A stretch of 64,000 bases of DNA. Origin: Neoaquamicrobium microcysteis. GTDB lineage: Bacteria > Pseudomonadota > Alphaproteobacteria > Rhizobiales > Rhizobiaceae. A program made the translations under genes and the position numbers. This document shows, piece after piece, positions 1 to 64,000 of this stretch (positions within the stretch are counted from its first letter, which is position 1; every line of letters starts with the position of its first letter). The notes beneath the pieces were generated by a model that was not told the DNA's origin, did no database searches, and worked only from the letters and a program-made list of their open reading frames with translations. The stretch covers positions 62,001-126,000 of the forward strand of contig NZ_VSZS01000065.1 of assembly GCF_008180155.1 (NCBI RefSeq), given 5' to 3'.

Positions 1-337
1 GCGTTCGCCCGGCCGTTTTCCTCACGCCAGGGGTTCCGCGTCACCGGAAATACCCTGAAGAAATTCGTCGGAAACATCTGCGCCGGGACCGGTCGGGCCA
101 TCAGCCGCCATAACGCCGTTGCTGCCAAGGCAAGGGGTAGGCGGCAGGCTGGAACGATCACAGGCATTGCAGTGATCCAAGCCCGCTTTTATGATTTGCA
201 ACAGGTCATGGCAACCCCGATTTCGCACCGCGATTCGATACTGCCTCGCGGGACATTCATTAAAGAGTTGCTTAACCATACGCCGTTACCAATCCTTAAT
301 TGCCCGGTCGTCGGCCTCTCTTTCAGTACAGGAAAAA
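1..337. other. Intergenic leader region upstream of amiC
   Basis: No convincing gene is seen in this stretch; the short reading frames on either strand have no ribosome binding site or recognisable family. In related Hyphomicrobiales the gene diverging from amiC is usually rne, whose mRNA has a long leader, so part of this region may be that leader on the minus strand (inference from synteny only). A TTAACCAT half-site of the CtrA type lies at 272-279. Confidence 0.4.
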
Positions 338-1594
338 ATGCAGCGGCAGTCTCATCCAACCAGCAGCCTGGGCGCGCCGTACGGCGTCGCTGGCCTTCTG
401 GGCCTGCTGCTTGCGATGCTGGTCTGCATCCTTTGCGGCATGTCGCCGGCGCGCGGCGAAGGGCATCTTCAGGCGCACGGCTACAAGATGGCCGGAGATG
501 CTGCGCGCACGCGCATCGTGATCCACTTCGACAGGGAGCCCGACATTCGCTGGTTCCTGCTGCGCGGCCCGCATCGCATGGTCGTGGATTTGCCGGAAGC
601 GGCCTTTGGTTTCGACGAGGCTGAACTCGAGCCGCGCGGCATGGTCACCGATGTTCGATACGGCAACCTCGACCAGGGCCGCTCGCGCGTGATCCTTTCC
701 TTCGATGGCCCGTTCGAGATCGAGAAACTCGACATACTGGAGAACGAATCGGCACAGGGATATCGCCTCGTGGCCGACATCGTCGCCGGGTCCGAAGCGG
801 CGTTCGAGGCGGCGATGGCCGAGCAGATCGAGGCCACCGGCGCCACTCAGACCACTCCGAAGGCGGATCGTGTAGGGCAGGTCGCAGACCCTCGCGCACG
901 CCGGTTCCGCGTGATGATCGATGCCGGCCACGGCGGCATCGACACCGGAGCCAAGGGCGTTTCGGGCACGCTGGAGAAGACGATAACGCTGGCGTTCGCG
1001 CTGGAGCTTCAGAAGAAACTTCGCGACGGCGGCAATTACGACGTGTTTCTGACGCGCGACCGCGACCTCTTCCTGCGCCTCGATGAGCGCGTGCGCATCG
1101 CGCGCCAGCAGGAAGCCGATTTGCTCATCTCCATCCATGCCGATGCGATTCGCCTCAACGGTGTGCGCGGTGCCACCGTCTACACCGTCGCCGACAAGGC
1201 GTCCGACGCCGAGGCGGCCGCCAAGGCCATCCGCGAGAACCTTGCCGACGAGGTCGCCGGCATCTCCGTCGAAAACGACAGCCAGGAGGTCGCCGACATT
1301 CTGGCAGACCTTATCCGCCGTGAAACGCAGAGCTTCTCGATCAGGTTTGCGCGCTCGCTGGTAGGCGAACTGTCCTCATCCATCCAGATGATAAACAAGA
1401 ACCCGCACCGTTTCGCGGGCTTCCGCGTCCTGCGTGCCCCCGATGTGCCCTCGGTGCTCCTGGAACTGGGCTATCTTTCCAACGCCGATGACGAGCAACT
1501 TCTGCGCGACCCCGAATGGCGCTCCAAGGCCGCCGAAGGCATCGTGCAGGCAATCGATCTGTTCGCGGCGGCGCGGCAGGGCGCGGGCGGGTAG
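338..1594 (+). CDS. amiC: N-acetylmuramoyl-L-alanine amidase (AmiC type)
   Basis: A periplasmic zinc amidase that cuts the bond between muramic acid and the stem peptide of peptidoglycan, mainly during septum splitting. The 418-residue protein has an N-terminal hydrophobic export segment (about residues 15-40), an AMIN domain (about 45-150) and a C-terminal Amidase_3 domain from about 190. Zinc-site motifs are visible: DAGHGG, the LEKT glutamate and SIHAD, and the ELGYL catalytic segment lies near the end. The ATG at 338 was chosen because it puts the signal segment at the N-terminus; upstream in-frame starts add unrelated residues. It precedes mrcA and prfB, the usual order in rhizobia. Confidence 0.93.
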   Translation: MQRQSHPTSSLGAPYGVAGLLGLLLAMLVCILCGMSPARGEGHLQAHGYKMAGDAARTRIVIHFDREPDIRWFLLRGPHRMVVDLPEAAFGFDEAELEPRGMVTDVRYGNLDQGRSRVILSFDGPFEIEKLDILENESAQGYRLVADIVAGSEAAFEAAMAEQIEATGATQTTPKADRVGQVADPRARRFRVMIDAGHGGIDTGAKGVSGTLEKTITLAFALELQKKLRDGGNYDVFLTRDRDLFLRLDERVRIARQQEADLLISIHADAIRLNGVRGATVYTVADKASDAEAAAKAIRENLADEVAGISVENDSQEVADILADLIRRETQSFSIRFARSLVGELSSSIQMINKNPHRFAGFRVLRAPDVPSVLLELGYLSNADDEQLLRDPEWRSKAAEGIVQAIDLFAAARQGAGG

Positions 1595-1791
1595 GCTGGC
1601 GGCATTGCGGGCTTTCGTTGCATACGCACAACAGCTAGTGTTTTAATTGAAGAATCGCGCGGCGACGCTTTCCTGCTGCCGCAATTTGCCCACAAGGGCG
1701 AATGAGAAGGAAGGCGACCGGAACGAAGCGCGGCTATAGCCTGCAGGGCGTGGCGATGGCGTAGACCTTCGATCCGCAGACTGGAGTGGGC

Positions 1792-4260
1792 ATGATAAGG
1801 CTTATCGGATACTTTTTTGGCGTCGGCGTCGCGCTTGCGCTCGTGGCAGCGGCGGGCGTGGCTATCTATCTTGGCGCCGTCGCCAAGGATTTGCCTGATT
1901 ACGAGGTGCTGGCGCGCTACGAGCCCCCGGTCACCACGCGTGTCCACGCTTCCGATGGCGCGCTGATGGGCGAGTTCGCACGCGAGCGTCGCCTCTATCT
2001 CCCCATCCAGGCCGTGCCCGACCGCGTGAAGGCGGCGTTCCTATCCGCCGAAGACAAGAACTTCTACACCCACCCCGGCATCGACGCGATGAGCCTGGTG
2101 CGCGCGGTCGTCACCAACGTGCAGAATGTGGGCTCCGGCCGCCGCCCGGTCGGCGCATCGACCATCACGCAGCAGGTGGCGAAGAACTTCCTTCTTGATT
2201 CGAGCGTGACCTACGACCGCAAGGTGCGCGAGATGATCCTCTCGTTCCGCATCGAGCAGGCCTATTCGAAGGACCGCATCCTCGAACTCTACCTGAACGA
2301 GATTTTCTTCGGTCTTGGCGCATACGGCATCGCCGGCGCCGCGCTCACCTATTTCGACAAGTCGGTCAACGAGCTCACCGTCGCCGAAGTGGCCTACCTT
2401 GCCGCCCTTCCCAAGGGCCCGTCCAACTATCATCCGTTCCGCCACACCGACCGCGCCATCGAGCGGCGCAACTGGGTGATCGACCAGATGGTCGCCAACG
2501 GTTACGTCGAGCCTGACGAGGCGGAGAAGCAGAAGGCCCTCCCGCTCGGCGTCACGCCGCGGCGCGGTGGCACCTATCTGTTCGCCGGCGAATACTTCAC
2601 CGAGGAAGTTCGCCGCGCGATCATCGCACGCTATGGCGAGGACGCTCTTTATGAAGGCGGCCTGTCGGTCCGCACCACGCTCGACCCCGACATGCAGGTC
2701 AAGGCGCGGCGGGCGCTGCAGCATGGCCTGCTGAAATACGACACGCTGCGCGGCTATCGCGGCCCCGTGACCACGATCGAACTGGGCAGTGACTGGGGCG
2801 TACCGCTGGGCGAGGTCGAGCGTCTGACCGACGTGCCGGAATGGCGGTTGGCCGTGGTGCTCGAAGCGTCGGGCGAGGGGCTTCAGGTCGGGTTGCAGCC
2901 GGGCAGGCAGGCATCCGGAGAACTCGTCGAGGAACGCGAAACCGCTGTCGTTTCCAAGCAGAACATGAACTGGGCATTGCGCCACACCGTCGACGGCAGA
3001 CGATTGAAGGCCGATTCGCCGGCCGAAGTGCTGAAGACCGGCGACGTGGTTTTCGTCGAGAAGGTGGAAACCGCCGGCGAGGATGCCGAGGCGGGCTGGC
3101 AGCTGCGGCAGGTGCCCGAGGTCTCCGGCGGCATGGTGGCGATGGACCCGCACACCGGTCGCGTGCTCGCCATGGTCGGCGGGTTCTCATACTCGCAGTC
3201 GGAATTCAATCGCGCCACGCAGGCCTTCCGCCAGCCGGGCTCGTCCTTCAAGCCGATCGTCTACGCCGCCGCACTCGACAACGGCTATACGCCCGCATCC
3301 GTGGTGCTCGACGCGCCGGTCAGCATACGGGTCGGCAACCAGGTGTGGGAGCCCAAGAACTATGGCGGTGGATCCGCCGGACCATCCACGTTGCGCGCCG
3401 GCATCGAGCGTTCGCGTAACCTGATGACGGTGCGTCTTGCCAACGACATGGGCATGAACCTCGTGGCGGAGTACGCGGAGCGCTTCGGCGTCTACGACAA
3501 GATGCTGCCTGTGCTGGCCATGTCGCTGGGCTCCGGCGAGACGACGGTGATGCGGATGGTTTCGGCCTATTCCATCATGGCCAATGGCGGCAAGCATATC
3601 GTGCCTTCGCTGATCGACCGTATTCAGGACCGCTACGGCAAGACCGTGTTCAAGCACGACCAGCGAGGCTGCGAAGGCTGCAACGCTGCTGCGTGGGAAG
3701 GCCAGAGCGAGCCGGAACTGGTCGACAATGCCGAACAGGTGCTCGATCCGATGACCGCCTACCAGATCACGTCGATGATGGAAGGCGTAGTCCAGCGCGG
3801 CACCGCCACCACGATTGCCGAGCTCGGCCGTCCCATTGCCGGCAAGACCGGCACCACCAACGAGGAAAAGGACGCCTGGTTCGTCGGCTATACGCCAGAC
3901 CTCGTCGTCGGTCTCTACATGGGCTACGACCGGCCTACCCCGATGGGCAAGGGTTCCACGGGCGGCGGCCTTGCTGCCCCGATCTTCAAGGAGTTCATGG
4001 CCGAGGTGCTCAAGGATACGCGGCCGGTCGACTTCCGTGTGCCGGAGGGCATGAAGATGGTGGCCGTGGACCGCCAGAGCGGCATGCGCGCCGCCGAGGG
4101 TGCCGGCGGCGCCATCATGGAGGCGTTCAAGCCCGGTACCGGCCCTGCCGACAGCTACTGGGTCATCGGCATGGACGATTTCGAGGCGGTGGAACGCGCG
4201 CGCGAACTCTCGCCGCAAGCCAGCGAGGCGATCAGCTCTGGCGGCGGCGGGCTTTACTGA
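1792..4260 (+). CDS. mrcA: Penicillin-binding protein 1A, bifunctional transglycosylase/transpeptidase
   Basis: A class A PBP that polymerises glycan strands and crosslinks stem peptides at the outer face of the inner membrane. The 822 residues comprise an N-terminal transmembrane anchor (about 3-27), a GT51 domain with EDKNFYTHPG (glutamate near residue 86), an OB-like insertion, and a transpeptidase domain with SSFK (serine 484), SRN and KTGTT (lysine 685). The ATG at 1792 is preferred over the GTG at 1786 because GGAG at 1783-1786 sits five bases before it. A strong terminator follows at 4298. Confidence 0.95.
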   Translation: MIRLIGYFFGVGVALALVAAAGVAIYLGAVAKDLPDYEVLARYEPPVTTRVHASDGALMGEFARERRLYLPIQAVPDRVKAAFLSAEDKNFYTHPGIDAMSLVRAVVTNVQNVGSGRRPVGASTITQQVAKNFLLDSSVTYDRKVREMILSFRIEQAYSKDRILELYLNEIFFGLGAYGIAGAALTYFDKSVNELTVAEVAYLAALPKGPSNYHPFRHTDRAIERRNWVIDQMVANGYVEPDEAEKQKALPLGVTPRRGGTYLFAGEYFTEEVRRAIIARYGEDALYEGGLSVRTTLDPDMQVKARRALQHGLLKYDTLRGYRGPVTTIELGSDWGVPLGEVERLTDVPEWRLAVVLEASGEGLQVGLQPGRQASGELVEERETAVVSKQNMNWALRHTVDGRRLKADSPAEVLKTGDVVFVEKVETAGEDAEAGWQLRQVPEVSGGMVAMDPHTGRVLAMVGGFSYSQSEFNRATQAFRQPGSSFKPIVYAAALDNGYTPASVVLDAPVSIRVGNQVWEPKNYGGGSAGPSTLRAGIERSRNLMTVRLANDMGMNLVAEYAERFGVYDKMLPVLAMSLGSGETTVMRMVSAYSIMANGGKHIVPSLIDRIQDRYGKTVFKHDQRGCEGCNAAAWEGQSEPELVDNAEQVLDPMTAYQITSMMEGVVQRGTATTIAELGRPIAGKTGTTNEEKDAWFVGYTPDLVVGLYMGYDRPTPMGKGSTGGGLAAPIFKEFMAEVLKDTRPVDFRVPEGMKMVAVDRQSGMRAAEGAGGAIMEAFKPGTGPADSYWVIGMDDFEAVERARELSPQASEAISSGGGGLY

Positions 4261-4297
4261 CACCACCGGGGCGAGGCTTTCGCCCGCCGAAAGACAG

Positions 4298-4337
4298 GGC
4301 CGCCCGACGGAACACACCGTCGGGCGGCCTTTCATTT
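4298..4337 (+). terminator. Rho-independent terminator after mrcA
   Basis: A perfect 13-bp stem (4298-4310 with 4317-4329) closes a 6-base loop and is followed by TTTCATTTT. It separates mrcA from prfB. Confidence 0.9.
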
Positions 4338-4413
4338 TGCCTTTACAGGCTGTGGTGCGGTGCCTATGGTCCGCGCCGATTCAAGCACCCGAACATCAGG
4401 ACATCTTGCCGCC

Positions 4414-5545
4414 ATGCGCGCAGAAACAGAGAATCTCGTCGACGAAATCAAGCAGGCCATAAGCCTGCTGAGGAGGCATCTTTGACTGGGATCAGGCGCT
4501 GAAGCGACTTGATTACCTGAACATGCGCGCCGAAGACGGCGACCTCTGGAACGATCCGCAGGAAGCGCAGAAGCTGATGCGCGAGCGCCAGAGCCTGGAA
4601 GACGGCATCGCGACCGTCAGGCAGATCACCCAGGCGCTGACCGACAACATCGAGCTCATCGAACTCGGCGAGGAAGAAGGCGACCAGTCGGTCGTCTCTG
4701 AGGCCGAGGCGGCCATCCGCGCGCTGCGCGCCGAGGTTCAGGCGCGTCAGGTCGAGACGCTGCTTTCGGGCGAGGCGGATGCCAACGATAGCTACCTCGA
4801 AGTGCATGCCGGCGCGGGGGGCACCGAGAGCCAGGACTGGGCCAACATGCTGCTGCGCATGTATACCCGCTGGGCGGAGCGCCGCGGTTTCAAGGTCGAG
4901 GTGCTGGAAGTTCACGACGGCGAGGAAGCGGGCATCAAGTCTGCCACCGTGCTCATCAAGGGCCACAACGCCTATGGCTGGCTCAAGACGGAATCGGGCG
5001 TGCACCGCCTGGTTCGCATCTCGCCCTACGATTCGAACGCCCGCCGGCACACCTCTTTCGCCAGCACGTGGGTCTATCCCGTCATCGACGACACGATCCA
5101 GATCGACGTGTCGGAATCCGATGTTCGCATCGACACCTACCGGGCCTCGGGCGCCGGCGGCCAGCACGTGAACACGACCGACTCGGCCGTGCGCATCACG
5201 CACATCGCCACCGGCATCGTCGTGGCCTGCCAGGCAGAGCGCTCACAGCACAAGAACCGCGCCAAGGCGTGGGAGATGCTGCGGTCGCGCCTGTATGAGG
5301 ATGAGCTGAAGAAGCGCGAGGCGATCGCCAATGCGACCGAGGCTTCCAAGACCGATATCGGCTGGGGCCACCAGATCCGGTCTTATGTCCTGCAGCCCTA
5401 CCAGCTCGTCAAGGATTTGCGAACCGGCGTGGAAAGCACCAGCCCGTCGGACGTGCTCGACGGCAAGCTCGACGAGTTCATGGAGGCTGCCCTGTCGCAG
5501 CGCATCGAGGGCGGCGCAGGCCAGGAAATCGCCGATATCGACTAA
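4414..5545 (+). CDS. prfB: Peptide chain release factor 2, with programmed +1 frameshift
   Basis: RF2 ends translation at UGA and UAA. The gene is read in two frames: 23 codons from ATG 4414 end in CTT TGA C at 4480-4486. An internal Shine-Dalgarno-like AGGAGG (4471-4476) lies just before, the classical RF2 autoregulation site. After skipping T4483, frame 2 runs from GAC 4484 to the TAA at 5545, giving about 376 residues. The catalytic GGQ is at residues 248-250 (codons from 5156). The stop-recognition tripeptide reads SPY where E. coli has SPF. This is a real programmed frameshift, not an error. Confidence 0.97.
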
Positions 5546-5572
5546 AGGGACGCGGCGGCTGTCTAGATCGCG

Positions 5573-5676
5573 ACGAACTCAGGTCGGTTCGACCTGAGTT
5601 CGTAAACGTGATCGATTCCAGAGAGCTGAAGCGGGATGCGGGCGCAAAGCCGCATCACACTCTTCCTCATCCCGCT
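5573..5676. repeat. Palindromic intergenic element (RIME-like)
   Basis: Two nested palindromes fill the gap between the convergent prfB and M23 peptidase genes. A perfect 14-bp hairpin with loop GTT lies at 5573-5603. A second structure has arms AGCGGGATG (5630-5638) and CATCCCGCT (5668-5676), with an inner GATGCGG/CCGCATC pair. It resembles the rhizobial mosaic elements of extragenic space. It may end both transcripts, although no T-run follows the stems. Confidence 0.6.
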
Positions 5677-6930
5677 CTATAGCAGCTTGCCGATGGCCTT
5701 TCCGGCCTTGAGAAAACGCAGCGGATCGATTGCCGTCCCGTTGCGGCGCACCTCGTAGTGCAGGTGCGGGCCGGTCGAGCGGCCGGTCGAGCCTGCTTCA
5801 CCCACGACATCGCCGGTATCGACGGTGTCGCCCTGGCTGACGCGGATGCGGCTCATATGGGCGTATCGCGTGGTCAGGCCGTTGCCGTGGTCAATCTCGA
5901 CCATGCGGCCATAGCCGCCGTTCCATCCTGCCTTGATCACCTTTCCTGCCCCGGCGCTCTTGATCTCGGTGCCTGTCGGCGCGCGGAAGTCGATCCCGGC
6001 ATGCATGGCCGGCCGCTTGATGATGGGGTCGCGCCGCACCCCGAAGCTGCTGGTGACGGGCTTGCCCGGTGCCGGGTTGTGGATCGGCATTTCCTTTGCG
6101 ATAGCCTTCAGCGTTTCCAGCTTTTCCAGCGCCTCATCCAGCTCACGCACGCGCGCCTCGAAGATCATGCCGGCATCGATCGGCAGCAGGGGCCCGCCGA
6201 CAGCCTCGTCGTCGGTATCGATATCCACCGGGAGGCCCGCAGCCTCCAGCGCCGAAGCGATCTCGTCGGCCGTCTTGAAGGCGTTTTCGGTGAGGGTGCC
6301 GATGCCGTCCATCTGCTCCGATTCGATTGCGCGCAGCGACTGGTTGATGGCGACGAAGAGCCGGTCGGCCCTGTCGGCCGCCGTTTCGGGGCCGCTGGGC
6401 GCCGGCCGTTTGGACCAGAACGATGCGGCAGAGCTGTCGGCATAGATGACGGGCTGATTGGCCGCGCGCAGTTCTGGCTTGGAAGCGGGCAGGGGAGCTG
6501 ATTCCGGCAGGCCGCCGGCTTCGCCCTTAACGCGATCGAGGATAGGGCCGATGCGACCGTGGCGCTGGGTGAGCTGCGACTGCCGCGCAAGCAGTTCGGA
6601 CACTTTGCTTTCAACGAGTTGCTGGTCGAGGATCTGGCGGCTGGTGATGCGATCGACCTGCGCGCGCAGCATGGAGATGCGGTCTTCGTATGCCTGCTGC
6701 ATGCGGGCCTGACGAGCCGCCGTCGCGCCGAGCAGATCATCGCGCAGCACGAGATAGGACGTGGCCAGCAGATAGCCGATGGCCATCGCTGCCAGCACCG
6801 AGCCCACGAAGGCGGCAAGCCAGGGCCTGATGGTGAAATGCCGGATGTCGTCACCGCGTGCGATGATGACCGTATGCGGCTCCCTGCGCTTTCCGAAGGC
6901 CGAAGCCTGTCGATATTCTGTCACGGACAC
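5677..6930 (-). CDS. M23 family metallopeptidase (murein endopeptidase-like)
   Basis: A membrane-anchored peptidase, probably acting on or activating enzymes for peptidoglycan cross-links in the periplasm. The 417 residues show a cytoplasmic N-terminus, one transmembrane helix at about 35-60, a coiled-coil-prone middle (about 75-280) and a C-terminal LytM domain with HAGIDFRAP, YAHMSR and GPHLHYEV, the expected zinc and catalytic motifs. The start is a GTG at 6930; a second in-frame GTG at 6924 is equally possible, and neither has a strong ribosome site. Confidence 0.9.
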   Translation of the reverse strand: MSVTEYRQASAFGKRREPHTVIIARGDDIRHFTIRPWLAAFVGSVLAAMAIGYLLATSYLVLRDDLLGATAARQARMQQAYEDRISMLRAQVDRITSRQILDQQLVESKVSELLARQSQLTQRHGRIGPILDRVKGEAGGLPESAPLPASKPELRAANQPVIYADSSAASFWSKRPAPSGPETAADRADRLFVAINQSLRAIESEQMDGIGTLTENAFKTADEIASALEAAGLPVDIDTDDEAVGGPLLPIDAGMIFEARVRELDEALEKLETLKAIAKEMPIHNPAPGKPVTSSFGVRRDPIIKRPAMHAGIDFRAPTGTEIKSAGAGKVIKAGWNGGYGRMVEIDHGNGLTTRYAHMSRIRVSQGDTVDTGDVVGEAGSTGRSTGPHLHYEVRRNGTAIDPLRFLKAGKAIGKLL

Positions 6931-7021
6931 ACACCCAAACCGTATGAAGATTGTGACCGCGATTACACATCGTTAGGGTTAACAAAGCTTTGAGGGTGCC
7001 GCGAAATGGTGCCGGAAAAAG

Positions 7022-7050
7022 AAAAACGCCCCGGATTGCCGGGGCGTTTT
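7022..7050 (-). terminator. Bidirectional-looking terminator
   Basis: An 8-bp GC stem (7027-7034 with 7039-7046) with loop ATTG is flanked by A-run and T-run. On the minus strand it ends in TTTTTC and is placed to stop the bcp/small-ORF transcript before the M23 gene. Confidence 0.85.
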
Positions 7051-7085
7051 CGCTGTTTGCAGGCTATGCCGAGTAACGGCGGGCT

Positions 7086-7163
7086 CTAGAAGAAGAACAG
7101 CCACAGCAGAATGATGATAGGGATCGGAATACCGATCATCCAGAGTAAAAGTCCACGCAGCAT
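7086..7163 (-). CDS. 25-residue hydrophobic membrane protein
   Basis: A reading frame too short for usual gene finders: 25 codons starting MLRGLLLWMIG and ending IILLWLFFF, essentially one transmembrane helix with a GIPIP turn in the middle. The ATG at 7163 has GAGGGAG six bases upstream; the ATG at 7169 abuts that site and is less likely. It lies 71 bp after bcp on the same strand and before a strong terminator, so the two may be cotranscribed. No function is known to me; strong translation signals and composition support it as real. Confidence 0.65.
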   Translation of the reverse strand: MLRGLLLWMIGIPIPIIILLWLFFF

Positions 7164-7234
7164 GTTCATCTCCCTCTGCCTGATGAATAGGTGTGCTGGT
7201 AGATGAACGCCGTCTCTCGACTTTGGTTCCCGGG

Positions 7235-7708
7235 CTAGGCGGCGAGTTCCTCGGCCGCAGCCAGCACCTCCTGCGCATGTCCGGCAACCTTGACCTTGTT
7301 CCAGACGCGCGCGACCGTGCCGTCGCGGTCGATGAGCAGTGTGGTACGCTCGATGCCCATGAACTTGCGGCCATACATGCTCTTTTCGACCCACACGCCG
7401 TATTTCTGAAGCACCGATGTTTCTTCATCGGAGGCGAGGCTTACCGAGAGGTCATGCTTTGTCTTGAAGCGGTCGTGCTTCTTCGCGCTGTCGGCCGACA
7501 TGCCGATAAGCACGACGCCCAGCGCATCGAACTTCGGTTTCAGCGTAGAAAAATCGATCGCTTCCGTCGTGCAGGCGGCGGTGTCGTCCTTGGGATAGAA
7601 GAACAGCACCACAATCTTGCCGCGATGGGCCGATAGCGACGCCCGCGTACCGCCGTCTCCCGGAAGATCGAAGTCTGGTGCCTGTTCGCCTGCCGCGATA
7701 TGTGCCAT
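7235..7708 (-). CDS. bcp: Bcp/PrxQ-type peroxiredoxin
   Basis: A thiol peroxidase that reduces hydrogen peroxide and organic peroxides in the cytoplasm. The 157-residue protein has the AhpC/TSA fold with the Bcp signature PKDDTAACTTEA; the peroxidatic cysteine is residue 46. No second cysteine follows within four residues, where many Bcp proteins have their resolving cysteine, so a 1-Cys mechanism is likely. The start at 7708 (MAHIAAGEQAPDF) matches the family; the longer frame upstream has no homologous look. The AsmA-like gene diverges from it. Confidence 0.93.
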   Translation of the reverse strand: MAHIAAGEQAPDFDLPGDGGTRASLSAHRGKIVVLFFYPKDDTAACTTEAIDFSTLKPKFDALGVVLIGMSADSAKKHDRFKTKHDLSVSLASDEETSVLQKYGVWVEKSMYGRKFMGIERTTLLIDRDGTVARVWNKVKVAGHAQEVLAAAEELAA

Positions 7709-7799
7709 CCGCTCACTCTTCTTTGTGGTTACGCTGCTGCGGAGCGGGCATATAGTAGCCCGAAAGATTCGTCCACGACAGGAAACAGGCTCGCCCGGC

Positions 7800-10700
7800 G
7801 TGCACAGCGAGGTTCCTCCCCACGAGAAAATCCGCTTTCGCAGGGGCGACATAACGAATCTCGATCACTATCCATCGGCTGCCGAGCAACCGTCGGAGCC
7901 GCAGTGGCGCAAGGCTTCTCGCGGCACGGTGAAAACCGTTCTCGGGCTGCTGGTCGCAATCCCGGTCACGCTTGCCCTGCTTTTCGTCGTGCTTCTCGCC
8001 GGCCTCGGCAACGAACGTCTGCGCACCGAGGCCCAAGCGGTCGTCACCAATTTGCTCGGCGACGAGTTCGACGCCCATATCGGCGGCGCGCGCATCTCCT
8101 TCGACAGCATGGGCTTGCCCGCATTGGAAGTCAGCAATGCGCGGCTCATACAGACTGCCGCGGCGGCGGACGTGCTCGATGTCGGCTCTCTGCGTTTCGG
8201 CATCCGCATCCTGCCGCTGGCGCGTGGCGAAGTGCGGCTGGGCAGCGTCCGGCTCGACGATGCGCGTATCGAACTGGCATCGCTGCCCGAGCGCGGCGAC
8301 GCGCCGCCGCTGCCCTTCTTCGACGAGGCCGGCCTGTTCGATGCCGACGCGGCGATGGTGGCCGTTTTCGAGGGCATCAAGCGCGGCATCGGCGCGTTCG
8401 GCGGGCGCGAGATCGACCGGGTCGAGCTCGGCAATGTCGAGCTTGTCCTGCCCGGCGAAGCGGCGCGGGTGGTGCGCATCGAGAACGCCACCGTCCGCTA
8501 CGAGGGTGAAGAGGCGCTGTCGCTGTCGGCCCGGATCGCGGTCGATGGCCGTGTTGCGACGCTGGAGGGCGAGGCCTCGCTCGACGCCGCGCGCGCCCGG
8601 GTCGAAACCCTGAACATGCGGCTGGCTGCTCCTCTTGCCGAGGATGCCGATGGCACGGGGGAGCTTTCCGCGACGCTTTCTGGCTCGCAGACCGTAAACG
8701 GCAACAGGTTCTCGCTGATCGCGCGCATCGGCGGGCTTCAGGTCCCGGTGGGCGGTGCGGACGTGTTGGCGGCAGACATCGACCTGTCGGCAAGCGCCGT
8801 TGACGGGCAGGACAAGATAGAGATCGAAAACCTGCGCGTTGCGACCGGGCGTTCGACCTGGCGGTTCAACGGCGCTTTCGGGCCGGACCCCAACGCCGCC
8901 GAGCCGTCATATCGTTTCGAGCTCGTCAGCGACGGCTCGACGGTCTCGCCGCAGGGTTCGCCCGAGCCGGCCATGCCGATTGTGGCGCGGCTGGCGGGCA
9001 ATTTCGACCCCGCTGGCGGCGTGCTGACCGTGCCGCAGCTGGACGTTCGCTCTGCGCAGGGCGAGGTGCGCGGCAGCGCGGCCGTGCGTTTCGCGGCAGG
9101 CAAGACCCCCGGTCTGGAACTGGCGCTGGACGTGGATCGCATGCCCGTCGGTCAGGTCAAGCAGCTTTGGCCATGGTTTGCTGCACGGGGAGCGCGCAAC
9201 TGGGTCGTCGCCAACATCTATGGCGGACGGGTGGAGAACGGCCGGCTTGATCTTTCCGTGCCGCCCGGCCGCATGGGCAACGGCGTGCCGTTCGGCGCGG
9301 ACGATATTTCAGGCCAGTTCACCATTCGCGGCACGCGCTTCGATGTGGCGGGCCGCATTCCTCCGGTGCGTGACGGCAACGGCGCGGTGGTGTTCCGTGG
9401 CACGGACGTGGACATATCGCTCGAAAGCGGCACCGTGTTCATGCCCGGCGGCCGCACGGTGAACGCACGCAACGGCGTGCTCGCCATCCGCGACGCGCAT
9501 AGCCAACCCGTCATAGGCAAGCTCACCATCGACGTGGAAGGCGAGGCCGACGGCATCATGCAGCTCGCCAGCTACGACCCGATCGATGTCAGCCGCTTCA
9601 TCGACCTGAAGCCAGACGACCTTTCCGGCAAGGTCAGCGGCACGGTCACGGCCGACATTCCGCTGCAGCGTTCCATCCCCGTCGAAAGCCTCGGCTGGCG
9701 GGTGGAACTGGACTACGAGGGCCTCGCGCTGGCTACCCCGTTCGAGGGGCAGACGATTACGGCGGCGGCCGGCTCGATCGACCTCGATCCCTCCCGCGCG
9801 GTCATCAATGCGAAGGCGCAGATGAACGGCGTGCCCGCCACGATTGAAATGGTCGAACCACTCGGCGCAAGCGAGGCACAGCGCGAGCGCCGCATCGCCA
9901 TGCAACTGGACGACAACGCGCGCAACGCGCTCGTGCCCGGCTTGAAGGCGCTCCTGTCTGGCACCACCGAGGTGAAGCTGGACGACGCCGTGCGGGAGCG
10001 GCGAGCCATCGAGGCGAGCCTTGGAAACGCGACGCTCTCGATACCCTGGGCAGGCTGGAGCAAGGGCAGAGGCGTGCCTGGCAACGTGGCCTTTGCGATG
10101 CAGACCGATGGCGACAGGGTCGATCTTGCCGATTTCCGCCTCAGCGGCGAGACCTTCGGTGCGGCGGGCACGCTCTCCTTCGTCGGCGGCGAGGTGTCGA
10201 GCATCCGCCTTCCATCCGTCCGGCTGAACCGGGGCGACGATTTCTCGTTCGACATGCGCGCGCAGGGGCGGGGCTATGCCATCACCGTGCGCGGCAACAG
10301 CATCGACGCCCGCTCGATCGTGAAACTTTACGCCAAGGATTCGGAGGGCGGCACCACGTCGGCCGGTGGCGCGGATGTGCCCATCGCGCTCGATCTGGAA
10401 GCCGCCTCGATGACCGGTTTCCACGGCGAGGTGCTGCGCGACGTGAAGCTTTCCTACTCGGGCACCGGCGCGCGTACCGACAGGCTGGAATTTTCGGCCA
10501 TCACCAGCAGCGGCAGGCCGGTGGCCTTCCGCGACGGGCGCGACGGTGAAGCGCGCGCCGTGTCGATGAGCTCTTCGGACGCAGGCGCGGTCCTGCGCTT
10601 TCTCGACATTTACGAGCACATGCAGGAAGGCACCATCTCGATGTCGCTTGCCGGGCAGGGCGGCGGTCCCTTGCGCGGACAGGTCGATGCGCGCAACTTC

Positions 10701-11150
10701 TGGGTGGTCAACGAGCCGCGTCTGGCATCGCTGGTGTCTACACCTCCCGCCAACGACAACCGCTCGCTTAATCAGGCCGTACGCGGCCAGATCGACACCT
10801 CCCGCGTGCATTTCGAGAGGGGCTTCTCCGTCGTCGAAAAGAGCACCGGATCGCTCAAGCTGGAGCAGGGCGTGCTGCGCGGCCCGCTGATCGGCTCGAC
10901 GTTCCAGGGCACCTTCTATGACCCGGCCGGCAACATGGACATGACCGGCACTTTCATGCCGGCCTATGGCATCAACCGCATCTTCGGCGAGATACCGCTG
11001 ATCGGCCAGATACTCGGCAACGGCCGCGATCGTGGGCTTATCGGCATTACCTTCCGGCTCGCCGGCGCTTCCAGCGAGCCGCAGCTTCAGGTCAATCCGC
11101 TATCGGTGATAGCACCGGGCATTTTCCGCTCGGTCTTCGAATACCGGTAG
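7800..11150 (+). CDS. Very large AsmA/YhdP-like protein (DUF3971)
   Basis: A roughly 1116-residue protein with one N-terminal transmembrane helix (about residues 45-70) followed by a long beta-rich periplasmic region, the architecture of the AsmA/YhdP/TamB family thought to bridge the envelope and carry phospholipid to the outer membrane. Most of the middle matches the DUF3971 style and the C-terminus resembles the AsmA_2 region. The start is uncertain: GTG at 7800 gives an N-terminal cytoplasmic stretch before the helix, and its ribosome site is weak. The role is inferred from family only. Confidence 0.82.
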   Translation: MHSEVPPHEKIRFRRGDITNLDHYPSAAEQPSEPQWRKASRGTVKTVLGLLVAIPVTLALLFVVLLAGLGNERLRTEAQAVVTNLLGDEFDAHIGGARISFDSMGLPALEVSNARLIQTAAAADVLDVGSLRFGIRILPLARGEVRLGSVRLDDARIELASLPERGDAPPLPFFDEAGLFDADAAMVAVFEGIKRGIGAFGGREIDRVELGNVELVLPGEAARVVRIENATVRYEGEEALSLSARIAVDGRVATLEGEASLDAARARVETLNMRLAAPLAEDADGTGELSATLSGSQTVNGNRFSLIARIGGLQVPVGGADVLAADIDLSASAVDGQDKIEIENLRVATGRSTWRFNGAFGPDPNAAEPSYRFELVSDGSTVSPQGSPEPAMPIVARLAGNFDPAGGVLTVPQLDVRSAQGEVRGSAAVRFAAGKTPGLELALDVDRMPVGQVKQLWPWFAARGARNWVVANIYGGRVENGRLDLSVPPGRMGNGVPFGADDISGQFTIRGTRFDVAGRIPPVRDGNGAVVFRGTDVDISLESGTVFMPGGRTVNARNGVLAIRDAHSQPVIGKLTIDVEGEADGIMQLASYDPIDVSRFIDLKPDDLSGKVSGTVTADIPLQRSIPVESLGWRVELDYEGLALATPFEGQTITAAAGSIDLDPSRAVINAKAQMNGVPATIEMVEPLGASEAQRERRIAMQLDDNARNALVPGLKALLSGTTEVKLDDAVRERRAIEASLGNATLSIPWAGWSKGRGVPGNVAFAMQTDGDRVDLADFRLSGETFGAAGTLSFVGGEVSSIRLPSVRLNRGDDFSFDMRAQGRGYAITVRGNSIDARSIVKLYAKDSEGGTTSAGGADVPIALDLEAASMTGFHGEVLRDVKLSYSGTGARTDRLEFSAITSSGRPVAFRDGRDGEARAVSMSSSDAGAVLRFLDIYEHMQEGTISMSLAGQGGGPLRGQVDARNFWVVNEPRLASLVSTPPANDNRSLNQAVRGQIDTSRVHFERGFSVVEKSTGSLKLEQGVLRGPLIGSTFQGTFYDPAGNMDMTGTFMPAYGINRIFGEIPLIGQILGNGRDRGLIGITFRLAGASSEPQLQVNPLSVIAPGIFRSVFEYR

Positions 11151-11159
11151 CGCGGCTGC

Positions 11160-12413
11160 TCAGGCCGGCCTGACGAGGATGTGCTTCTTCTTGCCGAGCG
11201 AAAGCTTGATGACGCCGTCGTCGGTCACGTCGCCCGAGCCGACGACAAGCTTCTCGTCGTTCACGGGCTGATCGTTGATCCGCACGGCGCCGCCCTGCAC
11301 ATGCCGGCGCGCCTCGCCGTTCGATCCGGCAAGACCGGCTTTCACGAACAGCGTCAGCACGCCCACGCCGGCCTCCAGCTCGGCGGCGGGAAGCTCCACG
11401 GTCGGCAGGCTTTCGGCCAGCGCGCCTTCCTCGAAGGTCTTGCGCGCGGTTTCGGCGGCCTGTCCGGCGGCTTCGCGGCCGTGCAGCATGGCGGTGATCT
11501 CGGTCGCCAGCACCTTCTTGGCCTCGTTGATCTCCGATCCGCCAAGTGCCGCCAGCCGCGCGATCTCGTCCAGCGGCAGCGTCGTGTAGAGCTTCAGGAA
11601 GCGCTCGACGTCGGCGTCTTCCGTGTTGCGCCAGTACTGCCAGAACTCGTAGGCCGGCAGCATGTCGGGGTTGAGCCAGATGGCGCCCGAAAGCGACTTG
11701 CCCATCTTGGCGCCCGACGCCGTGGTCAGCAGCGGCGAGGTCAGCGCGTAGAGCTGCGGCGTGCCCATGCGGTGGCCGAGGTCGATACCGCTGACGATGT
11801 TGCCCCACTGGTCGGAGCCGCCCATCTGCAGGCGCGTGCCGTAGCGCTTGTTGAGCTCGACGAAGTCGTAGGCCTGCAGGATCATGTAGTTGAACTCGAG
11901 GAACGACAGCGACTGCTGGCGGTCGAGCCGAAGCTTCACGCTGTCGAAGGAAAGCATGCGGTTGACCGAGAAGTGCCGGCCGACATCGCGCAGGAACTCG
12001 AGGTAGTTGATGCCGCGCAGCCAGTCGCCATTGTCGACCATCAGCGCATCCTGCGCCCCCTCGCCGAAGGTGAGGTAGCTGCCGAACACCTTCTTGATCG
12101 ACGCGATGTTGGAAGCGATCGTGTCCAGCGTCATCAACTGGCGCGCCTCGTCCTTGAACGAAGGGTCGCCGACCATGCCGGTGCCGCCGCCCATCAGGGC
12201 GATGGGGCGGTGGCCGGTCTTCTGCAGCCAGTGCAGCATCATGATCTGGATCAGGCCCCCGGCGTGCAGGCTGGGCGCCGTCGGATCGAAGCCGATATAG
12301 GCGGTCACGATCTCCCTTGCGAAAAGGTCGTCGAGGCCGGTCTCATCCGAGATCTGATGGATGAAGCCGCGCTCGGAGAGCGTGCGCAGGAAATCGGACT
12401 TGAAGGCGGACAT
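11160..12413 (-). CDS. tyrS: Tyrosyl-tRNA synthetase
   Basis: Charges tRNA-Tyr in the cytoplasm. The 417-residue class I synthetase shows the HIGH-equivalent [10 protein letters not shown], the tyrosine-site region with GGSDQWGN, the KMSKS-equivalent AKMGKS, and a C-terminal S4 RNA-binding domain ending [11 protein letters not shown]. The ATG at 12413 (MSAFKSDF) is chosen because upstream residues of the longer frame are not conserved in style. It ends 10 bp from the AsmA-like gene (convergent) and diverges from anmK. Confidence 0.96.
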
Positions 12414-12517
12414 GATCTTGCTTTCCGTGGACGTTATCGCCCGTGCGGCCGTCATGGCGCGCGGACCCGCGGGCCTTTAGCATCTGCGGGGCGAGAATCA
12501 AACAACGGCAGCCAGCA

Positions 12518-13630
12518 ATGTCCCTTAAATGCGCCATCGGCCTCATGAGCGGCACGTCCATGGACGGGATCGACCTTGCGGTCGTAACCACCGACGGCGA
12601 AGCCGAAGTGCAGCGCGGGCCGGGCAGCTTCACCGCCTACGAGGCTTCCTTTCGTCGGCGCATCGAAGCCGCGCTCGATGATGCCAGGACGATAGACAAG
12701 CGGGAGGAACGCCCCGGCGACCTCGAGGAACTGGAACGCGAGATCACGCTCCGCCACGCCGAGGCGGTGAAAAAGTTTCTGGCAGACCATCCGCAGCTTC
12801 GCGCCGAGCTTTTGGGCTTCCACGGGCAGACTGTCCTTCATCGGCCCGAGCGCGGTGTGACCGTTCAATTGGGCGACGGCGCGTTGCTGGCGAAGGAAAC
12901 GGGCTTACCGGTGGTGCACGACATGCGTGCCAACGATATGGCGCATGGCGGGCAGGGCGCACCGCTGGTGCCTGCCTATCACGCCGCGCTGGCCAAATCG
13001 CTGCCGGAGGCACTGGGCGAGTTTCCGGTCTGTTTCGTCAACATCGGCGGCATATCCAATGTCACCTTCGTACCTGCGGCCGGAGACCCCGTCGCTTTCG
13101 ACAGCGGCCCGGGCAACACCCTCATCGACCAATGGGTATCGCGCGAGGGCGGCGTGCCGTTCGACGCCGACGGCATGATCGCGAGCGAAGGCGGGGTGGT
13201 GGCATCGGTGGTCGCAAGCTACCTGGAAAGCCCGTTCTTCGGCCGCGCCGCGCCAAAGTCCCTGGACCGCAACGATTTCACGCTGGATCGGATATCCGGG
13301 CTCGAGCTTGCAGACGGAGCGCGCACGCTTGCAGCGGTATCGGCCCAGGCCATCCTCGCCGCCGCCACGCAAATGCCGGAGCAGCCCCGCCTGTGGATCA
13401 TCTGCGGCGGGGGCCGCCGCAATCCCCACATCGTCGGCGACCTGCGCGCAGGCGCAAAGGGTGCGCAGGTCATCCTTGCGGAAGATGCCGGCCTCGACGG
13501 CGACGCGATGGAAGCGGAAGCCTGGGCGTACCTCGCCGTGCGCTCCGTCAAAGGCTTGCCGCTGACGTTTCCGACCACCACCGGCTGCCGTGAGCCCGTA
13601 ACCGGCGGCGTGCTCACGATGCCTGCCTGA
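12518..13630 (+). CDS. anmK: Anhydro-N-acetylmuramic acid kinase
   Basis: Phosphorylates and opens 1,6-anhydro-MurNAc released by cell-wall turnover to MurNAc-6-phosphate, a recycling step. The 370-residue protein has the sugar-kinase phosphate loop [12 protein letters not shown] at its start, [12 protein letters not shown], the [10 protein letters not shown] segment and an ICGGGRRNP motif near the end, all typical of AnmK. It diverges from tyrS with about 100 bp between the starts, so both promoters should lie there. Confidence 0.95.
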
Positions 13631-13786
13631 CTTCATCTGGGTGCCGACTCATCTCAAACGAGCGGCGGCGCCCAAGAATTCAGTGAAGCTTTTGTACAAT
13701 TCCACAGCAATTTGCTTCGCCGAGCACAATCGCACAGTCGTGGTTCTTTTGCGCACTTTCCAACCAGTATCGCTGTTGATAAAGAG

Positions 13787-13804
13787 CGCTCCTCGATAGG
13801 AGCG
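13787..13804 (+). promoter_or_regulatory. Hairpin covering the ribosome binding site of the acyltransferase gene
   Basis: CGCTCCT (13787-13793) pairs perfectly with AGGAGCG (13798-13804) over a 4-base loop. The right arm contains the AGGAG used by the ATG at 13808, so the structure would hide the ribosome site. Whether this is regulatory is inference. Confidence 0.55.
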
Positions 13805-13807
13805 TTG

Positions 13808-15826
13808 ATGTCTGCAGCATATTTGCGCGAGGTGGATGGCCTCAGAGCGGTGGCCGTTTTGTCGGTGCTGCTCTTTCACGCCGGTGTTGCGGGCTTTTCA
13901 GGCGGGTTCGTCGGCGTCGACGTCTTTTTCACGATCTCGGGTTTCGTTATCACCCGGTCGCTCCTTTCGGAGCTTGATCGCGGATCTTTATCGTTCAGTC
14001 ATTTCTACATCCGCCGCGTGCGGCGTCTGTTTCCCGCGATGCTGTTCACCGTAGCGGTCACAATTCTCGTGGCTCGACTCATAATGCCGGCTGATCTGCT
14101 GCAGGGGACGGCGCAAGCGGCGATGTATGCCATTCTGTCCGTCTCCAACATCTTCTTCTGGCTGGAAGCTGACTACTTTGACACCGGCGCAGAACTGAAG
14201 CCGTTTTTGCATACGTGGTCGCTGTCGGTAGAAGAGCAGTTCTATTTGGTGTGGCCGCTGATCGTCGTGGCCTTGTTTTATCTGATCCGAGTTGCTGGAA
14301 AGGCTGCTGCAGCCCTTGTGATAGTGCTGATGTCGCTTGTCAGCCTGCTCGCGGCGGAGTGGATGCTCAAGACCGATATGAGCGGGGCTTTCTATCTGAC
14401 GCCCTTCCGTCTTTTTGAGTTTGGTTTAGGTGGCCTGTGTGCGCTTTATCTAGATGAAGCTCAAAGCAGGTTGAAGGGCGTTGCCGGTGAGCTCGTCTTT
14501 GTCGTGGGTTCGGCGCTCATTCTATTGCCAATCTTTATATACACGCACGACACACCTTTTCCCGGTTTGACCGCCCTCATACCCACGGCCGGCGCTGCCT
14601 TGGTTATCCTCGCGTGCAATTCCACTCTATCGCGCGTCAGTCTGGGCAACACGGTTGCGGTCACGATCGGCCTCGCTTCCTATTCCATCTATCTCGCGCA
14701 TTGGCCCATCATAACGCTCTACGGCGTTTGGAAGGGGAGTGACTTCACGGGCTGGGAACAGACGGCAATCATAGCGTCCTCCCTGATTGTCGGATATGCA
14801 ATGCTTCGCCTCGTCGAGGCGCCATTTCGCGTCAAACGCGACGGAAAAGTTGAACACATTCCTTTCATGTTCGGGGCGTCGGCTGTTGCGCTCATCTTGG
14901 TCGCAATCTCAGCCAACACTTGGGTAGGCAGCATTCGGGCTGCTCAACCGCAGACTTCCGGAACCTCGCTGGAGGGACTGGATTTTGCGGAGACCATCCA
15001 GGCGCTATGTCCCAAGAGTGATCGCGTCAGGCTTCCCGGCTACAGTTGTGAGCTAGGTGCCGATAAAGGGGCATATGATGTGGTCGTCTTTGGCGATTCG
15101 CATACTGGGCACCTGATTCCGGGCTTGGCGGAATTCGCGCGTAAGCATGGGTTAGCCATCAGGATCGATGGATCAGGCGGGACATTTCCGGGTGTGAACG
15201 TCGAGTCTTACAGAGGGCCGGAACATCAGTCCTCGAAAGCAAAAATGATCCGGCAATACTATCGATGGCTGTCCGAGATCGAGCCCACCACGGTCGTCTT
15301 GTCCGCCCGGTGGGACGCCTACTACGACGCTAGCCGCCCGCCAGACCAGGCCAGCGCCCCGCTTGTTTATCTGGTGGAGCCAGGGGACGAGACCTTCACG
15401 CCGGAGAATACCACACACAACTTCAAGAGAAGCATTTCTGAAACGATAAGCTACCTGCGCGAGATTGGGCACAAGGTTGTATTGGTTGGTCAGGTTCCGC
15501 CACTGGGCGTGGCGCCCCACCGATGCTTTGCAAAACTGGGAATTACGCAGGAGGGTGAAGATGAGTCGAGTTGTCGTGACTTCACGCGAGAGCAGGCATT
15601 GGCTAGAGTAAATCCAGCCAATAATTTTCTTGCAGAGTTGGCCGATCAGAAAGACATAATCTATGTAGATTCAAAAGATTTTTTCTGCTCAGCAGATAAA
15701 AATTACTGTCGGTTTTTTAATGACAAGGCCATATTATACAGGGACGGAAATCATTTGACCAACGATGCGTCCATTGCAGTTGTCGATGGATATCTTGGTC
15801 CCATCTTAAATCGTTCGCTTAATTGA
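13808..15826 (+). CDS. Membrane acyltransferase with SGNH domain (OafA/YrhL type)
   Basis: Probably O-acetylates a surface polysaccharide or LPS sugar. The 672 residues begin with an acyltransferase-3 domain (LREVDGLRAVAVLSVLLFHA, about 10 membrane helices to residue 375, including the SVEEQFYLVWP motif) and end with a periplasmic SGNH hydrolase-like domain starting at VVFGDSHTGH (about residue 425). Base composition drops clearly toward AT in the last 300 bp compared with neighbours, suggesting horizontal transfer, which is common for surface-sugar genes. It is an isolated gene between anmK and radC. Confidence 0.88.
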   Translation: MSAAYLREVDGLRAVAVLSVLLFHAGVAGFSGGFVGVDVFFTISGFVITRSLLSELDRGSLSFSHFYIRRVRRLFPAMLFTVAVTILVARLIMPADLLQGTAQAAMYAILSVSNIFFWLEADYFDTGAELKPFLHTWSLSVEEQFYLVWPLIVVALFYLIRVAGKAAAALVIVLMSLVSLLAAEWMLKTDMSGAFYLTPFRLFEFGLGGLCALYLDEAQSRLKGVAGELVFVVGSALILLPIFIYTHDTPFPGLTALIPTAGAALVILACNSTLSRVSLGNTVAVTIGLASYSIYLAHWPIITLYGVWKGSDFTGWEQTAIIASSLIVGYAMLRLVEAPFRVKRDGKVEHIPFMFGASAVALILVAISANTWVGSIRAAQPQTSGTSLEGLDFAETIQALCPKSDRVRLPGYSCELGADKGAYDVVVFGDSHTGHLIPGLAEFARKHGLAIRIDGSGGTFPGVNVESYRGPEHQSSKAKMIRQYYRWLSEIEPTTVVLSARWDAYYDASRPPDQASAPLVYLVEPGDETFTPENTTHNFKRSISETISYLREIGHKVVLVGQVPPLGVAPHRCFAKLGITQEGEDESSCRDFTREQALARVNPANNFLAELADQKDIIYVDSKDFFCSADKNYCRFFNDKAILYRDGNHLTNDASIAVVDGYLGPILNRSLN

Positions 15827-15875
15827 ACGCATAGCCATCCCCCAGCACGCTCGTAACGCGTATATTTGAAACCCC

Positions 15876-16625
15876 TCATATTTTTTGCATGCCCTTGAGG
15901 CTTGCGTGGCCGTTCTTGCCGACGATGATGTGGTCGTGAACGATCACGCCCAGCGGCCTGCCCGTCTCGATGATGGTCTTCGTCATCTCGATGTCGGCTC
16001 GCGAGGGGGTCGGATCGCCTGACGGATGGTTGTGAACGAGGATGATGGCGGTCGCGGAGAGTTCCAGCGCGCGGCGCATCACCTCGCGAGGGTAGACCGG
16101 CGTGTGATCTACCGTGCCCGATTGCTGGACCTCGTCGGCAATCAGCACGTTCTTCTTGTCGAGAAACAGGATGCGAAACTGCTCGCGCGGCTCAAACGCC
16201 ATGGCGGCGCGGCAATATTCGATCACCTGCGCCCACGAGCCGAGCACGGCACGCTGGGCGATCGCGCCTCTGGCCATGCGCGCGCCGGCGGCGGCTACGG
16301 CCTTGAGGTCGACCGCGACAGAATCACCGATGCCCTTCACCTCGCGCAGCAAATGTTCAGGCGCCCCAAGGACTTCTGCGAAAGAGCCGAATCGATTGAT
16401 GAGCGCCTTTGCCAGCCCCTTGGTGTCCGCACGCGGGATGGAGCGGAACAGCAGCAACTCCAGCAATTCGTAGTCGGAGAGTGCAGCCGGCCCGGCCTCG
16501 CGGAAGCGCGTGCGAAGCCGGTCGCGATGGCCGAGATAGTGGGGCTTTTCGGTCTTTTTTGCTACAGGATCTGGCGCCAGCGGGCGTTCGGAAAAGAAAC
16601 CGCGTTCGTCGCCATCGTCGCTCAT
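15876..16625 (-). CDS. radC: RadC/YeeS family JAB-domain protein
   Basis: A 249-residue protein with an N-terminal helix-hairpin-helix part ([19 protein letters not shown]) and a C-terminal JAB/MPN metalloprotease-like domain whose [16 protein letters not shown] motif holds the zinc ligands. The old link to DNA repair is not well supported; the biochemical role is unknown. The start at 16625 ([10 protein letters not shown]) follows directly behind map on the same strand with 46 bp between, a common alphaproteobacterial pairing that suggests cotranscription. Confidence 0.9.
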
Positions 16626-16671
16626 AAGCCCCCCATACGCATGACCCGCATGAGAGGATAGGCGAACTGCG

Positions 16672-17502
16672 TCAGGCGGCAAGCCCGGGCTTGTCGAGAC
16701 CGGCCGGGGAAAGCGTGAAAATCTCGCAGCCGTCTTCCGTCACGCCGATGCTGTGCTCGTACTGCGCCGAGAGAGAACGGTCGCGCGTAACCGCCGTCCA
16801 GCCGTCGGAGAGCACCTTCACGTGCAGCCGTCCGAGATTGATCATCGGTTCGATGGTGAAGATCATGCCGGGCCGCATTTCCACGCCCTCGTTGGGGCTG
16901 CCGTAATGCAGGATATTGGGCGCGTCGTGGAACAGCCGCCCGACGCCATGGCCGCAGAAGTCACGCACGACCGAGCAGCGCTCGCTCTCCGCGTAAGCCT
17001 GGATCGCCGCGCCGATTGCGCCGGTGCGGGCGCCCGGCTTCACCGCCGCGATGCCGCGCATCAAACATTCGTGAGTGACCTCCAGCAGGCGCTCAGCCGC
17101 CCGCTTGACCTGCCCGACGGGGTACATTCGGCTCGAATCGCCGTGCCAGCCGTCGAGTATGTAGGTGACGTCGATGTTGACGATGTCGCCTTCGCGCAGC
17201 GGCTTGGCGTCCGGAATGCCGTGACAGACCACATGGTTGATCGACGTGCAGGACGACTTGGTATAGCCGCGATAGTTCAGCGTGGCGGGCATGGCGCCAT
17301 GGTCCATGCCGAACTCGAAGACGAAGCGGTCGATGGCTTCGGTGGTCACGCCCGGCGCAACCATGCCGGCGAGTTCGTCCAGGCAGCGCGCCGTCAGGTT
17401 GCACGCCTTGCGCATGCCCTCGAAGGCCTCGGGCCCGTAGAGCCTGATCTGGCCGGTATTGCGCAGCGGTGCGGCATCAGCTTCGAGATAGGTGACCATC
17501 AT
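16672..17502 (-). CDS. map: Methionine aminopeptidase, type I
   Basis: Removes the initiator methionine from nascent proteins, using two metal ions. The 276-residue protein has the pita-bread fold motifs: the histidine in [20 protein letters not shown], the aspartates in GDIVNIDVT and [10 protein letters not shown], the HGVGRLFH histidine and the FTIEPM glutamate. Two tandem ATG codons (17502 and 17499) can start it. radC follows on the same strand. Confidence 0.95.
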
Positions 17503-17552
17503 CGTCCGTCCGTGAATTCAAGGCCCTCATGTCGCACCGATGGCCGCGCGCT

Positions 17553-18608
17553 TCAAGGGTTCGATGACGACTTCCATGTTGCGGAAAGAGCATCCGCACG
17601 ATCCGCGACCGTTTGCAGAGCGGCATCGAGCCTCTCGCGATCGCGCAAAAGCAGCCGGGAGATGGCGGTCTCGGCGGCCACGCTGGCCATCATCGCCTGC
17701 TGATGCTCTTCGGGGCTTTCGCACGCCTCTGGGTTCTCCATGCGAAATCGCGCCTGCGCCGCCTGTTCGGTCAGCCGCAGCAGCGTCTGCTCGATCCCGT
17801 CACCGAAGCGCAGCCGCGTGCCGGGCAGCGGCAGGCCGTGAAGTTCTGTCGACCACGTCTCGCCGTTCGACACGGGAAAGGCTCGCGTCACCGTGCCGGT
17901 GGTGACGAGGTCGCCCACATCGACGCGCCGGCCCAGCGGCCGCGCTTCAAGCCCTTCGACGAAGTGACGGAGTGCACTGAGCGGGCCGCCCAGCACGCTT
18001 TCGGCCTTGCCGCGATCGACCTCCTCGCCGTTCCTGAACAGTGTCAGCTCGAACGACGACAGCCGCGCGATCCATTCCGCCGACCGGTCATGGTCTATGG
18101 CGACCATCGGCCCATGGACGAGCGCGCCGTGCAGCGCGAACGCAGCTACGGTGTCGGCGGCGGAAAACTTCCAGCCGGGATAGATCGACTGCACGATCTC
18201 GAAGCCATGGGAAACGGCGTCGATGCAGGACAGAAATTCCGCGTCGTCCATCCCGGCGTGGGGAGGGCGCGCGATGCGAAAAATGATCTCCGGCTCGATG
18301 CGCGGTTCGATGAAGCCGCCTGCGTCCAGCTCGAGCGTTTCGGCGTCCGGCGCGCGCGCGTGGATGCCCTCGCGATACATCGGGCCCCAGATCGGCGCGT
18401 GGACGCCATATTCGTCCCAGATCGTGCGGTTGGTGAAGCCGATCTTCCAGCCCGCCGGCTGCTCGCCGCGCGCGATCCGCACGCCGATGACGCGGTCGGC
18501 CACGTCATAGGCCTCGTCGAGGCCGAAATCCTTGTTGTTGTCGCTGATGGGTGAAATCTGCCGGCGCGCATCCAGCGCGGCCAGAACTGCGTCTGCGATA
18601 TCGGTCAT
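17553..18608 (-). CDS. FAH-family hydratase, 2-keto-4-pentenoate hydratase-like, with C-terminal extension
   Basis: The first 270 residues or so read as a 2-oxo-acid hydratase of the MhpD type (GWKIGFTNRTIWDEYGVHAP, FIEPRIEPEIIFRI with metal-ligand glutamates, VTTGTVTRAFPVSNGE). MhpD proteins usually end there near 260-270 residues. This one continues for about 80 more residues, helical and charged, to a total of 351; the extension has no family I recognise. Start ATG 18608. It lies downstream of an aldehyde dehydrogenase on the same strand, so a catabolic pathway producing aldehydes and 2-oxo acids is likely; the substrate cannot be read. Confidence 0.78.
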   Translation of the reverse strand: MTDIADAVLAALDARRQISPISDNNKDFGLDEAYDVADRVIGVRIARGEQPAGWKIGFTNRTIWDEYGVHAPIWGPMYREGIHARAPDAETLELDAGGFIEPRIEPEIIFRIARPPHAGMDDAEFLSCIDAVSHGFEIVQSIYPGWKFSAADTVAAFALHGALVHGPMVAIDHDRSAEWIARLSSFELTLFRNGEEVDRGKAESVLGGPLSALRHFVEGLEARPLGRRVDVGDLVTTGTVTRAFPVSNGETWSTELHGLPLPGTRLRFGDGIEQTLLRLTEQAAQARFRMENPEACESPEEHQQAMMASVAAETAISRLLLRDRERLDAALQTVADRADALSATWKSSSNP

Positions 18609-18675
18609 TGCCTTGTTACCCCTCGGCTGCCGATAGTCCATGCGGGCGCGGAAATGTCCAGTCGCAGATACGCGA

Positions 18676-18700
18676 AAGGGCGGCGCTGGCCGCCGCCCTT
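18676..18700 (-). terminator. Stem-loop between the aldehyde dehydrogenase and the hydratase
   Basis: A perfect 9-bp stem (18676-18684 with 18692-18700) and 7-base loop in the 119-bp gap. There is no T-run after it on the minus strand, so it may stabilise or partly end the upstream mRNA. Confidence 0.5.
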
Positions 18701-18727
18701 CCAGAACACTTATCCGAATGGCGCGCC

Positions 18728-20176
18728 TTACGCGCCGCCGTTCGGCCAGCCGGACACGGCCTTGACCTCCAGAAAGTCCTCCAGCCCGTACTTGCCGCCT
18801 TCGCGCCCGAGGCCCGACTGCTTGTACCCGCCGAAAGGGCTCCCCGGCGCCCGGCTTGCGCCGTTGACCTGAACCATGCCGGCCCGCAACTGCCGCGAAA
18901 CCCGCCGCGCACGCTCGGCATCGCCGGTCTGCACATAGCTGGAAAGGCCGTAGGGTGTGTCGTTGGCGATGGCGATCGCCTCTTCCTCGGTCTCGAAGGG
19001 TATCATCGCCAGAACGGGCCCGAACACCTCCTCGCGCGCGATCGTCATGTCGTTGTTGACGTCGGCAAACACGGTCGGGCGAACGTAGTAGCCGCGGTTG
19101 AAGCCCTCCGGCCGTCCGGGACCACCCGCCACTAGCCGCGCGCCTTCCTTGATGGCGATCTCGATAAGCCCCTGAACCTTGTTGAACTGGGTTTCCGAAA
19201 CGAGCGGGCCGATATGCCCGCCGTCCTCGGCCGGATTGCCGACCTTCACCGTCTTTGTGTGCCGTTCGGCGATCTCGACCGCACGGTCGTAGACAGGACG
19301 CTCGATCAGCATGCGGGTGGGGGCGTTGCACGACTGGCCGGTATTCTCGAAGCAGTGGTCGAGCCCGCGCACCACCGCATCCTCCACGTCTGCGTCCGCA
19401 AAGACGAGGTTGGGCGACTTGCCGCCCAGTTCCAGCGTCACCCGCTTGACCGTGTCGGCGGAAGCCTTTGTCACCGCGACGCCCGCACGCGTGGAGCCGG
19501 TAAACGACATCATGTCGATGTCCGGGTGGCGAGACATCGCCTCGCCGACGCCCGGGCCGTCTCCATTGACCATGTTGAACACGCCGGCGGGGAAGCCCGC
19601 CTCGTCCATCATCTCGGCAAAGACGATGGAGGACATCGGCGCGATTTCGGAGGGCTTCAGCACGACGGTGCAGCCGACGCCCACCGCAGGCACGACCTTC
19701 AGCGTCACCTGGTTCATCGGCCAGTTCCACGGCGTGATGAGGCCGCATACGCCGATGGGCTCGTGCAGGATGCGCTCCTGCGGGTTGCGCTCATCCAGCG
19801 CGTGCTCGAACTGGAAGGCCTTCAGCGCCCCTATGAAGTTCTTGATGTGGTAGCTTCCGGCCGCCGACTGCTCCTCGATCGCGAGCTTCATGGGCGCGCC
19901 CATCTCCTCGCTGATGGCCTTGGCCATGTCGTTGGCGCGGGCCTTGTAGACGTCGAGGAGGCGCTCGACGAGCGCGATGCGTTCCTCGAGGCTGGTCGCC
20001 GACCACGCGGGAAAGGCCCGGCGCGCGGCCGCGACGGCCTTATCGACATCCGCTTCCGACCCCAGCGAAATCACTGCGTAAGGCTGTTCGTCGGCCGGAT
20101 TGATGACTTCGAGTTCCCGAGGCGTGGCGGGTGCCGTCCACTTGCCGTCGATGTAGAAATCCGTCCTGCGCAGCAT
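18728..20176 (-). CDS. NAD(P)-dependent aldehyde dehydrogenase
   Basis: Oxidises an aldehyde to the acid. The 482-residue protein has the oxyanion asparagine region PWNWPMNQ, the cofactor loop FTGSTRAG, the general-base glutamate in TLELGGKSPN, and the catalytic cysteine in FENTGQSCNAPTRM. The ATG at 20176 is preferred because GAGGAG lies eight bases upstream; an earlier in-frame ATG has none. Its substrate is unknown; the downstream hydratase suggests a ring- or sugar-acid breakdown route. Confidence 0.92.
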   Translation of the reverse strand: MLRRTDFYIDGKWTAPATPRELEVINPADEQPYAVISLGSEADVDKAVAAARRAFPAWSATSLEERIALVERLLDVYKARANDMAKAISEEMGAPMKLAIEEQSAAGSYHIKNFIGALKAFQFEHALDERNPQERILHEPIGVCGLITPWNWPMNQVTLKVVPAVGVGCTVVLKPSEIAPMSSIVFAEMMDEAGFPAGVFNMVNGDGPGVGEAMSRHPDIDMMSFTGSTRAGVAVTKASADTVKRVTLELGGKSPNLVFADADVEDAVVRGLDHCFENTGQSCNAPTRMLIERPVYDRAVEIAERHTKTVKVGNPAEDGGHIGPLVSETQFNKVQGLIEIAIKEGARLVAGGPGRPEGFNRGYYVRPTVFADVNNDMTIAREEVFGPVLAMIPFETEEEAIAIANDTPYGLSSYVQTGDAERARRVSRQLRAGMVQVNGASRAPGSPFGGYKQSGLGREGGKYGLEDFLEVKAVSGWPNGGA

Positions 20177-20396
20177 GGTCTGTCTCCTCGATCTCATCTC
20201 GGTTGAGGCTTACTACCGCAGCCTTGGCCTCTCCAATACCACGCAGGCGACGCCGATTGTGGCAGCGGCCCGACCGGCCCCGCGTAAACCATATTCGTGC
20301 AGACCGGCCGGATCGTTAAAATGCCGCCAAAACTCTTTTCGGTCCTGAAACCAGCGCGGGGGCACACCGCGCACAAGGGGCGAAAAGGAGGCCACT

Positions 20397-20600
20397 GTGA
20401 AACCCAGTTTTTCGGCAGCGCGCTATCATCTGGAAGAAGCCCACCGTCTGCTGCCGGGCGACGACGAACTGAGCGTCAAGTCGCGGCAGGCACTGGAAAT
20501 CCTGATAGACGCGTTCCTCGCGTCGGAATTCAGCGCCGGCGGTAGCGGCAACGTGATCGAGTTCCCGCAGCGCAAGCGGTCGGAGGCGGCCAGCGCTTGA
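20397..20600 (+). CDS. Small conserved-looking protein of unknown function
   Basis: A 67-residue soluble protein (GTG start 20397) with a very good ribosome site, AGGAGG at 20386-20391. It begins MKPSFSAARYHLEEAHRLL, is mostly helical by composition, and ends with a basic KRSEAASA tail after a VIEFPQRK segment. I recognise no family with certainty. It stands alone between divergent or opposite-strand genes. Confidence 0.7.
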   Translation: MKPSFSAARYHLEEAHRLLPGDDELSVKSRQALEILIDAFLASEFSAGGSGNVIEFPQRKRSEAASA

Positions 20601-20660
20601 AGCCTGCCGGGCAAGCGGAACGCGTCGATACCACGCGTGCCGCCTCCACGGCAGCCATGG

Positions 20661-20888
20661 TCAGCTTTCCGGTATCGTGCCGGCGGGCAATCCCAGTGCG
20701 GATGCCAGCCTTGTCAGTTTGGAAGTGTCGTTGTCCGTGCCGGCCTCGAGATCGACGATCTCGGCGCTTGAAAGGCCGGACGCGACCGACATCTGTTCTA
20801 CGGAATACCCGGTAGCATCGCGCAGAGCGGTGACGATATTCGTCCCGCTGCCAAGCGCCGTTGTCACGGCGTCAACCAGTTCGATCAT
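20661..20888 (-). CDS. Small XRE-like helix-turn-helix protein
   Basis: A 75-residue protein with a lambda-repressor-like helix-turn-helix (YSVEQMSVASGLSSAEIVDLEAG, residues about 28-50; recognition helix around SSAEIV). The ATG at 20888 follows AGGGA by about seven bases; the longer frame upstream is not needed. It may be a DNA-binding regulator, but no target can be seen. Confidence 0.7.
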   Translation of the reverse strand: MIELVDAVTTALGSGTNIVTALRDATGYSVEQMSVASGLSSAEIVDLEAGTDNDTSKLTRLASALGLPAGTIPES

Positions 20889-21028
20889 GAGATTGTCCCT
20901 TCCTGCCCTCACGGGCGGTGGTCTTCGGTATGAAGTATGTCAGAGAAGCCTACGCAAAGTAGGAATCTCCACTCGCAAAATCAAGTTTGAGCGGTCCAGC
21001 TAAACGGCATCGCGGGCGCCGTCGATCC

Positions 21029-21107
21029 AAAAGAAAAGCCCGCCGGGGGAGGAGGTCCGGCGGGCTCATTCAGTGGACGCTCAGGGAGGAGGAAGAGCGT
21101 CAACAAC
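21029..21107 (-). ncRNA. Small RNA with two anti-Shine-Dalgarno hairpin loops
   Basis: On the minus strand two stem-loops lie in tandem. The first has a perfect 7-bp stem GACGCTC/GAGCGTC (21101-21095 with 21082-21076) and loop TTCCTCCTCCCT. The second has a 9-bp stem (21065-21057 with 21046-21038) and loop ACCTCCTCCC, followed by TTTTCTTTT, an intrinsic terminator. Both loops are complementary to ribosome binding sites. This is the design of alphaproteobacterial CCUCCUCCC-loop small RNAs (alpha-r14 and CcsR-like families). A promoter candidate is CTTGCA at 21140-21135 with TATATG at 21118-21113; the 5' end given is estimated from it. Confidence 0.8.
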
Positions 21108-21184
21108 ACTGACATATATTCTGCCTTTCCTTTTTGCAAGTGTTCGGCCTGCGCAAAGGGTGTGCAGATTGTCGCAGCCGGCTC

Positions 21185-21847
21185 TCAACCAGCCGAAACG
21201 AACTTGAGAATCATTTCGACCGCATTGTCCCGCAGCCGCCGCTGGTGATCTGTCGTGCCGATGTCTCGGCCGAAAATCTTGGAGAAGGTCGCGCGGTTCG
21301 AAACGTTGAAGAAACACAGCGCGCTCACCTGCCAGTGAAGTTCCAGGGGGTCCAGGCCGGGGCGAAACACGCCTTCCTCGACGCCGCGCCGGTAGATCGA
21401 GGCAATGTGGTCGATCGCGGTTACGTTCAGCCCGCTGATGACGTCCGACCGCTCGAGATATTCGCCGTGGTGGATGTTCTCGATCATCACCATGCGAATA
21501 AAATCTTCGTGCTCGTGGTGATGGTCGAACGTGAACTCGACGAGTCGCCGCAGGGCTTCCACGGGTGGCAGGCCGTCGGTGTCGAGATCGTCCTCGCCTT
21601 CGCGCACTGTCCTGTAGGCGTTTTCCAGCGCCCGCAGATAGAGCCCTTCCTTGTCCCCGAAATAGTAATAGATCATCCGCTTGGACGATTTTGTTCGCGC
21701 AGCGATCTCATCGATTCGCGCACCCGAAAGCCCGTTCAGCGCAAACTCCCTCGATGCCGTCTCCAGAATGTCCTGACGCGTCCCGTCCGGATCCTGCGGG
21801 CGTTTGGATGGCTCTCGATCCTTGCGGGCCGGTTTGACTTGCGACAT
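21185..21847 (-). CDS. TetR-family regulator of the adjoining quinate/shikimate operon
   Basis: A 220-residue TetR repressor with the usual N-terminal helix-turn-helix (ILETASREFALNGLSGARIDEIA then RTKSSKRMIYYYFGDKEGLY, residues about 25-70) and a ligand domain behind it that resembles the TetR_C-type of aromatic-acid regulators. It is divergent from the shikimate dehydrogenase gene, with a promoter and palindrome between the two. By position it should repress the operon and itself until a pathway compound binds. The small RNA lies directly downstream. Confidence 0.88.
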   Translation of the reverse strand: MSQVKPARKDREPSKRPQDPDGTRQDILETASREFALNGLSGARIDEIAARTKSSKRMIYYYFGDKEGLYLRALENAYRTVREGEDDLDTDGLPPVEALRRLVEFTFDHHHEHEDFIRMVMIENIHHGEYLERSDVISGLNVTAIDHIASIYRRGVEEGVFRPGLDPLELHWQVSALCFFNVSNRATFSKIFGRDIGTTDHQRRLRDNAVEMILKFVSAG

Positions 21848-21874
21848 CGAATCCTCACTCGCCGCAATGCAGCG

Positions 21875-21903
21875 TTGACAAACTAACCAGTTCGTACATT
21901 ATG
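21875..21903 (+). promoter_or_regulatory. Promoter and TetR operator of the quinate/shikimate operon
   Basis: TTGACA at 21875-21880 and ATTATG at 21898-21903 are 17 bp apart, a good sigma-70 promoter reading into the operon. Within the spacer lies the imperfect palindrome ACTAACCAGTTCGT (21882-21895), a plausible operator for the divergent TetR protein; bound there it would block this promoter and probably that of its own gene. Confidence 0.65.
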
Positions 21904-21981
21904 CCATTCACGGCTGGCTCCATTTATCGGGGTCGGCCCGACAAACACAAGCGTCGCCATAGCGGCGTTTCGGGAGGTAGG

Positions 21982-22893
21982 ATGCCGGATAGGGTTGGCG
22001 AGGTCGCATCGGCGATCGAGCCCTTGCTCACGCGTCGGTTTGGGGAGATCGGCGGCCGCGCGGACGTGCTGGTCGGTCTTGTGGGCCGTGGCATTCAGTT
22101 GTCGCGCACCCCGGTGATGCATGAGCGCGAGGCCTCGCGTCTCGGCCTTTCCTGCGCTTACGTGCTGATCGACTTCGATGCCGCCGGGCTGGCGGATTCG
22201 GACCTGCCGGCCGTGTTGCAGGCCGCTGCCGACCTCGGCTTCCATGGTCTCAACGTCACTTACCCGTTCAAGCAGTCGGTGATGGCGCTGCTCGATGATG
22301 TCTCGCCCGAAGCCGATGCGATCGGCGCGGTCAACACCATCGTGTTCGGCCCCCGCAAGACCGGCCACAACACCGACTACTGGGGCTTCGCGGAAAGCTT
22401 CCGCACCCGGATGCCCGGTGTACCGCTCGGGCGCATCGCCGTCTTCGGCGCTGGCGGCGCGGGCTCGGCGGTGTGTGCGGCCTTCATCGGTCTCGGTGCT
22501 GGCGAAATCACCATCGTCGATCCGGACGGCGCGCGCGCCAGCGAACTGGCGCAGAGGCTGAGCGGGGCAGGCGGCGCGCGGGTACTCGTCGCGGAGGACA
22601 AGCAGCAGGCCGTCAAGTTGGCCGACGGTATCGTCAACACCACGCCCATCGGCATGGCCAAGCTGCCGGGAACGCCGTTTCCGGTGGAATGGCTGCGTCC
22701 CGAGCAATGGGTTGCCGACGTCATCTATTTCCCACGCGAAACCGAGCTTTTGCGCCATGCCAGCGAGATCGGGTGCCAGACGCTTCCCGGCATCGGCATG
22801 GCCATCGGGCAGGCGGTGCGCGCCTTCGAGCACTTCACCGGGCGGGCGGCCGACATGGCCGAGATGGCCAGGCATTTCGAGGCGGCGGCATGA
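21982..22893 (+). CDS. Shikimate/quinate dehydrogenase (AroE family, catabolic)
   Basis: Oxidises shikimate to 3-dehydroshikimate or quinate to 3-dehydroquinate. The 303-residue AroE-type protein has the substrate-site GLNVTYPFKQ (catalytic lysine) and HNTDYWGF, and the nucleotide site GAGGAGSAVCAA. After the glycine-rich loop comes IVDPDG, an acidic residue that usually favours NAD over NADP and so fits a catabolic role. The ATG at 21982 is chosen because GGGAGG lies just upstream. Its stop overlaps the next start (ATGA). Confidence 0.87.
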   Translation: MPDRVGEVASAIEPLLTRRFGEIGGRADVLVGLVGRGIQLSRTPVMHEREASRLGLSCAYVLIDFDAAGLADSDLPAVLQAAADLGFHGLNVTYPFKQSVMALLDDVSPEADAIGAVNTIVFGPRKTGHNTDYWGFAESFRTRMPGVPLGRIAVFGAGGAGSAVCAAFIGLGAGEITIVDPDGARASELAQRLSGAGGARVLVAEDKQQAVKLADGIVNTTPIGMAKLPGTPFPVEWLRPEQWVADVIYFPRETELLRHASEIGCQTLPGIGMAIGQAVRAFEHFTGRAADMAEMARHFEAAA

Positions 22894-23789
22894 ACGTGCA
22901 CTCTGCCTCGGCTTCGATTGACGCGGTCGTGCAGGGTGCCGACCAGCTGGGCGAGACGCCGCTTTGGTGCGAACGCACGCAAAGACTGTGGTGGATCGAC
23001 ATCGAGCAGCCGAAGCTCCAGAGCTTCGATCCGTCGACCGGCGCGCATGATGCCATGCCGCTGCCCGGCACTTTTGCCGGCACGCAGGCATTGACCGGGC
23101 AGGGTGATCGGCTGCTGGCGGAGGATCTGGCCCTTTACCGCCTCGATATAGGCAGCGGCGCGCGCAGGGATGTGGTCTCGGTCGAGCAGGGGCTGGACAA
23201 TCGCCTCAACGACGGGCGCGTCGATGCGCGCGGCCGCTTCTGGGTCGGCACGATGGACAACCAGCTCCACCGGCCGAACGGCAGCCTCTACCGGATCGAC
23301 CCGGACGGCGCGGTTTTGAAGATCGATGGCGACGTGATCGTGGCCAACGGCATTGCCTTCTCGCCCGATGGCCGCACCCTCTATTTCACCGATACGCGCC
23401 GCCACATCTGCTACGCCTACGATCTCGATCTTGATGACGGGGTGGTGACCAACCGGCGCGTCTTTGCCGATCACACCTCGAGCGGCGACCGTCCCGACGG
23501 TTCCTGCGTGGACGTCGACGGCTGTATCTGGATGGCCTTCTTTGCCGGCGGCCGCCTCGTCCGTCACAGGCCCGACGGCACGGTCGACCGTGTCCTACCG
23601 CTGCCGGTCACGAACCCCACCTGCCTGTGCTTCGGCGGTGCGGATCTGCGCACGCTCTACGTCACGAGCGCAACGAAATTCCTGTCGCCTGCCCAGCGCG
23701 CGGCCGAGCCGCTCGCCGGTTCGCTGCTTGCCATCGAAGGGCTGGGGCAGGGACTGCCTGAAAATCGATTTGGCCTTGGGAGGAACTGA
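22890..23789 (+). CDS. SMP-30/gluconolactonase family protein
   Basis: A predicted calcium-dependent lactone hydrolase with a six-bladed beta-propeller. The 299 residues begin with the family motif GETPLWCERTQRLWWIDI and contain NDGRVDARGRFWVGTM and NGIAFSPDGRTLYFTDT, which supply metal and substrate residues. It starts on the stop of the dehydrogenase gene (ATGA overlap) and ends directly at the first binding protein. In this pathway it might open a quinate- or shikimate-derived lactone, but that is inference; sugar lactone substrates are the family norm. Confidence 0.85.
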   Translation: MNVHSASASIDAVVQGADQLGETPLWCERTQRLWWIDIEQPKLQSFDPSTGAHDAMPLPGTFAGTQALTGQGDRLLAEDLALYRLDIGSGARRDVVSVEQGLDNRLNDGRVDARGRFWVGTMDNQLHRPNGSLYRIDPDGAVLKIDGDVIVANGIAFSPDGRTLYFTDTRRHICYAYDLDLDDGVVTNRRVFADHTSSGDRPDGSCVDVDGCIWMAFFAGGRLVRHRPDGTVDRVLPLPVTNPTCLCFGGADLRTLYVTSATKFLSPAQRAAEPLAGSLLAIEGLGQGLPENRFGLGRN

Positions 23790-24779
23790 ATGGCACTGAC
23801 ACTCACACGACGCTTCATGATGGCGGGCGCGGCTGCGCTCGCGCTGACGATGGCCGCTGGTGCGGCGATGGCGGAACCGATCAAGCTGCGCTTTGCCGAT
23901 TCCACCACGGCCGATGCGCCGCGCTCCGTGGCGCTGGTCGATATCTTCGCAAAGGAGCTGGGCGACGACTTCGTCTTCGAGCCCTATTTCGGCTCCACGC
24001 TCTACAAGCAGGGCACGGAGATTGTCGCGGTCCAGCGCGGCAACCTCGAGATGGCGCTCATGCCTCCATCGGATTTCGCCAATCAGGTTCCGGCATTCTC
24101 GATCCTGACCGCCGCCTATCTGGTGCGTGACGCGGCGCATCTGAAAGCCATCTTCGACAGCCCGGTGGGCGACGAGTTCAAGCAGATGGCGCGCGAACAG
24201 ATGGGCGTCGTGGTGCTGGCGCCTGCCTACTACGGAACCCGCCACGTCAATCTCAAGGGCGACAAGAAGATCGAGAAGCCGGAGGACCTTGCCGGCGTCA
24301 AGCTGCGTATGCCCGGCGGCGAGTCCTGGCAGTTTCTGGGTGAATCGATAGGGGCAAACCCCGTCGCGATGGACTATGCCGAGGTCTATACCGGCCTTCA
24401 GACCGGCGCCATTGACGCCCAGGACAATCCGCTGCCCAATAACCAGCTGATGAAGTTCCACGAGGTGACCGACCAGATCGTGCTGACGGGACACAATGTC
24501 GGCTTCGGGCTTCTGATGGTGAACGGCGATCTCTTCGACAAGCTGACGCCTGAGCAGCAGCAGGCCATGCAGGCGGCCGCCGACAAGGCGTTCGCGTGGA
24601 GCAATGAAGAGTATCTCAAGCAGGAAGCCGAGCTGATCGAGTTCTTCAAGGCGGAGGGCCTGGAGGTCTACGAGCCGGATGTCGAGGCGTTCCGGGCCTA
24701 TTCGAACGAGAAGTACCTGCAATCCCCACTGTCGGCCAACTGGCCGGAGGGGATGCTCGACAAGATCAACGCACTGTAA
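23790..24779 (+). CDS. TRAP transporter substrate-binding protein, DctP family (first copy)
   Basis: A 329-residue periplasmic binding protein with an N-terminal signal peptide (residues 1-29, cleaved after AMA). It has the DctP core LRMPGGESWQFLGE, whose arginine holds the substrate carboxylate, AMDYAEVYTGLQTGAIDAQDNPLP and the C-terminal NWPEGMLDKINAL. The start follows the preceding stop without a gap. Together with the dctQ and dctM genes it should import an organic acid, most likely quinate or shikimate from the neighbours. Confidence 0.92.
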   Translation: MALTLTRRFMMAGAAALALTMAAGAAMAEPIKLRFADSTTADAPRSVALVDIFAKELGDDFVFEPYFGSTLYKQGTEIVAVQRGNLEMALMPPSDFANQVPAFSILTAAYLVRDAAHLKAIFDSPVGDEFKQMAREQMGVVVLAPAYYGTRHVNLKGDKKIEKPEDLAGVKLRMPGGESWQFLGESIGANPVAMDYAEVYTGLQTGAIDAQDNPLPNNQLMKFHEVTDQIVLTGHNVGFGLLMVNGDLFDKLTPEQQQAMQAAADKAFAWSNEEYLKQEAELIEFFKAEGLEVYEPDVEAFRAYSNEKYLQSPLSANWPEGMLDKINAL

Positions 24780-24800
24780 GTTCCAACAGGGAGGAAGACC

Positions 24801-25787
24801 ATGAACGTGAATGCAACACGCCGCCAGTTTCTCATCGGTACCGCCGCGGCCGGTACGCTCGCCGCATTCCCGGCCTTTGCGCAGGACAAGCCGAAGCTCC
24901 GCTTCTCGGCGGTGTTTTCGGAGCAGGACATCCGCGCCGAGATGATGAAGCAGTTCGCGGCAGCCGTCGCCGACGACTTCACCTTCGAGGGCTACTACGG
25001 CGGCAACCTGTTCAAGCAGGGCACCGAGCTCGTCGCACTCCAGCGTGGCAATCTGGAGATGGGCAACATCGCCCCGCAGGACATTTCCAACCAGATCCCT
25101 GCCTGGTCGATCCTGACCTCCGGCTATCTGTTCCGCGACGCCGCTCACCTGACGGCCTTCTTCGCCAGCGACGCCGGCGCGGAAATGAAGGCGATGACCG
25201 AAGACCAGCTCGGTGTGAAGGTTCTTGGCCCGACCTATTTCGGTGTTCGCCAGGTCGGCCTGAAGGGCGACAAGGAAATCAGGACGCCGGCCGACATGGC
25301 AGGCATCAAGCTGCGCATGCCGGGCGGCGATGCGTGGCAGTTCCTCGGCGAGGCGCTTGGCGCCAACCCGACGCCGATGGCTTACGCCGAGGTCTACACC
25401 GGCCTCCAGACCGGCGCCATCGACGGTCAGGATAACCCTCTGCCGAACGTCGAGAACATGAAGTTCTACGAGGTGATGAACCAGATCGTTCTGACCTCGC
25501 ATCTCGTCGGCTTCGACCTGCTGACGGTGTCCAAGACCGTATGGGACGAGATGGGCGAGGAGAAGCAGGCGGCGTTCCAGGCTGCCGCCGATGCTGCGAT
25601 CGCCTATTCGACCGACGAGCACCTTGCCCGCGAGGCCGCTCTGGTCGAGCAGTTCAAGGGCGCCGGCCTGAAGATCTACGAGCCGGACCTCGATGCCTTC
25701 CGCAGCCACGTGCAGGAAAAGTATCTCGCCTCGGATCTGGCCCAGAGCTGGCCCGAGGGCATGGTTGACAAGATCAACGCGCTCTGA
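24801..25787 (+). CDS. TRAP transporter substrate-binding protein, DctP family (second copy)
   Basis: A 328-residue paralogue of the protein before it, colinear throughout: shared blocks include KLRMPGG, WQFLGE, YAEVYTGLQTGAID, QDNPLP and the end WPEGMVDKINAL. Its signal segment differs and carries a twin-arginine-like NATRRQFLIGT at the start, suggesting Tat export. GGGAGG precedes the ATG at 24801. Two tandem binding proteins for one membrane pair suggest two related substrates or affinities. Confidence 0.92.
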   Translation: MNVNATRRQFLIGTAAAGTLAAFPAFAQDKPKLRFSAVFSEQDIRAEMMKQFAAAVADDFTFEGYYGGNLFKQGTELVALQRGNLEMGNIAPQDISNQIPAWSILTSGYLFRDAAHLTAFFASDAGAEMKAMTEDQLGVKVLGPTYFGVRQVGLKGDKEIRTPADMAGIKLRMPGGDAWQFLGEALGANPTPMAYAEVYTGLQTGAIDGQDNPLPNVENMKFYEVMNQIVLTSHLVGFDLLTVSKTVWDEMGEEKQAAFQAAADAAIAYSTDEHLAREAALVEQFKGAGLKIYEPDLDAFRSHVQEKYLASDLAQSWPEGMVDKINAL

Positions 25788-25801
25788 CGACGTCTTCTCC
25801 G

Positions 25802-25827
25802 GGGCCGCGGCGCAGCTGCCGCGGCCC
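25802..25827 (+). terminator. Stem-loop after the binding-protein genes
   Basis: A perfect 9-bp GC stem (25802-25810 with 25819-25827) with an 8-base loop in the 73-bp gap before dctQ, and only a weak T-rich tail. Such structures often protect abundant binding-protein mRNA or cut back expression of the membrane genes. Confidence 0.6.
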
Positions 25828-25860
25828 TGTTCCTTACAGGACGGTCCGGGAAACAAGCTG

Positions 25861-26379
25861 ATGCTTGAACGTCTACGTCCACTTGCCGAGTGGCTTTATC
25901 GGCGCGGCGAAAATCTCATCGTCATCATGATCGGCGTCATGTTCGTCGCCTTCCTGCTTCAGGTGGTCTTCCGCTACCTGCTCAACTGGCCCACCGGCTG
26001 GAGCAACGAGCTGACGGTCGTGATGTGGATCTGGGTCGTCCTCTTCGGGGCAGCGTTCGTGGTGCGCGAGGAGGAGGAGATCAGGTTCGACCTCGTCTAC
26101 GGCGCGGTCACGCCGCGCGTGCGGCGGGTCATGGTCTTCCTGGCGGCCGTGGCTCTCATAGGCTTGTACAGCTACTCGTTTCCCGCCGTATACGACTACG
26201 TCACCTTCATGAAGGTGCAGAAGACGGCCTATCTGAAGATCCGTTTCGACTGGCTGTTCTCGATCTACGTCGTCTTTGTCATCGCCATCGTCGCGCGCTA
26301 CGTCTGGCTCGCATGGCATGCGGTCAAGGGGCCGGCGCCCGAAGACTTCGATCCCACCAAGGCGAGCTCGGGTGTGTAA
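25861..26379 (+). CDS. TRAP transporter small permease, DctQ family
   Basis: A 172-residue membrane protein with four predicted helices (VIMIGVMFVAFLLQVVFRYL; LTVVMWIWVVLFGAAFVV; RRVMVFLAAVALIGLYSY; LFSIYVVFVIAIVARYVW), the size and order of DctQ subunits, with the typical WSNELTVVMWIW segment. ATG 25861 follows the stem-loop. Its stop TAA overlaps the ATG of the large permease gene by one base. Confidence 0.92.
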   Translation: MLERLRPLAEWLYRRGENLIVIMIGVMFVAFLLQVVFRYLLNWPTGWSNELTVVMWIWVVLFGAAFVVREEEEIRFDLVYGAVTPRVRRVMVFLAAVALIGLYSYSFPAVYDYVTFMKVQKTAYLKIRFDWLFSIYVVFVIAIVARYVWLAWHAVKGPAPEDFDPTKASSGV

Positions 26380-27674
26380 TGTTTGATCCCTTCACCATCT
26401 CGCTCATCGCCATCTGTGCGCTCGCCATTCTCGGCCTGCCGATCAGCCACGCGATGATCGCTTCTTCGATCCTCTATCTGTGGCTGGCCGGTCTCGACAT
26501 GGGCACGGCGGCCGAACAGATCCTCAACGGCCTCTATTCGGGCTACCTCCTGCTGGCCGTGCCGATGTTCATCCTCGCTGCCGAGATCATGAACGCCGGC
26601 ACCATGACGCAGCGGCTCCTGCATTTCTGCAATGCCGTCGTCGGGCGCTTCCGGGGCGGTCTTGCCCAGGTCAACGTGCTTCAGTCGCTCATCTTCGCGG
26701 GCATGTCGGGTTCGGCGATCGCCGATGCCGCCGGCACCGGCCGCATGATGCAGAAGCTGATGACGGCCGACAACAAGTATCCGGCCAGCTACGCCGCAGC
26801 CCTCACGGCGGCCACCGCCGTCATCGCGCCCATCATCCCGCCATCCATTCCCCTCGTCATCTATGCGCTGGTGTCGGACGCCTCCATCGGCTTCCTGTTC
26901 ATCGCCGGCATCCTGCCCGGCGTGCTTCTTGCCGTGGGGCTGATGACGGTCGTGGCGGTGGATGCGCGGCGCAAGAACTTCCCGGTCGAGGAACCCGTGC
27001 CGCTGCGCCAGCTGCCCGGCCTCACGCTGCGCGCGCTCCCCGCGCTGATGCTCCCGGTCGTGCTTCTGGTCGGTATCCGAGGCGGCGTGATGACGCCCAC
27101 GGAGGCCGCCGGCGTCGCGGCCGGCTACGCGCTGTTCATTTCGGTCTTCATCTACAGGAGCGTGACGCTCTCGCAGTTCTACACCGCTCTGCTCAACAGC
27201 GGCCGCACGACCGCCTCGATCGGCCTGCTGCTCGCCGGCGCGATGGTCTTCAACTACGTCGTCACGGTCGAGAACATCCCCAACACGCTGTCGGCGCTGC
27301 TGCTGTCGTGGGAGCTGACGCCGCTTCAGTTCATCATCATCGTCAACATACTGCTGTTGCTGCTGGGCTGCGTGCTGGAGGGAACCACGATCCTGCTGGT
27401 CATCGTGCCGGTGCTCATTCCCACGGCCAAGGCGCTTGGCATTGACATGGTGCATTTCGGTGTGATGGCGGTGCTCAACATCATGCTGGGGCTGATAACG
27501 CCGCCCTACGGCCTTCTGCTCTTCATCATGACCCGCATTGCAGAGGTTCCCTTGCGCGCCATCGTTCGCGACGTGATGCCGTTCCTGTTCGTCATGTTCG
27601 CCGTGCTGGCCGTCGTCGCACTTCTGCCCGACGTGGTGCTTTTCGTGCCGCGCATGTTCGGCTATGGGGGCTGA
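26379..27674 (+). CDS. TRAP transporter large permease, DctM family
   Basis: A 431-residue, roughly 12-helix sodium-driven permease subunit. Family landmarks are visible: LAVPMFILAAEIMNAG, AGMSGSAIADAAGTG, TAATAVIAPIIPPSIPLVIY and NIMLGLITPPYGLLLF. It is translationally coupled to dctQ and lies 6 bp before the dehydroquinase gene, so uptake and catabolism are one operon. Confidence 0.95.
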   Translation: MFDPFTISLIAICALAILGLPISHAMIASSILYLWLAGLDMGTAAEQILNGLYSGYLLLAVPMFILAAEIMNAGTMTQRLLHFCNAVVGRFRGGLAQVNVLQSLIFAGMSGSAIADAAGTGRMMQKLMTADNKYPASYAAALTAATAVIAPIIPPSIPLVIYALVSDASIGFLFIAGILPGVLLAVGLMTVVAVDARRKNFPVEEPVPLRQLPGLTLRALPALMLPVVLLVGIRGGVMTPTEAAGVAAGYALFISVFIYRSVTLSQFYTALLNSGRTTASIGLLLAGAMVFNYVVTVENIPNTLSALLLSWELTPLQFIIIVNILLLLLGCVLEGTTILLVIVPVLIPTAKALGIDMVHFGVMAVLNIMLGLITPPYGLLLFIMTRIAEVPLRAIVRDVMPFLFVMFAVLAVVALLPDVVLFVPRMFGYGG

Positions 27675-27680
27675 GGACCC

Positions 27681-28115
27681 ATGAAACCGATCTTCATCCT
27701 CAACGGCCCGAACCTCAACCGCCTCGGCAAGCGCGAGCCGCACATCTACGGCACGACCACGCTGGCCGAGGTGGAGGCAATCTGCCGCGAGGCGGCGGGC
27801 GACCGTGCGCTGCGGTTCCACCAGACCAATGCCGAGCATCAACTGATAGACTGGGTGCACGAGGCGATCGACGATGGCGCGGGCATCCTCATCAACCCGG
27901 CTGGGCTGACCTTCCGGTCCATCCCGCTGCTCGACGCGCTCAAGATGTTCCCCGGTCCCATCGTCGAGTTCCACATCTCCAACATCCACCGCCGCGAGGA
28001 GCTCTATCATCACTCGCTGATGTCGCGGGCGGCCACCGCCGTGATTGCCGGCCTCGGGGCGCGCGGATATGCGCATGGCGTGAGGGCCCTGATCGATCTT
28101 ATAGAGCAGCCATGA
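27681..28115 (+). CDS. aroQ: Type II 3-dehydroquinate dehydratase
   Basis: Interconverts 3-dehydroquinate and 3-dehydroshikimate. The 144-residue protein carries ILNGPNLNRLGKREP with the active-site tyrosine in HIYG, NAEHQLIDWVHEA, INPAGLTFRS and the HISNIHRREELYHHS loop. In this operon it is the catabolic copy, joining the dehydrogenase product from quinate to the downstream dehydratase. The stop overlaps the next start. Confidence 0.95.
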   Translation: MKPIFILNGPNLNRLGKREPHIYGTTTLAEVEAICREAAGDRALRFHQTNAEHQLIDWVHEAIDDGAGILINPAGLTFRSIPLLDALKMFPGPIVEFHISNIHRREELYHHSLMSRAATAVIAGLGARGYAHGVRALIDLIEQP

Positions 28116-30007
28116 CCTCTATGAAGACCTCGATTGCCACCGTATCGATCAGCGGCGACCTGCGCGAGAAGCTTGCGGCGATCGCTGCCGCCGGTTTCGA
28201 CGGGGTAGAAATATTCGAGAACGACTTCCTCGCCTTCGACGGCACGCCCGCGGAAGTGGGGCGCATGGTGCGCGACCACGGGCTGGAGATCACGCTTTTC
28301 CAGCCGTTCCGCGACTTCGAGGGCATGCCTGAGCCGCACCGCGCCCGCGCGTTTGACCGCGCCGAGCGCAAGTTCGACCTGATGGCCGAGCTCGGCACCG
28401 ATCTGATGCTGATCTGCTCCAATGTCTCGCCGGTCTCGCTGGGCGGCATCGACCGCGCGGCTGCCGATTTTCGTGAGCTTGGCGAGCGTGCGGCTAGCCG
28501 GGGCCTGCGTGTCGGCTACGAGGCGCTGGCATGGGGCAGGCACATCAGCGACCATCGCGACGCCTGGGAGGTGGTGCGCCGCGCCGACCATCCCAACATC
28601 GGGCTGATCCTCGATTCCTTCCACACGCTGGCTCGCAAAATCGATCCGGATACGATCCGCTCGATCCCGGGCGATCGCATCTTCATCGTCCAGCTTGCCG
28701 ATGCGCCGCGCATCGACATGGATTTGCTCTACTGGAGCAGGCACCTCCGCAACATGCCAGGCGAGGGCGACCTGCCGGTGACGGATTTCATGCGCGCGGT
28801 GGCCGCCACCGGCTACGATGGCCCGCTGTCGCTGGAAATCTTCAACGACCAGTTCCGCGGCGGTTCCCCAAAGTCCATCTCGGTCGACGGCCGGCGATCG
28901 CTCATCCACCTGATGGACCAGGTCGCCCGCGCCGAACCCGACATAGCGATAGAGGTTCCGGCCATGCCGGACCGCATCGTGACCAGCGGCGTCGAGTTCG
29001 TGGAGTTTGCGGCCGACGAGGCCGAAGCCGAGGAGCTGGGCCAGCTTCTGTCGGCTATGGGCTTCTCGCTGGCCGCCACGCATCGCACCAAGGACGTCGT
29101 GCTCTACAGGCAGGGCGGTATCAACATCGTCGTCAACACGGAGAAGGAGGGGTTTGCCCATTCCTCCTACCTGATCCACGGCGCGTCGGCCTACGCGATC
29201 GGGCTCAGGGTCGAGGATGCAGCCGCTACCGTCGCGCGCGCCCGCGCGCTCGGCGCCGAGACGTTCGAGCAGCGCCACGGGCCTGGCGAACTGGCTATCC
29301 CCGCCATCCGCGGCGTCGGTGGCGGCGTGATCTATTTCATCGACGGCAAGAGCGAGCTTTCGCGTGTCTGGGAGATAGAGTTCGAGCCTACCGGCGCGGC
29401 CATGCAGGATGCGGGGCTCACGCGCGTGGACCATGTCGCCCAGACGATGAACTACGAAGAGATGCTTACATGGCTGCTCTTCTACACATCGATTTTCCGC
29501 ACCCGTAAGTCGCCTATGGTCGACGTGGTCGATCCCGCCGGCCTCGTGCGCAGCCAGGTGATCGAGAGCGACGACGGCGCGCTGCGTCTGACCCTGAACG
29601 GGGCCGAGAACCGCAAGACGCTGGCCGGACACTTCATCGCCGAGAGCTTCGGCTCCTCCGTGCAGCATCTGGCATTCGCCTGCCATGACATCTTCGCGAC
29701 GGCCGACAGGCTGACAGCCCTCGGCTTCCAGCCGCTCGAAATCAGCCGCAACTACTACGACGATCTCGAAGCGCGCTTTGGCCTCGATCCCGAGCTGACC
29801 GACCGGCTGCGCGAAGCCAACATCCTCTACGATCGCGATGGCGACGGTGAGTATTTCCAGATGTATGGCCGCAACTTCGGCGAAGGCTTCTTCTTCGAGA
29901 TCGTCGAACGCAGGGCCGGCTACAGAGGCTACGGCGCCCCCAACGCGCAATTCCGCATCGCCGCCCAGAAGCGCACCATCAGGCCCAGCGGCATGCCGCG
30001 GGCCTGA
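28112..30007 (+). CDS. quiC: 3-dehydroshikimate dehydratase, fused TIM-barrel and HPPD-like protein
   Basis: A 631-residue two-part protein. Residues 1 to about 290 form a sugar-phosphate isomerase-type TIM barrel (GYEALAWGRHISDHRDAWEVV, GLILDSFHTLAR, DRIFIVQLADAPRID) with metal ligands typical of AsbF/QuiC dehydratases. Residues from about 295 form two glyoxalase-type modules like 4-hydroxyphenylpyruvate dioxygenase. Family members of this fused type turn 3-dehydroshikimate into protocatechuate. The ATG at 28112 overlaps aroQ; an in-frame ATG at 28121 is an alternative. Confidence 0.88.
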   Translation: MTSMKTSIATVSISGDLREKLAAIAAAGFDGVEIFENDFLAFDGTPAEVGRMVRDHGLEITLFQPFRDFEGMPEPHRARAFDRAERKFDLMAELGTDLMLICSNVSPVSLGGIDRAAADFRELGERAASRGLRVGYEALAWGRHISDHRDAWEVVRRADHPNIGLILDSFHTLARKIDPDTIRSIPGDRIFIVQLADAPRIDMDLLYWSRHLRNMPGEGDLPVTDFMRAVAATGYDGPLSLEIFNDQFRGGSPKSISVDGRRSLIHLMDQVARAEPDIAIEVPAMPDRIVTSGVEFVEFAADEAEAEELGQLLSAMGFSLAATHRTKDVVLYRQGGINIVVNTEKEGFAHSSYLIHGASAYAIGLRVEDAAATVARARALGAETFEQRHGPGELAIPAIRGVGGGVIYFIDGKSELSRVWEIEFEPTGAAMQDAGLTRVDHVAQTMNYEEMLTWLLFYTSIFRTRKSPMVDVVDPAGLVRSQVIESDDGALRLTLNGAENRKTLAGHFIAESFGSSVQHLAFACHDIFATADRLTALGFQPLEISRNYYDDLEARFGLDPELTDRLREANILYDRDGDGEYFQMYGRNFGEGFFFEIVERRAGYRGYGAPNAQFRIAAQKRTIRPSGMPRA

Positions 30008-30052
30008 TTTCAAGTGTGCAGCCGGAAGGCCGCACAAGCAGCGAGAAAGCTG

Positions 30053-30343
30053 TCAGCGGGTCGGCACGAGTGGAATAACCATGGGGCCGCTTCCGTCGGG
30101 ATGACCTTCAACCGTCGGCTCGGCCGCATCCGACCAATCCTCCACGCTGGAAGCTGATCCAGCGTCAAGAACTGCTGCCGCAGCATCGAGCTTCTCGTCA
30201 TCCACGGTAGCCGTCACCACGGTGCTCCCGTCATCCATCTCGTCCACGCTCACATTTGCTTCTTCAATGTCGGCATCTGCCAGCGCATCGACCGCCGTCT
30301 GCGCCAGCTCCGCAGACGGGAATGTGGCAGTGATCTTCTTCAT
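30053..30343 (-). CDS. Small acidic protein of unknown function
   Basis: A 96-residue protein (ATG 30343 after GGGAGA). The first 60 residues, MKKITATFPSAELAQTAVDA on to VTATVDDEKLDAAAAVLDAG, look like a small ferredoxin-like alpha/beta domain of the general-stress YflT kind. The C-terminal third is acidic and proline/glycine rich and probably flexible. It converges with the dehydratase gene. Function unknown. Confidence 0.7.
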   Translation of the reverse strand: MKKITATFPSAELAQTAVDALADADIEEANVSVDEMDDGSTVVTATVDDEKLDAAAAVLDAGSASSVEDWSDAAEPTVEGHPDGSGPMVIPLVPTR

Positions 30344-30945
30344 GGCAGTTCTCCCGGTTATCGATATCAACAGCAGCCGGCGACGCAGGTTCCCGTCGAT
30401 ACGAGAAAACGCGTTGCCATTGGCTCTGTCCGGCACGCTGGAAAGACTGCTTGAAGTTCACTACCGCGACGGCCGCAGATTTAGGCTGTCAGGCCCGCCT
30501 GCCGCTGAACGAGCTTAACCGCGATACCGAGACGGGGCAGGGGTGACGAACCCCTTGCAATGGAGCTGCCCGTGACGCAGTGATGATGGCCATGACCGGT
30601 TGCGGCGAGGCAACGACGCCCACGCACCGATATGTCCCGCCTGGCATATGGGAGCCCGAATACGGCACCCGACGCATCATCGAGCTCAAGACAAACCGAG
30701 ACCCGGTTCGACGCATACCCCCAGGGCGAGGCTCGGCCATGGGAGGCTGCCAATGGCAAGCCGAGCCTCCAACCCCGCTGACCCCCTCGTCAGCAATCAG
30801 AGGCTCCCACTCCCGGTTGAGTCGCACAATCGGCTTTCGCGTCGATCAACAGCTTCCTGTCATAGGAAGCGGCAATGTTCGCGCGCAAATCTGCATCTCT
30901 GCGAGACGCGTATTTGAAGGATTGGGGAAAGGATAGCACCAAGTG
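30344..30945. other. Non-coding stretch left of the integrated element
   Basis: About 600 bp without a gene I can support. Reading frames exist on both strands but lack ribosome sites and family resemblance. One stem (GAGGCTCGG 30728-30736 with CCGAGCCTC 30761-30769) and a short hairpin CTTCCT/AGGAAG near 30852 suggest a structured RNA or relics of older insertions next to the tRNA-Glu integration hot spot. Confidence 0.4.
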
Positions 30946-31000
30946 CTTGAAATTTCTGGCACGCCCAACGGGAATCGAACCCGTGTTTCCGCCGTGAAAG
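30946..31000. repeat. attL: 55-bp direct repeat, 3' part of tRNA-Glu
   Basis: Fifty-five bases identical to 43965-44019. They cover the 3' part of tRNA-Glu from the anticodon loop through CCA plus about 11 bp beyond (on the minus strand). The sequences diverge immediately on both sides. This is the left attachment site of the 13-kb element. Confidence 0.95.
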
Positions 31001-31108
31001 AGATGTATGTACGTCCATAAGAGTCCACCAAAGTTCAGTATAACCAATTGAAACGAAAGCGCTTTTCAACCGGCTATCCATCGGCTAACATTGGCGTCCA
31101 CACCCGTT

Positions 31109-31135
31109 GGTTGGACAAAAGTTGGACAAAAATGG
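31109..31135 (+). repeat. Left copy of a 27-bp arm-type repeat
   Basis: Two tandem TTGGACAAAA units, identical over 27 bp to 43920-43946 and in the same direction. It lies 108 bp inside attL and overlaps the start codon of the integrase gene, so integrase binding could also control its own expression. Confidence 0.8.
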
Positions 31136-32424
31136 CTAGGCGTTTTCGTGATTCCGGACTGGAAAGTAGAGCCGCTAGGACGAAGCTTGCAGTTCAGGCA
31201 AAGCCCTACTATCGAGCCATCGGCCCCGGCCTGAACATCGGCTACCGGAAAAACAAGAAGGGCGGCAAGTGGGTCGCCCGGTTCTACGTCGGCGACAAGG
31301 AATATCGTCTTGAAGCGGTAGCCGATGCAGACGACATGCTGGACGCGGATGGCGAAAACATTCTGGACTTCTGGCAGGCACAGGACCGAGCCCGGCAAAT
31401 GCAGGCCGACCTATCAGGCGAAACAGTCAAAGTCGCGAAGCGCATCACCGTTAAAGAGGCCGTGGACGATTACATCGAATGGATGGAAGGTAATCGGAAG
31501 TCGGCACAGGATGCACGCTATCGAGCCGACGCCTTGATCCTTCCCGCGCTCGGCGACAAGCTGGTGGACAAGCTGACCGCGAAAGAAATCCGCTCGTGGC
31601 TGCGAAAGGTGGCAGAAACCCCGCCAAGGGTCCGGTCAAAGAAGGGGGCTCAACCGAAATTCCGTGAATTGGATGATAGCCCTGAAGCTATCAGGCGGCG
31701 CAAGGCCTCGGCAAACCGAACCCTAACGGTGCTGAAAGCAGCTTTGAACCGCGCGTGGCGGGACGGCAGCACGCCCAGCGATTCCCAGTGGCGACGTGTT
31801 GAACCCTATCAGTCGGTTGACGCTGCCCGCGCTCGGTATCTCACGGTCGCCGAAGCCCAACGCCTCGTAAATGCTAGCGACCACGCCTTCCGGCTATTGG
31901 TGCAGGGTGCACTTCAGACCGGCGCGCGCTACGGCGAGCTAGCCGCGTTGACAGTTGCAGACTTTAATCCCGACGTCGGCACCGTAACGATACGCGAGAG
32001 CAAGGCGGGTAAGGCTCGTCACGTTGTCCTGACTGACGAGGGAAGGGACTACTTTTTGAGTGCCACGGCCGGCAGGGCAGGGGACGAACTCATGTTCCCC
32101 AACCATGCTGGAGAACCATGGCAGAAGTCCCAGCAAGCTCGTCCGATGATCGAAGCTTGCGAGCGTGCGAAGATCAAACCGGCCATCGGCTTCCACGGGC
32201 TCCGTCATACATGGGCGTCGCTGGCGGTCATGAATGGCGTTCCATTGATGGTTGTCGCTCGAAACCTTGGACACGCCGATACGCGAATGGTGGAAAAGCA
32301 CTACGGCCACCTTGCGCCCTCGTTCATCGCAGATGCCATCCGTGCCGGCGCGCCTCGTTTCGGCAATGCCGAACCATCCAACGTTGAAGCGCTGGATCGT
32401 TGGCGCGACGCGGCGGTCTCCTGA
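31132..32424 (+). CDS. int: Tyrosine recombinase integrase
   Basis: Catalyses integration and excision at tRNA-Glu. The 430-residue protein has an N-terminal arm-binding part, a core-binding SAM-like domain (ITVKEAVDDYIEWMEGNRKS) and the catalytic domain with all expected residues: R266 (TGARYGEL), H355 and R358 (HGLRHTW), H381 (LGHAD) and the nucleophile Y391 (HYGHL). ATG 31132 is chosen; the upstream frame would begin at a TTG and read through the repeat. No clear ribosome site precedes it, since the arm-type repeat occupies that place. Confidence 0.95.
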   Translation: MARRFRDSGLESRAARTKLAVQAKPYYRAIGPGLNIGYRKNKKGGKWVARFYVGDKEYRLEAVADADDMLDADGENILDFWQAQDRARQMQADLSGETVKVAKRITVKEAVDDYIEWMEGNRKSAQDARYRADALILPALGDKLVDKLTAKEIRSWLRKVAETPPRVRSKKGAQPKFRELDDSPEAIRRRKASANRTLTVLKAALNRAWRDGSTPSDSQWRRVEPYQSVDAARARYLTVAEAQRLVNASDHAFRLLVQGALQTGARYGELAALTVADFNPDVGTVTIRESKAGKARHVVLTDEGRDYFLSATAGRAGDELMFPNHAGEPWQKSQQARPMIEACERAKIKPAIGFHGLRHTWASLAVMNGVPLMVVARNLGHADTRMVEKHYGHLAPSFIADAIRAGAPRFGNAEPSNVEALDRWRDAAVS

Positions 32425-32551
32425 CAACACGCCCTTGAGTAACGGTCATCCCGGTCGTAAGTCGCATTGCGGGACGGCACGAAATTTGCTTGGCGCTGTC
32501 AAAACATAATGTGCGGAAACTCAAGGGAGACAGCAAGTAAGGAGTAGACCA

Positions 32552-33517
32552 GTGGCATTTCTCAACAAAGAAACCGTGAAGCGTCGTAAGCAGTTTGGGC
32601 GTACCGAAATGTTTCCGCCCGAAGGGGTTAGGGTCGGCGACCGTCTCCGGGAAGTCGGCGACGTAACCAGCCTTGCATCGTCTATGTCCGTGGTCGGACT
32701 GGAGAACCCTATAGCCGTTCGCATGGTGAAAGAGGGGGACAGCGGCTATTTCCAGCTTGTCGCCGGGGCGCGTCGTCTTGCGGCCGCCAAGTCGCTGGGG
32801 TGGGACGCCATCGAATGTCATGTGTATGTAAACATGACCGACGACGAGGCCGAAGCGCTGGAGATTGTCGAGAACCTAGAGCGACAGGACCTCACGGCGG
32901 CCGAACGCAAGAAGTGGGTTAAGGCCCTTGCGGCGGCATATGGGCGGATGGACGCGGCAGTATCGGGACAAGATGACCCGAAACTAAGTAGCCGTGGACG
33001 CAAAGGGGAGGGTCGCCCCAAGGGGGTCGGGGCCAAGGTCGCCGAAGCCACGGGTATGTCAAAACGTCAAATCAACCGCATCCTTGCGGAAGACAAGAAG
33101 CCGGCCAAGGACGATACACCGCCGACGTTGCCGGGCCACACGTCCAGCAAGAGCCGACCACCTGCTAACGAAGTGGAGGCCGCCGGACTGGTGACGGAAG
33201 GCAACACGGAAGAGGGCCACGAGGAAGGGACGGAAGCCCCGAACGTGACCCGGTTCGGCGAGGCGAAGCGAAAGCTCGAAGAGGCGAAGAGGGGATCGCC
33301 GCTGATTGCGCGCGCCGATCACCGGGATGCGCTGTTCACGGCGATGATGGATGCTTGCGATAAGGGCGGCGTCCCTCTCTCCACCAAGGTCGGGAAGACG
33401 TGCGCCGAAGCTGCGTTGCGGTATTTCGAAACTGTAATGCGTACACCGGCCACAGAGCCCGATCTTGCCGACATGGAGTCGGTCGCTGACGGCAAGTCGA
33501 CACAGACGGTGGGCTAG
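32552..33517 (+). CDS. ParB/RepB-like nuclease-domain protein
   Basis: A 321-residue protein with a ParB N-terminal domain (residues about 20-110): ASSMSVVGLENPIAVR, GARRLAAAKSLGWDAI and EALEIVENLERQDLTAAER. A helix-turn-helix follows (GMSKRQINRIL) and the C-terminus is charged and variable. No ParA partner is next to it, so it may act as a regulator or replication factor of the element rather than a partition protein. The GTG at 32552 has AAGGAG upstream. Confidence 0.83.
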   Translation: MAFLNKETVKRRKQFGRTEMFPPEGVRVGDRLREVGDVTSLASSMSVVGLENPIAVRMVKEGDSGYFQLVAGARRLAAAKSLGWDAIECHVYVNMTDDEAEALEIVENLERQDLTAAERKKWVKALAAAYGRMDAAVSGQDDPKLSSRGRKGEGRPKGVGAKVAEATGMSKRQINRILAEDKKPAKDDTPPTLPGHTSSKSRPPANEVEAAGLVTEGNTEEGHEEGTEAPNVTRFGEAKRKLEEAKRGSPLIARADHRDALFTAMMDACDKGGVPLSTKVGKTCAEAALRYFETVMRTPATEPDLADMESVADGKSTQTVG

Positions 33518-33524
33518 GCAAGCT

Positions 33525-34481
33525 ATGACCGATCATGCTGCAAAAGCCCTATGTTTCGCTGTCCCCGTGCCGCCGTCGTGGAGCATACCTGAGAGAATGA
33601 CGGGTGCGGTGCGGCGCGCTGTTGAGGCACTCTGCATGAACCCCAAGGCGACCCGTGACCATAGAGTCACGATCTTTAGGGCAATCAGTCGGTTGACCGT
33701 GCTAGGTGACCCGCTTGACGCCTACGTCCGCAGTGAAGAGCAAGGGCCGATAACGCTTGCCGTTGCCCTTGGAATCTCCAACTTCGTCGCTCGGCGCGAC
33801 GAAGAGGCGACAGTGAAGCGACTAGACCGAAGCGGTTTCCAGACCTCCAAGATCGCTCCCCGCATCGGGCGGTCTGACAGGACGGTTAGGCGGCGCAAGC
33901 ACCGCGATATCGCTTATAGCGGTTGGAACAGCGATGACGACCTGCGGGCGGCCGTAGTGTTCGCAACGAAGACCCGCGAGTACGCCTATGGGGGCGATTG
34001 GGACATCAAATCCCGAGTTCTGCTCTTCGACGCCGCGCGTTGGTTCGCGCTAAAGAAGCGCCCAATCTCCTTTGAGCTATGGTGGGCAATCGCCTGTGCG
34101 CTTGGCCTCGCGAGCGGCACCATGGATGGGACCGGAGGACAGCGCGGAAGATTCACGAATGATGCCGTCTTGGCATTGTGGTGCGTGCCGCAGCCTGCAA
34201 AGCTCGCAGCGGCGGCCTGCCTTGTTGTGCAGGATGAAATGTTGGGTGAACCGCGCCGGAGCAATCGCGAGCTTGCGAAGGAACTCGGCTTGCTGCCATC
34301 CGTCGTTGACCGTTTTGTCAAAACGGACACGTTCAAACAACATGTGGCGGCCCATAGACTGTACGCGTGTCAGAACGTTCGTCACGCTACCGATCCGAGT
34401 CGCCTCGTGAATATCGCCGGCAAGCTTGTACCTGCCTCGTCAGTCAGGAAGTCTGTCCGCTTTCCTACCCTTCCCGACTAG
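33525..34481 (+). CDS. Element protein with helix-turn-helix, unknown function
   Basis: A 318-residue soluble protein starting at ATG 33525, 7 bp after the ParB-like gene. A resolvase-like helix-turn-helix (FQTSKIAPRIGRSDRTVRRR) sits at about residues 105-125, and a second possible one near NRELAKELGLLPSVVDRF. The rest matches no family I know. Together with ParB and AlpA it probably belongs to the control region. Confidence 0.72.
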   Translation: MTDHAAKALCFAVPVPPSWSIPERMTGAVRRAVEALCMNPKATRDHRVTIFRAISRLTVLGDPLDAYVRSEEQGPITLAVALGISNFVARRDEEATVKRLDRSGFQTSKIAPRIGRSDRTVRRRKHRDIAYSGWNSDDDLRAAVVFATKTREYAYGGDWDIKSRVLLFDAARWFALKKRPISFELWWAIACALGLASGTMDGTGGQRGRFTNDAVLALWCVPQPAKLAAAACLVVQDEMLGEPRRSNRELAKELGLLPSVVDRFVKTDTFKQHVAAHRLYACQNVRHATDPSRLVNIAGKLVPASSVRKSVRFPTLPD

Positions 34482-34492
34482 GGGGAGGGATT

Positions 34493-34517
34493 ATCTCCGC
34501 ATCGACATTGCGGAGAT
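34493..34517 (+). promoter_or_regulatory. Inverted repeat over the alpA ribosome site
   Basis: ATCTCCGCA (34493-34501) and TGCGGAGAT (34509-34517) form a perfect 9-bp stem with a 7-base loop. The right arm includes the GGAG that serves the GTG at 34523. It could hide that site in RNA or be an operator in DNA. Confidence 0.55.
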
Positions 34518-34522
34518 TTGAA

Positions 34523-34723
34523 GTGACCGAACACCAGACCCTCTTGCGTCTCGCTGACGTTCTTGCCCGCACCGGGCTGAAGCGTAGCACCCTCTACAAC
34601 CTGATAGCACGCGGCGACTTCCCGCGTCCCATCCGGCCGCAAGGGCTACGCGTGGCGCTTTTCTCGTCGGTCGCAGTCTCCGAATGGATCGAGTCCCAAC
34701 TGTCCAACGGAGAAACGAAATGA
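34523..34723 (+). CDS. alpA: AlpA-family transcriptional regulator
   Basis: A 66-residue MerR-like winged helix protein of the AlpA family: LLRLADVLARTGLKRSTLYN then FPRPIRPQG and SVAVSEWIESQL. In P4-like elements such proteins control integrase and excision. GTG start at 34523 behind GGAG; its stop overlaps the next start (ATGA). Confidence 0.88.
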   Translation: MTEHQTLLRLADVLARTGLKRSTLYNLIARGDFPRPIRPQGLRVALFSSVAVSEWIESQLSNGETK

Positions 34724-35697
34724 CCATTGAATTGATTGCCTATCAGAAACCCGAACACGGGCCGCATACAATCGAAGGCCTGTTGGCCCGGAGTGACCCG
34801 CGCGTCGGGAAACGTTACAGCGTTATTGGAAAACGCGTCAAGGAACTGGACGCGGAAGCCGAAGGGGCGTGGCGCGCAAAAGAAGCGACCGCAGCCGATC
34901 TGACGATTGCCACGACGGCTCGCTATAGAACCGAAGAGCGCGCAAGCGAGTACCCCCTGCACGATTTCACCGCCGAAATGGCGAAAGCCGTTGAGGCCGA
35001 AAAGCTGGCCAAAGAGATTGACTCCAAGCAGAGTCAAAAGCTCACACGTGTCCAGTCGCGCGCGCACATCAACCGTGAGCAATTCGCGGCCGTGACGCGA
35101 TATCTCGCGGGACGGAAAACAGGAAGCGGCCTCGCCTTCTTCGAGTCCGCCGCATACTCTGACGATCACGACGACCCGCTAGGCGCAAGCGCTGCACGCA
35201 TGGCGACACTGGCAGACCGGCAGGAGAGGCGTGAGGACGCATTCAACTCGCACCAGCCCGAAGAAGTCGTGGTCCGCACGCTGTTGCGGCAGCTCGACCA
35301 GCGCGCGAACATAGGCGCTATCGAGATTTCCGGGCTCCACGGTGAGCGCCGAACGCCATCGTTCTCGTTACCGTCGGTAAGCATCAAGGCTCAACCCGCG
35401 CTCGACACCGGCAATGCCTTCCCGCGCGTACCGGATATGGAAGCGCTCGCCTGTCGCCATTGGCGCGATGAGCTTGCGGCTGAAATTCAGGAAAAGGTCG
35501 CGGCCGAGTACGCCGCGATTCCAACCGAACAGATTCTTGACGCCGACAAGCGCCGCAAGCTGCTTCGTTCACTCGACGCGGAAATCTTGGAGCTTCAACG
35601 CGAGATCGCCGATTTGACGTGGTCGCTGATCGATGCTGGGCACGACACAGACTTCCCGGCTGTCTTGCCCGCCCGCGCCATCTTGGGCGTCGAATAG
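34720..35697 (+). CDS. Element protein, helical, unknown function
   Basis: A 325-residue hydrophilic protein translationally coupled to alpA. It is rich in charged helices with coiled-coil character (about residues 35-115 and 275-315, the latter KRRKLLRSLDAEILELQREI). No catalytic motif or membrane segment is visible, and I do not recognise a family. By place it belongs to the early, control or replication part of the element. Confidence 0.7.
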   Translation: MTIELIAYQKPEHGPHTIEGLLARSDPRVGKRYSVIGKRVKELDAEAEGAWRAKEATAADLTIATTARYRTEERASEYPLHDFTAEMAKAVEAEKLAKEIDSKQSQKLTRVQSRAHINREQFAAVTRYLAGRKTGSGLAFFESAAYSDDHDDPLGASAARMATLADRQERREDAFNSHQPEEVVVRTLLRQLDQRANIGAIEISGLHGERRTPSFSLPSVSIKAQPALDTGNAFPRVPDMEALACRHWRDELAAEIQEKVAAEYAAIPTEQILDADKRRKLLRSLDAEILELQREIADLTWSLIDAGHDTDFPAVLPARAILGVE

Positions 35698-35807
35698 CCA
35701 AAAACACCCGGCGCGGGCCGTCTTCCACCCGCGCTACCAGCGGGGCTGCGTTTTGTCGAAGGGCGCGGCCCCGCCCCCCCCTCAATCTGAAATTTAGGAG
35801 AAGTTGA

Positions 35808-36170
35808 ATGACAATCTTTGTCAGAATCGGCGCAACCGATGAAACCGAAATCCCCTGCCATAGCCTAGAACAGTGGCACGCCATGCTTGACGCCAACCGG
35901 CGCGGCGACATTGCAGCCGTCGAACGACTTCTGGCTACCCCGCCGAAGATGATCGCGATGGCCTCAATGCTGTTGGTTCCAACGGCTGACGAGGCCGACG
36001 AACTTCCCGAGTTCGCCCGCGAGTTTTGGCGCAAATACCGTCAGCGCAACGGCGAACCCGAGCCTGTCCAGCGAGACGGCGTCCAGTTCGACGTCGCGCC
36101 CAACCGGGCAAACAAGCGGACGAATGATCTTCTTCAGCGCATCGCCGAAATGGGAGGCGGTCAGCCGTGA
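35808..36170 (+). CDS. Small element protein, unknown function
   Basis: A 120-residue soluble acidic protein with a good ribosome site (AGGAGA) before the ATG at 35808. A helical middle (RGDIAAVERLLATPPKMIAM) resembles small phage helper proteins, but no family is recognised. Its stop overlaps the GTG of a 56-codon frame. Confidence 0.65.
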   Translation: MTIFVRIGATDETEIPCHSLEQWHAMLDANRRGDIAAVERLLATPPKMIAMASMLLVPTADEADELPEFAREFWRKYRQRNGEPEPVQRDGVQFDVAPNRANKRTNDLLQRIAEMGGGQP

Positions 36171-36337
36171 CCGCCACACCAGTGCCCGTTCGTGGCGAGC
36201 GCCCAACCGAACCGCTGGACGTTGCCGACGCCGACGACGCTTTCCGCGACCTGCTGTCAACGACACGCGATCCCGTCGCGGCGGCTGTCCTCGTCGCCGG
36301 GCTCCTAATCGCCGAAGCGCTTCGCGAGCGCCCCTAG
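36167..36337 (+). CDS. Short element protein (56 residues), unknown function
   Basis: A short frame (GTG 36167, overlapping the previous stop as GTGA, with GGAGG upstream). It begins MTATPVPVRGERPTEPLDVA and ends LIAEALRERP. The composition fits a real coding frame and the coupling supports translation. Function unknown. Confidence 0.55.
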   Translation: MTATPVPVRGERPTEPLDVADADDAFRDLLSTTRDPVAAAVLVAGLLIAEALRERP

Positions 36338-36448
36338 CGCGGCCGGCGGGTCGGAGCGGTTCTCTCCGGCGTTCCGGCCCGCCAACCTCTGTGGACGTTC
36401 ATGGATGCCCGTGGATCGTCGCTAAATTGCTGTTTTTGCTGCATAATT

Positions 36449-36464
36449 TATGCGCAAGCGCATA
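36449..36464. promoter_or_regulatory. Palindromic operator-like site before the primase gene
   Basis: TATGCGC and GCGCATA, separated by AA, form a perfect 7-bp inverted repeat in an AT-rich spot, 108 bp before the primase start. It has the look of a repressor site; the protein that binds it is unknown. Confidence 0.5.
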
Positions 36465-36488
36465 GCCGAAGCGCTTCTCGTTTCATGT

Positions 36489-36566
36489 TGTCGGGGCTTT
36501 CGGCTGGTCCCGACACAGGGGGCACGGGTGGTTCTCCTATGGCCGCTCGTGCCCGCCCCATAGGAG
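36489..36566 (+). promoter_or_regulatory. Structured leader with loop-to-Shine-Dalgarno pairing, before the primase gene
   Basis: Three elements lie in series. A hairpin has 7-bp arms at 36489-36495 and 36509-36515. A second hairpin has a 12-bp stem, two of the pairs GU (36520-36531 with 36543-36554), and an 11-base loop. The last 9 bases of that loop, CTCCTATGG (36534-36542), are fully complementary to CCATAGGAG (36558-36566), which is the ribosome site of the primase start at 36572. Only 3 bases separate the stem from that site, so a pseudoknot is possible. Its use as a translation switch is inference. Confidence 0.6.
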
Positions 36567-36571
36567 TCTGC

Positions 36572-37624
36572 ATGACCCAGCCGACCTTTGATCTTGATGG
36601 CGCGCGGCGTCACCTATCTGCCCTGACAGGTGAGCCGGACCCCGTCGTCGCTTTTCAGCTTTTCAGCGACGCCGACAAGACCAACACACGCCTTGCACGA
36701 GGGTTGCACGGCCGCCTAGACGACGTGCTGCCTCGTCTAACGGAAGCCCAGCGCCATGGATGCGGCGTCTTCGTGAGCGTCAACGAAACCGATGGCCGCG
36801 CCCGACGCAAAGAGAATATGCGCCATGCCCGCGCGCTCTTCCTCGATATGGACGGTGCGCCCTTGCCGGACACGTGGACCGTTGAGCCGCACCTAGTCGT
36901 GGCATCGTCCTGCCACGATGGCGTGAGCAAGTTTCAGTGCTGGTGGTTTGTTCAGCCCACTACCAAATGGGACGTATGGCAAAAGACAGAACGGGCGCTT
37001 GTCGAGCGCTACGGCGGCGATCCTAAATGTACGCTGACCACACAAGTTGGCAGGCTGGCGGGCTTCTACCACCTGAAGCGCCCGGCGCATCCGTGGCAGG
37101 TTCGTATTGTCCACGATGCTGGCGACGTGGCGCGGCACACGCTTGACGATCTGGTGGAAGCCTTCGGCTTCGACTTGTCCGCGATCACGCTGCCCCGCGC
37201 GCCTCACGTCAATGCTGGCGACCGGCCGCCGCCCAATGGCTGGGATGCTGACTTTGACGTCCTTGCCGCCCGCCGCCTTGTATCGGACCCCGATAACTGG
37301 ACCGCCACGAGCGACGGGGCCGTTAGTATCTATCAGATGGCCTGCCGTCTGCGCGATCTTGGTATTTCGCAAGGACTCGCCGTCGAACTGATCCGCGAAC
37401 ACGTTCCGGTTTTCCCCGATGCATGGCCTGACGATCATGTGGAGCGCAAGACCGCGCACGCATACCGCTACGGCCAGAACGACGCGGGCGTGTCGAGCCT
37501 TGAGGCCGACCGGCTCCACTTCGCCAACGCATTTTCCGATGACGACCTATTGCGGCGCGTCGATGCGGAAGAGAAGGCAAGAGCCGCTGCGATGTTCGGG
37601 CGCAAGGTGTCCGACCATGCGTGA
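36572..37624 (+). CDS. RepB-like DNA primase-domain protein
   Basis: A 350-residue protein whose N-terminal 200 residues resemble the archaeal/eukaryotic-type primase of mobile-element RepB proteins: GVFVSVNETDGRARRKENM, the acidic ALFLDMDGAPL, LVVASSCHDGVSKFQCWWFV and the VGRLAGFYHLKRPAHPW segment. It should make primers for replication of the excised element. The ATG at 36572 has AGGAG behind it; upstream in-frame ATGs lie in the structured leader. It overlaps the helicase gene by 8 bp. Confidence 0.8.
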   Translation: MTQPTFDLDGARRHLSALTGEPDPVVAFQLFSDADKTNTRLARGLHGRLDDVLPRLTEAQRHGCGVFVSVNETDGRARRKENMRHARALFLDMDGAPLPDTWTVEPHLVVASSCHDGVSKFQCWWFVQPTTKWDVWQKTERALVERYGGDPKCTLTTQVGRLAGFYHLKRPAHPWQVRIVHDAGDVARHTLDDLVEAFGFDLSAITLPRAPHVNAGDRPPPNGWDADFDVLAARRLVSDPDNWTATSDGAVSIYQMACRLRDLGISQGLAVELIREHVPVFPDAWPDDHVERKTAHAYRYGQNDAGVSSLEADRLHFANAFSDDDLLRRVDAEEKARAAAMFGRKVSDHA

Positions 37625-39248
37625 CCTGCCCACCGATCTGGAAACCGAAACGGAGACGGAACCGCACAACCGCTTCACTCACCTTTTCGCCATCACTCCG
37701 AAGCGCCGGGAACGACTGTTCCGGCCCGACAACCTGACGCTCCTTGCGGAACTGAAGGTCACGCACCGGGCGATGTACGAACGCTTGATGCGCCACCTTA
37801 CCGACAACGGCGTATCGAAGCTGCGTGAACTTGAAGCGGCCGTGGACAGGCGAGTTCGGGCAATCGAGAAGGCCGCGCGCAATCGTGGTGAGCCGGACAG
37901 CGGCAACGTCTCCCCGCTCGCCATGGCCCGGCGCTTTCGTGATGAGGTCCACCCCACGTTGCTCTGGTATGAAAGCGATTGGCTGCTCTACCGTGGCACC
38001 CACTATGATCTGGTTGAGCCCGATCTTGTGAAGCGCGACGTCTACGCCTTCATTGAAGATGCTGGCGGATCGCCCGACGCAAAGACAGTCAGCAATGTGC
38101 TGGACGCCCTGAAGGGCGTGGCGCTAGTCGAGCGCGGAACCTTTGCGCCCCCTTGCTGGCTGGACGCCGAAGAGGGCGACTTGCCCGCAGGGAAAATCCT
38201 GGCATGTGGCAACGGCCTATTGCACCTGCCCACCGGTGCGTTGTTGCCGTCGTCGTCGCGGTTCTTCACGCGCAACGGCTTGCCATATGACTATGACCCC
38301 GCAGCGCCGGAACCGGCTCACTGGCTGAAATTCCTTGCCGATCTATGGGGCCATGATCCCGAACAAATTAGGCTGTTGCAGGAACTATTCGGTTATCTGC
38401 TGATCCCCGATACCAGCCTGCAAAAGTTCTTCGTCCTGCTGGGGCCGCCGCGTAGCGGCAAGGGCACAATTCTGCGTGTGCTGGACCGCCTCCTAGGATC
38501 GACCAGCATATGCAGCCCGACGCTGGAGCATCTTGGGACGCGGTTCGGCCTTCAGGGCACACTAGGCAAGACGCTTGCCGTCATCGCCGATATGCGTCTT
38601 CCGACCGGGCGCAACGCCGACCGCCAGAACATCGTCGGCAACATTCTGCGCATCGTTGGCGAAGACCCGGTGGACGTAGAGCGCAAACACGTCGGCGGCG
38701 CGCTGACTGTTCGGCTCGCTATCCGCATCCTGATAGCCACGAACTTACCACCCGCCCTGCCGGACGTCAGCGGAGCGCTGACCGGCCGTCTCGTAGCGTT
38801 GAAAATGACAGAGTCTTTCCTTGGCCGTGAAGACCTGACACTGGACCGCCGGCTTCAAGCCGAACTCCCCGGAATCCTCAATTGGGCTATCGGGGGCTGG
38901 CGGCGCTTGCATGAGCAAGGCCATTTCACGGTCACGGCCGCCAGCCGCGACGTTGCCGACAACATGGCCGATCTGGCTTCGCCCCTAAACGCCTTCCTGC
39001 GCGATTGCTGTGAACTGGACCCCGAAGTATCGACGCCGAAAGGGGACGTATGGGCGGCATACCAATCATGGACGCTTCAGCAGGATTTGCCTCTTGGATA
39101 TTCCAGCCCGAATTTCTTCCATCGCGATCTGGAGGTAGCGGCCCGGCACAAGATCAAGACCGTTCGGCCTCGTGGCGATGATGGCCGCTCTTATCATTGG
39201 GCCGGTATTCGGATGTTGCAGCCTGCCCCTCACCCCGAAAGGAGTTAG
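37617..39248 (+). CDS. P4-type superfamily 3 helicase (primase C-terminal family)
   Basis: A 543-residue replicative helicase of the phage/plasmid P4 alpha type. The D5_N-like middle precedes an SF3 ATPase with Walker A GPPRSGKG (residues 276-283, K282), Walker B-like LAVIADMRLP, and a sensor segment RILIATNLPPALPD. Coupled to the primase gene, it gives a two-gene split of the usual primase-helicase. Together with the downstream inverted repeat it suggests self-directed replication after excision. Confidence 0.9.
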   Translation: MRDLPTDLETETETEPHNRFTHLFAITPKRRERLFRPDNLTLLAELKVTHRAMYERLMRHLTDNGVSKLRELEAAVDRRVRAIEKAARNRGEPDSGNVSPLAMARRFRDEVHPTLLWYESDWLLYRGTHYDLVEPDLVKRDVYAFIEDAGGSPDAKTVSNVLDALKGVALVERGTFAPPCWLDAEEGDLPAGKILACGNGLLHLPTGALLPSSSRFFTRNGLPYDYDPAAPEPAHWLKFLADLWGHDPEQIRLLQELFGYLLIPDTSLQKFFVLLGPPRSGKGTILRVLDRLLGSTSICSPTLEHLGTRFGLQGTLGKTLAVIADMRLPTGRNADRQNIVGNILRIVGEDPVDVERKHVGGALTVRLAIRILIATNLPPALPDVSGALTGRLVALKMTESFLGREDLTLDRRLQAELPGILNWAIGGWRRLHEQGHFTVTAASRDVADNMADLASPLNAFLRDCCELDPEVSTPKGDVWAAYQSWTLQQDLPLGYSSPNFFHRDLEVAARHKIKTVRPRGDDGRSYHWAGIRMLQPAPHPERS

Positions 39249-39252
39249 CGCC

Positions 39253-40035
39253 ATGTCCAAGGAAAAGGCCCTCGTGGCACGTGGCGCTGGCAAATGGGGC
39301 TTGGACGATTTCCCCAAGACCGGTTGGGAATGCGTGGGCACCACGGACTTGGGCAGCGCGGTCGCCACGTGTGAAATGTGCGAGTATATGGCGATCCGTT
39401 ATGTCCAGCACATGCAGCACCCCAGCGGTCTTGAACTGAAAGCGGGCTGCGAATGCGCCGGGCACATGACGGGCGATCTGGTGGCTGCACAAGGCCGTGA
39501 TAAGGCCATGAGGAATGCCGCTTCCCGTCATCGAAACCGTCAAAGATCACTTGAGAAGGACAAACGGCGGCTGGAGCCGTTGCGGAACAATCCTTCTGCG
39601 ATCCGGCAGATTCAAAGCATCCACCGCCGGGCCATGATCCGGGCAAGTGAGGCGACCGCCGAATACGAGAAGCATCCCAGCACGCCGCATTTCGACATGG
39701 AACTTGAGGCAGGCATGTTTGCCTTAGAGGCCGAAGCGGCCGTGGAAGCTGTCAAACAACAGCAGCCACCATACCGACTTCGCAAGGAACTATTGGCCTC
39801 CCATTGGACGCCGACTCCAAAAGGCCAGCGGCTCGAAACCTCACAAGGCGATATGGTGCAAGCATTCCAACGTGCGGACGGCTCATTCAGCTTTGGCTAT
39901 CAGTTGCGCAGACGGAAGATGGTGTGGTCGGCTAAAGAGTTCCCGACACTTGAGCAAGCCATGAGCAAAGGTCGGATGTATCTGATCCTAGACTTGAGAA
40001 GGGCGGGCAGACTGCCAGAGTTGCCGAAGCTGTAG
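39253..40035 (+). CDS. Element protein with cysteine pairs, unknown function
   Basis: A 260-residue basic protein (ATG 39253 behind AAAGGAG, 4 bp after the helicase). Near the N-terminus CEMCEY and, about 30 residues later, CECAGH give a CxxC...CxC set with a histidine, which could bind zinc. A helical stretch rich in arginine and lysine follows (residues about 85-115). The C-terminal LRRRKMVWSAKEFPTLEQAM part looks like a small folded domain. Proteins of this size are common after P4-type helicases, but I cannot name the function. Confidence 0.68.
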   Translation: MSKEKALVARGAGKWGLDDFPKTGWECVGTTDLGSAVATCEMCEYMAIRYVQHMQHPSGLELKAGCECAGHMTGDLVAAQGRDKAMRNAASRHRNRQRSLEKDKRRLEPLRNNPSAIRQIQSIHRRAMIRASEATAEYEKHPSTPHFDMELEAGMFALEAEAAVEAVKQQQPPYRLRKELLASHWTPTPKGQRLETSQGDMVQAFQRADGSFSFGYQLRRRKMVWSAKEFPTLEQAMSKGRMYLILDLRRAGRLPELPKL

Positions 40036-40070
40036 CCACGGACATGCTGTCATGGTGGCCATGGGCGATC

Positions 40071-40243
40071 TGGTCCGGGTGGTCTAGGCGGTCACACCCT
40101 TTTCCCGCCCTTTAGGAATTTCTCGCACACACATATCCTCTATCCATATTTTATCGCGCACGGAAAATTTCACACATAATAGATGTGTGTGAGAAAAGCC
40201 GAATAGGCGGACAAGGGTGTGACCGCCTAGACCACCTAGACCA
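40071..40243. repeat. Large inverted repeat with 9-bp iterons (candidate origin)
   Basis: Perfect 24-bp arms at 40078-40101 and 40213-40236 enclose 111 bp. The outer edges consist of 9-bp units: CCTAGACCA twice at 40226-40243, and in the opposite direction TGGTCCGGG (40071-40079) and TGGTCTAGG (40080-40088). Inside is a second inverted repeat (TTTCTC..ACACACAT, 40119-40134, with ATGTGTGTGAGAAA, 40183-40196) around a very AT-rich centre. Iterons, cruciform arms and an AT-rich core beside the replication genes fit a replication origin; oriT is an alternative. Confidence 0.7.
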
Positions 40244-40363
40244 TGGCCGGCCACAACAGCGACCTTCATGGGCGACTACGATGCGGCCGGACTGTTGCTT
40301 CAGGTTTTTCCGACTGCCAAGATCATGCGAATATGCGCACTGTCCGTTAGGAGATGCCCCAGC

Positions 40364-40729
40364 ATGTCAGCGAAAACCGCGATGTTGCTGTATCTGGCCC
40401 TTGCCACTCCGGCCTTGGCTGAAGAACCAACGGTGGCACTATGGGGCTGGGGAGGCGAAAGCTGTGGTCGCTGGCTTGAAATCCGACAAGGTCGCGCGAC
40501 AATGCCGCGCGCTAACGAAGCCATGACCCAATGGGTTCTCGGCTACCTGACCGCCTACAATACCTTTGTTAGTCGTACAGGTGACGTTTTCGCAAGGACC
40601 GATGCAGCGGCTATAAACGTGCTCGTTGATCGTGAATGTTCATCGGAGCCACAACAGCTTATCGCACCAGCGGTTGCCACTGTTATCCGCCTGCAAGAAC
40701 ATCGCGAGGATGGCGGCTCCGACGAATGA
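40364..40729 (+). CDS. Secreted small protein, Rap1a-immunity-like
   Basis: A 121-residue protein with a clear signal peptide (residues 1-19, TAMLLYLALATPALA) and two or more cysteines likely to pair (ESCGRW and DREC). The segment TQWVLGYLTAYN followed by an alpha-helical C-terminus resembles the Rap1a/Tai periplasmic immunity group common in rhizobia; the match is by eye only. ATG 40364 is chosen for the signal peptide, with GGAG about ten bases before. It is element cargo; an immunity or envelope role is inference. Confidence 0.62.
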   Translation: MSAKTAMLLYLALATPALAEEPTVALWGWGGESCGRWLEIRQGRATMPRANEAMTQWVLGYLTAYNTFVSRTGDVFARTDAAAINVLVDRECSSEPQQLIAPAVATVIRLQEHREDGGSDE

Positions 40730-41235
40730 CTTTGAGGCCGGCCAGAATTTTTCCGGCTGGCGGGTCCTCCCTGCGATTCAAATGCCATGCGGGGGTGCGA
40801 AGCGCGATCTGTGCCCAGCTATAGGATTTTCGTCCTATAGACTACCCGATTTGCCCGGCAACAGGACAGGAATGTTGTCCTATATGGCTTTCGGCCTACC
40901 GTCGCTTTGGTGTTGGGGTTGAAAGCCGAGTCGCGTGCGGGACGCCGGGCCGGCTGAAAGGCTTGCGGCTTATGGCATTGCCGAATTTGACCGGGTAGTT
41001 CGCCTTTTCGACCCGCATAGCCGTTGCCGTTCATTCGACAACGGAAGGGTGGGTTTTTTGGCCGTTGCGGTGCCGGGAGCGCGATGAGCCTGCAAAGCGC
41101 ACCAATACAGGCGGAACGCAATAGTTAATTGCATGCTCTATCGGACGAACGTATGATGCCACGTCGCCCGAAGTTCAACGGCACACGGGCGCTTGGGAGA
41201 GTAAATCGCGCTTTCGCCCCATGTGGAGAAAGCTT
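40730..41235. other. Non-coding stretch with stem-loops in the element
   Basis: About 500 bp without a supportable gene. A hairpin with 8-bp arms CTATAGGA/TCCTATAG (40820-40841, loop TTTTCG) and a second, AGGACA/TGTCCT (40863-40881), share the unit GTCCTATA. The right part reads in several frames without ribosome sites. Confidence 0.45.
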
Positions 41236-41640
41236 ATGTCTCATTTCGGCTTGTCGTACTACGGCATCGCTAGTCCGAAGCAGTTGACCGTTATGAGGAC
41301 GGCGCTGGACGCCTATTGCAAGCGCAACGGCATTGAGTCCAACGACCTAGAACGTGAAGATATTGGCCGGTTGATAGTCACACTCTTCAGCAACGGTGCG
41401 ACTACGGCCCGCCAACTGGACATCGCGCTTGAGATGGTCGCGGCATGCACTTCCGCGTCCAAAACTCGCACCATGGGCAAAATGTCCGCCTCCCCAGCGG
41501 AAGCCTCCTGCCCATCGGCCAACCCCTCTTACAGGAGTCATCGTCGGTGGAGGCCTGTGCTCAAAGGGCTTGCCCATCTTCGGGCGTGGCGTTCGCGCCG
41601 ACGTCGTGGTCGGGATGAGGAAGGTTCCAAGGAACGCTAG
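41236..41640 (+). CDS. Small element protein, unknown function, doubtful C-terminus
   Basis: A frame of 134 residues with ATG 41236 behind GGAGA. The first 70 residues (YYGIASPKQLTVMRTALDAY, then DLEREDIGRLIVTLFSNGAT) have the look of a real helical protein known in several rhizobial genomes. After about residue 80 the sequence turns into serine, proline and arginine-rich text and may be out-of-frame reading, so the 3' part could be degraded. Confidence 0.55.
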   Translation: MSHFGLSYYGIASPKQLTVMRTALDAYCKRNGIESNDLEREDIGRLIVTLFSNGATTARQLDIALEMVAACTSASKTRTMGKMSASPAEASCPSANPSYRSHRRWRPVLKGLAHLRAWRSRRRRGRDEEGSKER

Positions 41641-41892
41641 AGGATCGAGCCGGAGGCCAAGCGTGGTTATCGAGTACGCGCTGACCGTGCCGCATGGCAG
41701 CACCTCAAAATGGTTATCCGGGAATGCGGCGCTAGCATAGGGCCTCGACAGATTGCCAGTCTATGAAAGGGCTACATCGTCTGCTATCATCAATTGCAGC
41801 GGCCCCTCCATACAACAATAATGCCGCGCTTACCACTCACGTCACCTTAGAGCCATTGGCCAATCTGCTTTTGTTTGGCACGAGGTGACAGC

Positions 41893-42198
41893 ATGGCATT
41901 CCACAACGTCGGAAATTATTGGCTCGCCAATGGCGGTTCCATGTGGGTAACGATCCGATTCACACCTGCGGGCGTCGGCGTGGATCGCGGGGCCCAATGG
42001 ATCATGGCCGATCCCAAGCCCTTCAACACCTTCCCGACTCCATCGGGAACTACCCAGCTCGAATCCAGCCGTTTTCAGAAGCGCTTCGTATATCGCAACG
42101 GCGGAACGGATTGGTCCTACAACTGCCTAGTTGAGAACACGCGTTCACCCGGTTGGAATGCGACGCATTTCAGTCTGACGGGAGGCGGCAATGTCTAG
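41893..42198 (+). CDS. Element cargo protein, beta-rich, unknown function
   Basis: A 101-residue protein with GAGGTGA before the ATG at 41893. Short alternating hydrophobic strands, many aromatic residues and asparagines (FHNVGNYWLANGGSMWVTIR; ENTRSPGWNATHFSLTGG) point to a small beta-sandwich, perhaps lectin- or pore-toxin-like. No signal peptide. It overlaps the next gene by 8 bp, so the two are made together. Confidence 0.6.
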   Translation: MAFHNVGNYWLANGGSMWVTIRFTPAGVGVDRGAQWIMADPKPFNTFPTPSGTTQLESSRFQKRFVYRNGGTDWSYNCLVENTRSPGWNATHFSLTGGGNV

Positions 42199-42487
42199 CG
42201 AACTCAATATGCTCATTATCCGCGACGAAAACGGTGAGGTCATCGGGGCGCGAATCGATGAACCCAACGAGTATGGCATCGTAACGTTCATCACTCCCTC
42301 GACACCTTCACACACTCTTTATCAGGTGTCGGACTTCCCTAGGGAGATTGCTGCCTTGACCGATCCGAACGCGTTCCAGACTGCCATTAACGGGCATGTC
42401 CGTTCAATCGCGGCAAATCTCACTCTGACAACTGCGGATGAATTGAACGCGCAATATTCCCGACTTTTGGATGCACAGGGCAAGTAG
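42191..42487 (+). CDS. Element cargo protein, partner of the beta-rich protein
   Basis: A 98-residue soluble acidic protein beginning inside the end of the previous gene. An N-terminal strand-turn-strand (MLIIRDENGEVIGARIDEPN) is followed by a helical half (PNAFQTAINGHVRSIAANLT). The overlap suggests obligate co-expression, as in toxin-immunity or complex pairs, but nothing else supports that. Confidence 0.58.
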   Translation: MSSELNMLIIRDENGEVIGARIDEPNEYGIVTFITPSTPSHTLYQVSDFPREIAALTDPNAFQTAINGHVRSIAANLTLTTADELNAQYSRLLDAQGK

Positions 42488-42499
42488 ACTGGCAACTGA

Positions 42500-42841
42500 A
42501 TGACGCAGATACCCAATGACGGCCGTTCGCGACATGGGGCGCAAGAAGGAACCTTACAGGCTGACTACGATGCCTTAATTGCGCGCCACGTCGCGGCCGG
42601 TTGGTCCGAAGGCGAATTGGCGCTCGCCATGGAACGGCTAGCGCAAGAGCATATAGGGAACTTGGCGAGGCACGATGCCAGTGAGCTATCGACGGCGGCA
42701 CGCTACGAAGCGCAGTTCTCCGACTTGCCAGTGGGTGACGACGAGCCGCCTAGCGTCCGCAGGAAGGCGCTGGCGTATGGAGCCCTGATAATCGTGGCGG
42801 GTGTGCTGGTGACGCTGCTAGGGGCGCTGGTGGCTATCTAA
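42500..42841 (+). CDS. Small protein with C-terminal membrane anchor
   Basis: A 113-residue protein with a cytosolic helical part (residues 1-88) and one C-terminal transmembrane helix (YGALIIVAGVLVTLLGALVA). It starts 12 bp after the gene pair on the same strand and may form an operon with it. Tail-anchored topology; unknown function. Confidence 0.6.
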   Translation: MTQIPNDGRSRHGAQEGTLQADYDALIARHVAAGWSEGELALAMERLAQEHIGNLARHDASELSTAARYEAQFSDLPVGDDEPPSVRRKALAYGALIIVAGVLVTLLGALVAI

Positions 42842-43209
42842 ATCCTGGACTTCCGCCACCCGGCCGCGCGCGCTTCGGCCTCGCTGCAAAACCAGCGTTC
42901 GCCATGTTGAGGCGATATCACCGTGTCGTGGTAATACCGCTGGCCGGGGACGTGATAGATGCGCTCGCCAGTCTCAATCGACACGTTGCCTTTGATCGTG
43001 CAGCCCGAACCGGGAGCCATCGCTTTGAAGCTTCCGAGCGATGCACCGCCGGACGTGTAGCCAACGCCCGCCGCGCTCGCCAGCAACAAGCCAGTCAGCA
43101 TCGCCGGCACGGATAGCCTCTTGCGCGCCGCTCGCTTGCGGCGGGCCTCTTCGTCAAAGCGATACTTGCGCGCACCGCGCCAGTTCGATGAGTAGTCACG
43201 ACGGGCCAT
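42838..43209 (-). CDS. Membrane-anchored sunset-domain-like protein
   Basis: A 123-residue protein: a basic N-terminus, one transmembrane helix (VPAMLTGLLLASAAGVGYTS, residues about 34-54) and a C-terminal domain IKGNVSIETGERIYHVPGQR ending GERWFCSEAEARAAGWRKSR. That domain is typical of rhizobial ExoI/nuclease-associated sunset domains with two cysteines. It converges with the tail-anchored gene, overlapping by 4 bp. No nuclease domain is attached here. Confidence 0.75.
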   Translation of the reverse strand: MARRDYSSNWRGARKYRFDEEARRKRAARKRLSVPAMLTGLLLASAAGVGYTSGGASLGSFKAMAPGSGCTIKGNVSIETGERIYHVPGQRYYHDTVISPQHGERWFCSEAEARAAGWRKSRI

Positions 43210-43288
43210 TGTGACACGATGACCGAAAGCGCATGATGTTTGATGAAGCTAACCAGTAGGATTTGAGCGAATGGCACGTGGCGGGTGT

Positions 43289-43828
43289 TCACTGACTTTG
43301 GCCTTCCCCCGGCGACGCTGTCTCCTGCGGTTCGTGTGAGGCCGTGAAATCGGCAAGACGCATAAAGGATAGCCCTCCAATTACTAGCGCGACTATAGCG
43401 CCTAAGGTCAGGAGGGCGGCTCCCAGTTGAAACAGCGTCCCGACCGCAAAGAGGCGTTTGGACTTCTTCGTCTCACGCACGAAGGGTCGGTCGAAGTGGT
43501 GCGTCTCTTGGCCTTTCGACCAAATGAAGAATGCCTGTGAGATGTAGGCACAACCCGGTGCAGCGACACATGCGAGGACGGCAATGAAGAATGCGAGCAA
43601 GGCGGCATTAAAATCGGCGACTGCTGTAGTTCCACGCAATGCGATGGCATTGGCTGAATAGAACCCTAGCAGTGCAGCAATGCCCCCAGCCGCCGCCAGA
43701 GCGGGTGCGCGCATGGCCGCATTACCAAATCCGGCAACCATGCTCATTTCGCTGTCCATGCCCTTATTCGCTGCGGCATGCGCGAGGCGCGCGCTTTCAT
43801 ATTCGATTGATCGTTCGTCAGACGACAT
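43289..43828 (-). CDS. Polytopic membrane protein, unknown function
   Basis: A 179-residue protein with a soluble N-terminus and about three membrane helices (ALAAAGGIAALLGFYSANAI; ALLAFFIAVLACVAAPGCAY; LGAALLTLGAIVALVIGGLS). A basic cytoplasmic loop (RETKKSKR) lies between helices two and three. ATG 43828 is preferred for its upstream GGGGGAG. It is the last gene before the right end of the element, likely cargo. Confidence 0.62.
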   Translation of the reverse strand: MSSDERSIEYESARLAHAAANKGMDSEMSMVAGFGNAAMRAPALAAAGGIAALLGFYSANAIALRGTTAVADFNAALLAFFIAVLACVAAPGCAYISQAFFIWSKGQETHHFDRPFVRETKKSKRLFAVGTLFQLGAALLTLGAIVALVIGGLSFMRLADFTASHEPQETASPGEGQSQ

Positions 43829-43919
43829 CTTCTCCCCCCTCATCGACCATCGGCATTATAGCATATGAGACGCGATGCCCGTGGCAGTGCCGCGTATTGC
43901 AAGCTAGCCGCTGACACTC

Positions 43920-43946
43920 GGTTGGACAAAAGTTGGACAAAAATGG
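43920..43946 (+). repeat. Right copy of the 27-bp arm-type repeat
   Basis: Identical over 27 bp to 31109-31135 and in the same direction; two tandem TTGGACAAAA units. It ends 18 bp before attR. In the excised circle this copy and the left one would lie on opposite sides of the att core. Confidence 0.8.
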
Positions 43947-43964
43947 AGGGAAGGGGGCTAACCC

Positions 43965-44019
43965 CTTGAAATTTCTGGCACGCCCAACGGGAATCGAACC
44001 CGTGTTTCCGCCGTGAAAG
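43965..44019. repeat. attR: 55-bp direct repeat within tRNA-Glu
   Basis: The right copy of the att repeat, identical to 30946-31000, running through the 3' part of the intact tRNA-Glu gene. Confidence 0.95.
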
Positions 44020-44051
44020 GGCGGCGTCCTAGACCGCTAGACGATGGGCGC
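43976..44051 (-). tRNA. tRNA-Glu (TTC)
   Basis: A 76-base cloverleaf including an encoded CCA (43976-43978). The acceptor stem is GCGCCCA with TGGGCGT, the anticodon arm CCGCC-CTTTCAC-GGCGG has anticodon TTC, and the T arm contains GGTTCGATTCC. It is the integration target; its 3' part now belongs to the element side of attR. Confidence 0.96.
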
Positions 44052-44144
44052 TTGCCAGAACGAGGTGGCTTATAGGGGGCATCGCCGCCGGGAGCAACCC
44101 ATCTTTGAGCCCACGACGGGAAAAAATCGTGGATTTACCTGCGG

Positions 44145-45410
44145 CTATTTGCGCCGGCGGCAGCGCCAGTTCCAGTCGCGCTCCGGGCCGACGTCGATGT
44201 GCACGGATTCGGTGTGGCAATAGGTGCCGACGCCGCCACGGCCGGGCATGGTGCGCACGAATTCGGCCAGTTCCCACTTGCTCACGCCCTCGACCTGCAC
44301 GTCGGCCGCCGCGCAATACATGTGCAGCGAGTTGCGTGCGCCGCGCGCCCTGCGGTTGCGCTCCGAATTGCGGTAGCCGGAGGTGACCACGACCTTGCGG
44401 CCATAGTGATTCTCGACGGTCTTGAGCACCCGCACCAGCGATGGCTTGAGGCAGGCGACGTCGACATGCTCGGTCTGCTTCATCAGCCCGTTCGGCGCCA
44501 GCCGGGCGAGGCCGGCGGCGGAGGCTACCTGATACAGGCTCGAATCCTCGTGCAGGTCTATGTCGCTGTCGTCGTCGACGCCGGAGCGGCGCGAGATTTC
44601 GAACAGCGCGTTCTGGCGAACGCCGGGCAGGGCGGCTTCGCCCCCGCGCGGAATGATCGGGCTCGCCGCCGCCGGGCTTGTGGACGCAAGCTGGACGATC
44701 GGCGCAGTAGGCGTCGTGGAGGCCGTTTGCGTCGTCGAGGCGGTCTGCGTGTTCGAGGTCGCTATCAGCGGCCGTGCGGCCTGCTGCGGTGCGGTTGCGG
44801 CGCGGGCCGGCTGTGCGCCGAAGAGATTGGCGAGGAAACCGCGCTTCTTGGGTTCTTCCGCAAGAGCCAGCGCCTCGGACGCTGCCGGCGACGGGTTTTC
44901 GGCAAACTGGGTCGGCTGTTGCGCGGGGTCTTCCTGCGCTGCCTGCGGGGCCGCGACAGGCTGTGGCTGCGCTGGCTGGGGTTGGCCTGGCTGCGGCGCG
45001 GCGGCGGCCACTTCCGTTGGCGCCTGCGGCTGCTCGCCCTGCATCGGCTGCGCCGTCGTCTCGGCAGCCACCGTTTCCTGCCCGGCGGCAGCCTGCGCCT
45101 GTGCGATGGCGGCGGCCTCCTCGGCGGAAACCGGGCGCAGCGTCGGCGCTTCTACGACGGCCTCGGGCAGCGAAGGGTCGTCCTCGTCCATGACGAACTG
45201 GTTCGCGACGACCGGGGCGGAACTGGCGGTGTTGATCGTCTGGCCGGCAAAGTCGGAGCCGGCATCTGCAGCCATCTGCTGCGCGGGCGAGAAGCCCATG
45301 AAGGTATTGTCGTCGCCGGAAGTGGCACAGGACGCAAGGAGGATGGATGCCAGCGCTGCAACGACAGCACGTCGTCCCCCGCGTTTCGAGCGCGTTCCCT
45401 CACACGTCAA
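44145..45410 (-). CDS. DUF882/peptidase M15-type lipoprotein with long Pro/Ala/Gln linker
   Basis: A 421-residue exported protein. The N-terminus has a lipoprotein signal with lipobox LASC (cysteine 28). A long low-complexity alanine, proline and glutamine linker follows (about residues 75-265). The C-terminal 150 residues form a YcbK/DUF882 M15-like domain (VVVTSGYRNSERNRRARGAR, SLHMYCAAADVQVEGV, YCHTESVHIDVG) with the zinc ligands H, D and H. A TTG at 45410 is the only start that keeps the signal peptide; AAGGGG lies upstream. A role in peptidoglycan trimming is likely. Confidence 0.82.
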   Translation of the reverse strand: MTCEGTRSKRGGRRAVVAALASILLASCATSGDDNTFMGFSPAQQMAADAGSDFAGQTINTASSAPVVANQFVMDEDDPSLPEAVVEAPTLRPVSAEEAAAIAQAQAAAGQETVAAETTAQPMQGEQPQAPTEVAAAAPQPGQPQPAQPQPVAAPQAAQEDPAQQPTQFAENPSPAASEALALAEEPKKRGFLANLFGAQPARAATAPQQAARPLIATSNTQTASTTQTASTTPTAPIVQLASTSPAAASPIIPRGGEAALPGVRQNALFEISRRSGVDDDSDIDLHEDSSLYQVASAAGLARLAPNGLMKQTEHVDVACLKPSLVRVLKTVENHYGRKVVVTSGYRNSERNRRARGARNSLHMYCAAADVQVEGVSKWELAEFVRTMPGRGGVGTYCHTESVHIDVGPERDWNWRCRRRK

Positions 45411-45618
45411 TGCAAACCCCTTCCAAGAGCCGGGCCAGAATCAAGATCTCACGCTCCGATTATGCGGTGGAGCCGTCTTTTCCCCCTTGCCCGGAACGAG
45501 ACGTACCGAATCCCGAACCATTCCGCAACCACCCGGCTAGGGATGAATTGAGGCAAGATCATGATTCTGCCGCTAAATCGCCTGTTTCCGTCTAAGCCGG
45601 GCAGGCGGGAGAAATCCG

Positions 45619-46293
45619 TCAGCGAAGACGCTTGGGGCGCGGGTCGGCGAGTTCGCCTGCCAGCCTGCGGTCCAGATAGTCCGCGCACTCCTCGATCAGC
45701 AGGTCCGCGTCGTTGGAAAAGAAGTGATTTGCGCCCGGCATCGTCTTCTGGGTGATGGTGATGCCCTTCTGGGTATGGAGCTTGTCGACCAGCCCCTGCA
45801 CGTCCTTGGGTGGCGCCACCTTGTCGGCATCGCCATGGATGATGAGGCCGGAAGACGGGCACGGCGCGAGGAACGAAAAGTCGTAGATGTTCGGCTGCGG
45901 CGCGATCGAGATGAAGCCCTCGATCTCGGGCCGCCGCATCAGGAGCTGCATGCCGATCCACGCGCCGAAGGAGTAGCCGGCCACCCAGCAGGTCTTGGAA
46001 TCGGGATGCAGCGACTGCACCCAGTCGAGTGCTGCGGCGGCGTCCGAAAGCTCGCCCGTACCGTGGTCGAACTCGCCTTGGCTGCGGCCGATGCCCCGGA
46101 AATTGAAGCGCAGCGTGGTGAAATCGCGCTTCTGGAACATGTAGAACAGGTCGTAGACGATCTTGTTGTTCATCGTTCCCCCGAACTGCGGGTGCGGATG
46201 AAGGATGATCGCTATCGGCGCGTTCTTTTCCTTGGAGGGCTGGTAGCGACCCTCGATACGGCCGGCGGGACCTGCGAAAATGACCTCGGGCAT
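45619..46293 (-). CDS. Alpha/beta hydrolase, dienelactone-hydrolase-like
   Basis: A 224-residue serine hydrolase of the cytoplasmic short alpha/beta type: HPHPQFGGTMNNKIV after the first strands, nucleophile serine in GYSFGAW, acid in IIHGDADKVAP and the histidine in PGANHFF. Such proteins are common in alphaproteobacteria but their natural substrate is not known. It diverges from the suf operon. Confidence 0.85.
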   Translation of the reverse strand: MPEVIFAGPAGRIEGRYQPSKEKNAPIAIILHPHPQFGGTMNNKIVYDLFYMFQKRDFTTLRFNFRGIGRSQGEFDHGTGELSDAAAALDWVQSLHPDSKTCWVAGYSFGAWIGMQLLMRRPEIEGFISIAPQPNIYDFSFLAPCPSSGLIIHGDADKVAPPKDVQGLVDKLHTQKGITITQKTMPGANHFFSNDADLLIEECADYLDRRLAGELADPRPKRLR

Positions 46294-46397
46294 ACTTACT
46301 CCGGTTTTCGACGCATCCGGCGCGTCATTGTGGCGTCGGAAGCAGGGGCAACTCCGCCCCGTGGACTTGACGGGGCGTGGCCGTCACCCTAGAAGCT

Positions 46398-46418
46398 AGT
46401 TTAGAATAATTCAAAACT
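46398..46418. promoter_or_regulatory. Iron-control-element-like palindrome upstream of suf
   Basis: A 21-bp near-perfect palindrome (arms AGTTTAGAAT and ATTCAAAACT around one base, one mismatch pair). It has the TTTAGAA-N3-TTC style of rhizobial iron-control elements bound by Irr, and RirA sites are similar. It lies 120 bp before the first suf gene, where iron-responsive control is expected. Confidence 0.6.
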
Positions 46419-46537
46419 GGTAGGCCAAGTCGCCCGCCGGTTTGCAAAGCGGGTAAATAGGACGGCTGGCCTTGCAATTTCAAGGAAAAACACCGACTTC
46501 CCGCCACGATGCCGATTGAAGGAGCACAAGGCCCGCG

Positions 46538-47692
46538 ATGACGGCCAGCCGCGTCTATCTCGACCACAATGCAAGCGCGCCGCTGCTGCCTGCGGCGCGT
46601 GATGCGATGCTGGCCGCGCTCGACCTGACGGCCAACCCGTCATCCGTGCATCATGAGGGTCGCGAGGCGCGCCGCCTCATCGAAACCGCGCGCCGCGAGG
46701 TTGCGGCACTTTGCAATGCGAAGCCCGATCATGTCGTCTTCACGTCGGGTGCCAGCGAGGCCGCGGCCCTTGTGCTGACGCCGGATTGGCGGATGGGGCG
46801 CTCGCCGGTCGTCTATTCGAAGCTTTATGTCGCCGAGACGGATCATTCCGTCATCGTTGCCGGCGGGCGCTTTGCCGCGTCGGACATCGTGCTTCTGCCG
46901 GTGGATGGCAACGGCCGGCTGGATATCGATGCGCTGAAGGCCGCGCTTTCCGCGCATGACACGTCGCGGGGCCTGCCGCTGGTTGCGATCCATCTTGCAA
47001 ACAACGAGAGCGGCGTCATCCAGCCCGCCGCGCAGATCGCGGCCATCGTGCATGAGGCGGGCGGCGTGCTGGTGCTCGATGCCGTGCAGGCAGGCGGGCG
47101 CGTTTCGCTCGACATGACAGGGCTTTGCGCGGATTTCCTGATTCTCGCCGCTCACAAGATCGGCGGTCCCAAGGGCGCAGGCGCGCTTGTGGGCAACTCC
47201 GACGTCCTGATGCCGGCTCCGATCGCCACCGGCGGTGGCCAGGAGAAGGGCCACCGCGCCGGCACGGAGAACTACGCCGCCATCGCCGCATTCGGCGTCG
47301 CTGCCCGCGAGGCGCTTGAAAAGCTGCCGCTGGCGGGCGAGCTGCTGGCCAGGCGCGAGCGCGTCGAGGCGGCGATCCGCGATGTCTCGCAAGACGCGGT
47401 GATCTTTGCCGCGGATGCCGAGCGCCTGCCCAACACCGTCTTCTTCGCCATTCCCGGCGTGAAGGCGGAAACGGCGCTCATCGCCTTCGATCTGGCGGGC
47501 GTTTCCGTGTCTGCCGGCTCGGCCTGCTCGTCGGGCAAGGTCGGCGCCAGCCGCGTGCTCAAGGCCATGGGCTACGGCGACACGGTCAGCGGTATCCGCG
47601 TGTCGGTCGGGCACTCGACCACCGATGCCGAGATCGACAGGTTCGCGGCCGCCTTGCGCCAGTTCGTCCAGCGCAGGAGCAGTGCGGCGTAG
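46538..47692 (+). CDS. Cysteine desulfurase, NifS/IscS type
   Basis: Takes sulfur from cysteine for Fe-S cluster or thio-modification use. The 384-residue PLP enzyme shows YLDHNASAPL, HHEGREARR, the PLP lysine in LAAHKIGGPKGAGAL, the RAGTEN segment and the long catalytic-cysteine loop SAGSACSSGKVGASRVL typical of group I enzymes. Head gene of the suf operon, as in other rhizobia, where a second, SufS-type enzyme follows downstream. Confidence 0.93.
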   Translation: MTASRVYLDHNASAPLLPAARDAMLAALDLTANPSSVHHEGREARRLIETARREVAALCNAKPDHVVFTSGASEAAALVLTPDWRMGRSPVVYSKLYVAETDHSVIVAGGRFAASDIVLLPVDGNGRLDIDALKAALSAHDTSRGLPLVAIHLANNESGVIQPAAQIAAIVHEAGGVLVLDAVQAGGRVSLDMTGLCADFLILAAHKIGGPKGAGALVGNSDVLMPAPIATGGGQEKGHRAGTENYAAIAAFGVAAREALEKLPLAGELLARRERVEAAIRDVSQDAVIFAADAERLPNTVFFAIPGVKAETALIAFDLAGVSVSAGSACSSGKVGASRVLKAMGYGDTVSGIRVSVGHSTTDAEIDRFAAALRQFVQRRSSAA

Positions 47693-47833
47693 GAAGAGGT
47701 TTTTCTGGGCTTGGGCGCGCTAAGCACGTGCATTCATGGCAAGCCCGCACTATGTAACGCGCATCTGCGGCTTGCCGCATATGCGATTTCGAAAACTGCC
47801 GGGCCTTGACCTCGGCGAGGATGGAGAGCGCCG

Positions 47834-49345
47834 ATGCCTGCTGTGCAGGAAACGATCGAGCAGGTCCGCAAGATCGATGTGGACCAGTACAAGTACGGAT
47901 TCGAGACCGAGATCGAGACCGACAAGGCTCCCAAGGGCCTGAACGAAGATATCATCCGGTTCATTTCCGACAAGAAGAGCGAACCCGCTTGGATGCTGGA
48001 GTGGCGTCTGGGCGCGTATCGCCGCTGGCTGACGCTGGAAGAGCCGAACTGGGCCCGCGTCGAATACCCGAAGATCGACTTCCAGGACCTCTACTATTAC
48101 GCCGCACCAAAGAACCAGTCCGGCCCGAAGTCGCTCGACGAGGTCGATCCGGAACTGCTGCGCGTCTATGAGAAGCTGGGCATCCCGCTGCGCGAGCAGG
48201 AGATCCTGGCCGGCGTTCAGAAGGATGCCGACGAGGATGGCGCAAACGACAACGTCTACAAGTCCGGCCGCGTGGCCGTCGACGCCGTGTTCGATTCCGT
48301 CTCCGTCGTCACCACCTTCAAGGACGAGCTGGCCAAGGCCGGCGTCATCTTCTGCTCGATCTCGGAAGCGATCCGCGAGCATCCCGAGCTGATCCAGAAA
48401 TATCTCGGCTCCGTGGTGCCTACGACCGACAATTTCTACGCCACGCTCAATTCGGCGGTCTTCACCGACGGTTCGTTCGTCTACGTGCCCAAGGGCGTGC
48501 GCTGCCCGATGGAGCTGTCCACCTACTTCCGCATCAACGAGAAGAACACCGGCCAGTTCGAGCGCACGCTGATCATCGCCGACGAAGGCTCCTACGTCTC
48601 CTATCTGGAGGGCTGCACCGCCCCGCAGCGCGACGAAAACCAGCTTCACGCCGCCGTGGTCGAGCTGATCGCGCTGGACGACGCCGAGATCAAGTACTCG
48701 ACCGTGCAGAACTGGTATCCCGGCGACGCGCAGGGCAAGGGCGGCATCTACAACTTCGTCACCAAGCGTGGCGACTGCCGCGGCAGGAACTCCAAGATTT
48801 CGTGGACGCAGGTCGAGACCGGTTCGGCGATCACGTGGAAATATCCGTCCTGCATCCTGCGCGGCGACAACTCGCGCGGCGAGTTCTATTCGATCGCGGT
48901 GTCCAACGGCCACCAGCAGATCGACTCGGGCACCAAGATGATCCACCTCGGCAAGAACACGTCGAGCCGCATCATCTCCAAGGGCATTTCGGCCGGCAAG
49001 TCGAACAACACCTATCGCGGCCAGGTTTCGGCCCACCGCAAGGCGGAGAACGCGCGCAACTTCACCCAGTGCGACTCGCTGCTGATCGGCAACGAATGCG
49101 GCGCGCATACCGTGCCCTACATCGAGGCTAAGAACTCGACCGCCCAGTTCGAGCACGAAGCCACCACGTCCAAGATTTCCGAGGACCAGCTCTTCTATGT
49201 GATGCAGCGCGGCATCCCGGAGGAAGAGGCGATCGCGCTGATCGTCAACGGCTTCGTCAAGGAAGTGATTCAGGAACTGCCGATGGAGTTCGCCGTAGAG
49301 GCGCAGAAGCTCATCGGCATTTCACTCGAGGGATCGGTCGGCTGA
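47834..49345 (+). CDS. sufB: Fe-S cluster assembly scaffold protein SufB
   Basis: With SufC and SufD it forms the SufBC2D scaffold on which clusters are built. The 503-residue protein has the family core [59 protein letters not shown] and the C-terminal [20 protein letters not shown] precedes ATG 47834. The 141-bp gap to the desulfurase gene has no gene. Confidence 0.97.
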
Positions 49346-49375
49346 GCCGGCAAGCGAAATTCAGGAAGAACACAG

Positions 49376-50131
49376 ATGCTTGAGATCAAGAACCTTCATG
49401 CCCGCATCGCCGAAGATGGCACCGAGATCATCCGCGGCCTGAACCTCACCGTGAACAAGGGCGAGGTCGCCGCCATCATGGGGCCGAACGGCTCCGGCAA
49501 GTCGACCCTGTCCTACATCCTCGCCGGGCGCGAGGACTACGAGGTCACGGAAGGCGACATCCTTTACAATGGCGAGTCCATCCTGGAGATGGACCCGGCG
49601 GAGCGCGCGGCGGCGGGCATCTTCCTCGCCTTCCAGTATCCGATGGAGATACCGGGCGTCGCCACGATGGAGTTCCTCAAGGTGGCGATGAACTCGCAGC
49701 GCAAGGCGCGCGGCGAAGACGAACTGAAGATCCCCGACCTGCTCAAGCGGGTGAAGGAAGCCGCCGGTTCTCTCAACATCGACATGAACATGCTCAAGCG
49801 TCCTCTCAATGTCGGCTTTTCCGGCGGCGAGAAGAAGCGCGCGGAAATCCTGCAGATGAAGCTGCTGGAGCCCAAGCTGTGCGTGCTGGACGAGACCGAT
49901 TCCGGCCTCGACATCGACGCGCTCAGGATCGTTTCCGACGGCGTCAACGCACTGCGCTCGCCCGACCGCGCCATCGTGGTCATCACCCACTACCAGCGCC
50001 TGCTGGAGCACATCGTGCCCGATAGTGTGCACGTGCTCTACAAGGGGCAGGTCATCAAGTCCGGCGACAAGAGCCTCGCGTTCGAGCTGGAAGCGAATGG
50101 CTATGCCGGCGTGATCGACGAGGCGGCTTGA
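49376..50131 (+). CDS. sufC: Fe-S cluster assembly ATPase SufC
   Basis: ABC-type ATPase of the SufBCD complex. The 251 residues include Walker A GPNGSGKS (about residues 37-44), the Q-loop FQYP, the signature FSGGEKKRAE, Walker B LCVLDETDSGLD and the switch histidine in VITHYQR. It lies 30 bp after sufB and 5 bp before sufD. Confidence 0.97.
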   Translation: MLEIKNLHARIAEDGTEIIRGLNLTVNKGEVAAIMGPNGSGKSTLSYILAGREDYEVTEGDILYNGESILEMDPAERAAAGIFLAFQYPMEIPGVATMEFLKVAMNSQRKARGEDELKIPDLLKRVKEAAGSLNIDMNMLKRPLNVGFSGGEKKRAEILQMKLLEPKLCVLDETDSGLDIDALRIVSDGVNALRSPDRAIVVITHYQRLLEHIVPDSVHVLYKGQVIKSGDKSLAFELEANGYAGVIDEAA

Positions 50132-50136
50132 GGCGA

Positions 50137-51405
50137 ATGATGAACATTCATGCTTCCCCCAAGCTGACGCCGGCCGAGGCCGCGCTGGTCGAGGCGTTTT
50201 CAGAGCGGGTTTCCGAACTGCCGGGCGACGCCGACGTGACGATCGCGCGTGACGATGCCGTGGAGTTGCTGAAGGCCGGTCTTCCCACGCGGCGCATCGA
50301 GGCCTGGCACTACACGGATTTGCGGCGTCTGCTTTCGACTGTCCCTGCTTTCGATCCGGCCGCAGCACCCGAGGCGCTTCGTCCGCTGGTCGAAGGTTCG
50401 ACCGTACTCACGGTCGCCAACGGCATCGCGTCCGAGCCGAGCTCGATCGACGGTGTGTCGGTTACGCGCTTTCAGGATTTGCTGATGGCGGGCGGCCCGC
50501 AGGCGGCCATGGCGCCGGCAGATTCGGCCGACGCTGTAGGCGCCATCAACGCCGCGTTTGCTTCCGATGGCTTCGGCCTGAAGATCGCGGACGGCGTTGA
50601 GCTTGCCGCGCCCATCGAACTGCAGAACCTGCAGGCCGGTGGCCAGGTCCACGCCCGGTTCCCGGTTGTGGTGGGCGCTGGCGCCAAGGCTACGCTGGTC
50701 GAGCGGCAGGCGGGCAGCGGTGCCGGCCTTGCAAGCTCGGTAGCCACGCTCGAAGTGGGCGAGGGGGCCGAAATAGTCTGGGTCATCGTCCAGGAGCAGG
50801 CGGCAACGGCCACGCATCTGGGCCAGATCAATGCGACCATCGGCAAGGATGCCAAGCTCACGATCTTCATCATGAACGCGGGCGCCAAGCTCGTGCGTCA
50901 GGAAGTGCGCGTCGACGCGGCGGGCGAAGGGTCGGATTTCAAGCTGCGCGGGGTCAACCTGCTGGGCGGCGACACCCACTGCGACGTCACCATGGTGCTC
51001 GACCATTCCGCACCGCACACGACCTCGACCGAGATCATCCGCAACGTCGTCACCGATCGGGCGCACGGCGTGTTTCAGGGGCAGATCAAGGTTGCTGCGA
51101 TCGCGCAGAAGACCGACGCGAAGATGGCGTGCAACACGCTGCTTCTGTCCGACGACGCGGAGTTTTCGACCAAGCCGGAGCTGGAAATCTTCGCCGACGA
51201 CGTGGCCTGCGGCCACGGCGCTACGGTAACCGAGATCGACGGCAACCACTTGTTCTACCTGATGGCGCGCGGCGTGCCGGAGAAGGCGGGCCGCGGCCTG
51301 CTCATCAAGGCGTTCCTTGCCGAGATCATCGAGGAGCTGGACGACGAGGCACTGGTCGGCGCGCTGGAAGAAAAGCTGGACGGCTGGTTCGCCACGCACG
51401 GCTGA
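50137..51405 (+). CDS. sufD: Fe-S cluster assembly protein SufD
   Basis: SufB-related scaffold partner, 422 residues. The N-terminus has the RIEAWHYTDLR motif, and the beta-helix and C-terminal part follow with GVFQGQIKVAAIAQKTDAKM, ACGHGATVTEIDGNHLFYLM and RGVPEKAGRGLLIKAFLAEI. Starts ATG 50137 or 50140 are both possible; an upstream TTG is less likely. Confidence 0.95.
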   Translation: MMNIHASPKLTPAEAALVEAFSERVSELPGDADVTIARDDAVELLKAGLPTRRIEAWHYTDLRRLLSTVPAFDPAAAPEALRPLVEGSTVLTVANGIASEPSSIDGVSVTRFQDLLMAGGPQAAMAPADSADAVGAINAAFASDGFGLKIADGVELAAPIELQNLQAGGQVHARFPVVVGAGAKATLVERQAGSGAGLASSVATLEVGEGAEIVWVIVQEQAATATHLGQINATIGKDAKLTIFIMNAGAKLVRQEVRVDAAGEGSDFKLRGVNLLGGDTHCDVTMVLDHSAPHTTSTEIIRNVVTDRAHGVFQGQIKVAAIAQKTDAKMACNTLLLSDDAEFSTKPELEIFADDVACGHGATVTEIDGNHLFYLMARGVPEKAGRGLLIKAFLAEIIEELDDEALVGALEEKLDGWFATHG

Positions 51406-51437
51406 TGGAAGGAGTGCGGCCGCGGCCGCTGACTGAA

Positions 51438-52679
51438 ATGGACCAGAAAGTCGAGAACGCTCCCTACGATGTCGAGGCGATCCGCCGCGACTTCCCCATC
51501 CTGTCGCGAGAGGTCTACGGCAAGCCGCTGGTCTATCTCGACAACGGCGCATCTGCACAGAAGCCGCAGGCGGTCATCGACGCGATCACGCACGCCTATT
51601 CTAATGAATACGCCAATGTTCATCGCGGGCTGCATTTCCTCTCCAACGCGGCGACGGACGCCTACGAGAAGGCACGCGAGACCGTGCGCCGCTTTCTCAA
51701 TGCGGGCAGCGTGGACGAGATCGTCTTCACCAAGTCCACCACCGAGGCGATCAACACCGTCGCCTATGGCTGGGGCATGCCCAATATCGGCGAGGGCGAC
51801 GAGATCGTCATCTCGATCATGGAGCATCACTCCAACATCGTGCCCTGGCATTTCATCCGCGAGCGGCAGGGCGCGAAGCTGGTCTGGGTTCCTGTCGATG
51901 ACGACGGTGTGTTCCGCATCGAGGATTTCGAGAAGTCGCTGACGGAGCGCACCAAACTGGTCGCGATCACGCATATGTCCAACGCGCTCGGCACCGTCAC
52001 GCCGGCCAAGGAAATCGTCCGCATCGCCCATGAGCGCGGCATTCCCGTGTTGCTCGACGGCAGCCAGGCTGCCGTGCACATGCCGGTCGACGTGCAGGAT
52101 CTCGGCTGCGACTGGTACGTGCTCACCGGCCATAAGATGTACGGCCCGTCCGGCATCGGCGTGCTGTACGGCCGCAAGGAGATGCTGTCCGCCATGCGTC
52201 CCTTCCAGGGTGGCGGCGAGATGATCGAGAACGTCACCGAAGAGACGGTGACCTACAACGAACCGCCGCACCGCTTCGAGGCGGGCACGCCGCCCATCGT
52301 GCAGGCGATCGGGCTGGGCGCGGCACTCGAATACATGGAACGCATCGGCCGCGAGCGCATCGCCGCGCACGAGGCCGAACTGGTCGCATACGCGCATGAG
52401 CGCCTGCATGGGATCAATTCGCTGCGCATCTTCGGCAACGCCCCGGGCAAGGGCGCGATCGTGTCCTTCGAGCTTCAGGGCATCCACGCGCACGACGTCT
52501 CGATGGTGATCGACCGGTCCGGCGTCGCCGTGCGCGCGGGCACGCATTGTGCCCAGCCATTGCTCAAGCGCTTCGGCGTGACCTCGACATGCCGGGCCTC
52601 CTTCGCCATGTATAATACGAAGGCGGAGGTGGACGTGCTCGTGGAGGCGCTCGAAAAGGCGCGCAAATTCTTCGGATGA
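51438..52679 (+). CDS. sufS: Cysteine desulfurase SufS
   Basis: Group II cysteine desulfurase, 413 residues, feeding sulfur to SufBCD. Landmarks are FPILSREVYGKPLVYLDNGA, MEHHSNIVPW, the PLP lysine in LTGHKMYGPSG, and the short catalytic-cysteine loop RAGTHCAQPLLKRFG. ATG 51438 gives the family length; the ATG at 51405 overlaps the sufD stop but adds an atypical segment. The stop overlaps the next start. Confidence 0.96.
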   Translation: MDQKVENAPYDVEAIRRDFPILSREVYGKPLVYLDNGASAQKPQAVIDAITHAYSNEYANVHRGLHFLSNAATDAYEKARETVRRFLNAGSVDEIVFTKSTTEAINTVAYGWGMPNIGEGDEIVISIMEHHSNIVPWHFIRERQGAKLVWVPVDDDGVFRIEDFEKSLTERTKLVAITHMSNALGTVTPAKEIVRIAHERGIPVLLDGSQAAVHMPVDVQDLGCDWYVLTGHKMYGPSGIGVLYGRKEMLSAMRPFQGGGEMIENVTEETVTYNEPPHRFEAGTPPIVQAIGLGAALEYMERIGRERIAAHEAELVAYAHERLHGINSLRIFGNAPGKGAIVSFELQGIHAHDVSMVIDRSGVAVRAGTHCAQPLLKRFGVTSTCRASFAMYNTKAEVDVLVEALEKARKFFG

Positions 52680-53083
52680 CCGACATGACGGATGAAACTG
52701 CAACGACCCCTCAGACCGATGATGCGCTGCCGGCGAGTGGCGCAGCCGTTTCGGCATCCACGATCCCGAGCGACGAACTCGCGCGGCTGACCGACGATAT
52801 CGTCGGCGCGCTGAAGACGGTCTACGACCCCGAAATTCCTGCCGACATCTATGAGCTGGGCCTGATCTACCGGATCGACATCGAGGATGACCGTTCGGTC
52901 AAGATCGATATGACGCTCACCGCTCCCGGCTGTCCGGTGGCCGGCGAGATGCCCGGCTGGGTCGAAAACGCGGTCGGTGCGGTCGAAGGCGTGTCGGGCG
53001 TCGACGTGAAGATGGTTTTCGATCCGCCATGGACGCCGGATCGCATGTCCGAAGAGGCGCAGGTCGCCGTCGGCTGGTACTGA
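52676..53083 (+). CDS. DUF59/MIP18 family Fe-S assembly protein (SufT-like)
   Basis: A 135-residue protein with a flexible N-terminus (about 35 residues) and an MIP18 domain: KTVYDPEIPADIYELGLIY, the cysteine in LTAPGCPVAGEMPGWVE and the end DVKMVFDPPWTPDRMSEEAQ. These proteins help cluster maturation or delivery. It is translationally coupled to sufS. Confidence 0.93.
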   Translation: MTDMTDETATTPQTDDALPASGAAVSASTIPSDELARLTDDIVGALKTVYDPEIPADIYELGLIYRIDIEDDRSVKIDMTLTAPGCPVAGEMPGWVENAVGAVEGVSGVDVKMVFDPPWTPDRMSEEAQVAVGWY

Positions 53084-53171
53084 GTTGCTTGCAAGTGCTC
53101 CGAATCTTCACCATCTTCGGGTTACACACATCGTTCCGCCGGCCTTGAACCGGCGCTGAATGGAGAAGGCA

Positions 53172-53561
53172 ATGGGCAGATTTCAGGTAATGTCGATGAC
53201 CGACGCCGCAGCAGACCGCGTGCGCGAGATCGTTGCTGCGCGCGATGGCGCGCGGGGCATCCGCGTCGGCGTCAAGAAGGGCGGCTGCGCGGGCATGGAA
53301 TACACCATCGACCTCGTCAGCGAGCCCAACGCCGCCGACGACCACATCGAGCGGGGCGACGCTCATGTCTGGGTCGCGCCGGAGGCTGCCCTGTTCCTGC
53401 TCGGCACCGAGATGGATTTCGAGAGGACGACGCTGCGCACCGGCTTCACCTTCCACAACCCGAACCAGTCGTCGGCCTGCGGCTGCGGCGAATCCGTCGA
53501 GCTCAAGCCCGCCGATCTGAAGACGCTGGCCGAGGCGAGGGCGGCTGCGGGCGCAGCCTAG
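53172..53561 (+). CDS. sufA: A-type Fe-S carrier protein SufA
   Basis: A cluster carrier, 129 residues, with the three conserved cysteines: GGCAGMEY and SACGCGES near the C-terminus. ATG 53172 is chosen because GGAGAAGG stands just before it; an in-frame ATG at 53160 has no such site. Last gene of the suf operon; it overlaps the opposite-strand GFA gene by 4 bp. Confidence 0.93.
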   Translation: MGRFQVMSMTDAAADRVREIVAARDGARGIRVGVKKGGCAGMEYTIDLVSEPNAADDHIERGDAHVWVAPEAALFLLGTEMDFERTTLRTGFTFHNPNQSSACGCGESVELKPADLKTLAEARAAAGAA

Positions 53562-54055
53562 TCGATCCACAATCCACGCTTCCTGTGCCAGCCCTCTATC
53601 GATTCCTGCGGATAGAGGTCGAACGTCACGTCGCCCTTTTTCACGTTCGGCACCACCCATGACGCCTTGTATTTGAGCATCAGGTGCACGCGCTCCGGCG
53701 CTTCCGGCAGGTCGTTATCGATCGCCGACGCGAAGGGGTGGACGAGCTCCGGCCATGTCGGGTCGTAGAGCCAAAGTGCTGCGCCGCACTTCCTGCAGAA
53801 GCGTCGCTCGCCGCTGGATGTCCCGCCTTGCGGATGCTCTTCGTCATGAATTGCGGCCCTGTACAGCCCCAGATGCCGCTTGCCTTTCACCTTGAGCGTC
53901 CCGGCGATCCCCGCGAGGTTGATCGCATATCCGCCGCCGCCCTGCTGCTTGCGGCATATCGAGCAGTAGCACAGCTGGTAGGGCACGGGCGTGTGGCTCT
54001 TCACCTCGAAGCCAACCGCCCCGCAACGGCAGGAGCCTTTCAGCAGCATCGGCAT
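53558..54055 (-). CDS. GFA/CENP-V family zinc protein
   Basis: A 165-residue small zinc protein: GSCRCGAVGFEV, CYCSICRKQQGGGGY and ERRFCRKCGAALWLYDPTWP give the cysteine set of the glutathione-dependent formaldehyde-activating fold. Most members have no proven substrate; a glutathione adduct is assumed. ATG 54055 has AGGAAAG upstream; the TTG at 54073 is less likely. Confidence 0.88.
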   Translation of the reverse strand: MPMLLKGSCRCGAVGFEVKSHTPVPYQLCYCSICRKQQGGGGYAINLAGIAGTLKVKGKRHLGLYRAAIHDEEHPQGGTSSGERRFCRKCGAALWLYDPTWPELVHPFASAIDNDLPEAPERVHLMLKYKASWVVPNVKKGDVTFDLYPQESIEGWHRKRGLWID

Positions 54056-54130
54056 CGCGTCTTTCCTCTTCAACGCATTTCCGTCAATCTAACGACGTTG
54101 CGAGGCAATGTTTCCCGTCACAGGTGGCGC

Positions 54131-54475
54131 ATGGACAAAGAAGCGATAGCGGATTTGTTTGCGGGGCTGGGCCGCGTCACCGTCAAGCGCATGTTCGGCG
54201 GCAAGGGCATCTACCACGACGGGTTGATCGTCGCGCTGGAGGTCGATGGCGAGATTCTTCTCAAGGCCGATGCGCAGAGCGCGCCGGACTTCGAGGCGGC
54301 CGGATCGAGGCAGTGGGTCTATGAAGGGCACATGCGCAAGGGACCGGTGGCGATGCCATACTGGTCCATCCCGGACGATGCGCTGGACGATCCGGATGAA
54401 GTGACCGTCTGGGCGCGCAGGGCCTTCGAGGCATCCTTGCGCGCGCAGTCGTCGAAGAAGAGCAGGAAGAAGTAG
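54131..54475 (+). CDS. TfoX N-terminal domain protein
   Basis: A 114-residue protein consisting of one TfoX_N domain: VTVKRMFGGKGIYHDGLIVALEVDGEI, then KADAQSAPDF and MPYWSIPDDALDDPDEVTVWAR. The C-terminus is a short basic tail. Despite the name, stand-alone copies are not shown to control competence in rhizobia. It converges with the DEAD-box gene. Confidence 0.88.
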   Translation: MDKEAIADLFAGLGRVTVKRMFGGKGIYHDGLIVALEVDGEILLKADAQSAPDFEAAGSRQWVYEGHMRKGPVAMPYWSIPDDALDDPDEVTVWARRAFEASLRAQSSKKSRKK

Positions 54476-54488
54476 TCCCGAAAGGCCG

Positions 54489-56075
<1,587 letters not shown>

Positions 56076-56265
56076 GTGATGGCTGTCTTTGCTGGTTCGC
56101 GAAAGTTATGGCGCCGCCGCACTTGCGCCTGTCAAACCCGGCGCATGGCGCACGGATGCTCGTTGGTGGCGTTAAGGCGCGAATGCGGCAATGTCAACGG
56201 CAAGCGCCGGAAAACGCCGGATTTGCGCGATTTTCACCGAGATATGATTAAGGAGCGCGCTGATT

Positions 56266-57039
56266 TCAATAGCGAAACTGCTCCGTCAGGATTCGCTCGT
56301 CCCACGAATGGCTCTCGTCGAACAGCAGCGTGACGGTCGAGCGGCGCGACTCGCGCACCGTCACCGATGTCACCGACTTCACCTCGACATGGTCGGCAAC
56401 GGCGTTTACCGGCCGCTTGTCCGCTTCCAGAATGTCGAAGCGCACGGTCGCGCGGTTGGGCAGCAGCGCGCCGCGCCACCGTCGCGGGCGGAAGGGGCTC
56501 ACCGGCGTCAGCGCCAGCAGCGGCGCGTCCAGCGGCAGGATGGGGCCATGGGCAGAAAGGTTGTAGGCGGTCGAGCCAGCCGGCGTCGCCACCATCACCC
56601 CGTCGCAGATCAGTTCGTCCAGTCGCACCTTGCCGTCGATCGAGATGCGGATCTTGGCAGCCTGTGCGGACTGGCGGAACAGTGACACCTCGTTGATGGC
56701 GCGGCCGGTCATCGCCGGGCCGTCGGCGGTCTCGACCTGCATCACCAGCGGGCGGATCGTTTCAGGCGTGGCGGCGGCGATGCGCGTCAGCAGGTCGGCT
56801 TCCGAATATTCGTTCATCAGGAAGCCGATGGTGCCGCGGTTCATGCCGTAGATGGCGCGGCCCGAATCCATGTTCTCCTGGATCGCCTGCAGCATGAACC
56901 CGTCGCCGCCCAGCGCCACCACCACGTCGGCATCTTCGACCGGGCTGTGCCCGTAAAGAGCGGCCAGCCGTGCCGCGGCTTCGCGCGCATCGATGTTGTC
57001 TGCCGAGATGAAGGAAAGTGCGGTTTTCGTGTCGCGCAT
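56266..57039 (-). CDS. nadK: NAD kinase
   Basis: Phosphorylates NAD to NADP. The 257-residue protein has the catalytic GGDGFML motif (about residue 42), GMNRGTIGFLMNE, the conserved AINEVSLFR and the TPAGSTAYNLSAHGPI loop. ATG 57039 places the family start (MRDTKTALSFISAD); longer upstream residues are unlike the family. Confidence 0.95.
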   Translation of the reverse strand: MRDTKTALSFISADNIDAREAAARLAALYGHSPVEDADVVVALGGDGFMLQAIQENMDSGRAIYGMNRGTIGFLMNEYSEADLLTRIAAATPETIRPLVMQVETADGPAMTGRAINEVSLFRQSAQAAKIRISIDGKVRLDELICDGVMVATPAGSTAYNLSAHGPILPLDAPLLALTPVSPFRPRRWRGALLPNRATVRFDILEADKRPVNAVADHVEVKSVTSVTVRESRRSTVTLLFDESHSWDERILTEQFRY

Positions 57040-57180
57040 CGGTTCCCGCGGCGGGTATCTGCAACTGGTAGTGCGCGCACGGGGTAGCACGCCGGCGTTG
57101 CGGAAGAAAGCGCCGCGGCCTCACGGGCCCGCACATTCCGCTTTACTGCGCTGCCAGTTGTGCTAACCCCCTCTGCCGAT

Positions 57181-57214
57181 GCCCTTGTAGCTCAGTTGGT
57201 AGAGCACCTGATTT
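57181..57214 (+). pseudogene. 5' fragment of a tRNA gene, probably tRNA-Thr
   Basis: Thirty-four bases read as acceptor strand, D arm and the start of the anticodon arm of a tRNA (TAGCTCAGTTGGTAGAGC is the D-arm consensus), then stop matching at the anticodon loop (GATTT followed by unrelated CCGGTC). No 3' half pairing with GCCCTTG follows. It is a scar of an insertion or replacement at a tRNA locus. Confidence 0.75.
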
Positions 57215-57304
57215 CCGGTCGTATTTCTGTAGTCTCTAAAGCGTTGAAATTACAGCGGTATTGACAGCGGCAATGCGAGCGGTGTAACGGCGGGGTAAAT
57301 GGCG

Positions 57305-57379
57305 GCCGGTGTAGCACAGCGGTAGTGCAGCGGTTTTGTAAACCGAAGGTCGGGAGTTCGATCCTCTCCACCGGCACCA
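57305..57379 (+). tRNA. tRNA-Thr (TGT)
   Basis: A 75-base cloverleaf with encoded CCA. Acceptor stem GCCGGTG with CACCGGC, D arm GCAC..GTGC, anticodon loop TTTGTAA giving TGT, T arm with GAGTTCGATCCTC. It lies 90 bp after a truncated tRNA 5' half whose own 3' half is missing. Confidence 0.92.
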
Positions 57380-57455
57380 TTTCTTGATGGCACGATGCTG
57401 GCAACGGTCCAGCGCAATCGAGGTCGAGAGGCGAAATGATGTCGCCGTTGCCTTG

Positions 57456-57476
57456 ATGTATCATTGCATGATACAT
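57456..57476. promoter_or_regulatory. Palindromic operator of the HigBA genes
   Basis: Perfect 9-bp arms ATGTATCAT and ATGATACAT around TGC, 7 bp before the toxin start. Such sites are where HigA antitoxins bind to autorepress the operon. Confidence 0.75.
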
Positions 57477-57483
57477 ATGTGCG

Positions 57484-57765
57484 ATGATCCAGAGCGCCAA
57501 GGGCAAGCTGGCCGCTCAAGCTGTAAACGGCGATTTCGGAAAAGGCTTCCCCAGTGATCTGGTAAAGCGGGCGCGCGCCATGTTTTCGGCGCTGCAAGCT
57601 GCGGCGGTTCTGGAGGATTTGCGTTTTCCACCCGGGAACCATCTTGAGGAATTGAGCGGCGACAGGAAAGGGCAACACTCCATTCGGATAAATGCCCAAT
57701 GGCGCATCTGTTTCTTGTGGACGGATAACGGCCCTGCCGATGTTGAAATTGTGGACTATCATTGA
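57484..57765 (+). CDS. higB: RelE/HigB-type toxin
   Basis: A 93-residue ribosome-dependent mRNA interferase of the HigB family: a helical N-terminus, KRARAMFSALQAAAVLEDLRF, then LSGDRKGQHSIRINAQWRIC with the basic catalytic residues, and FLWTDNGPADVEIVDYH. Toxin before antitoxin is the hig order. The ATG at 57484 follows the palindrome directly, so the mRNA leader must be very short. Confidence 0.92.
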   Translation: MIQSAKGKLAAQAVNGDFGKGFPSDLVKRARAMFSALQAAAVLEDLRFPPGNHLEELSGDRKGQHSIRINAQWRICFLWTDNGPADVEIVDYH

Positions 57766-57776
57766 AGGACATGGCC

Positions 57777-58076
57777 ATGATTCATCTTGTCGATCCGGCA
57801 CACCCCGGCGAAGTGCTGAAGGAGCTGTTTCTTGATCCGCTTGGAATGAGCGCGGGCAAGCTTGCCGGTCAGCTTCGCGTGCCGCGCACGCGCATCGAGC
57901 GCTTGGTGAAGGGTGAAACGGCATTGACGCCGGACACCGCTTTGCGTCTTTCGCGGTTTTTCGGAAACACCGCTGAATTCTGGATGAACCTGCAGTATTC
58001 GTACGAGTTGGAGCAGATCAGGCGCGAATTGGACGTGTCCGCAATTGAGCCGTTGCAATCTTCACAGGCAGCTTGA
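57777..58076 (+). CDS. higA: HigA-type antitoxin
   Basis: A 99-residue XRE antitoxin: MIHLVDPAHPGEVLKELFLD, the helix-turn-helix GMSAGKLAGQLRVPRTRIERLVKGE, then LSRFFGNTAEFWMNLQYSYE, the family hallmark. ATG 57777 is preferred since GAAGGA lies seven bases before it; the frame also allows 57771. It should bind the palindrome upstream of higB. Confidence 0.93.
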   Translation: MIHLVDPAHPGEVLKELFLDPLGMSAGKLAGQLRVPRTRIERLVKGETALTPDTALRLSRFFGNTAEFWMNLQYSYELEQIRRELDVSAIEPLQSSQAA

Positions 58077-58237
58077 ACCGCACAAGCTGACTGGGAGCCG
58101 GCAGACCTCTGGATTTATGAGTTCGTCGATGCCGTCGATCAGAACTCCTGAATGGCGGCGTTAAAGCGAAATCCTTCAGTTCTCCGGCAATCGTCCCCAT
58201 ATACGTGTGACAAACCTTCCGGCAGGGAGCATCGGGC

Positions 58238-58414
58238 ATGATCAGGATCGTTCTTTTCACTCTCGCGCTTGCCGCTGCCGTTTATCTCGTCATGCAGATC
58301 GTGCGGGAAGCGGGCAAGGCCGAGATCGACTGGCGCGGCGTGGCCGCCGTCGCAGGGTTCGTGCTGCTCGCCTTCTATCTGCGCCAGGTGACGGACATCG
58401 GCGGTCTGGTCTGA
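58238..58414 (+). CDS. Small two-helix membrane protein (58 residues)
   Basis: A short frame with GGGAG before ATG 58238. Two membrane helices (IVLFTLALAAAVYLVMQIV and WRGVAAVAGFVLLAFYLRQV) are separated by a charged REAGKAEID loop. Composition and ribosome site argue that it is expressed. Function unknown. Confidence 0.65.
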   Translation: MIRIVLFTLALAAAVYLVMQIVREAGKAEIDWRGVAAVAGFVLLAFYLRQVTDIGGLV

Positions 58415-58441
58415 CCGCGATTGCTGGGCGCGAAAATGGTT

Positions 58442-59272
58442 TCAGTTTGAGGGCCGCGTTCCGCCGATCGCCCCGGTGATCGACGCTGCGGCTTCCGCCA
58501 CCAGCGGGCCGAACAGTGCGGCCTTTTCCTGCGTCACTCTCACCGACGGACCGGAAACCGAGATGCCGGCTATAGGTTCGCCGAACTCGTTGAATATGGC
58601 TGCCGCAACGCATCGCATGCCCACGAACCTTTCCTCGTCGTCCAGCGCGTAACCGCGTTGTCTGGCCGCCGCCAGGTCGGCAAGTAGCTCCGGCATCCGT
58701 GCGCGCGTCGCCGGCGTGTATGCCTCGAGCCCGTCGCGGGCCGTCATGGCCGCGACCGCCTTTTCGGGCAGGTGCGACAGGATCGCCTTGCCGATGCCGG
58801 ATGCGTGCAGCGGGCTGGTGGCGCCCGGCCGGAAGAACGCGCGTATCGCCTCATGCGTCTCGATCTGGCTGATGAAGACAACCTCGCCATCCTGCGCCAC
58901 ACCCAGATTGGCCGTCTCGCCCGTCTGCTGCATGATCTGCTGCATCATCGTGCGCGACCTGTCGGCAAGCCTCCGGCGGCGCAGGAAGCCAGCGCCTATG
59001 CGGAACGCGCCCGCACCCACGCTCCAGAGCTGGTCCGTCCCGTCGAACTCCACCATCCCATGCGTCTCCAGCGTGGTCAGCATTCGATAGGTGGTGGAAG
59101 CAGGCAATCCCGACGCCGTCGACACCTCGCTGAGCGAAAGCCCGTCGCCGGCGGAAACGAGCGCGAGGATGTTCATCGCGCGGTCGAGCGACTGGATGGA
59201 GCCCGCATCCGATGGGCCGTGAAACGACCGCGGCCTGCCGCGCTGGCGCTTTTCTTCCCGTTCTGCGGCCAT
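58442..59272 (-). CDS. IclR-family regulator of glyoxylate utilisation
   Basis: A 276-residue IclR protein: N-terminal winged helix-turn-helix (LDRAMNILALVSAG, LSEVSTASGLPASTTYRMLT, about residues 30-75) and a C-terminal GAF-like effector domain (ARDGLEAYTPATRARMPELL, YALDDEERFVGMRCVAAAIF). It diverges from gcl-hyi-glxR, as AllR-like regulators do. ATG 59272 has GAGGTGA before it. Confidence 0.9.
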   Translation of the reverse strand: MAAEREEKRQRGRPRSFHGPSDAGSIQSLDRAMNILALVSAGDGLSLSEVSTASGLPASTTYRMLTTLETHGMVEFDGTDQLWSVGAGAFRIGAGFLRRRRLADRSRTMMQQIMQQTGETANLGVAQDGEVVFISQIETHEAIRAFFRPGATSPLHASGIGKAILSHLPEKAVAAMTARDGLEAYTPATRARMPELLADLAAARQRGYALDDEERFVGMRCVAAAIFNEFGEPIAGISVSGPSVRVTQEKAALFGPLVAEAAASITGAIGGTRPSN

Positions 59273-59453
59273 GGTCACCTCGTGAGAATATTTCCTGCAG
59301 CGACACGGCACCCACGGCAGAAAATGGGAATCCGTTGCCAACCAGGCATTTAACCGATTTTATCGTATCGTAAAAAACTTTTCCAGAAAAATTGCAAAAT
59401 CCGCAATGGCGCGACATGCTTCCGGTAAATCAGGGATGTCCGAGGAGGTTGTC
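59273..59453. promoter_or_regulatory. Divergent control region between the IclR gene and gcl
   Basis: This 181-bp gap is unusually AT-rich for the window around 59355-59400. It holds short inverted repeats such as TTTTC-CA-GAAAA and TTTTA..TAAAA, plausible IclR sites; none is a certain match. GAGGAGG serves the gcl start. Confidence 0.45.
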
Positions 59454-61235
59454 ATGGCGAGGATGCGTGCCGTCGATGCCGCAGTGCTGGTTCTGGAGCG
59501 TGAGGGCGTGTCCTGCGCCTTCGGCGTGCCAGGCGCGGCAATCAACCCGTTCTATTCGGCGCTGAAGGGGAGGGGAGGCATCCGCCACATCCTGGCGCGT
59601 CATGTCGAGGCCGCTTCGCACATGGCCGAAGGGTACACGCGGGCCAAAGCCGGCAATGTCGGGCTGTGCATCGGCACGTCGGGGCCCGCCGGCACCGACA
59701 TGATTACCGGGCTCTATTCGGCGTCTGCCGATTCCATACCCATCCTCTGCATCACCGGCCAGGCGCCGCGCGCGCGTCTTTCGAAGGAGGATTTTCAGGC
59801 GGTCGACATCGCGGCCATCGCCGCGCCGGTGGCCAAATGGGCCGTTACCGTGATGGAGCCCTATCAGGTGCCGATGGCGTTTCAGAAGGCGTTTCACCTA
59901 ATGCGTTCGGGCAGGCCGGGTCCGGTCCTGATAGACCTCCCCATCGATGTCCAGCTTGCCGAGATCGAGTTCGACATCGACACCTACGAGCCGCTGCCGG
60001 TCTGGAAGCCTGCCATGACGCGGGCGCAGGCCGAAAAGGCGCTGTCGATGCTGAATGAGGCCGAGCGGCCGCTGATCGTCGCCGGAGGCGGCATCGTCAA
60101 CGCCGATGCGTCTGACCTTCTGACGGAGTTTGCCGAGATCACCGGCGTGCCCGTCGTGCCGACGCTCATGGGCTGGGGCACGATCCCGGACGATCACCCG
60201 CTGATGGCCGGCATGTGCGGGCTGCAGACGGCGCACCGCTACGGCAACGCCACCATGCTGGCGTCGGACTTCGTCCTGGGTGTCGGCAACCGCTGGGCCA
60301 ATCGCCACACGGGCTCGGTCGATCGCTACACGGCAGGCCGCAAGTTCGTTCACATCGATATAGAGCCGACCCAGATCGGCCGCGTCTTTGCGCCAGACTA
60401 CGGCGTCGTGTCGGATGCCGGCGCGGCGCTGAAGACGCTGCTCGACGTTGCGACCGAGTGGAAGATTGCGGGCCGTCTGCGCGACTGGTCGGGCTGGGCC
60501 GGCGCGTGCCGCGAGCGCAGGAAGACCATGAAGCGCAAGACGCATTTCGACGCCGTGCCGCTCAAGCCGCAGCGCATCTACGAGGAGATGAACCGCGCTT
60601 TCGGCCGTGACACGACCTATGTCACCACCATCGGCCTGTCCCAGATCGCGGGCGCGCAGTTCCTGCACGTCTATCGCCCGCGCGACTGGATCAATTGCGG
60701 GCAGGCCGGTCCGCTCGGCTGGACCTTGCCCGCAGCACTCGGCGTGCGTGCGGCAGACCTCGAACGCAGGATCGTGGCGCTGTCCGGCGACTACGACTTC
60801 CAGTTCCTGATCGAGGAGCTGGCGGTAGGCGCGCAGCACCGGCTGCCCTACATCCACGTCGTTATCAACAACGCCTATCTCGGTCTCATCCGCCAGGCCC
60901 AGCGCGGGTTCGACATGGATTTCGAGGTGTCGCTGGCCTTCGACAACGTCAACACGGTAGGCCACGCCGAAGTCGGCTACGGTGTCGATCACGTAGCGGT
61001 CGCCGAAGCCATGGGCTGCAAGGCGGTGCGCGTGCGGCGGCCGGAAGAGTTCGCGGCCGGTTTTGCCGAGGCGGAGCGGCTGATGAACGAGTTTCAGGTG
61101 CCTGTGGTTCTGGAGTTCATCGTCGAGCGCGTCACCAACATCTCGATGGGCGCGGAGATCGACGCTATCGTCGAGTTCGAGGAACTGGCCGAGCGCAACG
61201 AGGACGCACCGACGGCCATAGCGCTGCTGGATTGA
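59454..61235 (+). CDS. gcl: Glyoxylate carboligase (tartronate-semialdehyde synthase)
   Basis: Joins two glyoxylates to tartronate semialdehyde and CO2 using thiamine diphosphate. The 593 residues match the E. coli length. The N-terminal [15 protein letters not shown] has valine where most ThDP enzymes carry the catalytic glutamate, a known hallmark of Gcl. The ThDP motif [18 protein letters not shown]...NN is present. ATG 59454 ([10 protein letters not shown]) with GAGGAGG upstream; hyi follows 11 bp after the stop. Confidence 0.96.
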
Positions 61236-61246
61236 GGGGAGGAACC

Positions 61247-62059
61247 ATGCCGAGATTTTCAGCCAACCTGTCCATGCTCTTTCAGGAGCACGATTTTCTC
61301 GATCGGTTCGACGCGGCCGCAGGCGCAGGTTTCACCGCCGTCGAATACGTCTCGCCCTACGGGCACGAGATCGACGCGGTCGCCGCAAGGCTGCGGCGCA
61401 ACGGGCTCACGCAGGCCCTGTTCAACCTGCCGGCCGGCGACTGGGCGGCTGGCGAGCGCGGGATTGCGGCGCTGCCCGGCCGCGAGGGCGAGTTCCGCCG
61501 CGGGATCGAGACCGCGATCGACTACGCCAGGGCGCTGGGCTGCGGACAGGTCAACTGCCTTGCCGGCATCGTACCCGCCGAAATCGACCGGAACGCAGCG
61601 CGAACCGTCTTCGTCGAAAACCTGAAATTTGCCGCCGACAGGCTGGAAAACGCCGGCATCCGGCTGCTGATCGAGCCGATCAACGACCGGATCGACATGC
61701 CCGGCTTCTTCCTGACGACCTCGCGCCAGGCGCTCGAAATCATGGAGGCTGTCGGCTCGCCGAACCTCTTTCTCCAGTACGACATCTACCACATGCACGT
61801 CATGGAGGGGGATCTCGCCCGCACGATAGAGGAGAACCTCGATCGCATCGCACATGTGCAGATCGCGGACTATCCCGGCCGCCACGAGCCGGGCACGGGC
61901 GAGATCGATTTTCCGTTCCTGTTCGATCACCTGGACCGGCTCGGCTATGCCGGCTGGGTAGGGGCGGAGTACCGGCCGAAGGGCGGCACTATGGAGGGGC
62001 TTGGGTGGCTTTCCGGAACCCTCGGACACAAGGGGCGGCTGCAAGATGCGGACCATTGA
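61247..62059 (+). CDS. hyi: Hydroxypyruvate isomerase
   Basis: Interconverts hydroxypyruvate and tartronate semialdehyde. The 270-residue TIM-barrel protein shows FSANLSMLFQEHDFLDRFDA, the catalytic glutamates in LLIEPINDRIDMPGFFL and VGAEYRPKG, and the metal histidine region YDIYHMHVMEGD. Second gene of the gcl operon; its end overlaps the start of glxR by 14 bp. Confidence 0.95.
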   Translation: MPRFSANLSMLFQEHDFLDRFDAAAGAGFTAVEYVSPYGHEIDAVAARLRRNGLTQALFNLPAGDWAAGERGIAALPGREGEFRRGIETAIDYARALGCGQVNCLAGIVPAEIDRNAARTVFVENLKFAADRLENAGIRLLIEPINDRIDMPGFFLTTSRQALEIMEAVGSPNLFLQYDIYHMHVMEGDLARTIEENLDRIAHVQIADYPGRHEPGTGEIDFPFLFDHLDRLGYAGWVGAEYRPKGGTMEGLGWLSGTLGHKGRLQDADH

Positions 62060-62942
62060 AAAGATCGGCTTTATCGGCCTTGGTATCATGGGCAGGCACA
62101 TGGCCGGGCATCTGCTCGAAACCGGCTTTGAATTGGTATCGTCCGACCACCGCAAGCAGCCGCCTGCAGAGCTGGTCGCCGCCGGTCTGGCCACGGTTTC
62201 GGGCCATGCGGCCGTGGCGCGCGCATCCGGCGTCGTCATCATCATGGTGCCCGATACCCCCCAGGTCGAAGACGTTCTTTTCGGGCCGGGCGGGGTCGCC
62301 GAGGGCCTGTCACCCGGCAAGCTGGTGATCGACATGAGCTCGATCTCGCCGATCGCGACGAGGGAGTTCGCGCAGCGCATCGAGGCGCTCGGCTGCACCT
62401 ATCTCGACGCGCCGGTGTCGGGCGGCGAGGTGGGCGCGAAGGCTGCCTCGCTGACCATCATGGTCGGCGGGCCGGAAGCCGCCTTCGAGCGCGCACGGCC
62501 CATCTTCGAGGCGATGGGAAAGAACGTCACGCTCGTAGGCGGCAACGGGGTCGGCCAGACCACCAAGGTCGCGAACCAGATCGTCGTCGCGCTGACCATC
62601 GAGGCGGTGGCCGAGGCCCTGGTGTTCGCGTCCAAGGCGGGCGCAGACCCGGCAAAGGTCCGTCAGGCGTTGATGGGAGGGCTGGCCGCCTCGCGCATTC
62701 TCGAGGTTCACGGCGAGCGGATGATCGCGCGCAGCTTCGATCCCGGCTTCAGGATCGAACTTCACCAGAAGGACCTGAACCTGGCGCTCGAAGGGGCAAG
62801 GGCGCTCGGTGTGGCGCTGCCAAACACGGCGACGACGCAGCAGCTGTTCAACGCCTGCGCGGCCGATGGCGATGCGTCGCAGGACCATTCGGCGCTGGTG
62901 CGCGCGCTGGAGCGCTTGGCCGGCCACGAAATCGGCGCGTAG
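62046..62942 (+). CDS. glxR: 2-hydroxy-3-oxopropionate (tartronate semialdehyde) reductase
   Basis: Reduces tartronate semialdehyde to glycerate. The 298-residue beta-hydroxyacid dehydrogenase has the nucleotide motif GFIGLGIMGRHMAGHL, the family motif YLDAPVSGGEVGAKAASLTI, and the catalytic lysine in GQTTKVANQIVV. ATG 62046 matches the family start. A glycerate kinase, often next, is not in the window. Confidence 0.94.
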   Translation: MRTIEKIGFIGLGIMGRHMAGHLLETGFELVSSDHRKQPPAELVAAGLATVSGHAAVARASGVVIIMVPDTPQVEDVLFGPGGVAEGLSPGKLVIDMSSISPIATREFAQRIEALGCTYLDAPVSGGEVGAKAASLTIMVGGPEAAFERARPIFEAMGKNVTLVGGNGVGQTTKVANQIVVALTIEAVAEALVFASKAGADPAKVRQALMGGLAASRILEVHGERMIARSFDPGFRIELHQKDLNLALEGARALGVALPNTATTQQLFNACAADGDASQDHSALVRALERLAGHEIGA

Positions 62943-62962
62943 GCCAGGAGGCTTTCGTCAAA

Positions 62963-63110
62963 ACGCCCCCTCCGGCGCTTCGCGCCACCTTACCCGTAAA
63001 CGGAGGAGGATCCCCGTTGCGGCAGTCCCCGACCTGGGTTCCTCCCCTGCGAAGCGCGGGAGGGGAATCGCCGAAGGCGGTGGAGGGGGTGTGGGCGCAG
63101 AATGTCCGTC
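62963..63110. repeat. Intergenic mosaic repeat
   Basis: The gap after glxR contains facing CCCCCTCC and GGAGGGGG ends with inner segments (GCGCTTCGCGCC; CCTCCCC..GGGAGGGG), the look of rhizobial extragenic palindromic elements. It lies between convergent genes and may fold into a long hairpin. Confidence 0.5.
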
Positions 63111-63124
63111 CGGGCGCGTAGGCC

Positions 63125-63940
63125 CTACCCGGCGAGGTACTTTCCCGCCGCATACATCGCCACGGCTGCCGCGTTCGACACGTTGAGCGATCGGATCGCG
63201 CCCGGCATGTCGAGGCGGGCGAGCGTGGTGACGGTGTCGCGCGTCTTCTGGCGCAGGCCCTTGCCCTCAGCGCCCAGAACCAGCGCGATCCGCTCGCCCG
63301 AAAAGCTCTTTTCGAGTTCGGCAGGCCCTTCGGAATCGAGCCCGATGGTCTGGAAGCCCGCCTCGTGCAGCTCGCCCAGCGCGTCGGCAAGGTTGCGCAC
63401 CTCGATATGGTCGATATGCTCCAGCGCGCCGGAGGCGGATTTGGCGAGCACGCCGGTCTCGGCCGGGCTGTGCCGCCCCGTGGTGATGAGCGCGCCCGCG
63501 CCGAAGGCCACCGCCGAGCGCATGATGGCGCCGACATTGTGCGGGTCGGTCACCTGGTCGAGAACCAGCACCAGCCGCGTGTCGGAAAGCGCCGACAGCG
63601 GCTTGGGCTTCAGCGGCTCGGCCTCCACCAGAACGCCCTGATGCACGGCATCGGTGCCGGCGATCCTGTCGATGTCGCGCGGCTCGACGATCTCGGCGGG
63701 GAAGGGGAACGACAGCGGCTCGGAAAGCTCCAGCCGCGCCAGCGCGTTGCGCGTCACCAGCATGCGGCGCAGGCGGCGCGCCGGGTTGTCGAGCGCGGCG
63801 CGAACCGTGTGCAGCCCGTAGAGCTGCACCAGCCCGTCGCCGGGCCGCTCGCCCTCCTGATGCACGCGGTCGCGATGCGCGCGGCGCAGGCGCGCATAGT
63901 GGGTGTCTTTGGGCGTTCCGGACTTGGGGTCTTTCTTCAT
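63125..63940 (-). CDS. rlmB: 23S rRNA (guanosine-2'-O-)-methyltransferase RlmB
   Basis: A SPOUT methyltransferase modifying G2251 of 23S rRNA. The 271-residue protein begins with a charged tail, then a substrate-binding L30-like domain (LVQLYGLHTVRAALDNPARR) and the SPOUT domain with the three motifs LDQVTDPHNVGAIMRSA, LVLGAEGKGLR and SLNVSNAAAVAMYA (knot and AdoMet site). ATG 63940; its promoter should lie at the right edge of the window. Confidence 0.94.
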   Translation of the reverse strand: MKKDPKSGTPKDTHYARLRRAHRDRVHQEGERPGDGLVQLYGLHTVRAALDNPARRLRRMLVTRNALARLELSEPLSFPFPAEIVEPRDIDRIAGTDAVHQGVLVEAEPLKPKPLSALSDTRLVLVLDQVTDPHNVGAIMRSAVAFGAGALITTGRHSPAETGVLAKSASGALEHIDHIEVRNLADALGELHEAGFQTIGLDSEGPAELEKSFSGERIALVLGAEGKGLRQKTRDTVTTLARLDMPGAIRSLNVSNAAAVAMYAAGKYLAG

Positions 63941-64000
63941 GGCGTCTCTATAGCGGTGCTGCCGGGGCTTGCATACGGGCAGCGAACGGCACGCGAAAAT

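Follow-up and report, generated by a model that had tools for sequence, protein, structure and literature searches.

A candidate replication origin with opposed 9-bp iterons downstream of a P4/D5-family helicase in an integrated element of Neoaquamicrobium microcysteis

The window, by which we mean the whole 64-kb stretch of Neoaquamicrobium microcysteis DNA that was analyzed, contains a 13-kb integrated element bounded by exact 55-bp direct repeats, the right one overlapping a tRNA-Glu gene (Table 1). Between its ends the element carries an integrase, a ParB-like gene, a primase, a helicase, and, as judged from sequence, an AlpA-type regulator, and so has the integrase, attachment site, and regulator by which a PICI is recognized as a whole element. 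Of 18 element frames scanned, none was recognized as a relaxase, terminase, or capsid gene (not every frame was compared with every library), and no phage-interference or packaging gene was recognized among the scanned frames either. Scans of open frames lying beyond the site described below gave a single informative match, the small sunset-domain protein, which also matches a membrane-associated PHROG. Searches of the whole genome with TIGR01613 returned one P4-family helicase, the element's own, and searches with PF03432 returned one relaxase, which lies outside the element (C47:181144).

Table 1. Features of the integrated element and of the candidate origin (window coordinates)
Feature	Position	Strand	Remarks
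attL, 55-bp exact direct repeat	30946..31000		
Tyrosine integrase	31048..32424	+	
ParB-N domain protein	32552..33517	+	
AlpA-type excisionase/regulator (putative)	34367..34723	+	Open frame; true start possibly further in
RepB-type primase gene	36401..37624	+	Open frame; PF16793, E 1.4e-7
P4/D5-family helicase, presumed initiator	37620..39248	+	TIGR01613, E 1.1e-39; start codon putative
Accessory gene, between helicase and candidate origin	39253..40035	+	
Left arm	40071..40105	+	Three 9-bp GGTC-core iterons plus CCTTTTCC
Spacer, candidate unwinding region	40106..40208		103 bp, 42% GC
Inner inverted repeat, left	40120..40134	+	TTCTCGCACACACAT; overlaps 13-nt alternating purine-pyrimidine run CGCACACACATAT
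Inner inverted repeat, right	40183..40197	-	ATGTGTGTGAGAAAA
Right arm	40209..40243	-	Three mirrored iterons, GACC cores
Small sunset-domain protein, near right element end	42838..43209	-	NF051437, E 2.7e-13
attR, 55-bp exact direct repeat	43965..44019		Overlaps 3' part of tRNA-Glu (43976-44051, minus)

The accessory gene stands between the helicase stop and the site, so the initial annotation was right to place the site one gene after the helicase. The N-terminal ~85 residues of the accessory protein recur in other small proteins. Matches to it were found in 15 genomes besides its own among the 397 of the order (in one of these, the C-terminal part alone is matched) and in 41 plasmid records; some relatives adjoin a DncV-like cyclase and a ThiF gene (L037) or come after WYL/WGR genes (L038). 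The protein had no PADLOC match, and neither it nor the primase had a match in the viral contigs.

The site itself, 40071-40243, is a large inverted repeat whose 35-nt arms pair at 32 of 35 positions. The longest unbroken pairing is 24 bp (40078-40101 with 40213-40236), in agreement with the perfect 24-bp arms that had been annotated. In a scan with 10-nt exact seeds, this was the sole repeat in the window with a score of at least 16 and a spacer of up to 300; its score is 26, whereas the maxima averaged 12.8 and never exceeded 15 when the whole window was dinucleotide-shuffled 40 times. Folded as single-stranded DNA, the segment reached a z score of -10.7 against its own shuffles, none of the 200 being as good.

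Each arm is built of short iterons. Outer 9-bp iterons in both directions had been described, and this is correct for the right arm, where CCTAGACCA is found exactly at 40226 and 40235, but only in part for the left arm, where TGGTCTAGG is exact once (40080) and the outermost unit, TGGTCCGGG, carries two changes. Three 9-bp units per arm are a better description than two exact outer iterons: the left arm reads TGGTCCGGG, TGGTCTAGG, CGGTCACAC in order, and the right arm, read inward on the opposite strand, reads TGGTCTAGG, TGGTCTAGG, CGGTCACAC. The GGTC cores of the left arm (40072, 40081, and 40090) follow one another in exact 9-bp steps and are mirrored by GACC at 40221, 40230, and 40239 in the right arm. 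No further GGTC triple at 9-bp steps occurs on either strand of the 64-kb window. The iteron octamer CCTAGACC is also present at 44028, in the tRNA-Glu gene and outside the att repeat, probably by chance.

The annotated AT-rich center and inner second inverted repeat were both seen. The spacer compares with 59.5% GC for the whole element, and the lowest 70-bp GC content of the 13-kb element (35.7%) falls within it, in segments starting at 40111, 40112, and 40117. The inner repeat (15 nt, 87%) is built from CACACA/TGTGTG runs. No DNA relative of the site was found at E <= 0.001 in 199 genomes other than its own, nor in a plasmid search with 36400-41700, and in the rest of its own genome only stretches of 15 to 29 bases resemble it, with E values of 0.475 or worse (the best being 19 nt).

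The presumed initiator is a distant homologue of P4 alpha (23% over 305 columns, E 6e-10). Against solved structures, the profile of the helicase family matched the SaPI5 primase-helicase 7ola (E 3.2e-26) and, at profile positions 392-466 near the C-terminal end, RFX winged-helix structures (E 1.1e-5 and 3.2e-5). PF02257 (RFX) was matched by 4 of 15 family members; the window's own helicase gave no RFX match, and its last 100 residues alone gave only an unrelated weak match. A Foldseek search with the AlphaFold model of the helicase (pLDDT 83.7) ranked 7ola first (E 1.9e-17), with the African swine fever PrimPol close behind (6.1e-17) and D5-type helicases also near. Profile and model thus both place the protein with the SaPI/P4-type primase-helicases that serve as initiators, the primase being a separate gene here. 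The origin-binding domain of P4 alpha is also a winged helix.

Relatives of the helicase were collected at 10 further loci in the 397 genomes of the order, at 17 loci in bacterial genomes, at 1 + 16 in viral contigs, and from named phages, for which five of 713 matching records were taken. Single-sequence helicase queries yielded one viral and no genome loci, and an alignment query yielded 17 genome and 16 viral loci. After 16 of 50 loci had been dropped as redundant, the first 600 bp after the helicase stop in the remaining 34 were compared with 398 other 600-bp blocks, mostly coding. Inverted repeats scoring at least 14 were found in 12/34 loci versus 11/398 control blocks (Fisher p 6e-9 without the window), a count in which the window is scored as a miss because the accessory gene pushes its repeat to +822, and which includes one locus (L047) on account of a 23-bp repeat unlike iterons. 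A 7-mer with at least five copies, both strands counted, was present in 12/34 loci and 6/398 controls (Fisher p 1e-10). Seven of the nine non-redundant loci of the order had at least five iteron copies and the other two had three, although at least three copies are also seen in 217/398 controls. The dip in GC content was deeper in the 3' regions than in the controls (median -0.18 versus -0.098, p 5.7e-9, with the window taken at +802). Against ORF-free controls the contrast was smaller and weaker, both for repeats scoring at least 14 (4/13 versus 7/57) and for iterons with at least five copies (4/13 versus 2/57).

In many of these loci the repeat starts within ~160 bp of the stop and has opposed sets of short iterons on either side of a 33- to 118-base spacer. 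The spacing of iterons on the same strand is mostly 9 to 11 bp: 10 bp in L027, L028, L029, L032, L043, and L056; 9 bp in L033, L040, and L046; and both 9 and 11 bp in L030 and L039. The exceptions are L031 (8 bp), L034 (13 and 9 bp), and L035 (none). The iterons themselves differ, as in Kaistia adipata (GATGCGC; L045, same place as L028), a Rhizobium MAG (ACGCGGT; L043), planctomycete-group MAG contigs (TCGGTCC in L039, GTCCGGG in L040, and ACTGTGA in L046), and viral contigs (TGGCACA in L056, GACACGC in L069, and TGTTCCA in L071). The gene that follows the iterons in L027 and L028 codes for the small subunit of a terminase (PF03592, E 1.1e-37 and 3.4e-33). A good fraction of the related helicases are followed on the 3' side by this layout, spelled in other letters. 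Absence from related elements, named by the initial annotation as an outcome that would refute its reading, is therefore found for the letters of the site but not for its architecture.

The layout was not seen everywhere. None of the four non-redundant named phages had a repeat scoring at least 14 (L072, L073, and L075 had nothing of at least 10, and L076 reached 11), and the planctomycete-group and actinobacterial loci L041, L042, and L044 had no such repeat either (scores 0, 11, and 11). Two spacers were not GC-poor relative to the 1.5 kb that follows the stop (0.67 versus 0.65 in L046 and 0.58 versus 0.56 in L033). Over 16 loci, similarity of the iterons, whose words were chosen by eye, gave no signal with relatedness of the helicases (rho 0.08, p 0.19). 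Strong inverted repeats lie elsewhere in L059 (score 22) and in L070, a viral contig in which a repeat scoring 48 is found at 1751-2351, upstream of the helicase.

The spacers of some loci also contain alternating purine-pyrimidine tracts. Alternating runs of at least 13 occur in 9/34 3' regions (window taken at +802) and in 15/847 control blocks, a count made without choosing regions. In a survey of 18 spacers chosen by eye, L033, L034, L056, and L065 had tracts of 23 to 28 nt, located between opposed iterons 3' of the helicase; L056 and L065, which are both among the nine, are not independent, because their iterons and much of the spacer are common to both. Four of the nine tract-bearing loci (L048, L049, L050, and L053) are distant Firmicutes without a visible two-armed iteron origin. 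Since the spacers of L030, L035, L040, and L055 have no alternating run above 5, the tract marks a subclass at most. Such a tract might make opening easier or supply primer starts; the pRN1 primase is reported to start at GTG (PMC4234260).

Among known replicons, the closest likeness is to the origins of PICIs and SaPIs, described as two oppositely oriented iteron sets on either side of an AT-rich region, immediately 3' of the initiator gene (PMC6092414). The site likewise lies on the 3' side of a helicase gene and has two opposed iteron sets with an AT-rich region between them, the modeled helicase is nearest the SaPI5 primase-helicase, and the element has an integrase and an AlpA-like gene. 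It differs in that neither a terminase small subunit nor a capsid-redirecting gene was recognized in the scanned frames, in the 0.8 kb and the accessory gene that separate the site from the helicase, and in the presence of a ParB-like gene. SaPI origins are said to mirror that of SV40 in having oppositely oriented repeats and a pair of hexamers placed head to head (PMC9894130). For the window, the SV40 origin with T-antigen, whose opposed repeats load two such hexamers, is a mechanistic analogy only.

In the P4 record, crr ("cis required region for replication") is annotated on the 3' side of alpha; its type 1 repeats lie on the plus strand at 4314 and 4323 and on the minus strand at 4366 and 4384, with a fifth on the plus strand at 4398. 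As in the window, opposed sets of repeats (8 bp, the plus pair being 9 bp apart) lie 3' of the helicase gene. Unlike the window, P4 carries type 1 repeats at two sites, ori and crr, which lie more than 4 kb apart; the iteron triple of the window is confined to 40071-40243, once per arm. In addition, crr consists of two 120-bp direct repeats, its opposed repeats pair less well, and primase and helicase are separate genes in the window's element. Because crr scores 12 in the same scan, it would itself miss the cutoff of 14. In archaea, plasmid pRN1 needs a ~100-bp stem-loop located 54 bp after its primase-helicase gene orf904 in order to replicate; the letters of this stem-loop vary within the family while the structure is kept, and its authors report like stem-loops in several bacteriophages (PMC4234260). 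In contrast to the window, the pRN1 origin is read as a stem-loop, and iterons are not part of it as described there.

Taken together, these observations suggest that 40071-40243 is most likely an origin of the PICI/SaPI/P4-crr kind, in a divergent, integrative, satellite-like element. The reading follows from the unique opposed three-iteron arms, which flank the AT-richest stretch of an element having its own primase and P4/D5 helicase, from the recurrence of the layout 3' of related helicases, and from the likeness of the helicase model to the SaPI5 initiator helicase. Of the two functions initially proposed, an initiation site or a transfer origin, the former is well supported by the comparison of loci and by the PICI/SaPI publications, and the latter found no support.

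We also weighed other functions. The site is intergenic and ahead of a plus-strand gene, and its inner repeat resembles an operator, so the arms and inner CACACAT palindromes might be repressor sites in a promoter region controlling the gene at 40268 or the operon; origins can double as operators. This seems improbable, as a search restricted to sigma-70-type promoters found none, nor any terminator-like site, in 39900-40400, three phased iterons per arm around a 103-bp GC-poor spacer exceed, in our judgment, what an operator needs, and like layouts recur 3' of other helicases. Less probable still is an oriT used in trans by the relaxase of another element, with the arms as binding sites for relaxase or accessory proteins beside the nick site. 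Inverted repeats are common in oriTs, and one PF03432 relaxase is encoded elsewhere in the genome; however, the element's scanned frames gave no relaxase-family match, and none of the look-alikes listed in the genome, all as poor as those noted above, lies near that relaxase. No cognate relaxase and no likeness to a resident oriT were thus found in the scanned frames and own genome. Moreover, the layout tracks the helicase and is present in viral contigs and in loci that have a gene for the small subunit of a terminase.

Two further readings are very remote. The segment, 173 bp long and bounded by terminal inverted repeats of 35 bp, has the form of a small nonautonomous transposable element (MITE), but it is present in one copy in the genome and matched in none of 199 others, lacks a flanking direct repeat at the four possible end pairs tried, and has arms that consist of phased iterons; neither multiple copies nor a target-site duplication was found. 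A regulatory role as a structured RNA, or as a transcript that forms a long hairpin, would fit the very stable predicted fold (DNA parameters), yet such a fold is expected of any long inverted repeat, Rfam at up to E 1 returned for 39800-40500 only two microRNA families, both far below their cutoffs (34.1 versus 140 and 19 versus 99 bits), and related loci keep the layout and not the sequence.

We regard it as highly probable that 40071-40243 is the element's own replication origin, and hexamer loading most likely follows the model below. Upon excision of the element, the helicase would bind the iterons through a C-terminal winged-helix-like domain, with the 9-bp iteron steps corresponding to roughly one helical turn. 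One helicase hexamer would then probably assemble on each arm in opposite orientation, giving a head-to-head pair. The spacer would melt, the neighboring primase would prime, and copying would presumably run bidirectionally, as proposed for SaPI and SV40 origins.

The organization of PICI/SaPI origins has been stated to occur in no other known bacterial replicon. If functional, the helicase loci described here weaken that claim. A more speculative extension, which we consider possible but rather doubtful, is that opposed, helically phased iterons, placed after the helicase and enclosing a spacer that is mostly GC-poor, are the general origin design of P4/D5-helicase replicons, from phage-like and planctomycete-group MAG contigs to satellites, with fast-changing letters, and that a subclass, including the window's site, carries in its spacer an alternating purine-pyrimidine (CA/CG) tract that could act as a specialized, Z-DNA-prone opening or as a primer-start element. 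The idea is already partly in print, because PMC4234260 reports stem-loops 3' of such genes in several bacteriophages; no broader survey of iteron origins following helicases of this type was seen in the titles, abstract openings, and passages of cited papers that were covered. If the design is general, the origins of many uncharacterized satellites and phages would be locatable from the helicase gene alone, and every helicase-iteron pair would be a separate replication specificity.
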